Shown piece by piece: positions 1 to 64,000 of a DNA stretch of 64,000 nt. The position numbers and the translations under genes were made by a program. Numbering within the stretch: the first letter of the stretch is position 1; each line of letters starts with the position of its first letter. The stretch is from Sphingomonadales bacterium 39-57-19 (GTDB taxonomy: Bacteria; Pseudomonadota; Alphaproteobacteria; Sphingomonadales; Sphingomonadaceae): NCBI GenBank assembly GCA_002282385.1, contig NCJG01000002.1, forward strand, positions 124,001 to 188,000. Reading direction: 5' to 3'. Below the pieces are notes generated by a model that saw nothing but the letters and a program-made list of their open reading frames with translations, was not told the DNA's origin and searched no databases.

Positions 1-2
1 CT

Positions 3-317
3 ATGGCCTTCGCCATCGTCGAACCAAGCGGTGAGCTTGTGCTGTTCCACAAGATGGACGGCACACAATATGGGTCCGATCTGGTCGCCCGCGAAAAGGC
101 GCGCACCGCGGCGCGCTTCAAGCGGAGCACGAAGGCGTTTTTCGATTCCATCGCCGGCGGACGCAACGCCGTGCTGAGCCTGCCGGGTGTGGTTGCCATT
201 GAAGGCGGCACGCCGATTGTCATCAATGGCCAAATCGTCGGCGCGATTGGCGTCAGCGGCGGAAGTTCCGAGCAGGATGGCGAAGTCGCCGCTGCGGCTT
301 TGATCGGGTTGGAATAA
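3..317 (+). CDS. GlcG/HbpS-family haem-binding-like protein, 3' part
   Basis: The frame is open to the left edge, so the gene probably begins before the window; the ATG at 3 is simply the first methionine seen. The 104 visible residues match the C-terminal two thirds of the GlcG/HbpS (DUF336) fold: an 'EKARTAA' helix, 'LSLPGVVAIEGGTPI' and the closing 'IVGAIGVSGGSSEQD' segment typical of the family. Members are about 135-165 residues and include a haem-binding extracellular sensor protein (HbpS) and the glycolate-cluster protein GlcG, whose role is unclear. Nothing in the neighbourhood narrows the function here. The family call is good; the ligand is unknown. Confidence 0.75.
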   Translation: MAFAIVEPSGELVLFHKMDGTQYGSDLVAREKARTAARFKRSTKAFFDSIAGGRNAVLSLPGVVAIEGGTPIVINGQIVGAIGVSGGSSEQDGEVAAAALIGLE

Positions 318-851
318 GTCCAAATACATCCCATCGCGCATTCCGCTGAGGAACCGGCGCTCCACCAACGTTTCGTGGCGTTTCTTTGTATGTGGGCAGC
401 TTTTGCCTGAGAGCAAAGATCGGACAACGGGATTTGGAAAACCGCGTTTCAATGTGACAGCTTGGAATGTCCCTTTATTGCCGGGCAAGTATTCGGTTCA
501 ACAAACCGCCCGGATACAAGATTAGCGTGAAATACTCCAATCGGAGACATGACCTTACAAGAAGCTGTCTGAACTGGCCAAGTTCACAATCGTCCGGTAG
601 CGCGGCTTCTAAATGTGCGTATGGCCGCCGCTGTCTAAATAGCGCGACGGGCACATTATTCCCACATCACTAGTAATAGAATGTCGAGAATGCGTCGCAA
701 ATTCGCAGAAAAAATTCGTTCACTGAACCCGTAAATCGCAAAAACAACCAACTTGGCGGCAAATTAGCTGGCGAGGCTTCATTGGCGGCTCTGGCGGCAG
801 GATGGCACACTCAGGATCTACGTAAAACGGCAAGTAGCCGCATCCAACCCC
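318..851. other. Gene-poor stretch, no supported feature
   Basis: About 530 bases follow the GlcG-like gene without a convincing reading frame. A 68-codon frame at 467-673 has no ribosome binding site and an unprotein-like composition. The DNA is less GC-rich than the flanks, with A-rich runs near 710-750, which suits acquired or decayed sequence. I see no tRNA, terminator or clear repeat in it. Confidence 0.5.
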
Positions 852-1118
852 TCAAATCTCTGCATTCAGCGCCCGGCTCTTGCGCAGCAGCCGATTTATT
901 TGCCTGCGCCACTCAATTGCCTCGGACGTGTAGACACCGTGCCTCAGCGCGTTCCTATTGCCCTTGGGCGCCCCCGAGCCCTGGGCCCCGCCATGCATTC
1001 GGCAACGCGCCCTGCCACGCGTCGCCGGCGCCTGGCAGAGCGCCCCCGCGCGCGTCTTGGCGCCGCAGCGCGGCGACTGCATCATTGGCCTAAAATTGCG
1101 CCGGTGCGGCCCGCTCAC
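852..1118 (-). CDS. Small HGGxSTG-type protein
   Basis: An 88-residue basic protein, starting at a GTG that overlaps the upstream gene's TGA (GTGA), so the two are probably translationally coupled. It carries the hallmark 'CRMHGG...GSGAPKGNRNALRHG' stretch in its middle, preceded by 'RCGAKTRAGALC'. The Cys residues and the Cys-x2-His at the motif could bind a metal (inference). Proteins of this type are recalled as small conserved proteins of alphaproteobacteria, often in accessory or phage-like DNA; their biochemical role is not established. The C-terminal 25 residues are a charged helix. Family call fairly sure, function unknown. Confidence 0.7.
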   Translation of the reverse strand: MSGPHRRNFRPMMQSPRCGAKTRAGALCQAPATRGRARCRMHGGAQGSGAPKGNRNALRHGVYTSEAIEWRRQINRLLRKSRALNAEI

Positions 1119-1849
1119 TGGCGCGCCTTCCCGCGCGTGGGCTTTTTCAAGTCCGCCACAGCCGCCGGCGCGTCTGGCCCCTCAATAACGGGCGGCGAGG
1201 TGGCCGGTGCGGCACTGGCTTCGCCCACCCCCACATTTCCGACGATGGCCTGCCCGCCACTCTCCACGTTCACCTGTCCTACCGTGATACTCTGCTGCTC
1301 CCCGCCGCGGTGCTTGGCGAGCGCATCCACGTGCCGCATGTACATGCCCATCATCCGCTCCGCCTGTGACAGAAAGACCTTCCGCGCCTCCAAACTCTGG
1401 TCATAGATCATCGCCCGCCTAAGGCACTCGACGGCCGCATTGTGCGTGCCAACCATCTGCGCGCTCAGCATGCCCTCGATCCCGTCCGCCGGTCCGACGC
1501 TCTCAAACAGGTCAATGGCCTTGACGTACAATGCGTCGCGCTGTGTATCGCCGATCGCCGGTGGCATGGGAATTAGGCTCAAGATTTCCGTCAACTTGGC
1601 GATCTCGACGTCATTTCTGTTGCAGTATGCCACGCTGTCAAAGCGTTCCAGCTTGAAGGGTGGCAGGCGCCCCGAGAGCCGCTCTCTCTCCTCGATTGGC
1701 TTTGCGGGGGCGGGGTTGGCTAATGCCCCTTGCGGATTGAGGGTCGCGAGTTCGCGCTCACCCCCACCAACGTCGCTCGTCTGCGCGGGGGTAGCTCCCC
1801 CGTCAATATTTTCGGGCGTCAAAAATTTACGTCTACTGCGTGCGGCCAT
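1115..1849 (-). CDS. Hypothetical protein upstream of the HGGxSTG gene
   Basis: A 244-residue protein of unknown function. The ATG at 1849 is preferred over the adjacent GTG because GGAGAG lies five bases upstream of it. The N-terminal 70 residues are basic and low-complexity; the middle (about 75-180) looks helical and contains 'MVGTHNAAVECLRRAMIYDQ' and 'AERMMGMYMRHVDALAKHR'. A glycine/valine stretch 'SITVGQVNVESGGQAIVGNV' follows and the tail is Ala/Pro-rich. It overlaps the next gene by four bases. The pairing resembles a recurrent two-gene unit in sphingomonads (recollection, not checked). No catalytic motif is visible. Confidence 0.6.
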   Translation of the reverse strand: MAARSRRKFLTPENIDGGATPAQTSDVGGGERELATLNPQGALANPAPAKPIEERERLSGRLPPFKLERFDSVAYCNRNDVEIAKLTEILSLIPMPPAIGDTQRDALYVKAIDLFESVGPADGIEGMLSAQMVGTHNAAVECLRRAMIYDQSLEARKVFLSQAERMMGMYMRHVDALAKHRGGEQQSITVGQVNVESGGQAIVGNVGVGEASAAPATSPPVIEGPDAPAAVADLKKPTRGKARQ

Positions 1850-2404
1850 CACGGCTCTCCTGCGTCAAAAAATGGTGATTTGAGATTAGAGCGTGTGTCC
1901 AGTCGCGCACGCTAGTGCCGCCGGTCGCAACAAAGTGGGGTGACCACTGTCGCGTCTACTGGGCATGGGCAGCATATACCAAAAAAGCGCCACCCCCGCA
2001 ATGGGTGGGCAGTGCAATAATTGCGCCCCTGCGCGCGGTACACACGGCCAAGAAATAGTCCTCGCGCGCGGGCGCGAGGCACCTCTACTGTGCAAGAGGT
2101 TGTTTTGTATCTTTGCGCGGCGGCCTCACCGCACGCCACTGAATGTGGGTCAAAGAGCTCTTTGACGTCGCGGTCATCACCGGCCATGCATGCCCCATGT
2201 CCATCGGCCCCAACGCACCCGAAATTATCAAGTTCGTTACACACGCGGCCTGAGCGATCGCGCTGGAACAGCAGTGGACGTAGAACGTGGATCACGGGGG
2301 TACAACCGCGTGTACGTTGGGTGCCCACAATAGCACGCCGTCCCACAAAAACTCGGCTTGGATTTCCATTTCCCCGAAGGAATGGATTTAACTTTTGAGA
2401 GTAA
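1850..2404. other. Gene-poor stretch between accessory pair and tRNA-Lys
   Basis: This holds the putative promoter of the minus-strand pair, then about 500 bases that open in several frames on both strands (up to 144 codons). None of these frames has a ribosome binding site, and their products are rich in Cys, Arg and His in a way typical of non-coding GC-rich DNA. Small inverted repeats are visible (for example CCACCC/GGGTGG near 1990-2007 and a CG-rich run near 2060-2080). I do not call a gene. The position beside a tRNA 3' end makes a remnant of integrated DNA plausible. Confidence 0.45.
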
Positions 2405-2480
<76 letters not shown>

Positions 2481-2567
2481 CCATTTCGGGCTGGCCAGAT
2501 GCGCAGGCCCGTTTGGAGCGCCGCCTTTGATGGGTTTTGCGGCCTTTGTCAAGCATGACAAAGCGAC

Positions 2568-3680
2568 TTATTGGAATTGTCCACGCTTTGCGCCCGGGTG
2601 GCGCTCGATGGACATCATGATTCCCACGCACAGCATCATGGTCAGCATGGATGACCCCCCGTGGCTGACAAAAGGCAGGGGAATGCCTGCGACCGGCGCA
2701 AGGCCCACAACCATCAACAGGTTGATCATGATATAGAAGAAAATGGTGCAGGTCAGGCCGGCGGCGACGAGCTGCCCGTACCGCGTCTTGCTCTGCATCG
2801 CGACATTGAGGCCCCAGCGCATGAGCAGATAGTACATGAACAGAATGAAAAATCCGCCGACGATGCCCCATTCTTCGGCCATGGTGGCAAAGACGAAGTC
2901 GGTATGTCCTTCGGGTAAATAATCGAGATGGCTTTGTGTGCCGTTGCCAAAGCCTTTGCCGAATATGCCGCCTGACCCGATCGCGATTTTCGACTGGGTG
3001 ATATGATAGCCTGCACCAAGCGGATCATTTTCCGGGTTGAGGAAAATCAGAACGCGGTCCTGCTGGTAGGCCTTTAATCCAAAGAAAAACACCAATGGCG
3101 CAAGAACGGCGACGCCCACGCCCGCGCTGATGAAATATATGAGCGGAAGGCCCGCCATGAAGCCAACGACGCCCAGGCCGAAGGCATATGCAATGGCGGC
3201 GTCGAAATCCGGCTGAATGATAACCAAAATGCTTGGCAGCAGCAGGATAGCCCCCAGCGGCCAAATGGCGTCAAATCCATATATGCGGTTCGGTGGAAGC
3301 CGGTCGAAAAACCATGCAGCGGCAAGAACCATCACCGGCTTCATCAGCTCCGATGGCTGAAGCGTGATGATGCCAAGATTGATCCAGCGTTGGCTGCCGC
3401 CGCCGACAAAGCCCATAAGCTGCACCACCACCAGCAGGACGAGCAGCAATAGGTATAAAGGAAAAGTCATCGACTTCCAGAATTCAAGCTTCATCCGCGA
3501 CATCGCGATGGCCATGGCCAGCAGGACCACGAACCGGATGACATGCTTTCCGGCCCATGGTTCAAAATGACCACCTGCTGCCGAATAAAGGACAGTCGCG
3601 CCAAAGCCGACCAAGGCCGACAATATGAAAATCACGCGCCACGGCAGCGCTGCGATCGGGGCAGGGACTATGCCGTTCAT
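2568..3680 (-). CDS. rodA: Rod shape-determining SEDS protein RodA
   Basis: A 370-residue SEDS-family membrane protein, the peptidoglycan glycosyltransferase of the elongasome that works with PBP2. It has about ten hydrophobic segments, the family signature 'NPENDPLGAGYHITQSKIAIGSGG' in the extracytoplasmic part, 'HTDFVFATMAEEWG' after it, and the conserved closing 'PLPFVSHGGSSML'. Length is normal. The ATG overlaps the TGA of the PBP2 gene (ATGA), so it is the last member of the mreB-mreC-mreD-mrdA-rodA operon. An 87-base gap separates its stop from the tRNA-Lys gene. Confidence 0.96.
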   Translation of the reverse strand: MNGIVPAPIAALPWRVIFILSALVGFGATVLYSAAGGHFEPWAGKHVIRFVVLLAMAIAMSRMKLEFWKSMTFPLYLLLLVLLVVVQLMGFVGGGSQRWINLGIITLQPSELMKPVMVLAAAWFFDRLPPNRIYGFDAIWPLGAILLLPSILVIIQPDFDAAIAYAFGLGVVGFMAGLPLIYFISAGVGVAVLAPLVFFFGLKAYQQDRVLIFLNPENDPLGAGYHITQSKIAIGSGGIFGKGFGNGTQSHLDYLPEGHTDFVFATMAEEWGIVGGFFILFMYYLLMRWGLNVAMQSKTRYGQLVAAGLTCTIFFYIMINLLMVVGLAPVAGIPLPFVSHGGSSMLTMMLCVGIMMSIERHPGAKRGQFQ

Positions 3681-5584
3681 GTCGTCGGATCCAGCGGCGG
3701 GGGTGCCGCCGGTTGACCTTGGAAGGCCGCATATTTGGATGCCATACGCTGTTCGATATTGCCGCCCCAGCCAGCTTCGAGGGCCTCCAACGAAGCCATC
3801 GCTTTTTCCCGGTCATAGAGGAACGTCAGAACGTCTTTCGCGATCGGTGCGGCGGCACGCGCGCCGCCCATGCCATGTTCAATAACGACTGACGCGCCAT
3901 AGCGTGGGTTATCGACGGGCGCGAAGCACACGAACAGGCCGTGGTCGCGATATTTCCACGCGCCCGATTGCCCACGCTGCGATCCTGCAATGCGGCGCAC
4001 TTGCGCGGTGCCGGTTTTCCCGGCCATCGCGATACCCGGAATGTCCAGCCGGCTGCGTACCGCGGTGCCATCGCCGTTGACGACGCGGTTCATGCCTTCG
4101 CGTACGACGGCCAAATGTTCTTCAGGGAAGTTGAGCCTGCCCGGCGCCGGGCGTTTTTTGAGGATGATTTCAGGTTGAATGTTCAGACCCGATGCGATGC
4201 GCGCTGCCATCATCGCCAATTGGAATGGGCTAACCGAAACATAGCCCTGCCCAATGGTCGCATTCAGCGTGTCAGATTCGCTCCACTTTTGATCATATTT
4301 GCGCATTTTCCATGCGCTGTCGGGAATGGTGCCATATCGTTGCGACGGAAAGGGAAGGGGGAATTCCTGCCCCAGACCAAGCGCCTTTGAAAATGGTGCA
4401 ATCGCGTCATAGCCAATACGGCGGCCCATCGCATAGAAATAGGTGTTGCAGCTTTTCATCAGCGCGTCGGCCATGTTCATCGGGCCATGGCGACCGAGAC
4501 ATTTGAACACGCGATTACCCAGCCGATATCCCCCGCCACACACAACGGTTTCTTCGGGATCGATGCCATGATGCAGCATCGCAAGCGCAGCCGCTGGTTT
4601 CACTGTCGACCCCGGCGGATATAGCCCCTGCAATGCTTTGTTGAGCATCGGAATATGGTCATCCGAATTCAGCATTTTCCATTCGACGCGGCCAATGCCA
4701 TCGGAAAAGCTGTTGGGATCATAGCATGGCATCGACGCCATCGTCAGTATGTCGCCCGTCAGGCAATCGAATATCACCACGGAACCGGATTCCAGCCCAA
4801 GTCGGCGCGCGGCATAATTGTGCAGGTCGATATCGATGGTCAGTTGAACGGGTTTTCCCGGTATGTCTGGCCGGGTGGCCAAATCGCGGACGATCTTGCC
4901 GCGGGCGGTGACTTCGGTGCGCTTTGCACCGGGTTCGCCTTGCAAGCGGTCCTCAAGCGTCTTTTCGAGGCCATCCTTGCCGACCTTGAAACCCGGGGTA
5001 ATCAGCAGCGGGTTTTTGTTCTTCTGATACTCTTCGGCCGACACCGTGCCCACATAGCCGATGAGATGGCCAACGGCCGCACCGCTTGGGTAGAAACGCG
5101 AATAACCCTGCCGTGGGCTGACCCCGGGCAGGTCGGGCAGACGCACGCTGACGGCGGCGAAGCGTTCATAATCGAGTCCGTCTGCCACCTGAACAGGTTG
5201 AAAGCCCTGCGCCAATTTCAACTCTCGATGAATGCGGTCCACATCGTCGGTCGACAAGGCCAGCAGCTCCGCCAGCGTCTTGACGGTCTGTTCTTTATTG
5301 GCGAGCCGGTCGGGGATGATGTCTACCCGAAAATCCGCACGATTGGTTGCGATGGGTTTGCCATAGCGGTCAACGAACCAACCGCGACGTGGCGGGATGA
5401 TGGTGAGGTTGACCCGGTTGCTTTCGGCAAGCAGCTTATATTTCTCGTTATCGGCCACGGCGATATAGGACATACGCGCTGCAACGGTCAGGCCGATCGC
5501 TGCCTGCACGCCGCCTACAAAAGCGGCACGGCGGGTGAACGTGAAATCAAGCTGTCCTGATGTAACCTGTTTTTCGACCTTCAT
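3677..5584 (-). CDS. mrdA: Penicillin-binding protein 2 (elongasome transpeptidase)
   Basis: A class B penicillin-binding protein that cross-links peptidoglycan during side-wall growth. I place the start at 5584 (635 residues), where the ATG overlaps the mreD TGA, rather than at an upstream methionine inside mreD. An N-terminal membrane anchor is followed by the non-penicillin-binding dimerisation domain and the transpeptidase domain with all three motifs: STVK (active Ser near residue 326), SCN (near 378) and KTG (near 523). The Pro-rich C-terminus is unremarkable. Coupled to mreD upstream and rodA downstream. Confidence 0.96.
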   Translation of the reverse strand: MKVEKQVTSGQLDFTFTRRAAFVGGVQAAIGLTVAARMSYIAVADNEKYKLLAESNRVNLTIIPPRRGWFVDRYGKPIATNRADFRVDIIPDRLANKEQTVKTLAELLALSTDDVDRIHRELKLAQGFQPVQVADGLDYERFAAVSVRLPDLPGVSPRQGYSRFYPSGAAVGHLIGYVGTVSAEEYQKNKNPLLITPGFKVGKDGLEKTLEDRLQGEPGAKRTEVTARGKIVRDLATRPDIPGKPVQLTIDIDLHNYAARRLGLESGSVVIFDCLTGDILTMASMPCYDPNSFSDGIGRVEWKMLNSDDHIPMLNKALQGLYPPGSTVKPAAALAMLHHGIDPEETVVCGGGYRLGNRVFKCLGRHGPMNMADALMKSCNTYFYAMGRRIGYDAIAPFSKALGLGQEFPLPFPSQRYGTIPDSAWKMRKYDQKWSESDTLNATIGQGYVSVSPFQLAMMAARIASGLNIQPEIILKKRPAPGRLNFPEEHLAVVREGMNRVVNGDGTAVRSRLDIPGIAMAGKTGTAQVRRIAGSQRGQSGAWKYRDHGLFVCFAPVDNPRYGASVVIEHGMGGARAAAPIAKDVLTFLYDREKAMASLEALEAGWGGNIEQRMASKYAAFQGQPAAPPPLDPTT

Positions 5585-6135
5585 GTTGCCAATCGCCAGC
5601 TGTCGAGACGCGCGCATATGCGCACGGCCAGCGGATATAGCAATATGGACAATATGATCTGCGGAATCAAAACAGCGGGATCAGGCGCGGCGTGCGCCAT
5701 GCCCGCAATCCACAAGCCACCCAACAGCACCCCTGCAATTAAGACGGCGGCAATAAGCCAATCCTGAATATGATCGCGCCAGATAGCCCGCGCATCGATA
5801 ATCTCGATGCTGAGAATAGCGAGCGACCATAGCAATCCCGCGCTGCCAAAGGGTTGGCCACTGAACACATCATCCATCAAACCAAATGGCACGCCGGACC
5901 AAACGGGCAGGAGGCCGGGACGCATCAGACGCCAGCTTAAGAACATCAACAGTCCGAGTGGCGGCAACAGGGGTTCTTCGGTGAAAATCGGCAACGCCGT
6001 AATCATCGATGCAATAGCGACCGACGTAATGGGAATGGCCAGCATCTTGAGCAGCGATTGTTCGCGGTCAAAACGGGATTCATATTCCCGTGCCGGACGG
6101 GTGGGCAGGCGAATGGTCGTCACCGGAATTTTCAT
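5581..6135 (-). CDS. mreD: Rod shape-determining protein MreD
   Basis: A 184-residue inner-membrane protein with about five hydrophobic helices, fourth-from-last in the elongasome operon. MreD is poorly conserved in sequence, so the call rests on size, topology, the 'LLPPLGLLMFLSWRLMRPGLLP' and 'LPVWSGVPFGLMDDVFSGQPFG' type segments seen in alphaproteobacterial MreD, and above all its place between mreC and mrdA. Both ends overlap their neighbours by four bases (ATGA), pointing to translational coupling. It is thought to link MreC and PBP2/RodA to the MreB cytoskeleton. Confidence 0.92.
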   Translation of the reverse strand: MKIPVTTIRLPTRPAREYESRFDREQSLLKMLAIPITSVAIASMITALPIFTEEPLLPPLGLLMFLSWRLMRPGLLPVWSGVPFGLMDDVFSGQPFGSAGLLWSLAILSIEIIDARAIWRDHIQDWLIAAVLIAGVLLGGLWIAGMAHAAPDPAVLIPQIILSILLYPLAVRICARLDSWRLAT

Positions 6136-7034
6136 TCCGCAACTTCCTTGGTTTCACCGTCAGGCGCCACCGCCTGCTGTGCCGCGCGTGCTTCGCCCTG
6201 ATATGGTCGTATCACCACGGCATAAGGCGTGTTGCCCGGGTCGGCATAGGGTATCGCCAACGCCCCATCGCTGGTTTTTTTGATGACGCGCGCGAAAGGA
6301 ATATTGGGCGGATACAGCCCGCCATTGCCCGACGTCACAATGACGTCGCCGACCTTGAACGGGCTTTCGCCCAAGTTCAACGGCTTGATCAGCACCGTGC
6401 CATTGCCAAGGCCCGCCGAGAAGGCGGGCAGGCCATCGCTTGCGCGCATGACAGGGACCAGATTTTCGGCGTCGGTGACGAGAAGAATACGTGCCGTTGT
6501 CGGGCCCGTTTCGATAACGCGGCCAATCAATCCGGAAGGGCCGCGCACGGGTTGCGCGCGCTCCACGCCAAAGTTGCGGCCGATGGACAATGTGGCCACG
6601 CGCCGCGTGCTGGATGAGGTTGAGCTAATCAGGCGGCCCACGGCGACTTGGCTCTCGCCGTCCTCGGACAATTTCAGCAATCCGCGCAACCGCGCATTTT
6701 CGACGCGCAGCGCTTGCGCCTCGATCAGCTTTTTCCGGTTGGCCTTGGCTTGCTTTTGAAGCGCGGCATTTTGGGAAGCTGCGTTGATATACGCCGCCGC
6801 GGTCGCATTCATGTTCTGCGCCGACCGGCGGACATTGCTGAACATACGCGCGACCGGCGCTGTTATTTCGGCACCTGCGGCACGAAGCGCGGAAAAGCCG
6901 GCAGGATCAGCCACCGATATGGCCAGCAACAAGGCAGCAACCATCGTTCCTGCAATCGCGACGACATAGGTCACGAACAGGCCATATTGCGCCTTTCGGG
7001 AAAATCCGGGGCGCCGGTGTTTGGGCGGCGCCAT
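6132..7034 (-). CDS. mreC: Rod shape-determining protein MreC
   Basis: A 300-residue periplasmic scaffold anchored by one N-terminal transmembrane helix (about residues 18-42), followed by a coiled-coil region (about 70-120, rich in Ala, Lys, Glu) and the two beta-barrel subdomains of MreC, with 'GRNFGVERAQPVRGPSGLIGRV' and 'VGDVIVTSGNGGLYPP' as recognisable family segments. It interacts with PBP2 and MreB. The gap to mreB is 13 bases and its stop overlaps mreD's ATG. The C-terminal 25 residues are a charged tail. Confidence 0.95.
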   Translation of the reverse strand: MAPPKHRRPGFSRKAQYGLFVTYVVAIAGTMVAALLLAISVADPAGFSALRAAGAEITAPVARMFSNVRRSAQNMNATAAAYINAASQNAALQKQAKANRKKLIEAQALRVENARLRGLLKLSEDGESQVAVGRLISSTSSSTRRVATLSIGRNFGVERAQPVRGPSGLIGRVIETGPTTARILLVTDAENLVPVMRASDGLPAFSAGLGNGTVLIKPLNLGESPFKVGDVIVTSGNGGLYPPNIPFARVIKKTSDGALAIPYADPGNTPYAVVIRPYQGEARAAQQAVAPDGETKEVAE

Positions 7035-7047
7035 GCTGAGACCTAGA

Positions 7048-8088
<1,041 letters not shown>

Positions 8089-8248
8089 TTAATTTCCACC
8101 CAATCCGTTTTGGAGAGACTCCTTTGGAGCGCGTCCAAATAATCGCGCGGTCCTAGCGGAATTTGCTGTTTTTAAAAACAGATATTTGGCTGGAGTGCGA
8201 ACGATTAAGGAGTCGCTTGGGCTGTGCGCTTGGGCTAGGAACCTGCAT
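8089..8248. promoter_or_regulatory. Divergent promoter region mreB / mutL
   Basis: The two genes point away from each other and share this 160-base stretch, so both transcripts should start here. AT-rich blocks occur near 8160-8190. I cannot assign -35/-10 boxes confidently. Confidence 0.5.
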
Positions 8249-10081
8249 ATGTCAATAAGAAGACTCCCCGAAAATCTGGTCAACCGCATAGCCGCCGGTG
8301 AAGTGGTGGAAAGACCAGCCAGCGCGTTAAAAGAGCTGGTCGAAAACGCCATCGATTCGGGCGCCCGTAATATTTCGGTGCGGCTGGGTGCAGGCGGCAT
8401 CGACTTGGTCGAAGTCACCGACGATGGCTGCGGCATGTCGCCTGCCGACATGGCGCTGGCGTTGGAACGCCACGCGACGTCGAAACTGCCCGATGAAGAT
8501 ATCGAAATGGTGTCGACTTTGGGTTTCCGGGGGGAGGCTTTGCCATCAATCGCCAGCGTGTCCAAAATGACGCTCGAAAGCAGGCCCGCTGGCGCCGAAG
8601 GCTGGACGCGGACGGTGGACCATGGCGTCGTGACAGGTGAGGGGCCAGCCGCACTGCCGCAGGGCACACGCGTTCGCGTTGAAAATCTGTTTGGCAATGT
8701 CCCCGCCCGCCGCAAATTCCTGCGCAGTGCGCGTGCCGAATATGCCGCCGCGCTCGACGCCATGAAGCGGCTGGCGATGGCGCGGCCGGACATTGGCTTT
8801 ACCGTTGAGCATGACGGCCGGCGCGTGTTGGCGGTGCAACCCACCAGCGCACGGCCCGAACGCGTGGCCGCGCTGACCAGCGGGGAGCTTATCGACAACA
8901 GCGTGGCACTTGATTTTGAACGCGAAGGCGTGCGGTTTGGTGGGGTGGCGAGCCTGCCCACCTATAATCGCGGTGTTGCCGACCACCAGTTCCTGTTCGT
9001 CAATGGCCGTCCGGTAAAGGACCGCCTGCTGATTGGCGCTGTGCGCGGCGCTTATGCCGAAATGCTGGCGCGGGACCGGCATGCGGTGGTGGCGCTGTTC
9101 ATTGATCTGCCGCCAACGCAGGTCGACGTAAATGTGCATCCGGCCAAGACAGAAGTCCGCTTTCGCGAACCGGCGTTAATCCGCGGCATGATCATATCGG
9201 GGCTGCGCCATGCGCTGGACCAGTCCGGTTTCCGCGCGGTGCAACGACCATCGGCGGACGCGCTTGCCGCATGGCAGCAGGAACCGATCCAGACCGCACA
9301 AGGCGACATTTTTTCTGCGCCTGCCGCCACGATTGGATCTGGCTATCAGGGGCAATATGGCCAGCGTCCGACTTATCCGTCGGCATATGAAAACCGCAGC
9401 AGCTTTGCCGACTTGGGCGCTATCCCCGGCGAAGACCTTGCGCCTTTATGGGGCAGGGCCGCCGTCGCCCACGAACCTGTGCCCGAACGCGCTAGCCACC
9501 CGCTTGGCGTCGCGCGCGGGCAAGTGGCCAACACCTATATTGTTGCCGAAGCCGAAGACGGCCTCGTTATTGTTGACCAACATGCCGCGCATGAACGGCT
9601 GGTGCTCGAACGAATGCGCAAGGCAATGGCGGCGGCAGGCGGAGCAGTGCCTTCGCAAGCGTTGTTGCTGCCGCAAGTCGTTGAACTCGACGAGCCCGCC
9701 TGCGACCGGCTGGAGGCGCGCGCCGATGAACTGTCCGCATTTGGGTTGGACCTCGAACGCTTTGGCCCCGCCGCCATGCTGGTGCGCGCCACGCCCGCCG
9801 TGCTGGGCGATGGCGATGCCAAGGGATTGCTGGAGGATCTGGCCGACGACCTTGCCGCCTATGACGAAGCCTTGTCGTTGAAAGAACGCATCGACCATGT
9901 CGCCGCAACGATGGCCTGCCACGGCTCCGTCCGCGCTGGCCGTGTCTTGTCCGTCACCGAAATGAACGCACTCCTGCGCGAAATGGAAGTCACGCCGCAC
10001 AGCGGCCAATGCAACCACGGCCGGCCAACTTGGGTGAAGTTGGCATTGGGCGATGTGGAGAAACTTTTCGGACGGAAGTGA
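8249..10081 (+). CDS. mutL: DNA mismatch repair protein MutL
   Basis: A 610-residue GHKL ATPase that couples MutS mismatch recognition to strand incision. I start it at the ATG at 8249, which gives the classical N-terminus 'MSIRRLPENLVNRIAAGEVV'; an upstream in-frame start adds 21 unconserved residues. ATPase motifs include 'ELVENAIDSGA', 'DDGCGM' and 'GFRGEAL'. The C-terminal dimerisation domain carries 'DQHAAHERLVLE' near residue 442, the metal-binding endonuclease motif of MutL from bacteria lacking MutH, and ends with 'CNHGRPTWV'. It is probably monocistronic and divergent from mreB. Confidence 0.97.
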   Translation: MSIRRLPENLVNRIAAGEVVERPASALKELVENAIDSGARNISVRLGAGGIDLVEVTDDGCGMSPADMALALERHATSKLPDEDIEMVSTLGFRGEALPSIASVSKMTLESRPAGAEGWTRTVDHGVVTGEGPAALPQGTRVRVENLFGNVPARRKFLRSARAEYAAALDAMKRLAMARPDIGFTVEHDGRRVLAVQPTSARPERVAALTSGELIDNSVALDFEREGVRFGGVASLPTYNRGVADHQFLFVNGRPVKDRLLIGAVRGAYAEMLARDRHAVVALFIDLPPTQVDVNVHPAKTEVRFREPALIRGMIISGLRHALDQSGFRAVQRPSADALAAWQQEPIQTAQGDIFSAPAATIGSGYQGQYGQRPTYPSAYENRSSFADLGAIPGEDLAPLWGRAAVAHEPVPERASHPLGVARGQVANTYIVAEAEDGLVIVDQHAAHERLVLERMRKAMAAAGGAVPSQALLLPQVVELDEPACDRLEARADELSAFGLDLERFGPAAMLVRATPAVLGDGDAKGLLEDLADDLAAYDEALSLKERIDHVAATMACHGSVRAGRVLSVTEMNALLREMEVTPHSGQCNHGRPTWVKLALGDVEKLFGRK

Positions 10082-10170
10082 ATAGCTTCGCTTTGTAGAG
10101 TTAATGCGCGGCTAAGACGATCTGCTTGTGGCTGCGCCCGCCCTCGCGTCGACGTGAAACCACACGCTCT

Positions 10171-11271
10171 TTAGACATTAAATCGAAACAGCATGATATC
10201 GCCGTCTTTGACGAGATACTCCTTGCCTTCTGAACGCCATTTGCCTGCTTCTTTCGCGCCGGCTTCGCCATTGAACTGGACATAGTCATCAAAGGCCATG
10301 GTTTCGGCGCGGATGAAGCCTTTTTCGAAGTCGCTGTGAATCGCGCCCGCGGCGTTGGGGGCGGTGTCGCCTTGGTGGATGGTCCACGCGCGCGCTTCTT
10401 TCGGGCCGACGGTGAAGAAGGTGATGAGGTGCAGCAATTCATATCCCGCGCGGATAACGCGGGCGAGGCCGGTTTCGGTCAAACCAAGGTCTTCCAAAAA
10501 CACTTCGCGGTCTTCGGCGGGCATGGTGGAGATTTCCGCTTCGATGGCGGCGGATACGACAACGGCTTCTGCGCCTTCGGCCTTCGCCTTTTCAAATACC
10601 CGTGCCGACAACGCATTGCCGTTCGCTGCGCTCGCCTCTTCGACATTGCACACATATAACACAGGCTTTGCGGTCAAAAGCTGCGCCATTTGGAAATGGC
10701 GTTCTTCTTCGGCATCGTCGCGCTTGGTCAGGCGCGCTGGCTTGCCTTCACGCAAAAGGTCAAGCGCACGGCTTAATACCGCCGCGCTGATCTTGGCTTC
10801 CTTGTCGCCCTGCGTGCCCTTTTTGATGAGGTTGGGAACCCGCTTTTCAAGGCTTTCCAAATCGGACAGCATCAATTCGGTTTCGACCGTCTCGGCGTCT
10901 GAAATCGGATCAATCTTGTTATCGACATGCTGGATGTCGTCATCTTCAAAGCAGCGCAGCACATGCACAATGGCATCGACTTCGCGGATGTTGCCCAAAA
11001 ATTGGTTGCCAAGGCCTTCGCCTTTTGACGCGCCGCGCACAAGGCCGGCGATGTCGACAAAGCCCAACTGGGTTTCGATAATCTTTTGGCTGCCGCCGAT
11101 TTTGGCGATGGTTTGCAAGCGCGGGTCAGGGACGGCGACGTTGCCGATATTGGGTTCAATCGTGCAGAACGGATAGTTCGCCGCTTGCGCTGCTGCCGTT
11201 TCGGTCAGTGCATTGAACAGGGTGGACTTGCCCACATTGGGGAGTCCGACGATACCGCATTTAAAGCCCAT
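10171..11271 (-). CDS. ychF: Redox-regulated ATPase YchF
   Basis: A 366-residue Obg-related P-loop protein of normal length. The G1 motif 'GLPNVGKST' lies at residues 8-16, a coiled-coil region follows the central part of the G domain, and the C-terminal TGS domain includes 'FFTVGPKEARAWTIHQGDTAP'. YchF/OLA1 proteins prefer ATP and bind ribosomes; the cellular role is still debated. AGAGGA precedes the ATG. It is separated from pth by 92 bases and probably co-transcribed with pth and rplY, which lie upstream on the same strand. Confidence 0.96.
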   Translation of the reverse strand: MGFKCGIVGLPNVGKSTLFNALTETAAAQAANYPFCTIEPNIGNVAVPDPRLQTIAKIGGSQKIIETQLGFVDIAGLVRGASKGEGLGNQFLGNIREVDAIVHVLRCFEDDDIQHVDNKIDPISDAETVETELMLSDLESLEKRVPNLIKKGTQGDKEAKISAAVLSRALDLLREGKPARLTKRDDAEEERHFQMAQLLTAKPVLYVCNVEEASAANGNALSARVFEKAKAEGAEAVVVSAAIEAEISTMPAEDREVFLEDLGLTETGLARVIRAGYELLHLITFFTVGPKEARAWTIHQGDTAPNAAGAIHSDFEKGFIRAETMAFDDYVQFNGEAGAKEAGKWRSEGKEYLVKDGDIMLFRFNV

Positions 11272-11363
11272 ATTATCCTCTTGGGAGATTGAATAGCCGC
11301 GTCCCTAGGCGACGTTCGGCAGCAAGTCCATCCAATGCGATGGCGCAAATATCGTTAAACGGA

Positions 11364-11936
11364 TTAGTCCTGCTGCAAACGCATGGCGACATCGTTCATG
11401 AAGCGGACGTCATCGCCCTTGGCCAGCCAATCGGCTTCGGCCGATACAGCGCCCAACAGGTCCGCCAAATCGTCGATTTCGCTTTTATGGAAATTGCCGA
11501 GCACATAGCCCGTCACGCGGTCTTTATTGCCTGGATGGCCAATGCCGAGGCGGACACGGCGGAAATCGGCGCCAATATGGTCGGTCATTGAACGGATGCC
11601 ATTATGGCCGGCCGCGCCGCCGCCAAATTTGACCTTCACCTTGAATGGTGCGAGGTCGAGTTCGTCATAGAAGACAGTGACGTCTTTCGACTCAAGCTTG
11701 TAGAAATCCATCGCTGCGCGCACGCTACGGCCGCTTTCGTTCATGAACGTCGCGGGTTTGAGAAGAATGATTTTTTCGGATCCGAGCCGAAGTTCCTGCA
11801 CCCAGCCCAAAAATTTCTTGGCGGGTAATGGCAGGTCGTGAATTTCGGCCAGCGTATCAATCGCCATGAAACCGATATTGTGCCGGTGCATCGCATAGGT
11901 GGCGCCTGGATTACCGAGACCTACCCATAATTGCAT
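11364..11936 (-). CDS. pth: Peptidyl-tRNA hydrolase
   Basis: A 190-residue Pth that frees tRNA from peptidyl-tRNA dropped by ribosomes. Family features are 'GLGNPGATYAMHRHNIGF' at the N-terminus with the catalytic His, 'PATFMNESG', 'DELDLAPFKVKVKFGGGAAGHNG' and 'RVRLGIGHPG'. Length is normal. It follows rplY on the same strand, as is common in bacteria, with a GC-rich hairpin in the 77-base gap. Confidence 0.97.
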   Translation of the reverse strand: MQLWVGLGNPGATYAMHRHNIGFMAIDTLAEIHDLPLPAKKFLGWVQELRLGSEKIILLKPATFMNESGRSVRAAMDFYKLESKDVTVFYDELDLAPFKVKVKFGGGAAGHNGIRSMTDHIGADFRRVRLGIGHPGNKDRVTGYVLGNFHKSEIDDLADLLGAVSAEADWLAKGDDVRFMNDVAMRLQQD

Positions 11937-11960
11937 CGCGCTTGTCCCTTGGGGGAATAT

Positions 11961-11987
11961 CCGGGGCGGGCCAAAACCCAGCCCCGG
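11961..11987 (-). terminator. GC-rich hairpin between rplY and pth
   Basis: CCGGGGC at 11961-11967 pairs with GCCCCGG at 11981-11987, and the stem extends inward with GGG/CCC. On the minus strand it sits after the rplY stop and before pth. There is no long U tract, so it may attenuate or stabilise the transcript rather than end it. Confidence 0.45.
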
Positions 11988-12013
11988 AGATAAATTTAAG
12001 CTTCGCCTTCGGC

Positions 12014-12319
12014 TTACGCGCCCTTTGCGGTGCGCAGGAAGTCAACATGTATCGGGCGATCGCTAACAGGATGAAATGCAACATCCTTTGGAACTGTAAG
12101 CTGTTTTTTGCCGCCAAGGTCGATCTCGACAACGCTTTCGGAAAAATGGCCAGTCATCAAAAGTTTGACGAGAGCCTTTTCCTCAACATGGATGAGTTCG
12201 GGTTCTTGCTTGTTGCCGTAAATGACGGCGGGCACTCGGTTTTGACGACGCAATTCGCGGGAGGCTCCCTTGCCGGCCGCATTGCGAGTCTCTGCCGACA
12301 ATGTCAGCTGATCGCTCAT
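12014..12319 (-). CDS. rplY: 50S ribosomal protein L25, short form
   Basis: A 101-residue protein holding only the 5S-rRNA-binding L25 domain ('[18 protein letters not shown]', 'RVPAVIYG', '[11 protein letters not shown]'). Alphaproteobacterial L25 (CTC/TL5 type) normally continues for about another 100 residues as a second beta-rich domain. Here the frame stops right after 'AKGA', and the next five codons (12013-11999) read A-E-G-E-A followed by a second stop, which looks like the acidic tail usual at the end of the long form. This suggests an internal deletion with loss of the second domain. GGAG precedes the ATG. The protein should still bind 5S rRNA, as the 94-residue E. coli L25 does. 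Confidence 0.93.
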
Positions 12320-12429
12320 GTTAATTCTCCAAAAAAAGTTACCTTGCCGCCACGCCTCCAGGGATGACCATGCACGACAAGGGCGCGCCTATATGCAGGT
12401 TATGCCGGAAAAGCAAGCTGTGTGCGGAA

Positions 12430-13206
12430 TCAGGCCAATGCTTTGTAGAGGCTGAACATGCTCGTTGCGATCAGGACGATGCTGACGGCGAACAACAGCA
12501 TGCGCGGCTGGATTCGTTTGGCAACCATCGCGCCGAACGGTGCGGCCAGCAACCCACCAAGTAATAGACCCCCGGTGACAACCGTAAACGCCTCTAATCC
12601 TATCGTCAGGATGAACGTCATCGACACTGCAACCGTCAGGAAAAATTCGGCTGTATTCACCGTGCCAACGGTTTTGCGGGGATCAGCACCTTGGATTAGC
12701 AAGTTGGAGGTGACCACTGGCCCCCAGCCACCGCCTCCCGATGCATCCAAAAATCCACCGATCAGACCCAGTGGCATTGTGACCTTTGGATCACGCGGCT
12801 TGTGCTCATGGGTGAAGTCCCATGCCTTATACAGCAGGTAAAAGCCGATAAGTGTCAGATACCCCATGACAAACGGGCGCGCTGCCTCTGTATGAATGCT
12901 CGCCAAAAGATACGCGCCGGTACAGCCGCCGATGACGCCGGGAATAGCGATGCGGGCAAACAGCTTCCAATCGACATTTTTGTGCAAGACATGGCTGATG
13001 CCCGATGCGCCCGTTGTGAACATCTCGACAAAATGCACGCCCGCAGATGCGCGGGCAGGGGCAACGCCCATGACGCTGACCAGCAATGTGCTGCAAATGA
13101 CGCCAAACGCCATGCCAAGCGCGCCATCGACCAACTGCGCGGCAAAACCGACCGCGACATAAGGCGCGACGGAAAACCAGTCGATACTGGCAATATAGTC
13201 AATCAT
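12430..13206 (-). CDS. TSUP-family (TauE/SafE) permease
   Basis: A 258-residue membrane protein with seven to eight hydrophobic helices and internal similarity between its halves, as in the TauE/SafE family that moves sulfite, sulfoacetate or other small anions. The conserved 'GGFLDASGGGGWGP' turn sits near residue 150, and 'GFAAQLVDGALGMAFG' near residue 18 is its counterpart in the first half. It lies 123 bases downstream of an Rrf2 regulator on the same strand, so sulfur- or redox-linked control is plausible. The substrate cannot be read from sequence. Confidence 0.85.
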   Translation of the reverse strand: MIDYIASIDWFSVAPYVAVGFAAQLVDGALGMAFGVICSTLLVSVMGVAPARASAGVHFVEMFTTGASGISHVLHKNVDWKLFARIAIPGVIGGCTGAYLLASIHTEAARPFVMGYLTLIGFYLLYKAWDFTHEHKPRDPKVTMPLGLIGGFLDASGGGGWGPVVTSNLLIQGADPRKTVGTVNTAEFFLTVAVSMTFILTIGLEAFTVVTGGLLLGGLLAAPFGAMVAKRIQPRMLLFAVSIVLIATSMFSLYKALA

Positions 13207-13329
13207 CCAAGTCTCGCCTTTTGCGCAGGAACGGTGAATACATAATCGGGAGTCACTTTTTTAGCCACCGCTTTGTATCTCACGAATTTGTTTGGAGCGC
13301 CCAAGAATGTGTTTAGCGCGGTAAGTGGA

Positions 13330-13767
13330 TTATTCCGCCGCTTGTGCAAATGCTTCAGCGTCAACATTGTCGCACAGATTGATTCCGTCCAACAGGTCCG
13401 CCGTCTTGTCGCGCACCTGAAGCATGAGAGCGCGGGTGCGGCAATTTTCTTCCTCGATGCAGTTTTTGCATGTCTCATGCGCGTAACGGCTGGCACAGGG
13501 TACCAAAGCCAAAGAACCGCGCATGATGCGGATGAGATCGCCATAGCTGATGTCGATGGGGGCAACGCCCAGCCAATAGCCGCCGTCCTTGCCGCGTTGT
13601 GATGCGACGAGCCCCGAACGTGTCAGTTCGGATAAAATCACGGTCAGGAATTTGGGCGGAATCTTTTGCGCCTCGGCAATATCGGCGAGTTGCACAGGCC
13701 CTTTGCTGAAATGGTCCGCAAGATGCTGCATGGCGCGAATGGCGTAGCGGGTTTTCTGGGACAGCAT
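13330..13767 (-). CDS. Rrf2-family transcriptional regulator
   Basis: A 145-residue winged-helix regulator. I start it at the ATG at 13767, giving the classical 'MLSQKTRYAIRAMQHLA'; the longer frame adds 44 residues with no similarity. The recognition region 'IPPKFLTVILSELTRSGLVASQRGKDGGYWL' is typical. Four cysteines at 91, 100, 103 and 109 form a C-x8-C-x2-C-x5-C pattern in the region where IscR, RirA and NsrR hold an Fe-S cluster, so an Fe-S-sensing role is likely but not proven. It precedes the TSUP permease on the same strand and is divergent from the TonB receptor; either could be its target. Confidence 0.9.
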   Translation of the reverse strand: MLSQKTRYAIRAMQHLADHFSKGPVQLADIAEAQKIPPKFLTVILSELTRSGLVASQRGKDGGYWLGVAPIDISYGDLIRIMRGSLALVPCASRYAHETCKNCIEEENCRTRALMLQVRDKTADLLDGINLCDNVDAEAFAQAAE

Positions 13768-13953
13768 GATTTGCTTGTGCGCCGGATGGCCTATTTTTTC
13801 AACCCAGCAAGTAGACAAAGTGGCAATAGTTTGAATTTCGAGGCGAAATTCTGGTCGATCTGCGTGCAAATGCAGTTGCATTGCAACAGGTGTCGGCATA
13901 GCGTGTGATGGTAAACGAGGCTCAGGGGTGAGCTAGAATAACAGGGGTGAAAT

Positions 13954-16908
13954 ATGAAATATTCAAAAACCGCGATTCTTTTGTTGGCGACGTGCCTTAC
14001 CGCGCCTGCCTTTGCGCAAGATGCATCGCCGCCAGCCGCGGCTGAAACCGCCGATGACGGTGCAGCGATCATCGTGACGGGTTCGCGCATTAAGCAGGAT
14101 CCCGCCAAGAGCGCGCTGCCGTTGCAGATTATCAGCACCGACGATCTGACACGCGAAGGCATTAACAGCCCCGAACAGCTCATCTCTTACCTGTCGACCA
14201 ACGGCAACGGTGCGGACAACCTTGCGTCCAATGCGGACGTAACATCAGGCGCGCAGCGCGGCACCAACGGCCTGTCGGCAGCCAACTTGCGTGGCCAGGG
14301 TTCGGCATCGACATTGGTGCTGCTCAACGGACGCCGCGTCGCTGCGCACGGCCTGACGGGCTCAGCGGTCGATGTGAACCAAATTCCGATGGCCGCGCTT
14401 GAGCGCGTCGAAGTCCTGAAAGACGGCGCGTCGGCCATTTACGGAACCGATGCCATTGGCGGTGTTATGAACTTCATCACCAAAACAAATTTCCAGGGCC
14501 TCGCGCTGAACGCCTTCACGGACATGGCCGAAGCAGGCGGCGGCGCGATTTACCGTCTGTCCGCGACGGGTGGTTATGGCGACCTGAACGAAGACGGCTT
14601 TAACATTCTGGCCACCGTCAGCAGAAGCGTTAGCAAAGCCCTGAACGGTTCTGACCGCAGCTTTGTAAACGGCAACCAACCCAATCGCGGCCTTTCGGTC
14701 GATACGCGCGGAACGCCAATTGCGACAGCGTTCGCTACGGGTTCAAACGCGCTCTTCGCTCCAACCGGTTCGCTGTTAAGCGGCGTTACTTTGCTTGAGG
14801 CAGGGGCAACTGTTCCTGCGAATGGTGGTATCAACATCCTCGATCTTCCCGGCGGCGCAGGTTGCGCATCCATGGATGGGGGTATGGCATATGACGACCA
14901 ATTGTGGGCCAATACGTCTGCACGTTTTGCCTGTGCGTGGGACACCGGCCGCGCAGCCGTTCTTCAGCAGCCATTGGAAACGCTGACTTATTATGGACGC
15001 GCAACGGCTAAACTTGGCGACCATCAATTTTACGCTGAAATCACTGGCTCAGACGCCGATTCATCGAAGCGTTTCTCGAACAATCAATATTCGGGCAACG
15101 CCACAACCTTGCCATTATATTATCCGCTGAACACCACGACAGCAGCGACCTATAACGATGTGTATAACAAGCTGCTCGCCGTTTTCCCGCAAATCGCGGC
15201 CAATTATGGCAAGCCGATTTCATATCGCTGGCGTTGTACGTCATGCGACGTGCGTGAATATGAAACCAACACAAAAACCTTGCGTGCCGGTTTGGGCGCT
15301 GAAGGTCCATTGTGGGATGGCTGGGATTATCGCGCTGGCGGTTCATACGCCCGCAGCCAATCGACGTCGGTATTGGGTACTGGCTACCATTATCGTGGAA
15401 CCTTCGCCTCGGCCGCAGCAGCGACTGCGTCGGGTGTTGTCGGCGCCGTATCTGGCGGCATTGATCCACGCGCACCAACCGCGCCCGGCGCAACGCGTCC
15501 TGGCATCGTTGGCCTGCTGAACAGCGGTATCCTGAACCCGTTCTCGTTGACGCAATCTGATGCGGCCCTTGCTGGGCTGGACGCCATTTCTGCCGAAGGC
15601 GTAACGCTTTACGGCGGTAAATATGAAGTGAAGCAACTCGATGGTTCGGTGTCCGGATCGCTGTTCGACTTGCCCGGTGGTACTGTTCAGGTTGCGCTTG
15701 GCGTGGATTATCGCCGCGAAACATATAGCTTCAATGGTTCGCCAGCTGCCGTCACCGGAACGCCAGACATTTTCAACGTGGCGTTCGACAATAACAATGC
15801 GCTGACCCCGAAAAACCGTACGGTTAAGGCGGCTTATGCCGAAGTTCTCGTGCCGGTTTTTGAGGCGCTTGAAGTAACCGGTGCCGTTCGTCTGGATGAT
15901 TATAGCGGCTTTGGTTCGACGGTTAATCCCAAGATTTCCGCAAAGTATCAGCCTCTTGACTGGCTGATGTTCCGTGGTTCGTTCAATACAGGTTTCCGCG
16001 TTCCTGCGTTCAACCAGATTTTCAACGGCGTCACGCAATCGCCAAACCCAGGCAATACGCTGGTTGACCCAACCACCTGCGCAACAGGAGCGGTCAGCAC
16101 GCTTCCGGGCTGCGCAGCGATTACGCCAGAGACGCTTTCGGGCGGTAACCTCAACCTTGGGCCAGAAACATCGAAGCAGCACAGCGTTGGCGTTGTCCTG
16201 CAACCATCGAGCCGTTTCAGTGCCTCGTTCGATTACTGGTCGATCGCGGTTGACGATACCATTGGTGCGCTGACGCTGCGGCAGTTGCTCGATAATATCA
16301 GCTACTTTCCTGATCGCGTGACCCGCACGAACAACATCATCACGCTCATCGACCTGCGCGCCGACAATATCGGTTCGCGCCGGACAGAGGGTCTTGAAGT
16401 TGCGCTGCGTGGCGGCATGGATGCGTTCGGCGGTGTGATTACCGGTGGTTTGGACGGAACCTATCTGCTGAAAAAGCGTGAGAAGTTTCTGCCGTCGGCA
16501 CCGTTCGGATCCAGCTTGATTGGTCAGTTCACCTTTGCAGGCGATTTGGGTCTCAAGTGGAAGCACAGCGCCTTTGTTTCATTCACAAAGGATGACTTCA
16601 CCTTCAACTTCTCGCAAATCTATCGCGACGGTTACAAGAACCAAGCATTGCCAGGGATTGCCAATGGCACTGTCGTTCGTCCGGATTTCAACCCGATGGT
16701 GAAATCTTACGTCACGTATAACACGTCGGTGAGCGTCGATCTGCTCAAGCAATATCGTCTGACCGCTGGCGTGCGGAACGTGTTTGACACCGATCCGCCA
16801 TTTGCGATCACCTATGACAGCAACACCGGTGCCGGCTCCAGCTGGGAACCACGCGTTGCTGACCCACGTGGCCGGTCGTTCACATTGTCGATCGAAGCGA
16901 AGTTCTAA
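13954..16908 (+). CDS. TonB-dependent outer-membrane receptor
   Basis: A 984-residue outer-membrane receptor. A signal peptide ends at 'APAFAQ' (about residue 22), followed by a TonB-box-like 'AAIIVTGSRIK', a plug domain ('LRGQGSASTLVLLNGRRV', 'ERVEVLKDGASAIYGTDAIGGVMNFIT') and a 22-strand barrel ending in 'RSFTLSIEAKF' with the terminal Phe needed for BAM recognition. Paired cysteines in the loops may form disulfides. It uses proton-motive energy through TonB-ExbBD. The Tat-exported LD-carboxypeptidase starts 17 bases downstream, so the imported ligand may be a peptide or cell-wall fragment (inference). Confidence 0.95.
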   Translation: MKYSKTAILLLATCLTAPAFAQDASPPAAAETADDGAAIIVTGSRIKQDPAKSALPLQIISTDDLTREGINSPEQLISYLSTNGNGADNLASNADVTSGAQRGTNGLSAANLRGQGSASTLVLLNGRRVAAHGLTGSAVDVNQIPMAALERVEVLKDGASAIYGTDAIGGVMNFITKTNFQGLALNAFTDMAEAGGGAIYRLSATGGYGDLNEDGFNILATVSRSVSKALNGSDRSFVNGNQPNRGLSVDTRGTPIATAFATGSNALFAPTGSLLSGVTLLEAGATVPANGGINILDLPGGAGCASMDGGMAYDDQLWANTSARFACAWDTGRAAVLQQPLETLTYYGRATAKLGDHQFYAEITGSDADSSKRFSNNQYSGNATTLPLYYPLNTTTAATYNDVYNKLLAVFPQIAANYGKPISYRWRCTSCDVREYETNTKTLRAGLGAEGPLWDGWDYRAGGSYARSQSTSVLGTGYHYRGTFASAAAATASGVVGAVSGGIDPRAPTAPGATRPGIVGLLNSGILNPFSLTQSDAALAGLDAISAEGVTLYGGKYEVKQLDGSVSGSLFDLPGGTVQVALGVDYRRETYSFNGSPAAVTGTPDIFNVAFDNNNALTPKNRTVKAAYAEVLVPVFEALEVTGAVRLDDYSGFGSTVNPKISAKYQPLDWLMFRGSFNTGFRVPAFNQIFNGVTQSPNPGNTLVDPTTCATGAVSTLPGCAAITPETLSGGNLNLGPETSKQHSVGVVLQPSSRFSASFDYWSIAVDDTIGALTLRQLLDNISYFPDRVTRTNNIITLIDLRADNIGSRRTEGLEVALRGGMDAFGGVITGGLDGTYLLKKREKFLPSAPFGSSLIGQFTFAGDLGLKWKHSAFVSFTKDDFTFNFSQIYRDGYKNQALPGIANGTVVRPDFNPMVKSYVTYNTSVSVDLLKQYRLTAGVRNVFDTDPPFAITYDSNTGAGSSWEPRVADPRGRSFTLSIEAKF

Positions 16909-16925
16909 GCAAAGGAACGCCGGGT

Positions 16926-17975
16926 ATGGATATGAATGCAACTCGGCGTCAGATTATGGCGGGGCTGGCGGCAATGCTGTCGGCCCCACCGCTTTTGGCG
17001 GCTTCGCCTGAAGCAAAAGGCGCGCGTAAGCCATCGCGTTTGCGCGTCGGCGATACCGTCGGCCTGATTGAACCGGCGTCGGCGAGTGACGAGCCGTTCC
17101 AGATCCAGTTGGTTGAAGAAGCCATCATCGCAATGGGGCTGAAGCCCAAACGGGCGCCGCATGTGTTGAACCGCTACGGCTATCTTGCCGGGCAAGACAA
17201 GGACCGCGCGGCGGACATCAACGCGATGTTTGCGGACAAGGATGTGAAGGCGATATTTGCGGTGCGCGGCGGATGGGGCAGCGCACGGCTTCTCCCCTAC
17301 CTCGATTGGAACATCATCCGCGCCAATCCCAAGCTGCTGACGGGCTTTAGCGATATCACCGCTTTGCACATGGCGATTGCGGCAAAGGGCGGCTTTGTGA
17401 CCTTGCATGGGCCAAATGCGGGCAGCGCATGGGGCAAGTCATCATGGGACATATACCGCGAAATCGCCTTTGACGCGGGCACGCCGCTGTTTGTTAATCC
17501 AGAGGGCGACGAAGACCGGCTGACCCAGCGTCGTTGGCGCACACGCGTGTTGGGCACGGGTAGGGGCAAAGCGCAGGGGAAGCTGCTCGGCGGTAACCTA
17601 ACCGTGCTGACCGCGCTTGCCGGAACGCCGTATTTGCCGAACTTTAATGGCGCGATCTTGTTCCTCGAAGATGTGGACGAGGCGGAATATCGCATCGACC
17701 GGATGCTCACCCAATTGGGGCAGGCGGGCGTGCTTAAAAACCTGAAAGGCGTTGTGTTTGGTCAATGCACCGACTGCGTCAATAAGGGCACCAGCTACGG
17801 TTCGTTCACGTTGAATGATGTCCTTACCCAACATCTGGGTGGCTTGGGCATTCCTGCGTATCAGGGGGCGTGGTTCGGGCATATCACCGACCAATTCACG
17901 CTGCCGGTTGGCGGTATGGCGGAAATTGATGCCGATGCCGGAACGCTGCGCTTGCTGGAGCCTGTCGTCGTTTAA
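16926..17975 (+). CDS. LD-carboxypeptidase family (S66) peptidase, Tat-exported
   Basis: A 349-residue S66 serine peptidase (LdcA/MccF family). The N-terminus 'ATRRQIMAGLAAMLSA' is a twin-arginine-type signal, so the enzyme should be periplasmic, unlike cytoplasmic LdcA of murein recycling. 'VRGGWGSARLLPYLDW' is the family's first motif; the probable triad is Ser142 (GFSD), Glu248 (LFLEDVDE) and His319 (FGHITDQ). Family substrates include the L,D bond of tetrapeptide muropeptides and microcin C-type peptide-nucleotides. It directly follows the TonB receptor in an apparent operon. The stop overlaps the convergent CPBP gene's stop. Confidence 0.88.
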   Translation: MDMNATRRQIMAGLAAMLSAPPLLAASPEAKGARKPSRLRVGDTVGLIEPASASDEPFQIQLVEEAIIAMGLKPKRAPHVLNRYGYLAGQDKDRAADINAMFADKDVKAIFAVRGGWGSARLLPYLDWNIIRANPKLLTGFSDITALHMAIAAKGGFVTLHGPNAGSAWGKSSWDIYREIAFDAGTPLFVNPEGDEDRLTQRRWRTRVLGTGRGKAQGKLLGGNLTVLTALAGTPYLPNFNGAILFLEDVDEAEYRIDRMLTQLGQAGVLKNLKGVVFGQCTDCVNKGTSYGSFTLNDVLTQHLGGLGIPAYQGAWFGHITDQFTLPVGGMAEIDADAGTLRLLEPVVV

Positions 17976-18697
17976 TTCAAAATTTGGGATACGACCAAAG
18001 CAAACGCATTGTTCGCCATGTGCAGGATGATGTTCGTGCGTAGCGATCCTGTGCGGTGGTAGAGATAACCAAAAGCGATGCTCAGCGACATCAATCCCGG
18101 GATGGCATAAAGCTGCAGATGCACGACCGCGAACAGGAATGATGACAGCAGGATCGCCGCCCAAAAGGGCACATATTTCGCAACCGCATTTTGCAGCATG
18201 CCCCTGAACAGTAATTCTTCAACAATGGGCGCCGCAATCGCGATGGCGAAAAATATCGCGGCAATGTTAACGGGCGTGCGCGGTATGGCGGCGAGGATTT
18301 TGGCCATTTCCTCCTGCATTCCGACACCCGGGATGACATAGGTCGCGTAAATATAATTGAACGCCATGGCGGCCATAATCACAACGACCGCAAGCGCCGT
18401 TGCGTGACGCAGGGGGACTTTACCAAAACTGTTGAGCCCCAATATCGCCATCCGCCCCAGCTTGCGCAGATACAGCCACATCAGGAACAGCTGGACAATG
18501 GCGGCGGCAACAAGGCCGAAGATAATGACAACGGGCATTGCGCTGCTCGTTCCCGTCGCGGCCATGATGAGGCCCGTACACACCGCCTGCAGCACAAAAT
18601 AAAGCAGGATAAACCCGGTGGTCGGCCAAAGACCCGGATAGTTCGGGCTTTCCAGTGACCCGGCATAAGCGCCATCCGTGTGCTGCGTGTTGTCCAT
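17972..18697 (-). CDS. CPBP-family intramembrane metalloprotease
   Basis: A 241-residue membrane protein with about eight helices and the CPBP (Rce1/Abi-like) motifs: EE-x3-R at 160-165 ('EELLFRG'), 'FAVVHL' with His193, and 'HMANN' with His226 and Asn230. Such proteins are glutamate-dependent intramembrane proteases or their relatives, with roles from prenyl-protein processing to bacteriocin self-immunity. The C-terminal TAA shares bases with the stop of the convergent peptidase gene. No bacteriocin gene is visible nearby, so the substrate is open. Confidence 0.88.
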   Translation of the reverse strand: MDNTQHTDGAYAGSLESPNYPGLWPTTGFILLYFVLQAVCTGLIMAATGTSSAMPVVIIFGLVAAAIVQLFLMWLYLRKLGRMAILGLNSFGKVPLRHATALAVVVIMAAMAFNYIYATYVIPGVGMQEEMAKILAAIPRTPVNIAAIFFAIAIAAPIVEELLFRGMLQNAVAKYVPFWAAILLSSFLFAVVHLQLYAIPGLMSLSIAFGYLYHRTGSLRTNIILHMANNAFALVVSQILN

Positions 18698-18716
18698 TGC
18701 GATCCCGCTAAACGTT

Positions 18717-18746
18717 GAGGGCCCGAACGCATATCGTCGGGCCCTT
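18717..18746 (-). terminator. Hairpin downstream of the TraB/GumN gene
   Basis: GAGGGCCCGA at 18717-18726 pairs with TCGGGCCCTT at 18737-18746 (GGGCCCGA/TCGGGCCC perfect). It lies just beyond the stop of the TraB/GumN gene and before the CPBP start. The run of T after it is weak, so this is a candidate terminator rather than a certain one. Confidence 0.55.
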
Positions 18747-18767
18747 ACATGTGTGACACATCAAAAC

Positions 18768-19721
18768 TTAATAGGCTACCCGCGTTGCGTTCAGGCCATA
18801 AGCAGGAAGCAGATTTGGAACGCTCGTTGGGCCAGCCAAATGCCCGGCGCCAACCGCTATGAATGTCACGCCGGGCTTTGCCATGCGCGCCGAAATCCAT
18901 TTCGCCCAATTGGCATTCCGCTTCGTCAGCAGCGCGTCGTATAAGGTGCGGCTGGTTAGGCCCTCGTTCATGAGCTGGCCAAGGCTTTCGGTTTCGGCCG
19001 ATGCCCACATGTCGACCATCTTGTCCATGCTGGTTCCCGCATCATCAATCATCTTTGCGGTTTCGACAAGAAACGCGACCTGTTCGGATTCGGGCAAGGT
19101 ATCAAACACGCCCAATTGGAACGCCATCGTTTCCAAACCGGCAATTGGCTTTTTGGCGGCATTTGCGGCAGCCGTTAGCTGTTTTTCGACGCCGCTATTG
19201 GGGTCAAAGCCGGATTTTTGCATTGCGACCATGGACAAAGTGATCCCCGCTGCCCATGGCTCAAAAGGGTCGAAAGCAGGTGCTGGAATGCCAAGCTTGC
19301 CCATCGCCGCATCATACACCGCGCGGTCCGCATCGTTCATTTTGGAACGCAGGGTCTTGCCCTGTTGATCCATCGCCAATTTGCCAAACAGGGCTTGGGC
19401 CTCGCCTGCGGGTGGCTCGACCAGTTCCAATACCAATTGGTCCGAACTGTCAAAAGCGGCTTTAACGCCGTCGTCAAACCAACCAAGGCCTGGCTTCAAA
19501 ATATGGATGGAACCGAACAGATAGACCGTGGTGTCTTCGTCCTTCACCACCCACAAAGCGGGATCGACATCCTTGATAGTAACAGCACGAACTTTGACGG
19601 GGTCAAGCGCTTCGATTGCGGCAGGAGCTTCGGTTGGCGTGGTCTGCGCTGCGGCAGGTATCGTCCAGGCCAGCGCACATGTTGCGGTCGCGGTAAGCAC
19701 GGACTTTAAACGTAAACGCAT
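18768..19721 (-). CDS. TraB/GumN family protein
   Basis: A 317-residue exported protein with a signal peptide ending near 'IPAAAQ' (about residue 26). The TraB/GumN (Tiki-like) fold is shown by 'TTVYLFGSIHILKPG' with its GxxH, 'LVLELVEP' and the C-terminal 'FIAVGAGHLAGP' with the second GxxH; these are the proposed metal or catalytic residues shared with Tiki proteases. The bacterial function is not settled. GGAG lies upstream of the ATG. It may be monocistronic, being followed by a hairpin and preceded by a 55-base gap. Confidence 0.88.
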   Translation of the reverse strand: MRLRLKSVLTATATCALAWTIPAAAQTTPTEAPAAIEALDPVKVRAVTIKDVDPALWVVKDEDTTVYLFGSIHILKPGLGWFDDGVKAAFDSSDQLVLELVEPPAGEAQALFGKLAMDQQGKTLRSKMNDADRAVYDAAMGKLGIPAPAFDPFEPWAAGITLSMVAMQKSGFDPNSGVEKQLTAAANAAKKPIAGLETMAFQLGVFDTLPESEQVAFLVETAKMIDDAGTSMDKMVDMWASAETESLGQLMNEGLTSRTLYDALLTKRNANWAKWISARMAKPGVTFIAVGAGHLAGPTSVPNLLPAYGLNATRVAY

Positions 19722-19776
19722 AGATATTCTCCTTTAAGTCGGGGTAGCAACAAACCATATGTAAATGGTTTCGATA

Positions 19777-20442
19777 TCAGCGATATTTTTTCCAGAACCA
19801 GACCGCCGTCCATATTAACGCAAAGAGCATGAATATCGCCACGCCATCGGGCTCCGGCACAAAACCGCCGCGCCACAGCATCCACCAAGTCGGCGCGCCA
19901 ATCAGCAATGCGTATGCGGCGTAATAGCCGCCGTCACGATAGGCGCTTGCTTCCTGTTCATCGATTGCGCGCTTGTGCCAGAACCAGGCGATGACCGGCA
20001 TAATCACTGTCCAGAAAAAGATCAGCATCAGGGCGATGACTGGCGGCATTGGGCTGTCTGCGAGTAGCAGCGGAGGCCCGGTGTCCGAATTTCCAACGCT
20101 TGTGTCGTAAAACGCAGGGAGTAGACCGATTGCACCACCGACCAGCACAAAACCGTAGATCATGTTGCGATTCAGCTTTTCGCGGCGCGTGAGCCCCTCA
20201 TTACTGGCCTTCATCTTGCTGACGTTCCTCCAGATGGCGAACGCCAGGCCGATGATGATGATGGTGGCAAAGGCGCACAATGTCAGTATTCCAGCGGCCC
20301 CGATTGCGCCACCGCCTTGCGCCTCATGCGCGGCGAGATAACCGGCAACGGCTCCTGCAGTCATCACGATGCCAAGGCCTGAAACGATAACCCACATGAA
20401 GCGGCGGCCGTTTGAACCGGCGATTTCATCACGATCGATCAT
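19777..20442 (-). CDS. Six-helix membrane protein paired with an XRE regulator
   Basis: A 221-residue integral membrane protein of unknown function, with hydrophobic helices near residues 15-35, 45-70, 95-115, 130-155, 180-195 and 200-218. The ATG at 20442 follows the regulator's TAA after a single base, and GAAGGAG within the end of the regulator gene serves as ribosome binding site, so the longer frame is rejected. Small XRE regulators followed by a multi-TM protein are a recurrent pair; the membrane partner probably acts as a sensor or is the regulator's own target (inference). Confidence 0.75.
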   Translation of the reverse strand: MIDRDEIAGSNGRRFMWVIVSGLGIVMTAGAVAGYLAAHEAQGGGAIGAAGILTLCAFATIIIIGLAFAIWRNVSKMKASNEGLTRREKLNRNMIYGFVLVGGAIGLLPAFYDTSVGNSDTGPPLLLADSPMPPVIALMLIFFWTVIMPVIAWFWHKRAIDEQEASAYRDGGYYAAYALLIGAPTWWMLWRGGFVPEPDGVAIFMLFALIWTAVWFWKKYR

Positions 20443-20443
20443 G

Positions 20444-20647
20444 TTAGTCTCCTTCAAATTCGTCATCGAAAATCTCCTCGATCGGCAATGCAAACAGCCG
20501 TGAAATCTTGAACGCCAGCGGCAGCGACGGGTCATATTTCCCCGTCTCGATGGCATTCACCGCTTGGCGCGATACATCGAGATGCTCGCCCAAATCGGCT
20601 TGGCTCCAGCTCCGCATCGCGCGGAGAACTTTCAGCTGATTTTTCAT
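20444..20647 (-). CDS. Small XRE-family HTH regulator
   Basis: A 67-residue protein that is almost only a helix-turn-helix: 'SWSQADLGEHLDVSRQAVNAIETGKYDPSLPLAFKISRLF'. It is of the compact YgzD/PlcR-like type with 'FDDE' near its acidic C-terminus. Such regulators usually repress or activate the operon they begin. Its stop is one base from the start of the membrane protein, so the two are almost certainly co-transcribed and coupled. The upstream 156 bases, shared with glyQ, hold both promoters. Confidence 0.9.
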   Translation of the reverse strand: MKNQLKVLRAMRSWSQADLGEHLDVSRQAVNAIETGKYDPSLPLAFKISRLFALPIEEIFDDEFEGD

Positions 20648-20803
20648 GTCAGGTTATGATGTCTTTGTGTCATGTAAACCTTACTATTGCGATTCGCACA
20701 ATATGTCAACAACACCTTACATAATGCCATGCGTGGCTGACAAAACGGCGCGCGGGCTTTTCAGAACCTTGATTTAGCCGCCTATCTCCGCCAAGGGCTG
20801 GCC

Positions 20804-21691
20804 ATGTCCGACATCGCACCACTTAGTTTTCAGGACCTGATCCTCACCCTCCATGATTATTGGGGCAAGCAAGGCTGCGCGATATTGCAGCCTTATGATA
20901 TGGAAATGGGTGCCGGTACCTTCCACACCGCGACCACTTTGCGCGCGCTTGGCCCTGATCCGTGGAATGCCGCATTTGTGCAGCCGTCGCGCCGCCCGAC
21001 CGATGGGCGCTATGGCGAAAACCCGAACCGGCTCGGCGCATATTATCAGTATCAGGTGATATTGAAACCAAGCCCGCCGGACCTTCAGGACCTGTATTTG
21101 GGCTCGCTCAAGGCCATTGGTATTGATCCGTTGTTGCACGACATCCGCTTTGTCGAAGACGATTGGGAAAGCCCGACGCTGGGTGCATGGGGCCTTGGCT
21201 GGGAAGTCTGGTGTGACGGCATGGAAGTCACGCAGTTCACCTATTTCCAACAAATGGGCGGGTTTGATTGCAAGCCGGTCTCGGGCGAGTTGACCTATGG
21301 TCTGGAACGTCTGGCGATGTATATCCAGAACAAGGACAGCATTTTCGATCTCGCGTACAACAATGCCACCGCGGATCGCCCGGCGATCACCTATGGCGAC
21401 GTCTTCCGCGAAAACGAGCGGCAGATGAGCACCTATCATTTTGAGGTGGCCGACACTGATATGCTGTTCGATGCCTTTAAAAAGGCGACTGCCGAGTGCG
21501 AAAGCTGCCTTGCGCGCAGCCTACCCATTCCCGCCTATGAACAGGCGATCAAGGCCAGCCACATCTTCAACATACTTCAGGCGCGCGGTGTGATTTCCGT
21601 GCAAGAACGCGCCAGCTACATGGGCCGCGTCCGCGACCTCGCCAAAGGCAGCTGCCAGGCATGGATGGAAAAGAACGGATGGACGGCATGA
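20804..21691 (+). CDS. glyQ: Glycyl-tRNA synthetase alpha subunit
   Basis: A 295-residue class II synthetase subunit of the bacterial alpha2beta2 GlyRS, carrying the active site for glycyl-adenylate. Family segments are '[29 protein letters not shown]', 'YVQPSRRP'-like '[20 protein letters not shown]', '[19 protein letters not shown]' and '[10 protein letters not shown]'. Length is normal. glyS follows after 118 bases, a gap filled by a REP-like palindrome. Confidence 0.98.
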
Positions 21692-21720
21692 TGGCGTCTA
21701 TGCAAAATCCTCCCCACAGC

Positions 21721-21799
21721 CGTCACCCTGAACTTGTTTCAGGGTCTTACTACTGCAACGTCGGAGAAATTAAGATGCTGAAACACGTTCAGCATGACG
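21721..21799. repeat. REP-like palindromic pair, family A copy 1
   Basis: Two inverted arms of about 29 bases: CGTCACCCTGAACTTGTTTC at 21721 onward and its near-complement ending GTTCAGCATGACG at 21799. Each arm is itself an imperfect palindrome (CCTGAA/TTCAGG). Three further copies in the window lie at 31965, 35142 and 53513. This copy sits between glyQ and glyS and would form a long hairpin in the shared mRNA. Confidence 0.85.
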
Positions 21800-21809
21800 G
21801 TGATTTAGC

Positions 21810-23930
21810 ATGACCGATTTTCTGCTGGAACTTCGCTCTGAAGAAATCCCTGCGCGCATGCAGGTGAAGGCCAAGGAAGATTTGGCGCGCTTGTTCAACG
21901 ACGCGCTGGCCAAGGCCGGACTGGCTGCGGCTTCGGTTGAAACCTTTGCCACGCCGCGCCGTTTGGCGTTGATTGCGACGGGGCTACCGCTGGCGACAGA
22001 CGCGGTTTCCGAAGAAACTAAAGGACCAAAAGTCGGCGCGCCGCCACAGGCGATGGAGGGTTTCCTCCGCAAAGCCGGCCTGACGCAAGATCAGCTGATC
22101 GAACGCGATGGCGTGTATTTCGCGGTCGTGGAAAAGGCAGGGCGTCAGACCGCTGATGTTCTGGCTGAGGCGATTCCGGCGATTATCCGTGCGTTCCCAT
22201 GGCCAAAGTCGCAACGTTGGGGCGCGGGGTCCGCTTCGACGGAAAGTCTGCGCTGGGTCCGCCCGTTGCAAGGTATCGTCGCGATACTCGGCGATGATGT
22301 CGTGCCATGCGAGATCGAAGGCATCGTCAGCGGCACGGCGACGATGGGACACCGGTTCCACCACAGCGGCCCTGTCACTATTGGTAACGCAGGCGACTAT
22401 GCTGAAAAGCTCCGCGACGCCCATGTCCTCGTCCATTTCTCCGAACGCTGCGCGCTTATTCGCGACGGCGCAAAGGCGGCTGCGGCGGCCGCGGGGCTGA
22501 CATTGGTTGCGGATGAAGGCCTGGTCGTCGAAAATGCCGGGCTAACCGAATGGCCCGTGCCCATGCTTGGCCGGTTCGACCCCGCGTTTTTGGAAGTGCC
22601 GCAAGAAGTCATTCAGCTGACCGCGCGCGTAAACCAGAAATATTTTGTCTGCCATGACAGTGCGGGCAAGCTTGCCAACGCCTTTGTCTGCACCGCGAAT
22701 ATCGCTGCACATGACGGCGGCGCAGCGATTGTTGCGGGCAATGAAAAGGTGCTCGCCGCGCGCTTGTCCGATGCCAAATTCTTCTGGGAACAGGACCTTA
22801 AGGTCGCGTTGGACGATCAGGCAACGAAGCTTACGCAGATCACGTTCCACGAAAAATTGGGCAGCGTGGCCGACAAGGTCGAACGCGTTGCCAGGCTGGC
22901 GCGCTGGTTGGTCGAAGAAGGCATATTAGGTCCGTGTTCCCCGGCGCAGGCCGGGGCCCAGCCCGCAAACAATGATTCCTCTGATAAGGTTCTGGACCCC
23001 GGCCTTCGCCGGGGAACACAAGAGCTGGCGGACCAAGCCGAACGCGCGGCGCGGCTGTGCAAGGCTGACCTCGTCACCGGCATGGTCGGCGAATTCCCCG
23101 AATTGCAGGGACTGATGGGCGGTTACTACGCCCGCGCGCAGGGCGAAACCGATGCCGTCGCCGACGCGGTCCGCGACCATTACAAGCCCGTCGGGCAGGG
23201 CGACGAAGTGCCCACCGCGCCGGTCACTGTGGCGGTCAGCTTGGCGGATAAGCTGGATACGCTGGCACAATTCTTTGCCGCCGGCATGCCGCCCACGGGT
23301 TCGAAGGATCCGTTCGCATTACGCCGTGCGGCCATCGGCTTTTTGTCACTGCTGCTTCAAAACGACCTGCGCTGTTCACTCAAGGATATGCTCTTGGCAA
23401 CTGGAGCCGGAAATAGCTTCGACAGCTTGGAAGAATTTTTGGTCGATCGCCTCAAAGTCCAACAGCGTGAAGCGGGCGTGCGGCACGATTTGATTGATGC
23501 GGTGTTTAGCCTTGGCGGTGAGGATGATCTTGTCCGGCTGCTCGCGCGGGTGAAGGCATTGCAGGCATATATCACGACAGCCGAAGGCGCGAATTTGTTG
23601 GCGGCGTATAAGCGTGCGGCGAACATATTGAAGGCAGCGGACGGTGTTGACGCCGCTGCACCCGCTCCGGCGGATTTGGTTGCTGAAGAGCGTGCGCTCC
23701 TCACCGCGCTCGACACCGCCGCACCCAATGCCGCGGCCGCCGTCGATGCCGAAGATTTCGAAGGCGCAATGGCGGCGCTTGCCAGCCTGCGCGCGCCCAT
23801 CGATGCATTTTTTGACGGCGTGATGGTGAACGACGAAGACCCTGCGAAGCGGGCGTTTCGTTTGGGCTTGCTGGCGCGGTTCCGCGATGCGGTAACGCAA
23901 GTGGCAGATTTTTCGAAGGTTGAGGGGTGA
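21810..23930 (+). CDS. glyS: Glycyl-tRNA synthetase beta subunit with palindromic insertion
   Basis: A 706-residue beta subunit that binds tRNA-Gly; it starts with 'MTDFLLELRSEEIPARMQ' and ends with the anticodon-binding-type domain. Family blocks include 'YFVCHDSAGKLANAFVCTANI' and 'DLVTGMVGEFPELQGLMGGYYA'. Between 'LVEEGILG' and 'QELADQAERAARLCKAD' (about residues 375-405) lies an extra segment 'PCSPAQAGAQ...LDPGLRRGT' that is encoded by an 86-base palindromic repeat and keeps the frame open. Because this region is a surface linker in the family, the enzyme is probably active (inference). The stop is followed by another palindromic repeat and then ppdK. Confidence 0.97.
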   Translation: MTDFLLELRSEEIPARMQVKAKEDLARLFNDALAKAGLAAASVETFATPRRLALIATGLPLATDAVSEETKGPKVGAPPQAMEGFLRKAGLTQDQLIERDGVYFAVVEKAGRQTADVLAEAIPAIIRAFPWPKSQRWGAGSASTESLRWVRPLQGIVAILGDDVVPCEIEGIVSGTATMGHRFHHSGPVTIGNAGDYAEKLRDAHVLVHFSERCALIRDGAKAAAAAAGLTLVADEGLVVENAGLTEWPVPMLGRFDPAFLEVPQEVIQLTARVNQKYFVCHDSAGKLANAFVCTANIAAHDGGAAIVAGNEKVLAARLSDAKFFWEQDLKVALDDQATKLTQITFHEKLGSVADKVERVARLARWLVEEGILGPCSPAQAGAQPANNDSSDKVLDPGLRRGTQELADQAERAARLCKADLVTGMVGEFPELQGLMGGYYARAQGETDAVADAVRDHYKPVGQGDEVPTAPVTVAVSLADKLDTLAQFFAAGMPPTGSKDPFALRRAAIGFLSLLLQNDLRCSLKDMLLATGAGNSFDSLEEFLVDRLKVQQREAGVRHDLIDAVFSLGGEDDLVRLLARVKALQAYITTAEGANLLAAYKRAANILKAADGVDAAAPAPADLVAEERALLTALDTAAPNAAAAVDAEDFEGAMAALASLRAPIDAFFDGVMVNDEDPAKRAFRLGLLARFRDAVTQVADFSKVEG
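22934..23019. repeat. Palindromic element inside glyS, family B
   Basis: Arm 1 (22934-22961) begins GTGTTCCCCGGCGCAGGCC; the reverse complement of arm 2 (22992-23019) begins GTGTTCCCCGGCGAAGGCC. The 28-base arms differ at two positions and flank a 30-base centre. Such elements normally lie between genes; here it is translated in frame within glyS. Confidence 0.88.
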
Positions 23931-23937
23931 CGCGAAA

Positions 23938-24046
23938 CTCCCCTCCCGCAAGCGGGAGGGGTCGGGGGTGGGCATCTGCCCTAACCGTCGCAAAGCTCGC
24001 CCAAAGGCGAGCCCCACCCCTAGCCCCTCCCGCCTGCGGGAGGGGA
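23938..24046. repeat. Palindromic repeat between glyS and ppdK, family C
   Basis: Arm 1 (23938-23973) starts CTCCCCTCCCGCAAGCGGGA and arm 2 (24011-24046) is its approximate reverse complement, ending GCCTGCGGGAGGGGA. Each arm contains its own CCCTCCCGC/GCGGGAGGG hairpin. It fills the 130-base gap between glyS and ppdK, and its codons make a spurious 47-residue extension in frame with ppdK. Confidence 0.85.
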
Positions 24047-24060
24047 ACATAGGAGGCAGC

Positions 24061-26721
24061 ATGACTCAGTACGTATTTCGTTTCGGTGGTGGTGTTTCGG
24101 ACGGCGATGAAACCGTCCGCGGCAACAAGAATATCCTTGGTGGCAAGGGGGCGAACCTTGACGGCATGGCGTCGATTGGATTGCCTGTTCCCCCTGGCTT
24201 CACGATCACGACCGAGATGTGCACGGCCTATTACGCCAATGGCCAAAGCTTCCCCGATAGCGTGCGTGCAGAGGTTGCGGGCGGCCTTGCGCATATTGAA
24301 CAGGTCACTGGTAAAGCCTTTGGCGATGCGGCCAATCCGTTGCTGGTGTCCGTCCGCTCCGGCGCGCGTGTGTCGATGCCCGGCATGATGGATACTGTTT
24401 TAAATCTGGGACTTAACGATCAAACTGTAGAAGGTTTGGCAACATCATCGGGCGACGCCCGCTTTGCGTGGGACAGCTATCGCCGCTTCATTCAAATGTA
24501 TGCCGATGTGGTGTTGGAACTGGACCATGGCGCGTTTGAAGAAGCGCTGGAAATCGCCAAGGAAGACCAAGGCTATTATCTCGACACCGAGTTGTCTGCC
24601 GATGATCTGAAGGCGTTGGTCGCTGAATATAAGCGCCTTGTTCAGGCCGAATGGGGCAAGCCGTTTCCGCAAGATGTGCATGACCAATTATGGGGCGCCG
24701 TTGGCGCTGTATTTGGTTCATGGGAGTCCGACCGGGCAAAGGTCTATCGCCGCCTGAACAATATCCCTGGTGACTGGGGCACCGCGGTCAATGTGCAGGC
24801 GATGGTGTTCGGCAACATGGGCGAAACGTCCGCCACCGGTGTCGCCTTCACCCGCGATCCTGCGACGGGCGAGAATGCTTATTATGGCGAATATCTTATC
24901 AATGCGCAGGGCGAAGATGTTGTCGCGGGTATCCGTACCCCGCAATATCTGACCAAGGCGGCGCGCGAACGTGCGGGCGCCAAGCCCTTGTCGATGGAAG
25001 AAGCCATGCCCGCGGTATACGCCGAACTGGCGCGCGTGTTCGACATCCTCGAAACGCATTATCGCGATATGCAGGATATTGAATTCACCGTTGAGCGTGA
25101 AAAATTGTGGATGCTGCAAACGCGCTCTGGCAAGCGCACCGCGAAGGCAGCGTTGAAAATCGCGGTGGACATGGCCGACGCTGGCCTCATCACCACGGAC
25201 GAGGCTGTCCTGCGGGTGGACCCGATGGCGCTGGACCAATTGCTGCACCCGACGCTGGATCCCGATGCGGTGCGCGATGTGCTCACCTCTGGCCTGCCAG
25301 CTTCGCCCGGCGCAGCTTCGGGCAAAATCGTGTTTGACGCCGACACCGCCGACAAATGGAAAGAGCGCGGCGAGTCCGTTATTTTGGTGCGCGTTGAAAC
25401 CAGCCCAGAAGACATTCACGGCATGCACGCCGCAACCGGCATACTGACCGCACGTGGCGGCATGACGAGCCACGCGGCGGTTGTCGCACGTGGCATGGGC
25501 CGTCCTTGCGTATCGGGGGCTGGCAGCCTTCAGATCGATGCCGCGGGCAAAACGCTGCGCATCGCGGGACGGACGTTGCATGAAGGCGATATCATCACGC
25601 TTGATGGTTCCACCGGCGAAGTGATGGCGGGTGAAGTCCCGACGTTGCAGCCTGAGCTGGTGGGTGATTTTGGCACGTTGATGGTGTGGGCCGATGCCGG
25701 TCGCCGGATGAAAGTCCGCGCCAATGCCGAAACGCCATTGGATGCGCAGACGGCGCGCGATTTTGGCGCAGAAGGCATTGGCCTGTGCCGTACCGAGCAT
25801 ATGTTCTTTGATGCCGCACGCATTACCGCTGTGCGCCAGATGATCCTTGCGGATGACGAAAAGGGCCGCCGCGTTGCGCTCGACAAATTGCTGCCCGAAC
25901 AGCGTAAGGACTTTACCGCGATTTTCGAAGTGATGGCTGGTCTTCCCGTCACCATCCGCTTGCTTGACCCGCCGCTGCATGAATTCTTGCCACATCAGGA
26001 AAGCGAATTTGCCGAGGTTGCTGCGGCTGCTGGTGTCGGTATCGAGGTATTGAAACAACGCGCGGCGGAACTGCACGAATTCAACCCGATGCTTGGCCAT
26101 CGTGGGTGCCGCTTGGGCGTGACCTATCCTGAGATATACGAGATGCAGGCGCGCGCGATATTCGAAGCGGCCTGTTCATTGGCCGTCGCACCGGTTCCGG
26201 AAATCATGATCCCGCTGGTCGGCACCCGCCGTGAGCTTGAGCTGATGAAGGACGTTGTCGACAAGGCTGCCGAAGCGGTCTTTGCCGAACAGGGCAAGCG
26301 CATCGAATATCTCGTCGGCACGATGATCGAACTGCCGCGCGCCGCATTGATGGCCGATGAAATCGCCGAAGTCGGTAGCTTCTTCAGCTTTGGCACGAAC
26401 GACCTGACGCAGACCACTTTGGGCGTTAGCCGCGATGATGCCGCACGCTTCCTGACGCATTATGTCGACAAGGGCATTTACGCCCGCGACCCGTTCGTCA
26501 GCTTGGATGTGGAAGGCGTTGGCCAGCTGATCGAAATTGCCGCCAACAAAGGCCGCGCGACGCGTCCTGAAATCAAACTTGGGATTTGCGGCGAACATGG
26601 CGGCGATCCGGCGTCGATTGCCTTTTGTGAAAAGATCGGCCTCGATTATGTCAGCGCCTCCCCCTATCGCGTGCCTATCGCGCGATTGGCAGCAGCGCAG
26701 GCGGCACTTGCCAGAAAGTAA
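24061..26721 (+). CDS. ppdK: Pyruvate, phosphate dikinase
   Basis: An 886-residue dikinase interconverting pyruvate + ATP + Pi and phosphoenolpyruvate + AMP + PPi. I start it at the ATG at 24061 ('MTQYVFRFGGG') behind AGGAGG; the longer frame reads through the repeat upstream. Domains in order are the ATP-grasp part ('GGKGANLDGMASIGLPVPPGFTITTE'), the phosphohistidine domain ('GGMTSHAAVVARGMG', His near residue 466) and the PEP/pyruvate TIM barrel with 'GICGEHGGDP' (catalytic Cys near 842). It lets the cell enter gluconeogenesis from pyruvate or use PPi. It follows glyS on the same strand. Confidence 0.98.
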   Translation: MTQYVFRFGGGVSDGDETVRGNKNILGGKGANLDGMASIGLPVPPGFTITTEMCTAYYANGQSFPDSVRAEVAGGLAHIEQVTGKAFGDAANPLLVSVRSGARVSMPGMMDTVLNLGLNDQTVEGLATSSGDARFAWDSYRRFIQMYADVVLELDHGAFEEALEIAKEDQGYYLDTELSADDLKALVAEYKRLVQAEWGKPFPQDVHDQLWGAVGAVFGSWESDRAKVYRRLNNIPGDWGTAVNVQAMVFGNMGETSATGVAFTRDPATGENAYYGEYLINAQGEDVVAGIRTPQYLTKAARERAGAKPLSMEEAMPAVYAELARVFDILETHYRDMQDIEFTVEREKLWMLQTRSGKRTAKAALKIAVDMADAGLITTDEAVLRVDPMALDQLLHPTLDPDAVRDVLTSGLPASPGAASGKIVFDADTADKWKERGESVILVRVETSPEDIHGMHAATGILTARGGMTSHAAVVARGMGRPCVSGAGSLQIDAAGKTLRIAGRTLHEGDIITLDGSTGEVMAGEVPTLQPELVGDFGTLMVWADAGRRMKVRANAETPLDAQTARDFGAEGIGLCRTEHMFFDAARITAVRQMILADDEKGRRVALDKLLPEQRKDFTAIFEVMAGLPVTIRLLDPPLHEFLPHQESEFAEVAAAAGVGIEVLKQRAAELHEFNPMLGHRGCRLGVTYPEIYEMQARAIFEAACSLAVAPVPEIMIPLVGTRRELELMKDVVDKAAEAVFAEQGKRIEYLVGTMIELPRAALMADEIAEVGSFFSFGTNDLTQTTLGVSRDDAARFLTHYVDKGIYARDPFVSLDVEGVGQLIEIAANKGRATRPEIKLGICGEHGGDPASIAFCEKIGLDYVSASPYRVPIARLAAAQAALARK

Positions 26722-26756
26722 TCTTTTGTTCTAACCCTCCATCGAGGGAGAGCATT

Positions 26757-27332
26757 ATGAAAACGTGGCACCGATTTGCGGCATGTATCGCATTGGGCTT
26801 AGTTGGCGGCGCGGCCTATGCTGTGCATCAGGTCCGTGGCGGATTAAGCGATGGCATGGTCGAAATCGGGCCGTGGCAGACGGGAAAAAGCTTTGGCACC
26901 GTGGATGCAAGCGCGCTCACGCGGGCCAAGGTCGCTTTGGGTGGTCTACTGGCCTTACCTTCGAGAGAAGCGATGTATTTTACCGCGCAAAAGGACAGCG
27001 ATGGCCGCGCGCTTGACGGGCGCTGTACATATGTCGTGCGCGGTGGCAAGCTTGATGGCCGTTGGTGGAGCGTGACCTTATATGAAGGCGAAGGCTGGCT
27101 GGTGAAAAATGCCGCCAAGCGTTGGTCGGTGCCCGCCAGTGCCGTTCCGGTCGATGAAGCGGGCGGATGGTCTTTCACGGTCGCGCCGTCGGCGCAAAGT
27201 GGAAAATGGCTGCCGACGGGTTCAGTGCCCAAATTTGACCTGACGCTTCGGCTATACCATCCGTCAGCGACGACGATCCAAAGTCCGGAGACGGCGCAGT
27301 TGCCGACGATTGAACGCAAGGAGTGCGTATGA
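26757..27332 (+). CDS. DUF1214 domain protein
   Basis: A 191-residue exported or membrane-anchored protein with an N-terminal hydrophobic segment (residues 7-22). Segments 'REAMYFTAQKDSDGRALDGRCTYVVRG', 'RWWSVTLYEGEGWLV' and the closing 'TGSVPKFDLTLRLYHPS' fit the DUF1214 family. AGGGAGAG precedes the ATG. The TGA overlaps the ATG of the next gene, a DUF1254 protein; the two domains also occur fused in larger proteins elsewhere, so these are probably partners in one complex. Molecular function is unknown. Confidence 0.82.
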   Translation: MKTWHRFAACIALGLVGGAAYAVHQVRGGLSDGMVEIGPWQTGKSFGTVDASALTRAKVALGGLLALPSREAMYFTAQKDSDGRALDGRCTYVVRGGKLDGRWWSVTLYEGEGWLVKNAAKRWSVPASAVPVDEAGGWSFTVAPSAQSGKWLPTGSVPKFDLTLRLYHPSATTIQSPETAQLPTIERKECV

Positions 27333-27850
27333 TGCGGCGTTGGATATTCCCGATATTGGCCGGGGCCGTCTTGGGCGCCGGGGCTTATCAGGCGACATTG
27401 CTGGCAACGCCTTATGCGTTGATGCAGGCCGCGATGATGAAAGTCGGCAAGCAGGGCCCAGCCAACCAATTCGCGTTCGCGCCAATGACGACGGCTGAAA
27501 ATCAGACCATCGTTCGGCCAAGCCCCGATCTTTCTTATTCTGTTTGCGCCTTTGATGTCTCCAAAGGGCCAGTGCTGGTCGATGTGCAGCCTGTGCCCGG
27601 CTATTATTGGTCCGTGAGCGTTTTTGATGCCCGAACAGATGTGGCGGCGGTACGCAGCGATAGGGACACTAAAGGTGCGTCAGCCCGCCTCGCGTTGATG
27701 AAGCAGGGGCAGACTGCGCCAGCGGGTTATGATCCTGTCCGTGTTGGCTATGACAGGGGGTTGGTGTTGATCCGAATATTGGTCGCCCCGGCCAGCACTT
27801 TCCCAACGATTGATGCCATCCGCAGAAAATCGACCTGTAAGCAGCTTTGA
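27329..27850 (+). CDS. DUF1254 domain protein
   Basis: A 173-residue protein with an N-terminal membrane anchor (residues 3-25). The ATG at 27329 overlaps the preceding TGA (ATGA) and has AAGGAG upstream, so I prefer it over the GTG six bases earlier. 'MTTAENQTIVRPSPDLSYSV' and 'VPGYYWSVSVFDARTDV' are typical of DUF1254. Together with the DUF1214 gene it forms a small operon located just before tRNA-Arg. Function unknown; envelope location inferred from the anchor. Confidence 0.82.
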   Translation: MMRRWIFPILAGAVLGAGAYQATLLATPYALMQAAMMKVGKQGPANQFAFAPMTTAENQTIVRPSPDLSYSVCAFDVSKGPVLVDVQPVPGYYWSVSVFDARTDVAAVRSDRDTKGASARLALMKQGQTAPAGYDPVRVGYDRGLVLIRILVAPASTFPTIDAIRRKSTCKQL

Positions 27851-27906
27851 AGGGCAAATTAGCTATTGCACAACTTTGCCAGCGTCCCTAATAGCGGCGC
27901 TCCAGT

Positions 27907-27983
27907 GCACCCGTAGCTCAGCTGGATAGAGCATCAGACTACGAATCTGAGGGCCGGGCGTTCGAATCGCTCCGGGTGCACCA
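27907..27983 (+). tRNA. tRNA-Arg (anticodon ACG)
   Basis: A 77-nt cloverleaf: acceptor GCACCCG/CGGGTGC, D arm GCTC...GAGC, anticodon stem TCAGA/TCTGA with loop CTACGAA (anticodon ACG), T loop TTCGAAT, discriminator A and encoded CCA. The ACG anticodon is normally edited to ICG by TadA and reads CGU, CGC and CGA. Confidence 0.96.
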
Positions 27984-28017
27984 CTTTTCTTCTCTCTGAA
28001 TACAGAGACCCCTCGCA

Positions 28018-28701
28018 ATGACCGCAAAATCCAAATCTGCCATCGTCCTCTTGTCCGGTGGCCTCGATTCAATGGTTGTTGCCGGCTTGGCGCGTGAGGC
28101 GGGCTATGACCTTATCGCGCTGACCATTGACTATAACCAGCGCCACCGGATCGAACTCGACAGCGCAGCGACCATTGCCGCGCATTTGGGGGCGATTGAA
28201 CATATCGTCCTGCCGCTTGATCTGACACGCTTTGGCGGCTCCGCGCTGACCGCGGACATTGCTGTTCCCAAAGAGGGCGTTGAAGAAAACGCCATTCCTG
28301 TCACCTATGTGCCTGCGCGCAACACGATATTCCTGTCCTTATGCCTTGGCCTTGCCGAAGCACGCGGCGCGCGGGATTTGTGGATTGGCGTCAACGCGCT
28401 CGATTACTCGGGCTATCCCGACTGCCGCCCCGAATTCATCCGCGCCTTTGAAGGCATGGCCAATTTGGCCACCAAGGCGGGTGTTGAGGGCGATCATTTC
28501 AGCGTCCACACGCCGTTGCTGCACATGAGCAAGGCCGATATCGCCACCCAAGCGGCGCGGCTTGGCCTTGATGCGGGCATGAGCTGGTCCTGTTACGATC
28601 CGACACCCGATAACAAAGCCTGTGGCCGCTGTGACAGTTGCCGGTTGCGCGCCAAGGGCTTTGCCGATGCGGGATTGCCCGATCCCACCAATTACGCATG
28701 A
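28018..28701 (+). CDS. queC: 7-cyano-7-deazaguanine synthase QueC
   Basis: A 227-residue ATP-dependent enzyme that turns 7-carboxy-7-deazaguanine into preQ0 for queuosine. The PP-loop 'LLSGGLDSMV' lies near residue 12, and the zinc-binding Cys cluster 'CYDPTPDNKACGRCDSCRLR' near the C-terminus. Length is normal. Its TGA overlaps the queE ATG, so the last two early-pathway enzymes are coupled. No queD is in the window. Confidence 0.97.
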   Translation: MTAKSKSAIVLLSGGLDSMVVAGLAREAGYDLIALTIDYNQRHRIELDSAATIAAHLGAIEHIVLPLDLTRFGGSALTADIAVPKEGVEENAIPVTYVPARNTIFLSLCLGLAEARGARDLWIGVNALDYSGYPDCRPEFIRAFEGMANLATKAGVEGDHFSVHTPLLHMSKADIATQAARLGLDAGMSWSCYDPTPDNKACGRCDSCRLRAKGFADAGLPDPTNYA

Positions 28702-29336
28702 GCTACGCGGTTAAAGAGATTTTCCTGACGCTTCAGGGCGAAGGCGTCCATGCGGGCCGCCGTGCGGTGTTTCTGCGCTTTGCCGGATGCAATTTGTGGA
28801 CGGGCCGCGAAGAAGACCGCAGTTCGGCCATTTGCCAATTTTGCGATACCGATTTTGTCGGCATGAATGGCGAAAATGGCGGGCGTTATGACGCGGCTGA
28901 CCTTGCGGCAAAAGTTGCGGCTTTGTGGGGCGAGGGCACGCAATCGCGCTATGTCGTGATAACGGGCGGCGAGCCCATGTTGCAGGTTGATGATGCGATT
29001 GTCGACGCATTGCATGCCCACGGGTTTCAGATCGCCATTGAAAGCAACGGCACCATTGCCGTCCATCCGGGCATCGATTGGGTCTGCATCAGCCCCAAGG
29101 CAGGATCCGACGTGATCCAACATCATGGCGATGAACTGAAACTCGTCTGGCCGCAATTGGCGAGTGATTTGGACCGCATGGAGGGATGGCAATTTGCCCA
29201 TTTCCTCATCCAGCCCATGGATAAAGGCGACGCGGTGTTGAACGCGGCGAGCGTCGAGGAAGCGACACGCTTCGTCATGGACCGCCCAAAATGGCGCTTA
29301 TCCTTGCAAAATCACAAGATTTTGGGGCTGCCCTGA
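28698..29336 (+). CDS. queE: 7-carboxy-7-deazaguanine synthase QueE
   Basis: A 212-residue radical SAM enzyme converting 6-carboxytetrahydropterin to 7-carboxy-7-deazaguanine. I start it at the ATG overlapping the queC stop ('MSYAVKEIFLTLQGEG'). The [4Fe-4S]-binding cysteines are at 31, 46 and 49, a CX14CX2C motif instead of the canonical CX3CX2C, a variant known from some proteobacterial QueE. 'VVITGGEPMLQ' and 'FQIAIESNGT' are the further family blocks. Confidence 0.95.
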   Translation: MSYAVKEIFLTLQGEGVHAGRRAVFLRFAGCNLWTGREEDRSSAICQFCDTDFVGMNGENGGRYDAADLAAKVAALWGEGTQSRYVVITGGEPMLQVDDAIVDALHAHGFQIAIESNGTIAVHPGIDWVCISPKAGSDVIQHHGDELKLVWPQLASDLDRMEGWQFAHFLIQPMDKGDAVLNAASVEEATRFVMDRPKWRLSLQNHKILGLP

Positions 29337-29407
29337 CCCTTATTAAATATGCTTGAAACCTGTTCCCAAAGATGACAGTCTCATGACGGGAAGAGGAGAG
29401 CGGGAAA

Positions 29408-29755
29408 ATGGCAAAAGCCAAACAAGCGCAATTGCGCAGCTATAAAAGCTATTCAAAACGTATGTCCGACCATGTCGCCTTTGCGCTGGTGGTCTACACA
29501 TTGGCACTGATATTTTTGGTGACACCCACCATTGAATCCAGTGGCACGTCGATTTTTCCTTATTTTGTCTTGGTTCTCTTTGTGGCTGTGGTCATTCCGC
29601 CATGCCGCAATATGGAACGACGCTGGCAGGCGCTCGATGCCGCTGCGTATAATGGCGACGGCCTGAAGACGCATTATGTCGCTGACCGGCTGAAGCTTTG
29701 GGCGGCTGCTGTGGTCATTCCGGCGATTTTGGCGGTTTTGTTCACGGTATTTTGA
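29408..29755 (+). CDS. Small multi-pass membrane protein of unknown function
   Basis: A 115-residue protein with three hydrophobic segments (about residues 23-40, 45-65 and 95-114) and a basic N-terminus. A strong GAGGAGAG lies upstream of the ATG, which supports real translation. I recognise no family. It lies alone between queE and pmbA on the same strand. Confidence 0.65.
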   Translation: MAKAKQAQLRSYKSYSKRMSDHVAFALVVYTLALIFLVTPTIESSGTSIFPYFVLVLFVAVVIPPCRNMERRWQALDAAAYNGDGLKTHYVADRLKLWAAAVVIPAILAVLFTVF

Positions 29756-29801
29756 AAGCCGCTTGATTGACGCTGTAACGGCCCGCGCCTAAGCGGGAAT
29801 C

Positions 29802-31148
29802 ATGCTTAAACCTCAAGAAGCGCTTGATCGCGCGCACAATCTCGTTTCCCAAGCCATTAAAGCCGGCGCCGATGCCGCCGACGCCGTATATGTGTGTGAC
29901 GCATCTACGGACGTTCAGGTGCGGTTGGGCCAGTTAGAGGATGTGGCCCGATCCGAAGGTGAAGACATTGGCTTGCGGGTTTTTGTCGGCCAGCGATCGG
30001 CGACGATTTCATCATCCAACATGAACCCCGATATTCTGGCCGGTCTGGTTGCGCGCGCGATCGACATGGCGAAGGAAGCACCCGAAGACCAATATGCGGG
30101 CCTCGCGCCGCACGACCGGCTGCTCACGGGTCCAATTCCGGACTTCGACAGCGATGATGGCCAAGACCCTGATCCTGCACAGCTTCGCGCAGCCGCGCTT
30201 GAATGCGAAGATGCCGCGCGCGCCGTTCCCGGCGTCACCAACAGCGAAGGCGCTGGCGCAAGTGCGTCGCGCTCGATCTTTGCGCTGGCCACCAGTCACG
30301 GCTTTGCAGGCGTAAAGGCTGGATCAGGCTATGGCATATCGGCCAGCGTGCTGTCGGGTGATGGTGATGCCAAGGAACGCGATTATGACTGGCGTTCGGC
30401 CCGGCATCTTGCCGATCTCGCCAGCCCCGCCAGCGTTGGCACGCGTGCCGGTGAACGCGCCGTCAAGCGGTTGAACCCCGGCACCATCAAAAGCGGACAG
30501 ATGCCCGTGGTCTTTGACCCGCGCGTTGGCAGTTCTTTTGTTGGGCATTTGCTGGGCGGGATCAGCGGGTCGGCCATTGCCCGCAAAACAAGCTTTCTGC
30601 TGGAATCGCTCGGCGCGCAATTGTTCGACAGCGGCATATCGATCATCGACAATCCGCATGTGCCGCGCGGGCTTGGGTCGCGCGCCTTTGATGGCGAAGG
30701 CCTGCCCACTGCGCGCCGTGCCATTATCGAAAATGGCGTTTTGACCGGCTGGTTGATGGAAAGCGCATCGGCGCGGCAATTGGGATTAGAACCCACGGGC
30801 CATGCCAGCCGCGGCGTGAGCGGTGCGCCGGGCGTCAGTCCATCCAATGTGCATTTGGAAGGCGGCAGTGTCAGCGTTGCCGAACTGATCGCGGACATCA
30901 AACATGGCGTTTACGTGCATGAACTGGCTGGGCAGGGCGTTAATCCTGTGACGGGCGATTATAGCCGCGGTGCCGCCGGTTTCCTGATCATCAATGGCGA
31001 AATTGCCGGACCCGTGAGCGAATTTACCATTGCCGGCAATTTGAAGGATATGTTTGCCGCAATGACCGCTGCGAACGATCTGGAATGGATCCGCAGCATC
31101 AATGTGCCGACCTTGCGGATCGACGGCATGATGATCGCAGGTGCCTGA
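29802..31148 (+). CDS. pmbA: TldE/PmbA family metallopeptidase subunit
   Basis: A 448-residue protein of the TldD/PmbA family (U62). The N-terminal domain 'LRVFVGQRSATISSSNM' and the C-terminal 'FDPRVGSSFVGHLLGGISGSAIARKTSFL', 'VHELAGQGVNPVTGDYSRGAAGF' match PmbA/TldE rather than the zinc-carrying TldD. In known systems TldD-TldE degrades unfolded peptides and matures some ribosomally made peptides such as microcin B17. No precursor peptide gene is seen. The stop lies within the start of the next gene (8-base overlap). Confidence 0.93.
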   Translation: MLKPQEALDRAHNLVSQAIKAGADAADAVYVCDASTDVQVRLGQLEDVARSEGEDIGLRVFVGQRSATISSSNMNPDILAGLVARAIDMAKEAPEDQYAGLAPHDRLLTGPIPDFDSDDGQDPDPAQLRAAALECEDAARAVPGVTNSEGAGASASRSIFALATSHGFAGVKAGSGYGISASVLSGDGDAKERDYDWRSARHLADLASPASVGTRAGERAVKRLNPGTIKSGQMPVVFDPRVGSSFVGHLLGGISGSAIARKTSFLLESLGAQLFDSGISIIDNPHVPRGLGSRAFDGEGLPTARRAIIENGVLTGWLMESASARQLGLEPTGHASRGVSGAPGVSPSNVHLEGGSVSVAELIADIKHGVYVHELAGQGVNPVTGDYSRGAAGFLIINGEIAGPVSEFTIAGNLKDMFAAMTAANDLEWIRSINVPTLRIDGMMIAGA

Positions 31149-31941
31149 ACGCCAGCTTGATAGAGACGCCGTAATCGCAGCCACGCAGGAAGCTGCGGCG
31201 TTGGCGTTTGCCAGTTGGCGCGATGGCGCAGTGCCCGATGCCAAGGTGTGGGAAAAGAGCAGCAACAATTTCGTGAGCGAAATCGACATGGCCGTCGATG
31301 CGTTGCTGACGACACGTTTGCAGGCGATTTTGCCGGAGGCGGCGTGGCTGTCCGAAGAGACACTCGATGACCCCAAGCGGCTGGATGCGCGGCTGTTGTG
31401 GCTGGTCGACCCCATTGACGGCACCCGCGATTATGTACGCGGACGCAGCGGATGGTGTGTCTCGGTTGCCTTGGTGGCCGATGGTATTCCGATATTTGCG
31501 GTGATGGCCGCGCCGGCTGAAGACAAAATCTGGGTCGCGGCACGCGGCGAAGGCGTGACGTGCAACAATGCGCCGCTGTCGGGCAGCACGCGATCGGATT
31601 TCACCGGATCACGCGTGCCCGCCGATGAATTGCCACGGCTGGATGCGGACCTTGTCACGGTGACCAAGCCCAACAGCATCGCGATGCGGATGACGATGGT
31701 CGCCTGTGACCGTGCCGATTTGGTCGCAACGCTACGCTGGGGCAATGAATGGGACATCGCCGCTGCGCACCTCGTCGCGCAGGAAGCGGGCGCAGTCGTA
31801 ACCGATGCGCTTGGCGGACCGATATTATATAATAAGCGCAAGCCATTGGATTTCGGCCTGATCTGCTGCGCGCCGGGGATACATGGTGCCGTGGTGGAGC
31901 GCTTGTCGGGGCGTGCGGCGCGGATTTTGTCCGCGTCCTGA
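31141..31941 (+). CDS. Inositol monophosphatase family phosphatase (CysQ-like)
   Basis: A 266-residue metal-dependent phosphatase beginning at a GTG inside the end of pmbA. Family motifs are 'FVSEIDMAVD', 'WLSEETLDD' with the metal-binding Glu pair, 'LVDPIDGTRDYVRG' and the C-terminal 'GNEWDIAAAHLVAQEAGAVVTD'. Substrate could be inositol phosphates, fructose bisphosphate or 3'-phosphoadenosine 5'-phosphate; the CysQ-like form is common in alphaproteobacteria, but the sequence alone does not decide. Confidence 0.88.
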   Translation: MPERQLDRDAVIAATQEAAALAFASWRDGAVPDAKVWEKSSNNFVSEIDMAVDALLTTRLQAILPEAAWLSEETLDDPKRLDARLLWLVDPIDGTRDYVRGRSGWCVSVALVADGIPIFAVMAAPAEDKIWVAARGEGVTCNNAPLSGSTRSDFTGSRVPADELPRLDADLVTVTKPNSIAMRMTMVACDRADLVATLRWGNEWDIAAAHLVAQEAGAVVTDALGGPILYNKRKPLDFGLICCAPGIHGAVVERLSGRAARILSAS

Positions 31942-31964
31942 CTTTGGGCCCACATGCCCATCAC

Positions 31965-32040
31965 CGTCACCCTGAACTTGTTTCAGGGTCTTACTACCGA
32001 CGTTGAAAAAGTAAGATCCTGAAACAAGTTCAGGATGACG
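31965..32040. repeat. REP-like palindromic pair, family A copy 2
   Basis: Starts CGTCACCCTGAACTTGTTTC and ends AAACAAGTTCAGGATGACG, a near-perfect inverted pair with a spacer of about 20 bases. It sits between the convergent phosphatase and crtB genes, where it could act as a bidirectional terminator. Confidence 0.86.
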
Positions 32041-32084
32041 AATGTGGGGAGTTGAAACAATGTCTGGATGCACAGCCCGCGCTG

Positions 32085-33020
32085 CTAAACCCTCGCCCGC
32101 GTCCACAAAGCGTCGCGGTCCATATCACGCGGGTTGTTCGCAACTGCATCGACAAATGCCTTGCGCACCCAGCGAAACTTTTCAGGTCGGCTGGTGAAAA
32201 TACGTTGGTCCCACGCGTGGCTATCGGCGGCGCGGACTTTGCGGGCGATTTCGCCATAAATTCCTGCGGCGGATAACACGGCCCAACGCGCACGCAGCGG
32301 CAGATGCGCCGCGCCGACGCGTGCGGACGCTTCATATTGTTCCGCTTCATCCGCCAGCCAACAGCCCATCAGTGCCAGTTTCTTGCGGTTATGCGGCTTC
32401 ATATGCTCACCCGGCCCGATATCGAGCATCGCCAGCCAGTCGTCGGGCAAATAGCAACGTCCGGCGGCGTCATCTTCGGCAATATCCCGCGCGATATTGG
32501 CAAGTTGAAAGGCGAGGCCAAGGTCGCATGCGCGGTCGAGCGTGGCGTCATCATCCGCCGGAACGCCCATCACCACGGCCATCATCACGCCCACGGCGCC
32601 CGCAACATGGTAGCAATATTGGTATAGGTCGCTTTCGCGGCGGGGGTGCCAGTCCGCGGCATCCAGTGCGAAGCCTTCGATCACATCCTCTGCCATGCGC
32701 GCTGTAATGCCACATTCCCGCGCGACAACGCCAAGGCAGTCAAACGCTGGCTCACCCGTGGGCGTGCCCGCCAGCGCTGCTGCGGTGAGCGAACGAATGG
32801 CGGCAAGACTTTCCTGAGGGTCGGTGACCGCCGCCATCGCGCCGCCATGGTCCTGACCATCGGCCATATCATCGCATTTGCGGCACCATGCGTAGAGCAA
32901 CCAAACCCGTTCCCGCGTAACGCGGTCAAACAACCGGCTGGCAAAACGGAAGGATTTTGAACCCCGCGATATGCTGTCCTGCGCAAATTGAACAAGGGCA
33001 GGGCGATCAAAATCAGCCAC
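32085..33020 (-). CDS. crtB: Phytoene synthase
   Basis: A 311-residue squalene/phytoene synthase joining two geranylgeranyl diphosphates head to head. The two Asp-rich motifs are 'CDDMAD' (near residue 50) and 'NIARDIAEDDAAGRCYLP' (near 175). The start is a GTG at 33020 giving 'DRPALVQFAQDSISRGSKSF', as in family members. It is the last gene of crtY-crtI-LOG-crtB. A 36-base gap separates it from the LOG gene. Confidence 0.94.
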   Translation of the reverse strand: MADFDRPALVQFAQDSISRGSKSFRFASRLFDRVTRERVWLLYAWCRKCDDMADGQDHGGAMAAVTDPQESLAAIRSLTAAALAGTPTGEPAFDCLGVVARECGITARMAEDVIEGFALDAADWHPRRESDLYQYCYHVAGAVGVMMAVVMGVPADDDATLDRACDLGLAFQLANIARDIAEDDAAGRCYLPDDWLAMLDIGPGEHMKPHNRKKLALMGCWLADEAEQYEASARVGAAHLPLRARWAVLSAAGIYGEIARKVRAADSHAWDQRIFTSRPEKFRWVRKAFVDAVANNPRDMDRDALWTRARV

Positions 33021-33056
33021 GGCAAAAATCTGTGCAAGGGCTGATGAAGGCTTGGT

Positions 33057-33638
33057 TCACAAATCGTCTGCTTTCATCTGGAAGATGGTCTTGTGCGGCA
33101 CATAGGCCGCCATTTTGTCCAGCAAGCCGTCCAGCGTGTCATCGACGATCATTATGCCTGCATGTTGCGGCCGGATAAAGCCGACATCGATCATGTTCTG
33201 GTTGAACGCGATAAGCTGATCATAGAAACCGGCAATGTTCAAAACGCCGACGGGTTTTTGATGATAGCCAAGCTGTGACCAGCTGATGGCTTCCCACAAT
33301 TCGTCCATCGTCCCGACGCCGCCGGGAATGGTGATGAAGCCGTCGGACAGGTCGGTAAAGCGCGCCTTGCGTTCGTGCATGCCCGAAACGACATGCAGTT
33401 CGGTGCAGCCCTTGTGCGCGACTTCAGCGCCGACCAGTGCTTCGGGGATGATGCCAATCACTTCGCCGCCTGCCGCAAGCGCGCTGTCGGCAACTGCACC
33501 CATCAACCCCAAGCGGCCGCCGCCATAGACGACGCCAATGCCGCGTTCCGCGAGCATCTTACCGACGCTGCGTGCCGCTTCGATATAGATGGGGTTCTCA
33601 GGGGTAGCCGAACCGCAATAGACCGCGAGCCGTTTCAC
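33057..33638 (-). CDS. LOG-family nucleotide phosphoribohydrolase
   Basis: A 193-residue Rossmann-fold protein of the LOG (Lonely Guy, TIGR00730) family: 'VYGGGRLGLMG' and 'TIPGGVGTMDELWEAI', the PGGxGTxxE motif that binds the nucleotide phosphate. Characterised members split nucleoside 5'-monophosphates (cytokinin ribotides in plants, AMP-like in bacteria) into base and ribose 5-phosphate. It starts at a GTG overlapping the TGA of crtI (GTGA), so it is translationally coupled to a carotenoid gene, though no direct role in carotenoid synthesis is known. Confidence 0.92.
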   Translation of the reverse strand: MKRLAVYCGSATPENPIYIEAARSVGKMLAERGIGVVYGGGRLGLMGAVADSALAAGGEVIGIIPEALVGAEVAHKGCTELHVVSGMHERKARFTDLSDGFITIPGGVGTMDELWEAISWSQLGYHQKPVGVLNIAGFYDQLIAFNQNMIDVGFIRPQHAGIMIVDDTLDGLLDKMAAYVPHKTIFQMKADDL

Positions 33639-35122
33639 TTATGTGCGTCCTCCAGCATCAATGCGGCCGTTGCCTTTGCACTACCGACAACGCCGGGAAT
33701 GCCAGCGCCGGGGTGCGTGCCTGCGCCGACGAAATACAGATTGTGTATCGCATCATCACGGTTGTGCGCACGCATATAGGCCGACTGCCACAAAACGGGT
33801 TCAAGGCTGAACGCGCTGCCCAAATGCGCCGAAAGGTCACGGCCAAAATCGGCGGGCGTATAATGGAACTGGGTCATGATCCGGCTGCGGATGTCGGGGA
33901 TCAGACGGCGCTCAAGCTCATCCAAAATCCGTTCCTTCAACGCTTCACCAACATCGCCATCCCAATCCAGCGGGGCTTTGCCCATATGCGCGACAGGCGC
34001 GAGGACATAAAATGTCGAGCAACCTTCAGGCGCTAGGCTTAGGTCCGTGACGGTTGGATGGTGCAAATATAGCGAGAAATCCTGCGGCAGGACGCCGTTT
34101 TTGTAAATGTCGTCCAGCAGGCCTTTGTAGCGCGGGCCAAACAGGATCATATGGTGCGGAATGCCCGGCCATGTGCCCTTAATACCAAGATGAAGCACGA
34201 AAAGTGACGGTGACCAGCTTTTGCGCCGCAGCGATTTGGTTGCGCGTTCGCCGCGTTTGTTGCTGGTCAACAAATCCTTGTAAGTGTGCATCAGGTCGCC
34301 ATTGGACGCCGCCATGTCGCAGTCCATCCGCCAGCCCGATTTCGTGCGCACGCCAATGACCTTGTCACCGCGTGTTTCGATTTCTTCTACGGGATCGCCG
34401 AGGCGGATCGTCCCGCCGAGCCGCTCAAAATGCGTTACCATCGCGGCGACAAGCCGGTTGGTGCCGCCCTTGGCAAACCAGACACCGCCCTCTTTTTCGA
34501 TGGTGTGGATGAGCGCGTAGATCGCGCTGGTGCTCATCGGGTTGCCGCCGACGAGCAATGTGTGGAATGACAAAGCTTCGCGCAGCTTTTCGTCTTTCAC
34601 ATAAGACGAAACGATCGAATAAACCGAACGCCATGCCTGATATTTCATAAGCGCAGGGGCGGCCTTGATCATCGATGCGAAATCGAGGAACGCGACGGAG
34701 CCGAGCTTTTGGTAGCCCTCTTTGAACACACCCTTCGAATATTCGAGGAATTTGCGATACCCCTCGACATCGTCGGGGTTCAGCTTTTCGATTTCGGCTC
34801 TCAGGCCGGGTGCGTCATTCGAATAATCGAAATTCGTGCCATCGGGCCAGTTCAACCGGTAGAACGGGAACACGGGCATCAATTCCACATCGTCCGACAT
34901 TTTATGCCCGGACAGCGACCATAATTCTTCCAGACATGGCGGGTCGGTGATGACCGTTGGGCCACCGTCAAAGGTGAAGCCGTCCTTTTCCCAATAATAG
35001 CCGCGGCCACCGGGCTTATCGCGCGCTTCGATAATCGTTGTGGAGATGCCTGCAGATTGAAGCCGCATTGCAAGCGCAAGGCCGCCAAATCCGGCACCAA
35101 TAATCGCTGCTGTCTTCGTCAT
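33635..35122 (-). CDS. crtI: Phytoene desaturase
   Basis: A 495-residue FAD-dependent desaturase turning phytoene into lycopene in successive steps. N-terminal dinucleotide-binding 'GAGFGGLALAMRLQSAG', 'RDKPGGRGYYWEKDGFTFDGGPTVIT', and the C-terminal bacterial CrtI signature 'GAGTHPGAGIPGVVGSAKAT' are present, at normal length. The stop overlaps the LOG GTG. A REP-like palindrome separates it from crtY upstream on the same strand. Confidence 0.97.
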   Translation of the reverse strand: MTKTAAIIGAGFGGLALAMRLQSAGISTTIIEARDKPGGRGYYWEKDGFTFDGGPTVITDPPCLEELWSLSGHKMSDDVELMPVFPFYRLNWPDGTNFDYSNDAPGLRAEIEKLNPDDVEGYRKFLEYSKGVFKEGYQKLGSVAFLDFASMIKAAPALMKYQAWRSVYSIVSSYVKDEKLREALSFHTLLVGGNPMSTSAIYALIHTIEKEGGVWFAKGGTNRLVAAMVTHFERLGGTIRLGDPVEEIETRGDKVIGVRTKSGWRMDCDMAASNGDLMHTYKDLLTSNKRGERATKSLRRKSWSPSLFVLHLGIKGTWPGIPHHMILFGPRYKGLLDDIYKNGVLPQDFSLYLHHPTVTDLSLAPEGCSTFYVLAPVAHMGKAPLDWDGDVGEALKERILDELERRLIPDIRSRIMTQFHYTPADFGRDLSAHLGSAFSLEPVLWQSAYMRAHNRDDAIHNLYFVGAGTHPGAGIPGVVGSAKATAALMLEDAHK

Positions 35123-35141
35123 AAATTATGTCCCAAAAATG

Positions 35142-35212
35142 CGTCATCCTGAACGTGTTTCAGGATAACAGGCGACCCCATTTTGTTATCCCGAAACAAG
35201 TTCGGGATGACG
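35142..35212. repeat. REP-like palindromic pair, family A copy 3
   Basis: Starts CGTCATCCTGAACGTGTTTC and ends GAAACAAGTTCGGGATGACG. It lies between crtY and crtI, inside what should be one transcript, and may alter the ratio of the two proteins by stabilising or terminating the mRNA (inference). Confidence 0.84.
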
Positions 35213-35231
35213 AAAAGTGCGAGAGTCTTCG

Positions 35232-36401
35232 TCATTTCTTCTTGCTCCGGATCGCGGTGATGGCTTTCCCTATGGGAATGGGCGGCTTGCCAATCAGGAT
35301 GCGCGCCTTGTCACTATTGGTGCTATTCCCAGCATAAAAGCGTTCAATCAATCCGGGTTTTAGCCTGTAGAAACGTTCTAATATTTTATATCGGTCGCGG
35401 CCTTCGGCGCCGCGGAACAGCATCCGGTTGAGCATCCGGAAAAATCTGCCCTTGTTCCAATGGTCTTGCGCACGCTGGCGCAGAACAAGATTGAGCTTGT
35501 CGCCGTCAAGATCGGGCTGCTCTGCAATGAAAATGGCGTTGCGCACCGCGTCGGGCAGGGAATAGCTGGTCACCGACTGAAAAAATGCACCGCGCGCGCC
35601 GGCCTTTGCCGTGCGGCCACTGCCACTTGCCCAATAGCTTTCCAGATCGCCGCCCATCACGACCGGCAAGACGCCATTTTCTTCACGCAAGACGCGTTCG
35701 ACTTTCCAGCCTTGTTCATCGGCATAAGCCGCAATCCGTTGACGCAGGATGCGCGGGTCCAAATCGGGCTTGTCGCTGTAATAGGTGTCTTCGACAAACA
35801 GCTTATCCATCCCAAAGGGCAGGACATAGACGAAGCGATAGCCATCATGCTGGTCGACGGTTGCGTCCATGACGATGGGCTTTGTAAGATTGTGGGGCTC
35901 TGACAATTGCATCAGCTGGCCGGTAAATTTCTGCCAACCGCAATCGAGATGGTTAAGGTCGCCCGCGCCCCGCGCGTCAATCACGCCGCCAGCGTTAATA
36001 CGCTGCGCGCCGTCGAGAACCACAAGCCTGGGCGAGACCGCTTTCACTTCACGGCCAAGCATCAATGATGACGCCGGCAGGTTCTTGCGCAACACCCAGT
36101 CGAGCCGTTCAGATTCAATCGTATAATAAATATTGTCGAGCGTGCGGCTGTGCCCCGGGAATTTGACGTCATAACCCGACCAGCCATAGGTCACCAATGG
36201 CGCCGTCAGCCAACGATGCTCCGGCAATATGTCGCTCGCAAAAAAGCTCCAAATATGGTTGCCGCCAAAGCTGTCACCTTGTTCAATCAGCACGATTTTC
36301 AATTCGGGCCGCATTTTCGCAAGGGCGAGCGCGATGAGCCCGCCCGCAAGCCCGCCGCCGACAATAGCCAAATCGCATTTGATATTTTCGCGTGTCACCA
36401 T
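35232..36401 (-). CDS. crtY: Lycopene beta-cyclase
   Basis: A 389-residue flavoprotein of the CrtY type, cyclising lycopene to beta-carotene. The N-terminus has 'LAIVGGGLAGGLIALAL' and 'VLIEQGDSFGGNHIWSFFASD'; 'YRFVYVLPFGMDKLFVEDTYYSD' is a strong family block, and the C-terminal 'FRMLNRMLFRGAEGRDRYKILERFYRL' is typical. It is first in the carotenoid operon, with the promoter in the 161-base divergent region before it. Confidence 0.95.
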   Translation of the reverse strand: MVTRENIKCDLAIVGGGLAGGLIALALAKMRPELKIVLIEQGDSFGGNHIWSFFASDILPEHRWLTAPLVTYGWSGYDVKFPGHSRTLDNIYYTIESERLDWVLRKNLPASSLMLGREVKAVSPRLVVLDGAQRINAGGVIDARGAGDLNHLDCGWQKFTGQLMQLSEPHNLTKPIVMDATVDQHDGYRFVYVLPFGMDKLFVEDTYYSDKPDLDPRILRQRIAAYADEQGWKVERVLREENGVLPVVMGGDLESYWASGSGRTAKAGARGAFFQSVTSYSLPDAVRNAIFIAEQPDLDGDKLNLVLRQRAQDHWNKGRFFRMLNRMLFRGAEGRDRYKILERFYRLKPGLIERFYAGNSTNSDKARILIGKPPIPIGKAITAIRSKKK

Positions 36402-36562
36402 CCGGCCCTAGCGCAGCCATTTTACAAGGGGAAGGCTTCTGCCAAGGTAATGCACAGCTTTATGTGCAGCGATTGGTCCGCGCACCGACGTCGTCATAAT
36501 TTTCCTATATGCTAAGGGTATTAAAAACGCGTAGGTACGTCGTCAAACGGGGGAGATTTATC
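36402..36562. promoter_or_regulatory. Divergent promoter region crtY / MBL hydrolase
   Basis: Both carotenoid-side transcripts must begin in these 161 bases. An AT-rich block (TTTTCCTATATGCTAAGG) lies near 36500-36518. No known operator was recognised. Confidence 0.5.
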
Positions 36563-37624
36563 ATGCGGAAGAAATGGCTTTTGGCTGTCCTTGGCGGGCT
36601 GGTCGTTGCGGGCGGTGCGGCATATGTAAAACGTGACGCACTGGCGATGGCGCTGATTTCGCGCGCAGCGGACGGCGCAATGTCGCGCAATGTCATGGCG
36701 GAATTGCCCGAAAATGCTCTGCACGTCGGATTTTGCGGCACGGGTTCGCCCTTGCCAAATCGTGACCGCGCGGCCGCATGCACCGTTGTGATCGCCGGTG
36801 GCCGGTTGTTTGTTTTCGACATGGGTGAAGGCTCCGGCAAAACCCTGTCTCTCATGGGCATGCCGCTCGATAAGATTGAAGGCGTGTGGCTCACCCATTT
36901 GCACAGCGACCATTTTGAAGGCCTTGGCCCGTTCACTCTGCAGCGTTGGGCAGGGACGAGCGCGAAAACACCGCTGCCTGTGTCTGGCCCTGAAGGCGTC
37001 ACCGAAATCACCGATGGGCTGAATGCGGCGTACCGGATTGATTCAACCTACCGCATTGCCCACCATGGCGCAGCCGTCGTGCCGCAATCGGGCTTTGGCA
37101 TGACGGGCAAGGCGATCCAGCCGGGCGTGGTCTATGATGCCAATAACGTGCGCATTACTGCCTTTTCTGTGGACCATGATCCGATCACGCCCGCCTTTGG
37201 CTATCGCGTCGATTATAAGGGCCGCAGCGTCACCATATCGGGTGATACCGCGTTCACCCCTGCGCTTGCCAAAGCCGCCAAGGGGTCTGATTTGTACGTC
37301 AGCGAACTGCTGTCGCCGCGCATGGTCGATGCCCTCGCCACCAGCGCGCAAAAGGCTGGCATGATAAACCGGGCCAAAATCTTCGACGATATCCAGAATT
37401 ACCATATCAGCCCCGAACAAGCCGCTGATGTGGCAAAGGCGTCTGGCGCAGGCATGTTGGCCTTCACCCATATCGTCCCATCGGTGCCCAAGCCTTTGGA
37501 ATTCGCGCTGATTGGTGATGCGGCCAGCCGGTATAAGGGGCCAATCAAGGTCATGCATGATGGCGATATCATCAGCATTTCTGGCCCCGGTGATTTCGAA
37601 ACACGCAATTTGCTAAACCGATAG
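36563..37624 (+). CDS. Metallo-beta-lactamase-fold hydrolase, membrane-anchored
   Basis: A 353-residue MBL-fold protein. The ATG at 36563 has GGGGGAG upstream and gives an N-terminal membrane anchor ('KKWLLAVLGGLVVAGGAAYV'). The metal site includes 'THLHSDHFEG' (HxHxDH) and a later 'SGDTAFTPALAKAAKGSDLYVSE' and 'FTHIVPS', the layout of arylsulfatase/RNase Z-like MBL hydrolases. The substrate is unknown. It starts a three-gene unit with the hydroxylase and DUF2141 genes and is divergent from crtY. Confidence 0.88.
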   Translation: MRKKWLLAVLGGLVVAGGAAYVKRDALAMALISRAADGAMSRNVMAELPENALHVGFCGTGSPLPNRDRAAACTVVIAGGRLFVFDMGEGSGKTLSLMGMPLDKIEGVWLTHLHSDHFEGLGPFTLQRWAGTSAKTPLPVSGPEGVTEITDGLNAAYRIDSTYRIAHHGAAVVPQSGFGMTGKAIQPGVVYDANNVRITAFSVDHDPITPAFGYRVDYKGRSVTISGDTAFTPALAKAAKGSDLYVSELLSPRMVDALATSAQKAGMINRAKIFDDIQNYHISPEQAADVAKASGAGMLAFTHIVPSVPKPLEFALIGDAASRYKGPIKVMHDGDIISISGPGDFETRNLLNR

Positions 37625-37645
37625 CATAAGGGCTAAAGGCGCCAG

Positions 37646-38389
37646 ATGGGCTCTTGGCTGATCTTGTTGTTATCAACACTGGCGATGACTGCGATTGTCG
37701 GCGTGCGCTATCTCGTGGTCAGCGGTGCTTTTGCATGGGCGACGAAATTGCGCGAACCCGGGCTTTATCTGGGCCTTGATCAACAAATCCGCCGCGAAAT
37801 CGGGTGGAGCCTCGCCAGTGCCGCGATTTATGGCATTCCTGCGGGCATCGTCGCTTGGGGATGGGACAATCTCGGCTGGACGTTGATTTACCGCGATGCC
37901 GGCGCTTACCCTTTTTGGTATCTGCCGCTGTCGGTGTTCCTATATCTGTTTGCGCACGACACATGGTTTTATTGGACACACCGGCTGATGCATCGCCCGT
38001 TTTGGTTCAAGGCGGCGCACGCTGTCCATCATGAAAGCCGCCCGCCCACCGCATGGGCTGCCATGTCCTTCCATCCGTGGGAGGCCTTGTCAGGCGCGTT
38101 CGTTATTCCGTTTTTGGTCTTCGTCATTCCCATTCACGTTGCGTCTTTGGGCGTCGTGCTATCGGTGATGACGATCATGGGCGTGACCAACCATATGGGG
38201 TGGGAATGTTTCCCGAAATCCATCGTCAACGGCACATTAGGACAGTGGCTGATAACGGCGACGCATCATCAAAAGCATCACGACGCATATCGGGGGAATT
38301 ATGGGCTATATTTTAGGTTTTGGGATAAAATGTGCGGCACTGACCTTGGTCTCGGCCATTGGGATCGCAACCTTAAGCGGCGCAGTTGA
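37646..38389 (+). CDS. Fatty acid hydroxylase / sterol desaturase family membrane enzyme
   Basis: A 247-residue membrane di-iron protein with the family's His boxes: 'HDTWFYWTHRLMH', 'HAVHHESRPP' and 'HHQKHH'. Several hydrophobic helices surround them. The superfamily includes sterol desaturases, fatty-acid hydroxylases and CrtZ beta-carotene hydroxylase; this one is longer than CrtZ and reads as the FA-hydroxylase branch. Its place beside the crt operon makes a lipid or carotenoid substrate plausible but unproven. Its last 89 bases overlap the DUF2141 gene in another frame. Confidence 0.87.
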   Translation: MGSWLILLLSTLAMTAIVGVRYLVVSGAFAWATKLREPGLYLGLDQQIRREIGWSLASAAIYGIPAGIVAWGWDNLGWTLIYRDAGAYPFWYLPLSVFLYLFAHDTWFYWTHRLMHRPFWFKAAHAVHHESRPPTAWAAMSFHPWEALSGAFVIPFLVFVIPIHVASLGVVLSVMTIMGVTNHMGWECFPKSIVNGTLGQWLITATHHQKHHDAYRGNYGLYFRFWDKMCGTDLGLGHWDRNLKRRS

Positions 38390-38774
38390 AGCCGCGCCCG
38401 CAACCTCGACCATTGATATAAACATCTACGGCTTGCGCAGTACGAAGGGCAATGTCCTTGTCTGCGTCACCGCCAATCCCCGTTTCTTCCCAGATTGCGG
38501 CAAGGATCCAAAAGGTTTGAAGACCAGTATCTCCGCGCGCGATGCCGCAAATATATCTTTTTCGGGTATCGCAAAGGGCACATATGCGGTCGCGTTGGTC
38601 CATGATGAAAATGCCAACAACAAAATGGATATGGCCATTTTCCTGCCCAAAGAAGGCTTTGGCTTTTCCCGCAATCCCGCGATTGTTGCTGGCCCGCCCA
38701 AGTTTAAGGCCGCGGCGTTTGAGGTTGATGCCGCCGCAGTCAGCCAGCGGGTAAAGATGAAATATATGCTGTAA
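38301..38774 (+). CDS. DUF2141 domain protein, exported
   Basis: A 157-residue protein with a signal peptide (cleavage near 'GAVEAAPA', residues 28-33) and the DUF2141 beta-sandwich: 'IDINIYGLRSTKGNVLVCVT', 'GIAKGTYAVALVHDENANNKMDM' and 'GFGFSRNPAIV'. A purine-rich GGGGGAA precedes the ATG at 38301, so the gene starts 89 bases inside the hydroxylase gene. The overlap suggests tight coupling. Function unknown; the family often lies near carotenoid genes in this lineage (recollection). Confidence 0.83.
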   Translation: MGYILGFGIKCAALTLVSAIGIATLSGAVEAAPATSTIDINIYGLRSTKGNVLVCVTANPRFFPDCGKDPKGLKTSISARDAANISFSGIAKGTYAVALVHDENANNKMDMAIFLPKEGFGFSRNPAIVAGPPKFKAAAFEVDAAAVSQRVKMKYML

Positions 38775-38785
38775 CGGCGCTGTCT

Positions 38786-38807
38786 TCCGCTGCGGCGGAA
38801 CTTTTTG
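38786..38807 (+). terminator. Rho-independent terminator after DUF2141 gene
   Basis: TTCCGC (38786-38791) and GCGGAA (38796-38801) form a six-pair stem with loop TGCG, followed by CTTTTTG. It lies 11 bases after the stop and would close the MBL-hydroxylase-DUF2141 transcript. Confidence 0.6.
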
Positions 38808-38876
38808 ATGCGCCTTAACGAGTTGGAAATCATGTGCGGGTCATAATCGGGCTTCTCTGCACATAGGGCACCCAAT

Positions 38877-39305
38877 ATGATTCCGTCGCACGACCAGTTT
38901 ACCGCCAGTTCCTCTCAGCCTGCGTCGGCAACCGCCGCCGAAGCGCCGCGCGCACGCACGCGTGAGGCGCGCTTGAGCTGGATCGGATCAAAGCTGGCGC
39001 AGCTGATCGACATTGAAGCCGCCCGGCTTGATGCCCTGCACCACCGTATGTGGATGCGGATATTGCAAAGCGGCCTTGAACCCGCCGCACCGCGCAATGA
39101 AACCGATCAGCTGGCGATCCACATCCTTGCGGTCGCAACATTGGCCGACGATGTCGCGTCGAAAGACGGGCCACAGGCCGCAATGGCCGCCGTCATGCAA
39201 GCGAGCGGCAAAACGCTTGAACCGGGGCTTGCGGAAAAATTCCTGCGCCTTGCAAGTTCGCCCATATTCTGGAGGGCGCTGCGGTCGGATGTTGCTGCGG
39301 CCTAG
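38877..39305 (+). CDS. Hypothetical protein
   Basis: A 142-residue cytoplasmic-looking protein; AGGG precedes the ATG. The N-terminal 30 residues are Ser/Ala-rich, the rest helical. The C-terminal block 'KTLEPGLAEKFLRLASSPIFWRAL' resembles the end of some HD-type domains, but no HD pair is visible, so I do not assign a family. It is convergent with the cytochrome peroxidase gene. Confidence 0.5.
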   Translation: MIPSHDQFTASSSQPASATAAEAPRARTREARLSWIGSKLAQLIDIEAARLDALHHRMWMRILQSGLEPAAPRNETDQLAIHILAVATLADDVASKDGPQAAMAAVMQASGKTLEPGLAEKFLRLASSPIFWRALRSDVAAA

Positions 39306-39329
39306 CGCGCTAAATTAGGGTTGCCGGCA

Positions 39330-40547
39330 TCACTTTTTAAACGGGTCGCTGAATTTTGCGTCAGTGGTCAAGTTGCCGTCGTTCAGTGTGAGCAGGAATG
39401 CCACTAAAGCGGCCTTTTCATTGGCGGTGAGGTTTAACCGCAACGGCGCTCCGCCTGGTGTTTTTAGCCTATTGTCCAACGCCGGACCATTTTGAATGCC
39501 GCTGTTGTAATGTTCTATCACTTGCTCAAGTGTCGAAAATCTGCCGTCGTGCATGAACGCTCTCGATAGTCCGACGCTCTTCAGCGATGGCGATTTGAAT
39601 ATGATCGTTTCATTTGCGTCCAACCCATTGCTGAGCGAATTGGCCGCCAATCCAAAAGTCGGTGGCTGATGACACGCCGCACAACCCGCCCCGCCTTGAC
39701 CCGGGCCAGTCATAAACAATTGATGGCCCAATTCTTCGGATGCCGAAAATCCGGGCAATGGCGCATTGAGGTTCCGGTTCTGCGCAGTGGCACTAAACAC
39801 CTGCGCATATGCCGTGTCCCAACGGCTGGCGACAGAAATCATCGATCGGGTGAACTGGGCCAATGCTTGCTGAATTCGCGCTTCGGTGATCGCGGCATTG
39901 CCGAACGCGAGCGTGAACAGGTCCGGATAATAAGTTGATGCCGCCAACTTGGTCAGCAATGCGTTTATCCCGCCATGGGCGCTGTCAAAGCCCATTTCAA
40001 TCGGGTGGATAATGGGCTGGCTCACCTGCAACTCCAACGAGGCCGCGCGTTTGTCCCAGAACATCGTGCCCGGGCGATAATATTTGATGTTGCCCAGCCG
40101 CATGGCGTGGGCGCTGGTAAAGGCTGTGCCCGAAAAGCCGGTGCTAAATCGTCTAGGATCATCAAATCCATTGGCCTGTTGATGGCAGGCCGCACATGAT
40201 GTTGTATCGTTGACGCTTAATCTTTTGTCGTAAAACAACACCCGGCCAAGCGTTGCCACCCGGTCGTTCACCGGATTATTATTTGGTGTGTTGTCCAATG
40301 TCGCGACGGTGGCATCATAATAAGCGGGCAGCACGGGGTTTGCGTAATTGTCGAGCCTGCTGACATCGATCGTTGTGAAATCAACGATGCCCGATGCCGG
40401 CGGCGGCGGTGGTGTCGGTGAAGTGGGCGGGACCGCAACTGTTACAGGAGGCGTCGTCGCACTGGTGGTCGTATCTCCGCCACAGCCCGTTAGAGCGAGG
40501 CTGATGGGAAAAACAATCCCCAAAGCGGTTGGGATAATCTTTCGCAT
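39330..40547 (-). CDS. Di-haem cytochrome c peroxidase / MauG-family lipoprotein
   Basis: A 405-residue periplasmic di-haem protein. It has a lipoprotein signal ('LALTGC', Cys22), then a Thr/Pro-rich linker (residues 27-52), then two c-type haem sites: CAACH at 118-122 and CAACH at 289-293, with 'HPIEMGFD' and 'PSLKSVGLSRAFMHDGRF' as family blocks. Relatives reduce hydrogen peroxide with cytochrome c electrons or oxidise protein residues (MauG). The anchor and linker suggest it stands off the membrane. The partner is unknown. Confidence 0.93.
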   Translation of the reverse strand: MRKIIPTALGIVFPISLALTGCGGDTTTSATTPPVTVAVPPTSPTPPPPPASGIVDFTTIDVSRLDNYANPVLPAYYDATVATLDNTPNNNPVNDRVATLGRVLFYDKRLSVNDTTSCAACHQQANGFDDPRRFSTGFSGTAFTSAHAMRLGNIKYYRPGTMFWDKRAASLELQVSQPIIHPIEMGFDSAHGGINALLTKLAASTYYPDLFTLAFGNAAITEARIQQALAQFTRSMISVASRWDTAYAQVFSATAQNRNLNAPLPGFSASEELGHQLFMTGPGQGGAGCAACHQPPTFGLAANSLSNGLDANETIIFKSPSLKSVGLSRAFMHDGRFSTLEQVIEHYNSGIQNGPALDNRLKTPGGAPLRLNLTANEKAALVAFLLTLNDGNLTTDAKFSDPFKK

Positions 40548-40747
40548 ATTTCCACCTTCTGTCTATTTTTAGGAATGTAAAACGCCGCGCCGTATGAGCG
40601 TTAATGCGTGTTTGTCGTTGTTTTTATGAACAATGTTTGAACAATAATGATGTTCGCGGGTCGCGCGCACGATTTTCGCGTGCATCATTGCCGCCGCGAT
40701 GTTCATCCTGCTGGACTGATACGCTTTGCGCGCCTATTGCATTCTGA

Positions 40748-42811
<2,064 letters not shown>

Positions 42812-42827
42812 GCTTTAGGCCGCGCGG

Positions 42828-43796
42828 CTAACCGCCAATTGCTTGTTCGATCCACACACGTGCATCGGGGAAGCTGCGCTCTAATTCTGGCAAGTCATTG
42901 ACGCACAGAAATTTGATCGCGTCGCGCTCCGCCCCGCCCAGATAGCCACTGACATCGTCGGCGCTCCATTGGTCATGCGCGCCGACGGCGATATGCAGAT
43001 AATCGCGCGTGTCCAATATCGCGGCGCTGCCATCGGCAAGGCAGGCATGGTTATGCAGGCTTTGCGGCAGGAACTGCGCGGTGTCGCGAAAGCGATAGCT
43101 GGCGTTGTGCGCAAATTCGGCGGCGTAGGTTGCATATAAATCCGCCATCACCGAACGCTGCATCGGGTGCACGACATGCGCGCTTTCGAACACATGGTCG
43201 GCGCTATAGCCAATCATCTGCGCGGCTTTAATCTGGTTAAAATGGTTCAGCAGGCTGGCCTCATCACGGCTCGCGCCACAGGCGGCCAGATCGCTGTGGT
43301 CGGTCCATTTGCCGCGCAACACGGGGCCATCACCGGCAAAGAAATCCGACGGCGTAACCGGCGCGGTCAGGAAGACATCATCATTGAAATATAAGAAATG
43401 TTCGGCCAGCCCGGGGATGCGCCACAACATCGTTTCAATCGACAGCGAATTGAACGTCGGCAACGCATTTTCCGCCCCGTCAAAGATATCGCGATGGTCA
43501 ATGATGCTGATCTTCGCCGCGAATTCCGGCGGCAATTGCGTGATCTGCGGAATTTGATTGTCGGTGACGATCCATATCCGCCGCACCCACGGCGCATTGT
43601 TGGCGATGGAGCGCACGCAGTAATTCAGCTCATCACTGCAGACCCAGCGATGGGGGTTGGTGCCATTATCATGGAGCGGCGCACGCGCGAAAGCATCCGC
43701 CTCCGCCTTGGCCTCTGCCAAATAGAAATCCCTTTGTGCCTTATGCGCGGGGTCCGCCCCGTCGACCCACGTAATGACTGCATCGACTTCTATCAT
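42828..43796 (-). CDS. Stealth-family sugar-phosphate transferase
   Basis: A 322-residue Stealth protein: CR1 'IDAVITWVDG'-like 'VDAVITWVDGADP' at the N-terminus, CR2 in 'RIWIVTDNQIPQ...ISIIDHRDIF...FNSLSIETMLWRIPGLAEHFLYFNDDVF', and the later CR3/CR4 regions with 'RFRDTAQFLPQSLHNH'. Stealth enzymes transfer hexose-1-phosphate in capsule or exopolysaccharide synthesis. Here it stands alone, convergent with thiC and without other capsule genes within view, so its acceptor glycan is unknown. Confidence 0.9.
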   Translation of the reverse strand: MIEVDAVITWVDGADPAHKAQRDFYLAEAKAEADAFARAPLHDNGTNPHRWVCSDELNYCVRSIANNAPWVRRIWIVTDNQIPQITQLPPEFAAKISIIDHRDIFDGAENALPTFNSLSIETMLWRIPGLAEHFLYFNDDVFLTAPVTPSDFFAGDGPVLRGKWTDHSDLAACGASRDEASLLNHFNQIKAAQMIGYSADHVFESAHVVHPMQRSVMADLYATYAAEFAHNASYRFRDTAQFLPQSLHNHACLADGSAAILDTRDYLHIAVGAHDQWSADDVSGYLGGAERDAIKFLCVNDLPELERSFPDARVWIEQAIGG

Positions 43797-44110
43797 TCAC
43801 CCACAATTTACGCCCCGTTTTTTGCCGCTGTAGGTTTATGCAAACGTTTTGGGAAATGTAAAATCTTTGGCGGGTGGGGAGGGCGTGATCACGGTCACGG
43901 TGATGTGCGGTTGGCCGTTGCACGCAACGAATTGTGAATTTCTGTTTACAATGTCATGTCCCGCGATATCTTTGGTGCCGAGGATGACAGCGACAATGAA
44001 TATCATGACACGTTTTTGCAGATGCAGTGGTTCACGCGGTTGGGGTGAAGCCGCTGATTAACCCGATTCCCAATGCCGCCGCGTTTAGGCGGGCATAGCG
44101 CATAGTTTTT
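43797..44110. other. Intergenic stretch before the repeat-flanked cassette
   Basis: About 310 bases upstream of the minus-strand Stealth gene, so its promoter should lie at the left end. A 70-codon plus-strand frame at 43849-44061 has no convincing ribosome binding site and an unconvincing product. Nothing else is recognised. Confidence 0.45.
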
Positions 44111-44150
44111 GGCGACAGTGCACTGAATAGGAGTTGAGTGCACTGTCACC
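44111..44150. repeat. Palindromic repeat, left flank of cassette (family D copy 1)
   Basis: GACAGTGCACT (44114-44124) and AGTGCACTGTC (44137-44147) form a perfect 11-base stem, extendable to 14 with one mismatch, around GAATAGGAGTTG. The same sequence with point changes recurs at 45236-45275, and similarity continues for about 15 more bases beyond the stem (GGAAACCCAG here, GAAACCTAG there). Confidence 0.85.
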
Positions 44151-44445
44151 GGAAACCCAGGGCGGAGGTTTCTTCTGCTTCAGCGTGTCCGAACAACAAT
44201 CCTCAAGTTCAGATGTCAAAGGGTCGAGCAGCTACTCTCAAGCTGGGACTTACGCTTTCAAGATCGCCGCGCCTCAGGTAATTGGTACTTGGTTACAAAT
44301 CACGCCGCCGGACAACTCGGTGCCGCTGGATGAGACGCTTGCAAGCGAAATTGCGGACTCACTTGGTTTTGTGACGAAACTGCAGGTCGTCGCGAAAGTA
44401 GGTCGAGCCGTGTTCAACCCGCCTAGTCAGCCGCGCGCGAGCTAG
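44134..44445 (+). CDS. Possible small protein or gene fragment in cassette
   Basis: An open frame of up to 103 codons with a protein-like segment ('GTYAFKIAAPQVIGTWLQITPPD...LASEIADSLGFVTKLQVVAKVG'). It contains no ATG and no clear ribosome binding site; the TTG at 44134 lies inside the flanking repeat, so the original 5' end may have been replaced. A strong hairpin sits at its stop codon, which supports it having been a transcribed gene. No family recognised. Confidence 0.35.
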   Translation: MSALSPETQGGGFFCFSVSEQQSSSSDVKGSSSYSQAGTYAFKIAAPQVIGTWLQITPPDNSVPLDETLASEIADSLGFVTKLQVVAKVGRAVFNPPSQPRAS

Positions 44446-44464
44446 GCGGGTCGTCCCCTTTTTA
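44417..44464 (+). terminator. Hairpin terminator within the cassette
   Basis: ACCCGCCTAG (44417-44426) and CTAGGCGGGT (44442-44451) make a perfect ten-base stem with a 15-base loop, followed by CGTCCCCTTTTTAGGGG. It lies between two convergent reading frames and could serve both strands. Confidence 0.65.
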
Positions 44465-44492
44465 GGGGAAGCCAATCAAAGATTGCTCATAT

Positions 44493-45137
44493 TTAGACGG
44501 GCAGATTGTGGTTTCGAATGTAATGGAGCGTCCGCTCGCCGCGGACGCGCTCAATCAGGACGTAATGATCTGTCCCGATGGCGCTTGGATCTGAAACGAA
44601 GCTCTCAGCTTCTGACTGCGAGATGTCCCGATAGTTCCAAGCGCCATCTTTGCTAAAGAGTAAAGCGAACGGTTCGCTACTGGGCAGCCGCACCTGAAAT
44701 GTTAACGCAAGCTCGCCCTGCATATATCCGGTAAGTTGCAACATGTTGGTATTCACATGATTGAATTGGATACCATTATTGCTCGTGCTATTGTGCCAGT
44801 AACATAAGGGCATAAGATAACAAATGCCTCCGGTGGGCACCATTCCGTTTTTGTTTGGTGTCATATGTCCGCCAACCGAAAAGTTCGGATGGGTGGAACC
44901 GATAGGGGCAGGGACGTTGGTGACATAGCATCCACCATTGATACCGCAGTTGATTAGCAACTGCTTCCAAGCCGTACCATTATTTCCCGGCACATGTGTC
45001 GGATCGTTGGTACTACCCGACACATTATAAAGGCCTGCTGCGTAGGTCACCACCGTCGCGCCAGTTGACTCCACTCCGATTGTTCCAACCGATCGAACAA
45101 AATTCATGATGGCATCTGTTTCTGAATTATCTGACAT
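44493..45137 (-). CDS. Unknown cassette protein with HNH/zinc-finger-like pattern
   Basis: A 214-residue protein. The ATG at 45137 has a perfect GGAGG five bases upstream, so translation is very likely; the GTG-type start twelve bases earlier is less suited. Within about residues 65-125 are a C-x5-C pair ('CGINGGC'), 'VGGHMTPN' and 'CYLMPLCYWHN', a Cys/His/Asn layout that resembles compact HNH or treble-clef zinc domains (my reading, low certainty). The C-terminus ends 'RGERTLHYIRNHNLPV'. The DNA is visibly less GC-rich than its neighbours and is bounded by repeats, so recent acquisition is likely. Confidence 0.65.
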   Translation of the reverse strand: MSDNSETDAIMNFVRSVGTIGVESTGATVVTYAAGLYNVSGSTNDPTHVPGNNGTAWKQLLINCGINGGCYVTNVPAPIGSTHPNFSVGGHMTPNKNGMVPTGGICYLMPLCYWHNSTSNNGIQFNHVNTNMLQLTGYMQGELALTFQVRLPSSEPFALLFSKDGAWNYRDISQSEAESFVSDPSAIGTDHYVLIERVRGERTLHYIRNHNLPV

Positions 45138-45193
45138 AATAACCTCCAAAATTCACCAATTGCCCGCACCGGATTGTGGAAGGCGATTTGAAT

Positions 45194-45276
45194 TTCGGTG
45201 ACAGGTGCGTCATCCCCGAATTAGCCTTGATTTACGGGGACAGTGCACTGAATAAGAGTTGAGCGCACCGTCACCG
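45194..45276. repeat. Palindromic repeats, right flank of cassette (family D copy 2)
   Basis: GGGGACAGTGCACT (45236-45249) and AGCGCACCGTCACC (45262-45275) flank GAATAAGAGTTG, matching the left-flank copy at 44111-44150 in the same orientation. A second half-copy, TCGGTGACAGGTGCG (about 45195-45209), lies inverted just before it. So the cassette is bounded by direct copies of one palindromic repeat. Confidence 0.8.
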
Positions 45277-45330
45277 AAACCTAGTGCGAAGGTAGCAACC
45301 ATCACAGATTGGCCCAAGTAGGAGCGGCTC

Positions 45331-45351
45331 GTATACGAACCGTTCGTATAC
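45331..45351. promoter_or_regulatory. Perfect 21-bp dyad, operator-like
   Basis: GTATACGAAC, one base (C), then GTTCGTATAC: a perfect 10+1+10 palindrome. It lies 128 bases upstream of the glycine-zipper lipoprotein start and 55 bases right of the cassette repeat. The shape fits a dimeric regulator's operator (TetR- or LacI-like), but no cognate regulator is adjacent. An integration or resolution site is an alternative. Confidence 0.5.
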
Positions 45352-45478
45352 TCCGCCACGCACCCCATCCGCCCCAAACGGAACACCGCGCGCTCCGGCC
45401 CGTTATCCTTCCCTTGATACTCTCCGTATGCTGATGCTGACGTGCTTTGGCTGTTCGGATCAACCGAAGGAGCTACAT

Positions 45479-45922
45479 ATGAAAAAAGCACTTATCACAA
45501 CATTGATCGCCGCGACTGCGCTGACGGGTGGCTGCGCCTCTTATGGCGGTGGCGCGGCATATGATGATGGCGGTTTTGGTTATTATGACCGCGCGTCGTA
45601 CGACCGTTATGGCAATTATGATTATAACCAGCCCGACCCCCAATATAATGGCTATTATGCCCACCGATATTATCGCCAAGACCGGCGTTATCGCGAACGG
45701 CGTTTGACCGATAATGACCGGATCTATCGTGGCCAGAACGGCCAATATTATTGCCGCCGGTCCGACGGCACGACGGGCCTGATCGTCGGTGCCGTTGCCG
45801 GCGGTGTGCTGGGCAATATTATCGCGCCGGGCAATTCGGATACGCTGGGCACCATATTGGGTGCCATTGCCGGTGGTGCCGCGGGACGCGCCATTGACCG
45901 TAAAGACGTGCGCTGCCGCTAA
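45479..45922 (+). CDS. Glycine-zipper outer-membrane lipoprotein
   Basis: A 147-residue lipoprotein; AAGGAG lies six bases before the ATG at 45479. The signal ends in lipobox 'LTGGC' (Cys near residue 19). A Tyr/Asp/Arg-rich stretch (residues 25-90) is followed by two glycine-zipper helices ('GLIVGAVAGGVLGNIIAPG' and 'LGTILGAIAGGAAGRAIDR'), the glycine-zipper 2TM (Rick_17kDa-like) domain of envelope proteins. Probably structural in the outer membrane; exact role unknown. Confidence 0.88.
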   Translation: MKKALITTLIAATALTGGCASYGGGAAYDDGGFGYYDRASYDRYGNYDYNQPDPQYNGYYAHRYYRQDRRYRERRLTDNDRIYRGQNGQYYCRRSDGTTGLIVGAVAGGVLGNIIAPGNSDTLGTILGAIAGGAAGRAIDRKDVRCR

Positions 45923-46010
45923 GGCATTTCACAAACGGGCGATCGTTGCGGGTCGCCCGCCCGAAAAAACAACTTTCCTACATGGTCCGCTTTATGTTTC
46001 TGTTGCGGAC

Positions 46011-46499
46011 ATGACAGATGCATCGCCGCCCAATCCAAACGCCAATCCAAGCCCTGACGCCGGTTCCGATGGGGATTTTGAAGATCTGTTGGCCTTTACC
46101 CCTGTGCCGATGCAGCGCCGCCGTGCCGATGGGTGGAGCGCGGAGCGGCAGCGGCGTTTTATCACCGCTTTGTCGGTCATGGGGGCGGTTGGCCCGGCGG
46201 CGCGGGCGGTGGGCATGGGGCGGGCTTCGGCCTATCGCTTGCGCGAACGGGCAGGGGCGGCTGGCTTTGCCGAGGCGTGGGACATTGCGATTGCCTGTGG
46301 CGCGGACCTGCAATTTCACACCGCGCTGGATCAGGCGATTAACGGCGTCACCACGGTGCGCGTGATGCGCGGCGGCATGGTTGAGGTTATGAACGCGCCC
46401 GACCGCAAATTTTTGAACGCGGCGTTATTGTCCAAAACCCGCCTGTCCGCGGCGCTTTCGGCGCAGGCGCAGGCGGTTAAAGCGACAAGGGAGACATGA
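46011..46499 (+). CDS. HTH-like hypothetical protein
   Basis: A 162-residue protein. I choose the ATG at 46011 because the longer frame runs back into the lipoprotein gene. After a Pro/Asn-rich head, the segment 'DGWSAERQRRFITALSVMGAVGPAARAVGMGRASAYRLRERAGAAGFAEAW' looks like a helix-turn-helix of the kind seen in small-terminase-like or transposase-like proteins and is common in sphingomonads (recollection). No ribosome binding site stands out. Function unknown. Confidence 0.65.
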   Translation: MTDASPPNPNANPSPDAGSDGDFEDLLAFTPVPMQRRRADGWSAERQRRFITALSVMGAVGPAARAVGMGRASAYRLRERAGAAGFAEAWDIAIACGADLQFHTALDQAINGVTTVRVMRGGMVEVMNAPDRKFLNAALLSKTRLSAALSAQAQAVKATRET

Positions 46500-46636
46500 A
46501 AAATGCGCTGCGCGGTGGCTTTTGTCGCTTTTGCCGGGGCGGAGGCCCTTGGATGCGCGGCCGGCATAGGAATGGCTGGCATAACGCGCCGGCGGCGTTA
46601 TGCTGCGCGTTCATCGCCCACAAAAGTTGAACCATC
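46500..46636. other. Spacer with hairpin
   Basis: CATAACGC (46580-46587) and GCGTTATG (46595-46602) form an eight-pair stem with a seven-base loop. There is no U tract. It lies between two small lineage-type genes on the same strand and may be an RNA-stability element. Confidence 0.4.
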
Positions 46637-46927
46637 ATGACGAAGCCGAAAAATCCCAGCTGGTTTGACATTTCCATGGATGCCTTCGCGCTCGCGGCGG
46701 AATCCAACATGGTGATTGCCGCGCGCCTGGGCAGTCTGGCGCTCGGCGGGCCAAATGCGGTGCGTGAGGCGGAGCGGATGGTCAGCGAGAAAGTCGCGGC
46801 GAACATGGCCCTTGGCGCGGACCTGATGACCGGCAAGCACGGGCTTACCCCCGAAAGCATGGTCAGCGGCAGTATCGACCATTATGCCAAGCATGTGAGG
46901 GCGAACCGCAAGCGGCTTTTGGGCTAA
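46637..46927 (+). CDS. Small helical hypothetical protein
   Basis: A 96-residue, mostly helical protein ('MDAFALAAESNMVIAARLGSLALGG', 'EAERMVSEKVAANMALGADLM'). The amphipathic heptads and the 'EAxRMVxEKVxA' block give it a weak phasin-like look, but I do not assign that family. It follows the HTH-like gene on the same strand after 137 bases, with no operon overlap. Confidence 0.6.
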   Translation: MTKPKNPSWFDISMDAFALAAESNMVIAARLGSLALGGPNAVREAERMVSEKVAANMALGADLMTGKHGLTPESMVSGSIDHYAKHVRANRKRLLG

Positions 46928-47169
46928 AGCGGGCGGCTGAACACCGGCGAAAATGGCGGTAAAGCAGGGGAAAAGCGGGATTCGACCTTGTTATTTGCTA
47001 ATGCCGTAAATTAGGCGTATAACCCCAACACGCTATCGTCGACCGCGACGGAATTTGAGGCGCGTATCTGATGAAATAAGCGGAGCGTGCAACGTTTTTC
47101 CCAACACGACTTGGCTACCCACTTGGCGCTGTTGCCCGGTGGTCACCTGTTTCGTGAAAGGAACATATT
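46928..47169 (+). promoter_or_regulatory. Promoter and probable long 5' leader of the cold-shock gene
   Basis: This 242-base gap precedes csp. Cold-shock mRNAs usually carry a long structured leader that refolds at low temperature; the length fits. GAAAGGA at 47155-47161 is the ribosome binding site. I see no dominant hairpin and cannot place the promoter. Confidence 0.5.
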
Positions 47170-47379
47170 ATGCCTACTGGCACCGTAAAATTCTTCAATG
47201 CCGATAAAGGCTATGGCTTTATTGCACCCGATGGTGGTGGCGATGACAGCTTCGTACACATCTCGGCTGTTCAAGCTGCTGGCATGCACTCGCTCGACAA
47301 AGAGCAGCGCGTAAATTTCGAAGTCGAAATTGGCCGCAACGGTAAAGCTTCGGCTGTAAATCTTTCAGCTGCTGATTAA
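47170..47379 (+). CDS. Cold-shock protein, CspA family
   Basis: A 69-residue single cold-shock domain: 'GTVKFFNADKGYGFIAPDGGGDDSFVHISAV' contains RNP1 (KGYGFI) and RNP2 (FVHIS). It is a single-stranded nucleic acid chaperone binding RNA and melting secondary structure. Normal length. A strong terminator follows 15 bases after the stop, so the gene is monocistronic. Confidence 0.97.
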   Translation: MPTGTVKFFNADKGYGFIAPDGGGDDSFVHISAVQAAGMHSLDKEQRVNFEVEIGRNGKASAVNLSAAD

Positions 47380-47393
47380 TCAGCTTTTAGGTT

Positions 47394-47427
47394 TAAAAAA
47401 AGGGCTGCCGAAAGGCGGCCCTTTTTT
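47394..47427. terminator. Strong bidirectional rho-independent terminator
   Basis: GGGCTGCC and GGCGGCCC form an eight-pair stem (one G-U) capped by GAAA, flanked by AAAAAAA on the left and TTTTTTT on the right. It ends csp on the plus strand and the PhnA-like gene on the minus strand. Confidence 0.92.
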
Positions 47428-47439
47428 TGTGCGCGGCGA

Positions 47440-47751
47440 TTAACGTTTCCGGACAAACTCCGCGCGCAGCACCAGGCCCTTGATGCCGTCAAACCGGCAG
47501 TCGATCTCCTGCGCATCGCCCGTCAAGCGGATGGATTTGATAAGCGTTCCGCGCTTCAATGTCTGGCCCGCGCCCTTTACGGTCAGATCCTTGATCAACG
47601 TGACTTGGTCGCCGTCCGCCAGAATATTGCCGACCGCGTCGCGGACCTCAACTGCGCCGTCCTGTTCGGATTTGGCATTGGCTTCCGCCGCACTGATCCA
47701 TTCACCAGACGCCTCGTCATAAACATATTCGTCGCCAGTTCCGTCCGTCAT
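47440..47751 (-). CDS. PhnA-like (YjdM) protein lacking the zinc ribbon
   Basis: A 103-residue protein whose C-terminal part matches PhnA/YjdM: 'DAVGNILADGDQVTLIKDLTVKGAGQTLKRGT' and 'IDCRFDGIKGLVLRAEFVRKR'. The usual N-terminal zinc ribbon is degenerate: the stretch 'YVYDEASGEWISAAEA' keeps the family's aromatic and Glu-Trp positions but has none of the CPxC cysteines. PhnA itself is not required for phosphonate breakdown in E. coli, and its job is unclear. Divergent from the monooxygenase gene. Confidence 0.85.
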   Translation of the reverse strand: MTDGTGDEYVYDEASGEWISAAEANAKSEQDGAVEVRDAVGNILADGDQVTLIKDLTVKGAGQTLKRGTLIKSIRLTGDAQEIDCRFDGIKGLVLRAEFVRKR

Positions 47752-47865
47752 TATTCAATCCCCGTTTTGATATTCCCACGCCATAGCGCCAATTACGCGC
47801 GCGCGAAAGCCAGTTGCAATTTGCAATGATGTCAGTAAGATTTTTATCTTAGAGTGGAGAGTGAT

Positions 47866-49383
47866 ATGGCGCAGGCTGAAACGGTTGTAGATGTATTGAT
47901 TGTAGGCGCCGGTTTATCCGGCATTGGTGCGGCGGCGCATCTAACCATGCAATGCCCCAATAAAAGCTATGCCATTGTCGAGCAACGCGCTGACATGGGC
48001 GGTACTTGGGACCTTTTCCGGTACCCGGGTATCCGGTCTGACTCAGACATGCATACCCTGGGCTACCGCTTCAAACCATGGCTGCATGAAAAAACAATCG
48101 CTGACGGCCCATCGATTCATGAATATGTGCACGAAACGGCTGATGAATATGGCATCTCGCCGCATATCCACTTTGGGCACAAAGTGGTCTCGGCAAATTG
48201 GTCCAGCCCCGATGCGCGCTGGCATGTAACGGCCAAGGCTGTCGACGGCGGCGAGGAACGGCACTTTGCCGCACGGTTCCTGTTCATGTGCGCAGGTTAT
48301 TATGACTATGATCAGGGCTATAAGCCCGATTTCCCGGGCGAAGCCGACTTTGGTGGTCAGATCGTCCACCCGCAGCATTGGCCCGAGGGGCTCGACTATA
48401 GCGGTAAGAAGGTAACGGTTATCGGTTCGGGTGCGACCGCGGTGACGATTGTGCCGGTAATGGCGCAACAGGGTGCGCAGGTGACGATGCTGCAGCGTTC
48501 GCCGACCTATATGGTGTCGCGTCCTGCAATCGACCCATTCTCCAAATTTGTCCGCAAAATCATGCCGGAAAAGCTGGCTTATGCGCTGACGCGCTGGCGC
48601 AACATCAACATGCAGCGGTTCACTTATTGGTATGCCCGCCGCAATCCAGCGAAGCTGGGCGAAAAGCTGGTCAACATGGCGCGTGAAGCGCTGCCAGCTT
48701 CCGTCGATGTTGATACCCATTTCGTGCCCAAATACGGCCCATGGGAACAGCGCCTGTGCCTTATTCCCGATAGCGACATGTTTACCGCCATAACCGAGGG
48801 CAAGGCCGAGGTGGTGACCGACCATATCGACCATTTCACCAAGACGGGCATTCAGCTGAAGTCCGGCAAGCACATTGAATCCGATATCGTGATCACTGCG
48901 ACCGGTCTGAACCTTGTCACCATGGGCAAGACGGCGATCAGCGTGGACGGCGAAGCCGTCAATTTTGGCGAGCATTTCAATTATAAGGGCGTGATGTTCA
49001 ACGACATTCCGAACTTCGCCAGCGTCTTTGGCTATATCAACGCGTCGTGGACACTGAAGACCGATATCGTTGCCGATTATGTCTGCCGCTTGTTGTGGAA
49101 AATGGATGACAAAAACGCGCTTGTGGCAACCCCGCATCTTGATGATCCGGATATGCCCAAGCTGCCCTTTGTGACGGACTTTAGCTCAGGCTATTTTGCA
49201 CGCAGTTTTGACACGCTGCCCAAGAACGGGGACCGCCATCCATGGCGGGTGCTGCAAAATTACACGGCTGAAAAGAAAATTCTGACCCAAGATCCGGTGG
49301 ACGATGGCGTCATGGTCTTTTCGGCACCGCATTTCGCGGCATCGCATAGCGAGAATGCGGAAACACTCATAGCCGCCGAATAA
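47866..49383 (+). CDS. Baeyer-Villiger-type flavin monooxygenase
   Basis: A 505-residue FAD/NADPH enzyme. The ATG at 47866 follows GGAGAG; it gives 'MAQAETVVDVLIVGAGLSGIG' with the FAD-binding GxGxxG. 'GGTWDLFRYPGIRSDSDMHTLGY' is the type I BVMO/FMO block, 'FGGQIVHPQHW' fits the BVMO fingerprint FxGxxxHxxxW, and 'VIGSGATAVTIVP' binds NADPH. Such enzymes insert oxygen next to ketones or oxidise heteroatoms; the substrate is not evident. No catabolic neighbours are present. Confidence 0.93.
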   Translation: MAQAETVVDVLIVGAGLSGIGAAAHLTMQCPNKSYAIVEQRADMGGTWDLFRYPGIRSDSDMHTLGYRFKPWLHEKTIADGPSIHEYVHETADEYGISPHIHFGHKVVSANWSSPDARWHVTAKAVDGGEERHFAARFLFMCAGYYDYDQGYKPDFPGEADFGGQIVHPQHWPEGLDYSGKKVTVIGSGATAVTIVPVMAQQGAQVTMLQRSPTYMVSRPAIDPFSKFVRKIMPEKLAYALTRWRNINMQRFTYWYARRNPAKLGEKLVNMAREALPASVDVDTHFVPKYGPWEQRLCLIPDSDMFTAITEGKAEVVTDHIDHFTKTGIQLKSGKHIESDIVITATGLNLVTMGKTAISVDGEAVNFGEHFNYKGVMFNDIPNFASVFGYINASWTLKTDIVADYVCRLLWKMDDKNALVATPHLDDPDMPKLPFVTDFSSGYFARSFDTLPKNGDRHPWRVLQNYTAEKKILTQDPVDDGVMVFSAPHFAASHSENAETLIAAE

Positions 49384-49406
49384 TCGGCCGGATGGCGGGG
49401 CCTATA

Positions 49407-49997
49407 TCAGCCCTCTGTATTGCGAACCGTCGCGGCAACGCGGCGGGTTTCTATGGTGGCCTCTGGCGCGATGATATGTGTGCGGTTGCGAACCACCCAA
49501 ATGAGTAAAGCCAGCCCGGCCAGTGCAGCAAACGCAACCGCCATCAGCGCGTAGCTGGTGTAGCGTTTCATATCCTGCGTGCGCGCGACAATTTCGGGCG
49601 CTTTGTCGGTGGTCGTGACATCCCAATATTCGATCATCGGCTTGTTACGGTACCGGACGACGCGCACTTCGGATGTAACCCATATTTTGCGATGCTGGGC
49701 AGCGAACGTCAGATAGGCCCCAGACCCTTGACGCTGCTGAATGGCCGGAGCCAATCTTGGCGCGTCCCTCAAAATCCGCGACATTTCGGCAAACTGCACG
49801 CGGCTATCGTCAATAAAACCCGGGGCAACATATTTTTCGGCCGCCTTTTGGTCTCCGCGCCGCACCGCCTCATAAAAAGGTTTAACGACCGCGGCAATTT
49901 CCTCAGGCAGCGGCGGACGTGCGTCGGTTGAGCGGTTGCACGCCGATAAGCTGAATGCTGCCATCGACATAACGAACACAAGAAAAATACGTGACAT
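49407..49997 (-). CDS. Hypothetical lipoprotein with C-terminal membrane helix
   Basis: A 196-residue protein starting at the ATG at 49997 (longer frame rejected as it enters the divergent gene). The signal ends in lipobox 'LSAC'. The periplasmic middle (30-140) starts with 'EEIAAVVKPFYEAVRRGDQKAAEKYVAPG', which has the look of a DUF4440/NTF2-like helix, and a transmembrane helix lies near 150-172 ('LMAVAFAALAGLALLIWVV'). A lipid anchor plus a TM helix is unusual. Function unknown. Confidence 0.65.
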   Translation of the reverse strand: MSRIFLVFVMSMAAFSLSACNRSTDARPPLPEEIAAVVKPFYEAVRRGDQKAAEKYVAPGFIDDSRVQFAEMSRILRDAPRLAPAIQQRQGSGAYLTFAAQHRKIWVTSEVRVVRYRNKPMIEYWDVTTTDKAPEIVARTQDMKRYTSYALMAVAFAALAGLALLIWVVRNRTHIIAPEATIETRRVAATVRNTEG

Positions 49998-50045
49998 TTC
50001 TGAATTATCTCCCGTTCTCTGCCCATTGCCGCTATCGCATCTGAT

Positions 50046-51434
50046 ATGCGTTATGACGATCTGATCCAACCTGACAACGGCCAACCGGCCACCCCTATCC
50101 ACATAGTCGATAAAAATGGCTTTGCGTCATGGCTTGCTGGCCAACCCGACCCTGTCCGCACGGCCGTAAAAGCACAGAAGTTTGAAGGTAGCGTAAACGA
50201 CAGTGCGATACTTCCCGGCGATAAGCCCGGGGAATGGTCTGTCGTCGCCGGTGTGGCGGATGCCGCCGCACTTGGGCTTTGGAACCTGGCCAAGCTATCT
50301 GACATTTTGCCCGAGGGAAGCTATCGGTTGTTGGATGCCGACGCGGGTGACGCGATGCTTGGGTGGGTGCTTGGTCAGTATCGATACCATGAATATCTCA
50401 GCGAACCGAAAGTAACCGGCGCGCGCGTGTTGCTCGTGCGTGAACCCGGTAAAATCCATAATATCGTGCTTCAGGCGCGCGCCACGGCGCTTGTGCGCGA
50501 TCTGGTCAACCGTCCGGCGGGTGACCTTGGCCCCGATGCGCTTGAGGCTGAGGCTAAGCGTATCGCCAAGGCGCATAAGGCAGATGTGACAGTGACAGCA
50601 GGCGAAGCGTTGGAAGCGGGCTTTCCGCTCATCCACGCCGTCGGCAAAGCAGCGGCGCGCGAACATGCCCCGCGGCTGATTGAGTTGGAATGGGGCGACC
50701 CGCGCCACCCACGCATCGCAATTGTGGGCAAAGGCATAACGTTCGACAGCGGCGGTCTTGATATGAAACCGGCGAGCGGCATGCGGCTGATGAAGAAGGA
50801 TATGGGCGGCGCTGCTCATGCGCTTGCGCTGGCCGAGCTTATCATGGCTGCGCATTTGCCAGTCCGCTTGCATATGCTCGTCGCTGCTGCTGAAAACAGC
50901 ATATCGGGCAATGCTATGCGGCCGGGCGACATCGTTAAAAGCCGCAAGGGCATTACGGTTGAAATCGACAACACCGATGCGGAAGGACGCCTTGTGCTTG
51001 CCGACGCGTTGACCAAAGCGGTCGAGGATGCGCCCGAACTTATCGTCGATTTCGCGACGCTGACCGGCGCGGCGCGCGTTGCCTTGGGGCCTGATTTGCC
51101 GGCAATGTTCAGCAATGATGATGAAACAGCAGACGCCTTAATCGCAGCGTCAAAGGCGCAGGCTGACCCGCTGTGGCGCATGCCATTATGGGCACCGTAT
51201 ATGGAGCTTTTGGATAGCGATATCGCGGACATGACAAACAGCGGCGGGGCTTTTGCAGGCGCAGTAACGGCGGCGCTCTTTATGCAGAAATTCGTTCCTG
51301 ATGATGTGCCTTGGGTGCATCTGGACACCTTTGCATGGCGACCGACCAATAAGCCTGGCCGACCAAAGGGCGGCGAAGCGCTTGGATTACGCGCCGTCTT
51401 CGGCTATCTGGCGGACAAATATCCGGCACGTTAA
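50046..51434 (+). CDS. Leucyl aminopeptidase family (M17) peptidase
   Basis: A 462-residue M17 aminopeptidase that removes N-terminal residues from peptides with two divalent metals. The catalytic domain has 'VGKGITFDSGGLDMKPASGM' (Lys and Asp ligands) and the signature 'NTDAEGRLVLADAL'. The N-terminal domain (about 1-140) is divergent from PepA, as in the PepB/alphaproteobacterial second-paralogue type. The ATG at 50046 faces the divergent lipoprotein gene 48 bases away. An NlpC/P60 gene follows on the same strand. Confidence 0.93.
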   Translation: MRYDDLIQPDNGQPATPIHIVDKNGFASWLAGQPDPVRTAVKAQKFEGSVNDSAILPGDKPGEWSVVAGVADAAALGLWNLAKLSDILPEGSYRLLDADAGDAMLGWVLGQYRYHEYLSEPKVTGARVLLVREPGKIHNIVLQARATALVRDLVNRPAGDLGPDALEAEAKRIAKAHKADVTVTAGEALEAGFPLIHAVGKAAAREHAPRLIELEWGDPRHPRIAIVGKGITFDSGGLDMKPASGMRLMKKDMGGAAHALALAELIMAAHLPVRLHMLVAAAENSISGNAMRPGDIVKSRKGITVEIDNTDAEGRLVLADALTKAVEDAPELIVDFATLTGAARVALGPDLPAMFSNDDETADALIAASKAQADPLWRMPLWAPYMELLDSDIADMTNSGGAFAGAVTAALFMQKFVPDDVPWVHLDTFAWRPTNKPGRPKGGEALGLRAVFGYLADKYPAR

Positions 51435-51472
51435 GGTGCTATCACATGTTAAAATTTCGGGGGCGTAAGTAG

Positions 51473-52375
51473 TTGGCAGACGGACACATGGGGGCGGGGA
51501 AGCGGCCCATTTATACATTGAGTGGGCACAGCCTTGTCGGCGACAAGCGCACAACGCCCATTCGCGGGGATCTTGCCGACATCAGTTTGGCCGGAAAGCT
51601 GTTCGCGCCGCATTATGCCGTGCCGATGCTGCGCACGGGCATTGCGCCCGTGACCGAAATTCATGCCGAGGCCCATGCCACATCCATGCCCGTTAGCGCG
51701 TTAATGCATGGTGAGGAGTTCGCCGTGCTTGATGTCGCGGGCGAATGGGCTTGGGGATATTGCTTGCACGACAATTATCTGGGTTATGTGCGCTTTGCCG
51801 AGCTTGGCGACGATTTTGACGCCACGCATATCGTCAGCGCGCCTGCGACATTGCTGGTTTCCGCACCATCGACAAAGGCGCCTGTGCTAGCGCGTTACCC
51901 CATGGGTGCGCAGTTGCTTTGCGGCAGCCCAAGCGAATGCGGTAAGTATCTGGCGTGCGAAAATGGTTTCGTGCCGCTGGCCCATTTGTCCGAAATCGGA
52001 CGCGTTGCGGCATCACCGGCAGATTTGGCAGAACAGCTGATCGGCACGCCCTATAGCTGGGGTGGACGCAGCGGAGACGCCATTGATTGCTCGGGCCTTG
52101 TGCAGTTGGTGTTCGGACTGAAAGGGCACATGCCGCCACGCGATGCCGATATGCAGCAGGCAGACTTTGGCGAAGAACTAGCCGACGGCGACGCGTTGCA
52201 GCGCGGCGATCTGGTGTTCTTCCCCGGCCATGTTGGTATCATGGCCGATGCCGAGAACATCATCCACGCCAATGGCACCGCGATGGCGGTGAGCGTTGAA
52301 CCACTGGCAGATGCGGCGGCACGCTTTGCCGATCATGATGAGGCGATTGTTGCGCGTAAGCGGGTGGCGTTGTGA
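51473..52375 (+). CDS. NlpC/P60 family cell-wall endopeptidase with SH3 domain
   Basis: A 300-residue murein-peptide hydrolase. The frame opens at a TTG (51473); an ATG five codons later (51488) is an alternative start. Residues about 55-165 form bacterial SH3-type repeats, and the C-terminal domain has the catalytic Cys in 'GDAIDCSGLVQ', His in 'PGHVGIM' and 'IIHANG'. No signal peptide is visible, so it may act on imported cell-wall peptides in the cytoplasm, consistent with its place after an aminopeptidase (inference). Confidence 0.9.
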   Translation: MADGHMGAGKRPIYTLSGHSLVGDKRTTPIRGDLADISLAGKLFAPHYAVPMLRTGIAPVTEIHAEAHATSMPVSALMHGEEFAVLDVAGEWAWGYCLHDNYLGYVRFAELGDDFDATHIVSAPATLLVSAPSTKAPVLARYPMGAQLLCGSPSECGKYLACENGFVPLAHLSEIGRVAASPADLAEQLIGTPYSWGGRSGDAIDCSGLVQLVFGLKGHMPPRDADMQQADFGEELADGDALQRGDLVFFPGHVGIMADAENIIHANGTAMAVSVEPLADAAARFADHDEAIVARKRVAL

Positions 52376-52398
52376 CCGGCAATACGGTTCTAAGAAAT

Positions 52399-52526
52399 AC
52401 CGTAGCCCTGAGCAGCAGTTGCGAAGCAATTGCGTCTGACGAAGGGTGCTTCAACATTTGCGCTACCGCCGATACACACCCTTCGACGGGCGCGGTCGCT
52501 GCGCGCCCGCTGCTCAGGGCTACGGT
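52399..52526. repeat. Nested palindromic repeat, family E
   Basis: Outer arms: TACCGTAGCCCTGAGCAGC (52399-52417) and GCTGCTCAGGGCTACGGT (52509-52526). Inner arms: GACGAAGGGTG (about 52438-52448) and CACCCTTCG (52477-52485). It fills the gap between the NlpC/P60 gene and argC on the same strand and would fold into one long cruciform or RNA hairpin. Confidence 0.83.
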
Positions 52527-52549
52527 CTTATTTGAGCGGGTGATATAAA

Positions 52550-53488
52550 ATGACCAAATCGATCTTCATCGACGGCGCATCAGGCACCACTGGCCTTGAA
52601 ATTGCGGATCGGCTCGCTGGCCGCGCGGAATTCACGCTCATCACGCTCGATGATGACAAACGCAAAGACCCCGCTGCGAAACGCGAGGCATTGAACGACG
52701 CCGACTTCGTCATCCTGTGCTTGCCCGACGATGCCGCAAAAGAGGCGGTGGCAATGACGACGTCAAGCCATACGCGTATCATCGACGCATCGACTGCGCA
52801 TCGTGTGAACCCGAACTGGGCCTATGGCTTCCCCGAATATCGCACTGGCCAGCATGAACGCATTGCCAATGCGCGGCTTGTCAGTAACCCCGGTTGCTAC
52901 CCCACTGGCTTTTTGGGGCTGGTCGCACCCTTGGTCGCCGCCGGATTGATCCCCGCAGACTGGCCCTACAGCGTCAACGCCGTGTCGGGCTATTCGGGCG
53001 GCGGGAAAGCATTGATTGAACGGTTCGAAGGCGGCGACGGCGCAGACATCGGCTTTCGCACTTATGGCCTTGATCTGAACCACAAGCATGTCGCCGAAAT
53101 GCAGCAACATGCAGGGCTAGGTTTGGCCCCGATATTCTCACCCGCCGTGGTGCGCGCGTTCCGTGGCATGGTGGTCGAAATACCGCTGCCCATCTCGGTC
53201 ATGCCCGGCAGCGATGATCCCGACGAAATGCGCGCTGCGCTGGCTGAGCATTATGCCAATTCGCCCGTCGTCAAAGTGCACCATGACGCGCCGCCAGCCG
53301 AACTGTTAATCCGCGCCGACCAAGAACCGTCCGACAGGCTTGACCTCTACGTCCTCGGCTCACCCGACGGCGCGCAAGTCCGCTTGCTGGCATTGCTCGA
53401 CAATCTCGGCAAAGGCGCAAGCGGCGCGGCGGTGCAGAACCTGAACATCATGGCCGGATTGGACGAAACGATTGGGTTGCGGTTGTAA
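52550..53488 (+). CDS. argC: N-acetyl-gamma-glutamyl-phosphate reductase (type 2)
   Basis: A 312-residue NADPH-dependent reductase of arginine synthesis, third step. The N-terminal 'FIDGASGTTGLEIADRL' binds the cofactor, 'NPGCYPTGF' holds the catalytic Cys, and 'NAVSGYSGGGKALIERFE' is a family block. The short (about 310-residue) form belongs to the type 2 ArgC branch. No other arg gene is nearby. Confidence 0.96.
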   Translation: MTKSIFIDGASGTTGLEIADRLAGRAEFTLITLDDDKRKDPAAKREALNDADFVILCLPDDAAKEAVAMTTSSHTRIIDASTAHRVNPNWAYGFPEYRTGQHERIANARLVSNPGCYPTGFLGLVAPLVAAGLIPADWPYSVNAVSGYSGGGKALIERFEGGDGADIGFRTYGLDLNHKHVAEMQQHAGLGLAPIFSPAVVRAFRGMVVEIPLPISVMPGSDDPDEMRAALAEHYANSPVVKVHHDAPPAELLIRADQEPSDRLDLYVLGSPDGAQVRLLALLDNLGKGASGAAVQNLNIMAGLDETIGLRL

Positions 53489-53512
53489 GCGCGACAATCG
53501 GATATAACACCG

Positions 53513-53591
53513 CGTCACCCTGAACTTGTTTCAGGGTCTTAATTTCAACAAAGCTCAAAAAGTAAGATGCTGAAACGCGTTCAGCATGACG
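53513..53591. repeat. REP-like palindromic pair, family A copy 4
   Basis: Starts CGTCACCCTGAACTTGTTTC and ends GAAACGCGTTCAGCATGACG. It lies between the convergent argC and map genes, the same context as copy 2, and may act as a terminator for both. Confidence 0.86.
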
Positions 53592-53602
53592 TGCTAGCGA
53601 CT

Positions 53603-54430
53603 TCAATAAGGCGGCTGATGCCACCCCTTGGGGCTGCTCGTAAATATCTCGCAACCGTCTTCGGTGATGCCGATGCTGTGTTCGAATTGCGCGCTTAACG
53701 AACGGTCCCGCGTGACGGCCGTCCAGCCATCGTCGAGGACTTTGCCGGCTGCCTTGCCGATGTTGATCATGGGTTCGATGGTGAAAATCATGCCCGGACG
53801 CAGCTCTGGTCCAGTGCCGGGGCGGCCGACATGGACGATTTCGGGGGCGTCGTGGAATAATTGGCCAAGGCCATGGCCGCAGAAATCGCGCACGACGCCA
53901 TAGCGGTGCTTTTCGGCGTGGGTCTGGATCGCGTGGCCAATGTCGCCGACGCGGTTGCCGGGCTTGGCGGCTTCGATACCGAGCATCAGGCATTCATAGG
54001 TCACATCGACCAAGCGCTTTGCCTTTACCGGCACGTCGCCGACGAGGAACATGCGGCTGGTGTCGCCATGCCAGCCATTTAATTGCGGCGTGACGTCGAT
54101 GTTGACGATGTCCCCGTCCTTTAGCTTCTTGTCCGATGGAATGCCGTGGCAAATGACATGGTTGATCGAAATGCAGCAGCTATGCGTGTAACCGCGATAG
54201 CCCAAGGTTGCCGGCACCGCGCCGCCGCGTATGGTCATCTCGCGGACGATATCGTCCAGTTCCTCGGTGCTGACACCCGGCACGACATGCGGCACCAATG
54301 CATCGAGTATTTCGGCGGCAAGACGGCCGGCCTTGCGCATGCCTTCAAAGCCTTCGGCCCCATGCAATTTGATGACCCCGTCGCGGGCCTGCATCGCCTC
54401 TTCGGGCGTAACGCTTACATATTGTTCCAT
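53603..54430 (-). CDS. map: Methionine aminopeptidase, type I
   Basis: A 275-residue M24 enzyme that removes the initiator methionine. The ATG at 54430 is preferred to a TTG six codons upstream. Metal ligands are visible in 'NIDVTPQLNGWHGDTSRMF' (Asp, Asp), 'GHGLGQLFHD' (His), 'FTIEPM' (Glu) and 'QFEHSI' (Glu). The N-terminus 'VTPEEAMQARDGVIKLHGAEGFEGMRKAGRLAAEIL' is typical of the alphaproteobacterial form. Convergent with argC and divergent from the CinA-N-like gene. Confidence 0.97.
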   Translation of the reverse strand: MEQYVSVTPEEAMQARDGVIKLHGAEGFEGMRKAGRLAAEILDALVPHVVPGVSTEELDDIVREMTIRGGAVPATLGYRGYTHSCCISINHVICHGIPSDKKLKDGDIVNIDVTPQLNGWHGDTSRMFLVGDVPVKAKRLVDVTYECLMLGIEAAKPGNRVGDIGHAIQTHAEKHRYGVVRDFCGHGLGQLFHDAPEIVHVGRPGTGPELRPGMIFTIEPMINIGKAAGKVLDDGWTAVTRDRSLSAQFEHSIGITEDGCEIFTSSPKGWHQPPY

Positions 54431-54492
54431 GCGAGCGATATAAGGCAATAATCCGCACTTTGCGAGGGGGTGAATTATGCTATCGCGTCCTT

Positions 54493-55251
54493 ATGACAGA
54501 TTCCCGCATATATACCGCAGCGCTTGTAATCATCGGCGACGAGATCCTCTCTGGCCGAACACAGGACAAAAATGTCGCGCAAATTGCGCTTTGGCTCAAT
54601 ATTCAAGGCATTCGCTTACGCGAAGTGCGTGTGGTGGCCGATGATATGGATGCCATTATAGAGGCGGTGAACCTCTTGCGTGCGCGCAATGACTATCTGT
54701 TCACCACCGGCGGCATTGGCCCAACGCATGATGACATTACGGTTGACGCGATCGCAGCGGCGCTCGGCGTCGATGTTGTCATTCATCCAGAGGCAAGCGC
54801 CGTCCTGCACGCCTATTATGAGACACGTGGCGGCATTAACCCCGGCCGCCTGCGCATGGCGCGCGTGCCCGATGGCGCTGACCTTATTCCTAACAAGATG
54901 TCGGGCGCGCCGGGCATTCGCCATGGTAACATCTTCATCATGGCCGGCGTGCCGCATATCACCGCCGGAATGTTGGATGCCCTGACTGGTACATTGGAGG
55001 GTGGTGCGCCCTTGCTGTCACAACAAATCGGTTGCTGGGTGGCCGAAAGCGAAGTTGCCAAATTGCTGGGTGACACCGAAAAGCAGCATGAAGGTTGCCA
55101 GATCGGCAGCTACCCGTTTTTCCGCGAAGGCAAGGTCGGGGCGAACTTCGTTGTCCGGACAACAGACGCAGGCCAGCTCGCCAAATGCCTCGACGCGCTC
55201 AAGCTTGGTTTGCACGGTTTAGGCTATGATACCGTCGACGGTGGAATTTAA
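54493..55251 (+). CDS. Molybdopterin-binding (CinA N-domain-like) protein
   Basis: A 252-residue protein starting at the ATG at 54493 ('MTDSRIYTAALVIIGDEILSG'). It has the MoCF-biosynthesis/MogA-like fold with 'FTTGGIGPTHDDITVDAIA', as in the N-domain of CinA, but lacks the C-terminal deamidase domain. Stand-alone proteins of this type are called competence/damage-inducible protein A or molybdopterin-binding protein; some act as pyrophosphatases on nucleotide substrates. No molybdenum genes are close. Downstream M16 gene is 60 bases away. Confidence 0.9.
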   Translation: MTDSRIYTAALVIIGDEILSGRTQDKNVAQIALWLNIQGIRLREVRVVADDMDAIIEAVNLLRARNDYLFTTGGIGPTHDDITVDAIAAALGVDVVIHPEASAVLHAYYETRGGINPGRLRMARVPDGADLIPNKMSGAPGIRHGNIFIMAGVPHITAGMLDALTGTLEGGAPLLSQQIGCWVAESEVAKLLGDTEKQHEGCQIGSYPFFREGKVGANFVVRTTDAGQLAKCLDALKLGLHGLGYDTVDGGI

Positions 55252-55311
55252 GCGCAGGTTCGTCAGCCCGTTCATGTGCAGTCAAGCCTTCGTTCCGTTA
55301 TGGGGATTGTA

Positions 55312-58188
55312 ATGCGCAAATTCACTCAATCGCTCGCTTTGGCAGCCCTGCTGCTGTCCACATCTGCTTACGCACAAAATGTTGCGCCCGCCGCAACGGT
55401 CGCGGCAAAGGCGGCCAAAGTTCCGTGGTTGTACGAAGGCAGCGACGTACCGGTCGACGATACTTGGACCTTTGGTGTGCTGCCCAATGGGCTGCGCTAT
55501 GCGGTGAAGAAAAATGATGTGCCTGCAGGGCAGGTGTCCATCCGCGTGCGCATTGATGCCGGCGCGTTGCATGAAAATAATGACGAGCAAGGCTTTGCCC
55601 ATCTGATCGAGCATTTGTCCTTCCGTGGGTCAACCTTTGTGCCCGATGGCGAGGCCAAGCGTATTTGGCAAAGGTTCGGCGTCACCTTTGGCAGCGACAG
55701 CAATGCGCAAACAACCCCGACGCAGACAGTCTACAAGCTCGACCTGCCCAATGCGACGCCTGAAAAGCTAGATGAGTCCGTCAAAATCATTTCGGGCATG
55801 ATCCGCAATCCGCGTATCTCGCCCAATGCCTTGAACGCCGAACGTGCCATTGTCCTTGCGGAGCTGCGCGAAAATAGCGGCGCGCAAATGGTCTATAGCG
55901 ACGCCCTGCGTCAGCACGCGTTTCAGGGGCAGCGGCTGGCAAACCGGTCGACGATTGGCACGCCTGAAACATTGCAGGCGTCCGACGCCTTGCGTTTGAG
56001 CGCATTTCATGACCGCTGGTATCGGCCCGAAAATGCAGTTGTCGTCATGGCTGGCGATATGGAACCCGCGCAACTGGCCAATCTGGTGCAGAAATATTTC
56101 AACGACTGGAAAGGGAAAGGCGCCCGCGCGCCTGAACCTGCCTTTGGCGACCCAACGCCGCAGGGCACCCCGACGCGCGTGCTGATTGAGCCAACATTGC
56201 CCACCACGGTCAGCATTGCTTACCTGCGCCCTTGGCGGAAAGTCGACGATACGATTGCGTATAATGAGCAGTTGTTGATTGACGCCCTTGCGCTTCAGAT
56301 CATCAATCGCAGGCTTGAGGTGCAGGCGCGCAGTGGCGGCAATTATCTGTTCGCTGAAATCGCACAGGAAGATATTTCGCGCACCGCGGACGCGACTTTG
56401 GTGTCGATCACCCCCGTTGGCGACAAATGGGAAGCGGCAACGCGGGATGTCCGCGCTGTCATCGCCGACGCCATTGCCACGCCACCATCGGTTGCGGATA
56501 TCGAGCGTGAGAAAACGCTTTTTGGAAATGCGTTGCGCACAATGCTCGATAGCTATCCGTTTGAAGCCGCCGCGAAGCAAGCGGACGATATCGTCAATGC
56601 CGTGGATATTCGGGAAACGGTAGCCGCGCCAAAAACCGTCGTTCAGGTCTATGAAGGCATGAAGGACAAATTCACGCCGCAGCGGCTGTTGGCGTCGACC
56701 CAAAAGCTTTTCGTGGCGGACGCTACACGGTTGATGCTCTCGTCGCCCGCGCCGATCGCGGACGCAGACAATCGTGCACTTGCTGCCTTAAATGCAGCCG
56801 TGTCGGCAAATACAACTGCGCGTTTATCCGAAAATGCAGTTGGCTTTGCGGCGTTGCCCAAGCTTGGTGCGCCCGGCAAGTTGGTGAGCGAACAGACAAT
56901 TTCGCAGTTGCAGATGACCCGGCTTGAACTGTCGAGCGGCGTGCGGGCGTTGCTGTATCCGAACAAGGCCGAAAGCGACCAGATTCGCGTGCTCGTCCGT
57001 TTTGGTCGCGGCTACCAAGCCGTTACCCCTGACAATGGCAGCTTGCTGTGGGCAGGGCCGATCGTCTTGCCGGAAAATGGCATTGGCAAACTCAAGCGCA
57101 CGGAAATTGACCAGATGGTCAATGGGCGGCGGATTGAACTCAACTTCTCCATTGATGATGATGCGTTCCAATTTGGCGGAAATACCCGGCCTGACGACCT
57201 TGCGGATCAATTGACCTTAATTGCCACAAAGATCGAGCATCCTGGTTGGGACCCGGCGCCGGTTGAACGGGCAAAGGCACTCGCGACGTCGGGTTATGCG
57301 AGTTTCGATATGTCGGCGACATCGGTGTTACAGCGTGATTTGGAATTTTTGCTGCGCAACAACGATCCACGCTGGAAAGCCGCGGCACCGGAGGATGTTG
57401 CGAAAGTCGATGCAGCCAAGTTCGAAGCATATTGGAAGCCACTGATGGCGCAGGGCCCGGTTGAGGTTCTTCTCTTTGGGGACTTTGACAAGGCAGCGGC
57501 GGTTGCGGCGTTGGAAAAAAGCTTTGGTGCTTTGTCGCCGCGCGTGCCTATGCCCGTCGCGGCAGCTGCGCGCGATGTCCGTTTCCCAGCGCCGACCGCG
57601 ACCCCCATAAGGCTGACGCATCGCGGCGCGGGTGATCAGGCGGCGGCGGTGATGGCATGGCCCACCGGCGGCGGAATTGCCGGCATCAGCGAAGGACGGC
57701 AGCTGGAAACATTAGCCGCGATTTTCCGTGACCGGTTGTTTGAGAAATTCCGTGCGGAGCAGGCCGCAAGCTACAGTCCCGACATGGCGGCCAATTGGCC
57801 CGTCAATTACAGCAGCGGTGGATATTTGATGGCTTATACGCAGGTCAAACCAACCGACGTTGACCGTTTTTTTGCATTCGCGGATTCGGTTGCAGCGGAT
57901 TTAATCGCCCATCCCGTGAGCGCCGATGAACTGCAGCGTGCGGTTGAGCCAACAAAGCAAGCCATTGAGCGCGCCGCGTCAGGCAACACATTTTGGCTCA
58001 ACCAGCTTAAGGGGTCGACATATGATCCTGAACGCTTCGCGGCATTGGGGACGCTTTACAGTGATTATAACAGCGTGACGCCCGAGATATTACAAGCACT
58101 GGCAAAGCGCTATTTCGTCAAGGACAAGGCGTGGAAACTTGTGGTCGCGCCTCAATCGGCGAATGCAGACGCTGCAAGCTCGCGCTGA
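55312..58188 (+). CDS. M16 family zinc metallopeptidase, exported
   Basis: A 958-residue pitrilysin-type protease. I start it at the ATG at 55312, giving a clear signal peptide (cleavage after 'STSAYAQ'). The first M16 domain has the inverted zinc motif HxxEH ('HLIEH') and the downstream Glu in 'ERAIVLAELREN'; the C-terminal half is a second, inactive M16 domain. The tandem fold makes a clamshell that degrades peptides up to a few kDa in the periplasm. It stands near an unrelated CinA-N gene with no known partner. Confidence 0.93.
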   Translation: MRKFTQSLALAALLLSTSAYAQNVAPAATVAAKAAKVPWLYEGSDVPVDDTWTFGVLPNGLRYAVKKNDVPAGQVSIRVRIDAGALHENNDEQGFAHLIEHLSFRGSTFVPDGEAKRIWQRFGVTFGSDSNAQTTPTQTVYKLDLPNATPEKLDESVKIISGMIRNPRISPNALNAERAIVLAELRENSGAQMVYSDALRQHAFQGQRLANRSTIGTPETLQASDALRLSAFHDRWYRPENAVVVMAGDMEPAQLANLVQKYFNDWKGKGARAPEPAFGDPTPQGTPTRVLIEPTLPTTVSIAYLRPWRKVDDTIAYNEQLLIDALALQIINRRLEVQARSGGNYLFAEIAQEDISRTADATLVSITPVGDKWEAATRDVRAVIADAIATPPSVADIEREKTLFGNALRTMLDSYPFEAAAKQADDIVNAVDIRETVAAPKTVVQVYEGMKDKFTPQRLLASTQKLFVADATRLMLSSPAPIADADNRALAALNAAVSANTTARLSENAVGFAALPKLGAPGKLVSEQTISQLQMTRLELSSGVRALLYPNKAESDQIRVLVRFGRGYQAVTPDNGSLLWAGPIVLPENGIGKLKRTEIDQMVNGRRIELNFSIDDDAFQFGGNTRPDDLADQLTLIATKIEHPGWDPAPVERAKALATSGYASFDMSATSVLQRDLEFLLRNNDPRWKAAAPEDVAKVDAAKFEAYWKPLMAQGPVEVLLFGDFDKAAAVAALEKSFGALSPRVPMPVAAAARDVRFPAPTATPIRLTHRGAGDQAAAVMAWPTGGGIAGISEGRQLETLAAIFRDRLFEKFRAEQAASYSPDMAANWPVNYSSGGYLMAYTQVKPTDVDRFFAFADSVAADLIAHPVSADELQRAVEPTKQAIERAASGNTFWLNQLKGSTYDPERFAALGTLYSDYNSVTPEILQALAKRYFVKDKAWKLVVAPQSANADAASSR

Positions 58189-58227
58189 CGCTCCTTTTGT
58201 CCTGACAATCCGCTTAGGCCAAAAGCG

Positions 58228-59529
58228 TCAAAGCACATATTTCGACAGGTCAGTGTCTTTTGCGATGCCCGATAGCTGCTTGTGCACATAGTCCGCGTCG
58301 ATCACGATTACGTCACCCTTGCGGTCTTCGGCATCGAAGCTGATATCTTCCAACAGCTTTTCCATAACCGTTTGCAGCCGCCGTGCGCCGATATTCTCAA
58401 CGGTTGAATTCACATCCACCGCAATGCGCGCGATGGCATCAATCGCATCGTCGCTAAATTCGAGGGAGACCTCTTCAGTCGCCAGTAACGCGGTATATTG
58501 CTGCGGCAGATTGGCGCGGGTTTCCGAAAGGATACGGACGAAATCGGCATGCTCCAATGCGCGCAGTTCGACGCGGATGGGCAAGCGACCCTGCAATTCA
58601 GGCAGCATGTCGCTTGGCTTTGAAATGTGGAATGCGCCTGATGCGATGAACAGCACATGGTCGGTTTTCATGGGGCCATATTTGGTGGCCACTGTCGTGC
58701 CTTCAATCAACGGCAGCAGATCGCGCTGGACGCCTTCACGGCTGACGGATCCACCGCGCACGTCCGACACGGCGATCTTGTCGATCTCGTCTAGGAATAC
58801 GATGCCATTGGCTTCCGCATCCGCCAAAGCTGCGCGGTTGACGTCGTCTTGATCAAGGCGCTTTTCGGACTCTTCCTCGACCAGCTTGGTCCACGCGTCG
58901 GGGACCTTCATTTTGCGGCGTTTCAGATTGTCTTTGCCAAAGGCTTTGCCCATCATCTCGCCAAGGTTAATCATGCTGACATTGCCGCCCATGCCGGGAA
59001 TTTCCATCGGTGTGGTTGGGCTGTCCGATACTTCAATCTCGATTTCGACATCGTCCATGTGGCGATCACGAATGCGCTGGCGAAATGCTTCGCGCGTGGC
59101 TTCGCTCGCGGTGTCGCCCGCCAACGGCTTCAGAATTCTCTCCATCGCGGCGGCTTCGGCGGCCTCGCGCACATGTTCACGGCGGCGTTCTTTCTCAAGA
59201 CGGACAGCCTCTTCAGCCAAGTCACGGGCGATCTGCTCAACGTCCCGACCGACATAGCCAACTTCCGTGAACTTGGTCGCTTCGACTTTGATAAACGGTG
59301 CACCCGCAAGCTTGGCGAGGCGGCGTGATATCTCGGTCTTGCCGCAGCCCGTGGGGCCAATCATCAGTATGTTTTTGGGCGTCACTTCATCGCGTAAATC
59401 GGCGCCGAGACGCTGGCGACGCCAACGATTACGCAGCGCAACCGCGACAGCACGTTTCGCGTCGGCCTGGCCAATAATATGTTCGTCGAGAGCAGCCACA
59501 ATGGCTTTGGGTGTCAGAGCGTTTTTCAT
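58228..59529 (-). CDS. hslU: HslU ATPase of the HslUV protease
   Basis: A 433-residue AAA+ unfoldase. Walker A 'GPTGCGKTE' at 58-66, Walker B '[11 protein letters not shown]' near 250, an I domain between them and the sensor region with '[20 protein letters not shown]'. It ends 'DLSKYVL', the tail that docks into HslV. It follows hslV after 47 bases. The complex degrades misfolded and regulatory proteins in an ATP-dependent way. Confidence 0.98.
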
Positions 59530-59576
59530 TACTGCCTAGATGGGAAGTTGCTGGAACCGTTCAAGTGAGGCGCAGG

Positions 59577-60143
59577 TTATGCGGCGCTGCCCAATGTCTC
59601 AACGGTCAGCTGATCGTTGGTGTACACACAGATTTCTGCCGCGATTTTCATGGCGTGCCGCGCCATTTTTTCGGCATCTGCCTCATAATCCGCCAGTGCA
59701 CGTGCTGCGGACAACGCGTAATTGCCGCCAGACCCAATCGCCGCGATGCCATCATTTGGTTCAAGCACATCGCCATTGCCTGTCAGGATCAATGTCACCT
59801 CTTTGTCAGCGACAATCATCATCGCTTCCAAATTGCGCAGATATTTATCGGTGCGCCAATCTTTGGCCAATTCGACCGCAGCGCGCATCAATTGACCGCG
59901 ATGCTGCTCCAATTTGCGCTCAAGCCGCTCGAACAGCGTGAACGCATCGGCGGTCGCGCCGGCAAAGCCACCAATGACGGATCCGTCATGCAACTGACGA
60001 ACCTTCTTGGCATTGGGCTTCATGACCGTTTGGCCCATGGACACTTGGCCATCACCAGCGATGACGACTTTGCCGTTTTTGCGCACAGACAATATGGTTG
60101 TACCGTACCAAGTGGACGGATTTCCGTGAGAGTTATTTTCCAT
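59577..60143 (-). CDS. hslV: HslV peptidase of the HslUV protease
   Basis: A 188-residue N-terminal-nucleophile peptidase. The start codon is the ATG at 60143; maturation should cut after Gly14 to expose Thr15 in '[22 protein letters not shown]'. '[19 protein letters not shown]' and '[15 protein letters not shown]' are family blocks. The prepeptide of 14 residues is longer than the one-residue form in E. coli but usual for alphaproteobacteria (recollection). Upstream of hslU; galE precedes by 43 bases. Confidence 0.97.
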
Positions 60144-60186
60144 ATTTTGGATATGGGTCGATTGACGCCAAAGCGCAAGAGAGGGC

Positions 60187-61191
60187 TTAGGTGCTTTGAA
60201 TATCTGTCAGGCGGCGTTCCCAAGCGAGCGCGTGTTGGACGATTTGGTCCAGATTGTCGTAACGCGGTTCCCAACCAAAGCGATCCTTGATCGCTTTGTT
60301 GTCAGAAATCAGCGAGTCAGGATCTCCGGCGCGTCTGCCCTCCATTTTGCGGTGCAATTTCTTGTTGGTCACGCGGTCGACAGCATCGAGGACCTGCATC
60401 ACCGAATAGCCATGGCCGTATCCGCAATTGAGCGTGTGGCTCCGTTCGGGGTCGGCGATAAGTGCCTCAAGCGCGATGACGTGCGCCGCAGCGAGATCGC
60501 TGACATGGATGTAATCGCGTACGCCCGTCCCGTCTTCAGTGGCATAGTCAGTCCCGAAAACGCTCACGCTTTCCCGCTTGCCGAGGGCAGCCTCAACCGC
60601 GATTTTTAGCAAATGTGTCGCCCCGACGGTGGACTGGCCCGTGCGCGCCAGCGGATCGGCACCCGCGACGTTAAAGTAACGCAACGCGCAATAGTTGAAA
60701 TCATGCGCCGCCGCGACATCACGCAACATCATTTCTGTCATCAATTTCGATGTTCCGTACGGATTGATGGGCTGTGTCGCCATATCTTCGCGCACCGGGC
60801 TGGTTTCGGGAATGCCATATGTCGCCGCGGTCGACGAAAAAATCATGTGTTTGACGCCGGATGAAATGGCCGTCTCAATCAAACTGCGGCTTTTTGCAGT
60901 ATTGTTGTTGTAATATTTTAGCGGGTTCTCAACAGATTCCGGTACAACCACCGATCCAGCAAAGTGCATGATCGCATCGATATGTTCATCACGAATGATG
61001 CTTTCCACCAACTCTGAATTGCTGATGTCACCATGGAAGAATCCGGCGTCTTCAGCCACGGCCCAACGGAAACCTGTGACAAGATTATCGATAACAATAG
61101 GGTGGTGACCAGCGTCGATTAAAGCGAGCACGGCGTGGCTGCCAATATATCCAGCGCCTCCAGTCACCAACACGTTCAGCTTTTGTACCAT
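60187..61191 (-). CDS. galE: UDP-glucose 4-epimerase
   Basis: A 334-residue short-chain-dehydrogenase-type epimerase interconverting UDP-glucose and UDP-galactose. The ATG at 61191 gives '[19 protein letters not shown]' with the NAD-binding GxxGxxG; 'SSTAATYG' and 'NPYGTSK' hold the catalytic Ser/Thr and YxxxK; '[11 protein letters not shown]' and 'RAGDPDSLI' are further signatures. It feeds polysaccharide synthesis. Located just upstream of hslV on the same strand. Confidence 0.95.
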
Positions 61192-61362
61192 GGTCGCATT
61201 TCCCGTTATTGCTATTGCCGACACGCCCGGAGTTCATGTCGTTTTCTAATGCTTCTCTATTTTCCGGACTGTTGCATTTTTCATTCAATACTGCGAACCA
61301 TTTTGGATGGCCATGTTTCTTCAAAATCATGCTGCGGTTGGTTACGGTAACGGCGGTATTCC

Positions 61363-62190
61363 TTGCGCGTAGCGGTGCACCAGATGACGAGCGGTGTTTT
61401 GCCAGCGACGAACGTTTCTGAGATGATCGGGGCGATCGAAGCGGCTGCGCAGGGCGGGGCCGCCATGTATTTTGCGCCCGAAATGTCGATAATGATCAAC
61501 CGAAGGCGTGACGAAGCGCGGTTGCACATATGTGAAGAGGCGCAGACCGAGTCGATCGAACGCATCGCTGAAGTTGCATTGCGCAATAAGATATGGGTTC
61601 ACTTGGGATCTATTCCGGTTGTGCATGGCGCCGGGCCACAACTCGCGAACCGCAGCATCGTCATCTCGGCCAATGGCGAAATTATCGCGCGCTATGACAA
61701 AATCCATTTGTTTGACGTGGATTTGAAATCTGGTGAAAGTTGGCGCGAGTCTTCTGCCTATGCGGGCGGCGAAACCCCCGTAATCGTGGAGACGCCGTTG
61801 GGACGAATGGGATTAGCGGTTTGCTACGATATGCGTTTTCCAGACTTGTTCAGCGCTTACGCAAAAGCGGGCGTCGATATCATCACGCTGCCGTCGGCAT
61901 TTACAGTGCCCACAGGCGCGGCGCACTGGCACGCGTTGCTGCGGGCACGGGCGATTGAAAGCGAATGTTTTGTGATTGCAGCAGCGCAATGCGGGGCACA
62001 TGGAGATGGCCGTGAGACTTACGGGCATTCGCTTGTGGTCGATCCTTGGGGAGAGGTCGTCCTTGATATGGGAACCACCCCCGGACTCGCTTTTGTTGAT
62101 TTGAATCTCGATAAGATCGCGGAAGTTCGGCGGCAAATTCCCGTGCATCAAAACCGCCGCGCAATCGGCGAACCCAGATTTTGTGAATAG
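61363..62190 (+). CDS. Nit-family carbon-nitrogen hydrolase
   Basis: A 275-residue nitrilase-superfamily amidase. It appears to start at TTG 61363, giving the usual 'RVAVHQMTSG'. The triad is Glu in 'FAPEMS', Lys in 'YDKIHLFDVD' and Cys in 'VCYDMRFPDLF'. The branch is that of Nit1/Nit2 (omega-amidase, deaminated glutathione amidase), and the latter cleans up dGSH in many bacteria. A small membrane protein follows after 21 bases. Confidence 0.92.
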   Translation: MRVAVHQMTSGVLPATNVSEMIGAIEAAAQGGAAMYFAPEMSIMINRRRDEARLHICEEAQTESIERIAEVALRNKIWVHLGSIPVVHGAGPQLANRSIVISANGEIIARYDKIHLFDVDLKSGESWRESSAYAGGETPVIVETPLGRMGLAVCYDMRFPDLFSAYAKAGVDIITLPSAFTVPTGAAHWHALLRARAIESECFVIAAAQCGAHGDGRETYGHSLVVDPWGEVVLDMGTTPGLAFVDLNLDKIAEVRRQIPVHQNRRAIGEPRFCE

Positions 62191-62211
62191 AATGACCGCG
62201 AGCATTTCGGA

Positions 62212-62427
62212 ATGAGCAGCTTTACCCTGATGAATTGGCAAGACCATTTTTGGACTTCTTTGTCCGCGGCGTCGGCATTACTGGTGCTGATTAGCAGTGT
62301 TGCGGACCGGCGGCGCCATAAACGCACTAAACTCGATCAGGTCGGTATAATGCCGTGGACCGGAATCACCGTATTTTCTGTGCTTATTACTGTATTGGCA
62401 GCTGCGTTGGCGATTAAAGGGCTTTAG
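62212..62427 (+). CDS. Small two-helix membrane protein
   Basis: A 71-residue protein with hydrophobic helices near residues 12-30 and 49-68 and a basic loop 'DRRRHKRTKLDQ' between them. It begins 21 bases after the Nit-family gene. Its TAG shares bases with a perfect palindrome that also contains the cpaF stop. Unknown function. Confidence 0.6.
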   Translation: MSSFTLMNWQDHFWTSLSAASALLVLISSVADRRRHKRTKLDQVGIMPWTGITVFSVLITVLAAALAIKGL

Positions 62428-62467
62428 GGTCAGGACCTATTAAATGCACCTAATAGGTCCTGACCCT
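62426..62467. terminator. Perfect 17-bp inverted repeat, bidirectional terminator candidate
   Basis: AGGGTCAGGACCTATTA (62426-62442) and TAATAGGTCCTGACCCT (62451-62467) pair perfectly with an eight-base loop. The repeat overlaps the stop codons of the convergent genes on both sides. It lacks long U tracts. The sequence resembles REP-type repeats tied to IS200-like transposases (recollection), so its origin may be mobile. Confidence 0.7.
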
Positions 62468-63998
62468 AGCCGAGGCACGCCTCAAGGAACGGCTGGTCAA
62501 ATCCGAACTGCCGCGCCTTTTCCAGAGTATAGGGACGAACGCCACCCGCGACCCATTCACCGTGGATTTTGCCGTCAGAATCTTCATCGCGATATTCAAA
62601 TTTGAACAGATCCTGCGTAACAATGACGTCGCCTTCCATCCCGATTACCTCGGTAATCTGGGTGGTGCGACGTGAACCATCGCGCAAACGCTTCACCTGA
62701 ACGATAAGGTCGACCGATTCCGCGATCTGTCGCGAAATGGCTTCTTTGGGTATTTTGATATCGCCCATCATGATCATGTTTTCCATACGACCCAAGCACT
62801 CGCGCGGGTTGTTGGCGTGGAGCGTACACATGGATCCATCATGACCGGTGTTCATTGCGGCGAGGAGGTCGAAACATTCCGCGCCACGAATTTCGCCCAA
62901 GATGATCCGGTCAGGGCGCATACGCAATGCGTTCTTCACAAGGTCACCGATCGTGATCGCGCCATCGCCTTCCAAGTTGGGAGGGCGCGTTTCAAGCGGG
63001 AGCCAATGCGGCTGTTGAAGACGAAGTTCGGCAGCATCTTCAATCGTCAGAACGCGCTCGCCGGGGTCAATCATTTTGGACAAAGCGTTCAGCATTGTCG
63101 TTTTGCCGGAACCCGTACCGCCTGAAATGACGATATTCATCCGGCTGGCCCCGGCAATCTTTAATGCCGTTGCCATGGGTTCGCTCATCGAACCAAAGCC
63201 CTTCAACATGTCGATTGTGATTGGCTTTTCGGAAAATTTACGAATGGAGATGGCAGTGCCGCGCAACGATAACGGCGGAACAATGACGTTCACGCGGCTA
63301 CCATCTTTCAGTCGGGCGTCAGCCAAAGGTGTGGTCTGGTCGACGCGGCGACCGACTTGGTTCACGATGCGCTGCGCGATCTGGAACAAATGCTCTTCGT
63401 CACGAAACTGGATCGGCGCAATCTGCAGCTTCCCCTTTTTTTCGATATAGGTCTGCAACGGGCCATTGACCATGATATCGGTAATGTCCGGATCGCTGAG
63501 CAACTCTTCAAGCGGACCGAAGCCGAGCAGTTCGTCGACGAGCACTTTTTCCAAAGCAAATTGTTCGCGGCGGTTAAGCGTCAGCTTGAGTTCGGCCAGC
63601 ACTTCAAGAATGATGGGGCGGAACTCTTCAGTCAGCTCTTCTTTATTCAGCGATGCCGCCGCTTCGGGGTCCACACGCTCCAAAAGACGCGGGAGAACCT
63701 GTTCTTTGATTTTATGTACCGACGCTTCAAATCCTTGGGGACCTTCATCGACTGGTGCCGCGTTGTTTGCACGGTCTGACAAGCGCGACATCGCTTCCTG
63801 CATGGCGGTCTGTGGACCGCCGTTGCTGCCGCCGGGTAAGTTTGCCGATTCAATGGGTGGAAATTGTTCGCCACCGCCCGTCGTTTGCGGGTACTCTGGC
63901 TGTTGCGCAATCGAGGGCCCACTGCCGGTCATGGGGCGCGCCACGCCAAATGATGAGCGCCCTACAGACAAGCCTGGTTTCTTCCCAAATGCGCTCAC
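62466..63998 (-). CDS. cpaF: CpaF family pilus assembly ATPase
   Basis: A 510-residue type II/IV secretion ATPase of the Flp/tight-adherence pilus system. A low-complexity N-terminal 80 residues precede the all-alpha domain; Walker A is 'ISGGTGSGKTT' at residues 291-301, with 'TIEDAAELRLQQPHW' (Asp box) and 'RPDRIILGEIRGAE' (Walker B) after it. The start is a GTG two bases from the window edge, so the rest of the tad/cpa cluster should lie beyond. It powers pilus extension or retraction. Confidence 0.95.
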   Translation of the reverse strand: MSAFGKKPGLSVGRSSFGVARPMTGSGPSIAQQPEYPQTTGGGEQFPPIESANLPGGSNGGPQTAMQEAMSRLSDRANNAAPVDEGPQGFEASVHKIKEQVLPRLLERVDPEAAASLNKEELTEEFRPIILEVLAELKLTLNRREQFALEKVLVDELLGFGPLEELLSDPDITDIMVNGPLQTYIEKKGKLQIAPIQFRDEEHLFQIAQRIVNQVGRRVDQTTPLADARLKDGSRVNVIVPPLSLRGTAISIRKFSEKPITIDMLKGFGSMSEPMATALKIAGASRMNIVISGGTGSGKTTMLNALSKMIDPGERVLTIEDAAELRLQQPHWLPLETRPPNLEGDGAITIGDLVKNALRMRPDRIILGEIRGAECFDLLAAMNTGHDGSMCTLHANNPRECLGRMENMIMMGDIKIPKEAISRQIAESVDLIVQVKRLRDGSRRTTQITEVIGMEGDVIVTQDLFKFEYRDEDSDGKIHGEWVAGGVRPYTLEKARQFGFDQPFLEACLG

Positions 63999-64000
63999 GT

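Follow-up and report, generated by a model that had tools for sequence, protein, structure and literature searches.

A REP-like palindromic doublet in frame within glyS, and recurrent insertions in the same GlyS loop of Sphingomonadaceae

The palindrome within glyS

The window analyzed in this study is a 64-kb stretch of DNA from a sphingomonad genome (G000), for which the nearest named records among those listed were Sphingomonadaceae bacterium PASS1 and Sphingorhabdus species, in agreement with the sphingomonad origin proposed by the initial annotation. It contains glyS (TIGR00211, 711 bits, cut-off 300), inside which that annotation had described an 86-base palindrome with 28-base arms and two mismatches. 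Its coordinates, arms and fold were all reproduced here. The features of the locus are as follows:

21720..21800, unstranded: different palindrome of the CGTCACCCTGAACTTG type, between glyQ and glyS
21810..23930, + strand: glyS, glycine--tRNA ligase beta subunit with insert, 706 aa
22934..23019, + strand: REP-like doublet of family A, 86 nt, in frame
22934..22961, + strand: left arm, an imperfect palindrome by itself, CCCCGGCgcaGGCCGGGG
22962..22991, + strand: spacer between the arms, variable from copy to copy and with faster divergence than in the arms
22992..23019, + strand: right arm, inverted, CCCCGGCCTTCGCCGGGG
22935..23018, + strand: element-encoded glyS codons 376-403, with residues 380-399 (pLDDT <50) inside
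23939..24046, unstranded: different palindrome of the CCCCTCCCGCAAGCGGGAGGGG type, between glyS and ppdK

The two 28-nt arms are 93% complementary and are separated by 30 nt. The predicted RNA fold of the element reaches -62.6 kcal/mol, compared with -37.9 +/- 3.8 kcal/mol for 200 shuffled sequences (z = -6.55), none of which equalled it. The 706-aa ORF, which contains CSPAQAGAQPANNDSSDKVLDPGLRRGT, runs uninterrupted through the element and would gain about 29 residues from it, close to the 30 or so noted before. Such an open frame is unremarkable because in this element stops close a single frame out of six.

Seven inverted repeats in the 64-kb window had a score of at least 14 (0, 0, 1, 0 and 0 in five triplet shuffles), and the glyS palindrome scored 22. 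Further strong inverted repeats, of several palindrome types, were observed at window positions 31965-32040, 35142-35212, 52399-52526 and 62425-62468. The CCCCTCCCGCAAGCGGGAGGGG-type palindrome located behind glyS also occurs within the glyS gene of a genome of the same genus (G025). The element had no match in plasmid and phage records at E 1e-5. An Rfam identity was considered and rejected, as all matches were under the family cut-offs and nearly all of them were microRNA models that fit hairpins.

Comparison of the glyS site among relatives

We searched for GlyS in 61 genomes and found it in 59 (no match in G002 and G022); three genomes with pieces only (G029, G038 and G055) were left out. 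The same-genus set comprised 37 genomes including G000, and the glyS site was readable in 33. Twenty-two of these sites are insert-free, as expected from the earlier proposal of a palindromic insertion in a sphingomonad core gene, five carry family A (G000, G014, G023, G024 and G026), and six carry other palindromes (G025; G013 and G028; G036; G010 and G035). Among 21 labelled order-level relatives, 20 sites are free and one is short, and none has the element. It had been argued that conservation of the segment in GlyS across distant families would make it a native loop; we found no such conservation of the segment across families, although other palindromes fill the site in much of Sphingomonadaceae. 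Judged from these alignments, the 86-nt segment is an insertion and not a native loop.

The initial annotation had also anticipated that close relatives would reveal both an element-free version and an exact duplication at the junctions. The former was found. On the other hand, the KGAS/KGAT codons of the relatives are replaced in G000 glyS without duplication, and no target-site duplication could be recognized by eye, in comparison with relatives, at the glyS junctions or at those of the two other genes described below, although these insertions may be too old. One genome placed among the carriers in the tree (G027) is insert-free, and therefore loss or exchange happens.

Additional copies in the same genome

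Four full copies of family A are present in the 2.31-Mb G000 genome, three of them in frame within conserved genes. The other copies are related to the glyS element. The search for intergenic copies suggested by the initial annotation returned one full copy, behind sucD, with a lone arm about 400 bp beyond it. Besides glyS, one copy lies in the gene of a ligase-associated DEXH helicase (RSPAQAGVQ...GNT; named after TIGR04121, the best match of a partial ORF) and another in a putative carboxyltransferase gene (CSPAQAGAQ...GAR). In the alignment of ten helicase loci, family A is present in G000, G013 and G014, a different palindrome in G002, and six loci are empty. The G002 palindrome (L229) belongs to family B and occupies the place where G000 has family A, so that glyS is not the sole gene with a shared acceptor site. 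The carboxyltransferase alignment (n = 9) has two rows with the insert and seven without it, and the insert stands in place of about eight native codons.

A family A-like segment in pdhC (C1:398228) was also considered as an insertion, but relatives have nearly equal length there and it was excluded from the count. A small ORF adjoins the intergenic copy (L114, 1749-2039); we take it to resemble a GIY-YIG protein from its motif, and it had no NCBIfam match at E 1e-10.

The glyS loop in Sphingomonadaceae

To extend the comparison, 136 GlyS proteins were collected, six duplicates were removed, and the 130 distinct sequences were aligned. Labels were given to 126 rows; three proteins shorter than 640 aa (G020, G037 and L176) were dropped and G013 was left unlabelled because of runs of N, although its insert could be seen. 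The 105 labelled rows that lie outside the order-level set were taken as Sphingomonadaceae. The loop carries an insert in 48 of them, is free in 54 and short in three, a share that is not an unbiased estimate since the rows include the best 80 matches of one scan. The short forms, such as KSSALRGEEL in L189 and PPLPQAGGAGGG in L148, look like remains of inserts.

An inverted repeat score of at least 12 was reached by 40 of the 48 loop inserts (missed by eight), compared with 2 of 480 windows of matched length taken within these genes. By sequence, the inserts could be sorted into eight or more families (A, B, C, D, D2, D3, E and F; the labels are our own and were assigned by motif), and five inserts were classified as 'other'. 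When 74 of 80 loci were examined for placement (six duplicates excluded), 39 strong palindromes were found in glyS, including 26 at residues 382-399, 12 at residue 620 and one elsewhere; the neighbouring genes had one in 74 kb (glyQ) and none in 170 kb (ppdK). Insert arms shared 16-mers with flanking sequence outside glyS in 27 of 40 cases, compared with 22 of 400 random 26-mers of glyS.

Close sisters differ at this position: L138 has family C and L139 family D, and among L193, L157 and L152 the states are C, D and free, respectively. On a quick tree of the 126 rows, built from 605 columns with the insert sites omitted, there are 30 changes between insert and free and 47 state changes in total, in which gain and loss are indistinguishable. 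These comparisons show the glyS loop to be a recurrent acceptor for many palindrome families in Sphingomonadaceae.

Other positions of GlyS also vary. Around residue 619 a second palindrome acceptor was observed, where 22 of 44 inserts pass the palindrome threshold. GlyS is length-variable near residue 530 as well, with 57 inserts of at least 12 residues that look unrelated between species; none of the 57 passes the threshold, and this site was rejected as a palindrome acceptor, its variability being of a different kind. Another in-frame palindrome, of the GTGCTGAGCCTGTCGAAG type, is present near residue 184 in L066 and L089 (G010 and G035).

Structure of the loop

An AlphaFold2 model built with 49 sequences had a mean pLDDT of 91.1, and Foldseek ranked GlyRS structures at the top. 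Values below 50 were confined to residues 380-399, flanked by helices 353-369 and 404-416, and the alignment with E. coli GlyS is interrupted between chain residues 378 and 384. The HD domain is given as residues 341-540 in the description consulted (PMC8464048), and the tRNA contacts named in the relevant passages of another report, such as 406, 409, 439, 473-482 and 531, do not include 379-383 (PMC9908026). The insert site is probably a tolerant surface loop between two HD-domain helices.

tRNA 3' ends in the loop

Some inserts are of a different nature. In the first set of sequences, four glyS inserts (L127, L162, L185 and L188) open with a tRNA-Met-like 3' end. A junction pattern, covering the sense orientation, matched 8 of 397 Sphingomonadaceae genomes, from eight genera, and all eight matches lie within glyS; three of these genomes are those of L162, L185 and L188. 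Comparison of four cases with the tRNA genes of the same genomes revealed 25-33 nt alike, with the right boundary at -1 to +2 of the CCA end and the left boundary at a shared GTCGGGGG or GGTTC. These are 31 nt of tRNA-Met stopping at CCA in G263 (L259), 33 nt of tRNA-Met with CCA and two further bases in G061 (L127), 30 nt of tRNA-Arg(CCT) stopping one base short of the terminal A in G092 (L257), and 25 nt of tRNA-Arg(CCG) stopping at CCA, without a palindrome, in G107 (L253). All four are in frame. As three tRNA species are involved, copying or conversion must have taken place three times or more. The insert of G262 differs from its own tRNA-Met by a few bases, and L128 looks by eye like another, degraded case.

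A ready-made source, in which a tRNA gene is followed by a CGTC repeat within 15 nt, was sought and rejected: the pattern occurred in 3 of 298 genomes, one of the three being glyS itself, and the other two lacked a tRNA T arm and gave no tRNA by ARAGORN. No tRNA gene with a CGTC repeat of the glyS type just behind it was found in the 298 genomes.

The fixed boundary at CCA may point to an RNA template. It is conceivable that insertion into the glyS loop is RNA-templated, the tRNA ends being copies that start at the mature CCA terminus and reach as far as the T arm. A reverse transcriptase would jump template onto the tRNA end, joining tRNA ends to REP hairpins and glyS sequence, and the cDNA would recombine into glyS; REP transcripts might enter by the same route, which would explain their spread without a transposase. 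Three different tRNAs, a boundary at the CCA end in four of four cases, the GTCGGGGG or GGTTC left boundary and the failure to find a tRNA gene with a CGTC repeat directly behind it are in favour of this possibility, which we nevertheless regard as quite unlikely. The tRNA ends could instead stem from exchange between DNA sequences at short homologies, or be what is left of integrase sites in tRNA genes. If RNA templating were true, the glyS loop would be a natural recorder of such insertions.

Origin and maintenance of the inserts

It is very probable that a REP-like doublet was copied into a tolerant loop of GlyS, and that this acceptor has been used repeatedly in Sphingomonadaceae. The 86-nt segment would then be a short non-coding doublet, in which a variable spacer separates two inverted, imperfect palindromes, and would have been copied from another genome location into a structurally tolerant loop. 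Its survival may be attributed to GC-rich and mostly open frames, a frame-keeping length and the flexibility of the loop lying between two HD-domain helices. Unrelated palindrome families and tRNA 3' ends would enter the loop repeatedly, decay and be replaced, the survivors being filtered for frame and fold. We infer that the site is hot through tolerance, the inserts being survivors of selection, and not through its target sequence, and that the insertion is nearly neutral with respect to enzyme function.

Pure tolerance does not account for one observation, namely that the arms evolve more slowly than the remainder of glyS. Between G024 and G026, 0 of 54 arm positions and 9 of 30 spacer positions are changed, while the rest of glyS differs by 18.5% (for the arms, P = 1.6e-5 if they changed at the rate of the gene; of 15 pairs, this one is the most extreme); G000, G014 and G023 have no difference in 84 element positions and differ by 5-6% in the remainder of glyS. 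The arms could be held back by selection for the hairpin or by gene conversion among copies. If the former, the hairpin would be kept for an RNA or DNA role in glyS, such as ribosome pausing between domains, mRNA shielding or operon stoichiometry, and the different palindromes would be interchangeable suppliers of hairpins. The strong fold and the use of one position by many families are compatible with such a role as well. However, more than half of the Sphingomonadaceae rows (54 of 105) are insert-free at the site, near sisters of carriers included, the tRNA end of G107 occupies it with no palindrome, and gene conversion would likewise keep the arms similar, which makes a hairpin function very unlikely.

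A mobile family moved to a defined target by RAYT or another transposase, as a REPIN or MITE, would agree with the doublet anatomy, with the dispersal of copies in the genome and with the presence of Y1_Tnp genes in some genomes of the order (10 of 61). Yet Y1_Tnp matches are absent from G000 (controls match in 5/14) and from the other four same-genus carriers of family A, and occur in 3 of 37 genomes of the genus; moreover, neither a target duplication nor a constant target was seen, and insert starts are spread over several codons. Such a mobile family is therefore unlikely. Since the carriers have no Y1 transposase, native codons are replaced and the junctions are variable, classical transposition is disfavoured, and the doublet probably entered via illegitimate or short-homology copying. 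The differing length of the loop across the family might also recall a native variable loop that is palindromic by chance, but this is hardly credible given the excess of palindromes among loop inserts over matched windows and site 530, together with the copies of the element in other genes and between genes.

Relationship to known repeats

REPINs and BIMEs consist of two inverted REPs with a spacer and are linked to RAYT, and REP-like insertions have mostly been seen between genes. Family A has the same build, a pair of short, imperfect palindromes inverted relative to each other. In contrast to REPs and BIMEs, which are many, dispersed and mainly intergenic, it has only the four full copies mentioned above, three of them in genes, and unlike a RAYT-moved REPIN it has no RAYT in the G000 genome.

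REPs within ORFs have been described in the main text of a 2013 study, where over half of them form dimers or groups that code for 20-30 residues (PMC3733652). The genes concerned include tRNA synthetase genes in two sphingomonads, E. litoralis and S. alaskensis, and in two Xanthomonas species recB holds different REPs at roughly one position (PMC3733652). The glyS element of the window is a case of this known type of event, an in-frame REP in a gene. According to the same text, CGTC REPs are said to have no dedicated transposase (PMC3733652). By eye, our family F inserts (CGTCAyCCC) match its CGTC tag. The CGTC/GTAG tag is absent from the ends of family A, whose arms begin with GTGTTCCCC; other inserts at that glyS site start with CGTC. 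The word 'glycyl' does not occur in the main text of that study, whose gene list is in the supplement, and the parts of the main text consulted contain neither a family-wide hot spot nor tRNA ends (PMC3733652). Our literature searches returned nothing recognizable on a glyS hot spot or on tRNA ends in glyS. As far as searched, what is new here is an acceptor loop for multiple families across Sphingomonadaceae, together with the tRNA ends.

The parallel with RPE of Rickettsia drawn by the initial annotation holds for behaviour, i.e. palindromes in frame in conserved genes with the host protein kept, as presented in the sections consulted of PMC10969869. In those sections RPE are about 150 bp long and reported from Rickettsia, unlike the 86-nt glyS element of a sphingomonad (PMC10969869). 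No RPE model appeared among the NCBIfam matches at E<=1. The relation would be one of behaviour.

Across a whole bacterial family, a single short loop of this essential enzyme has accommodated many repeats of unrelated families as well as tRNA ends, in frame and with free sisters close by, and its inserts amount to an insertion scan that nature has carried out on a synthetase. The glyS loop supplies comparable junctions for studying the copying mechanism, and with it the spread of REP-like sequences where no transposase is present. It should also be kept in mind in annotation that stretches such as SPAQAG, PAKAG or DPGLRRG in proteins of sphingomonads could be repeats rather than domains.
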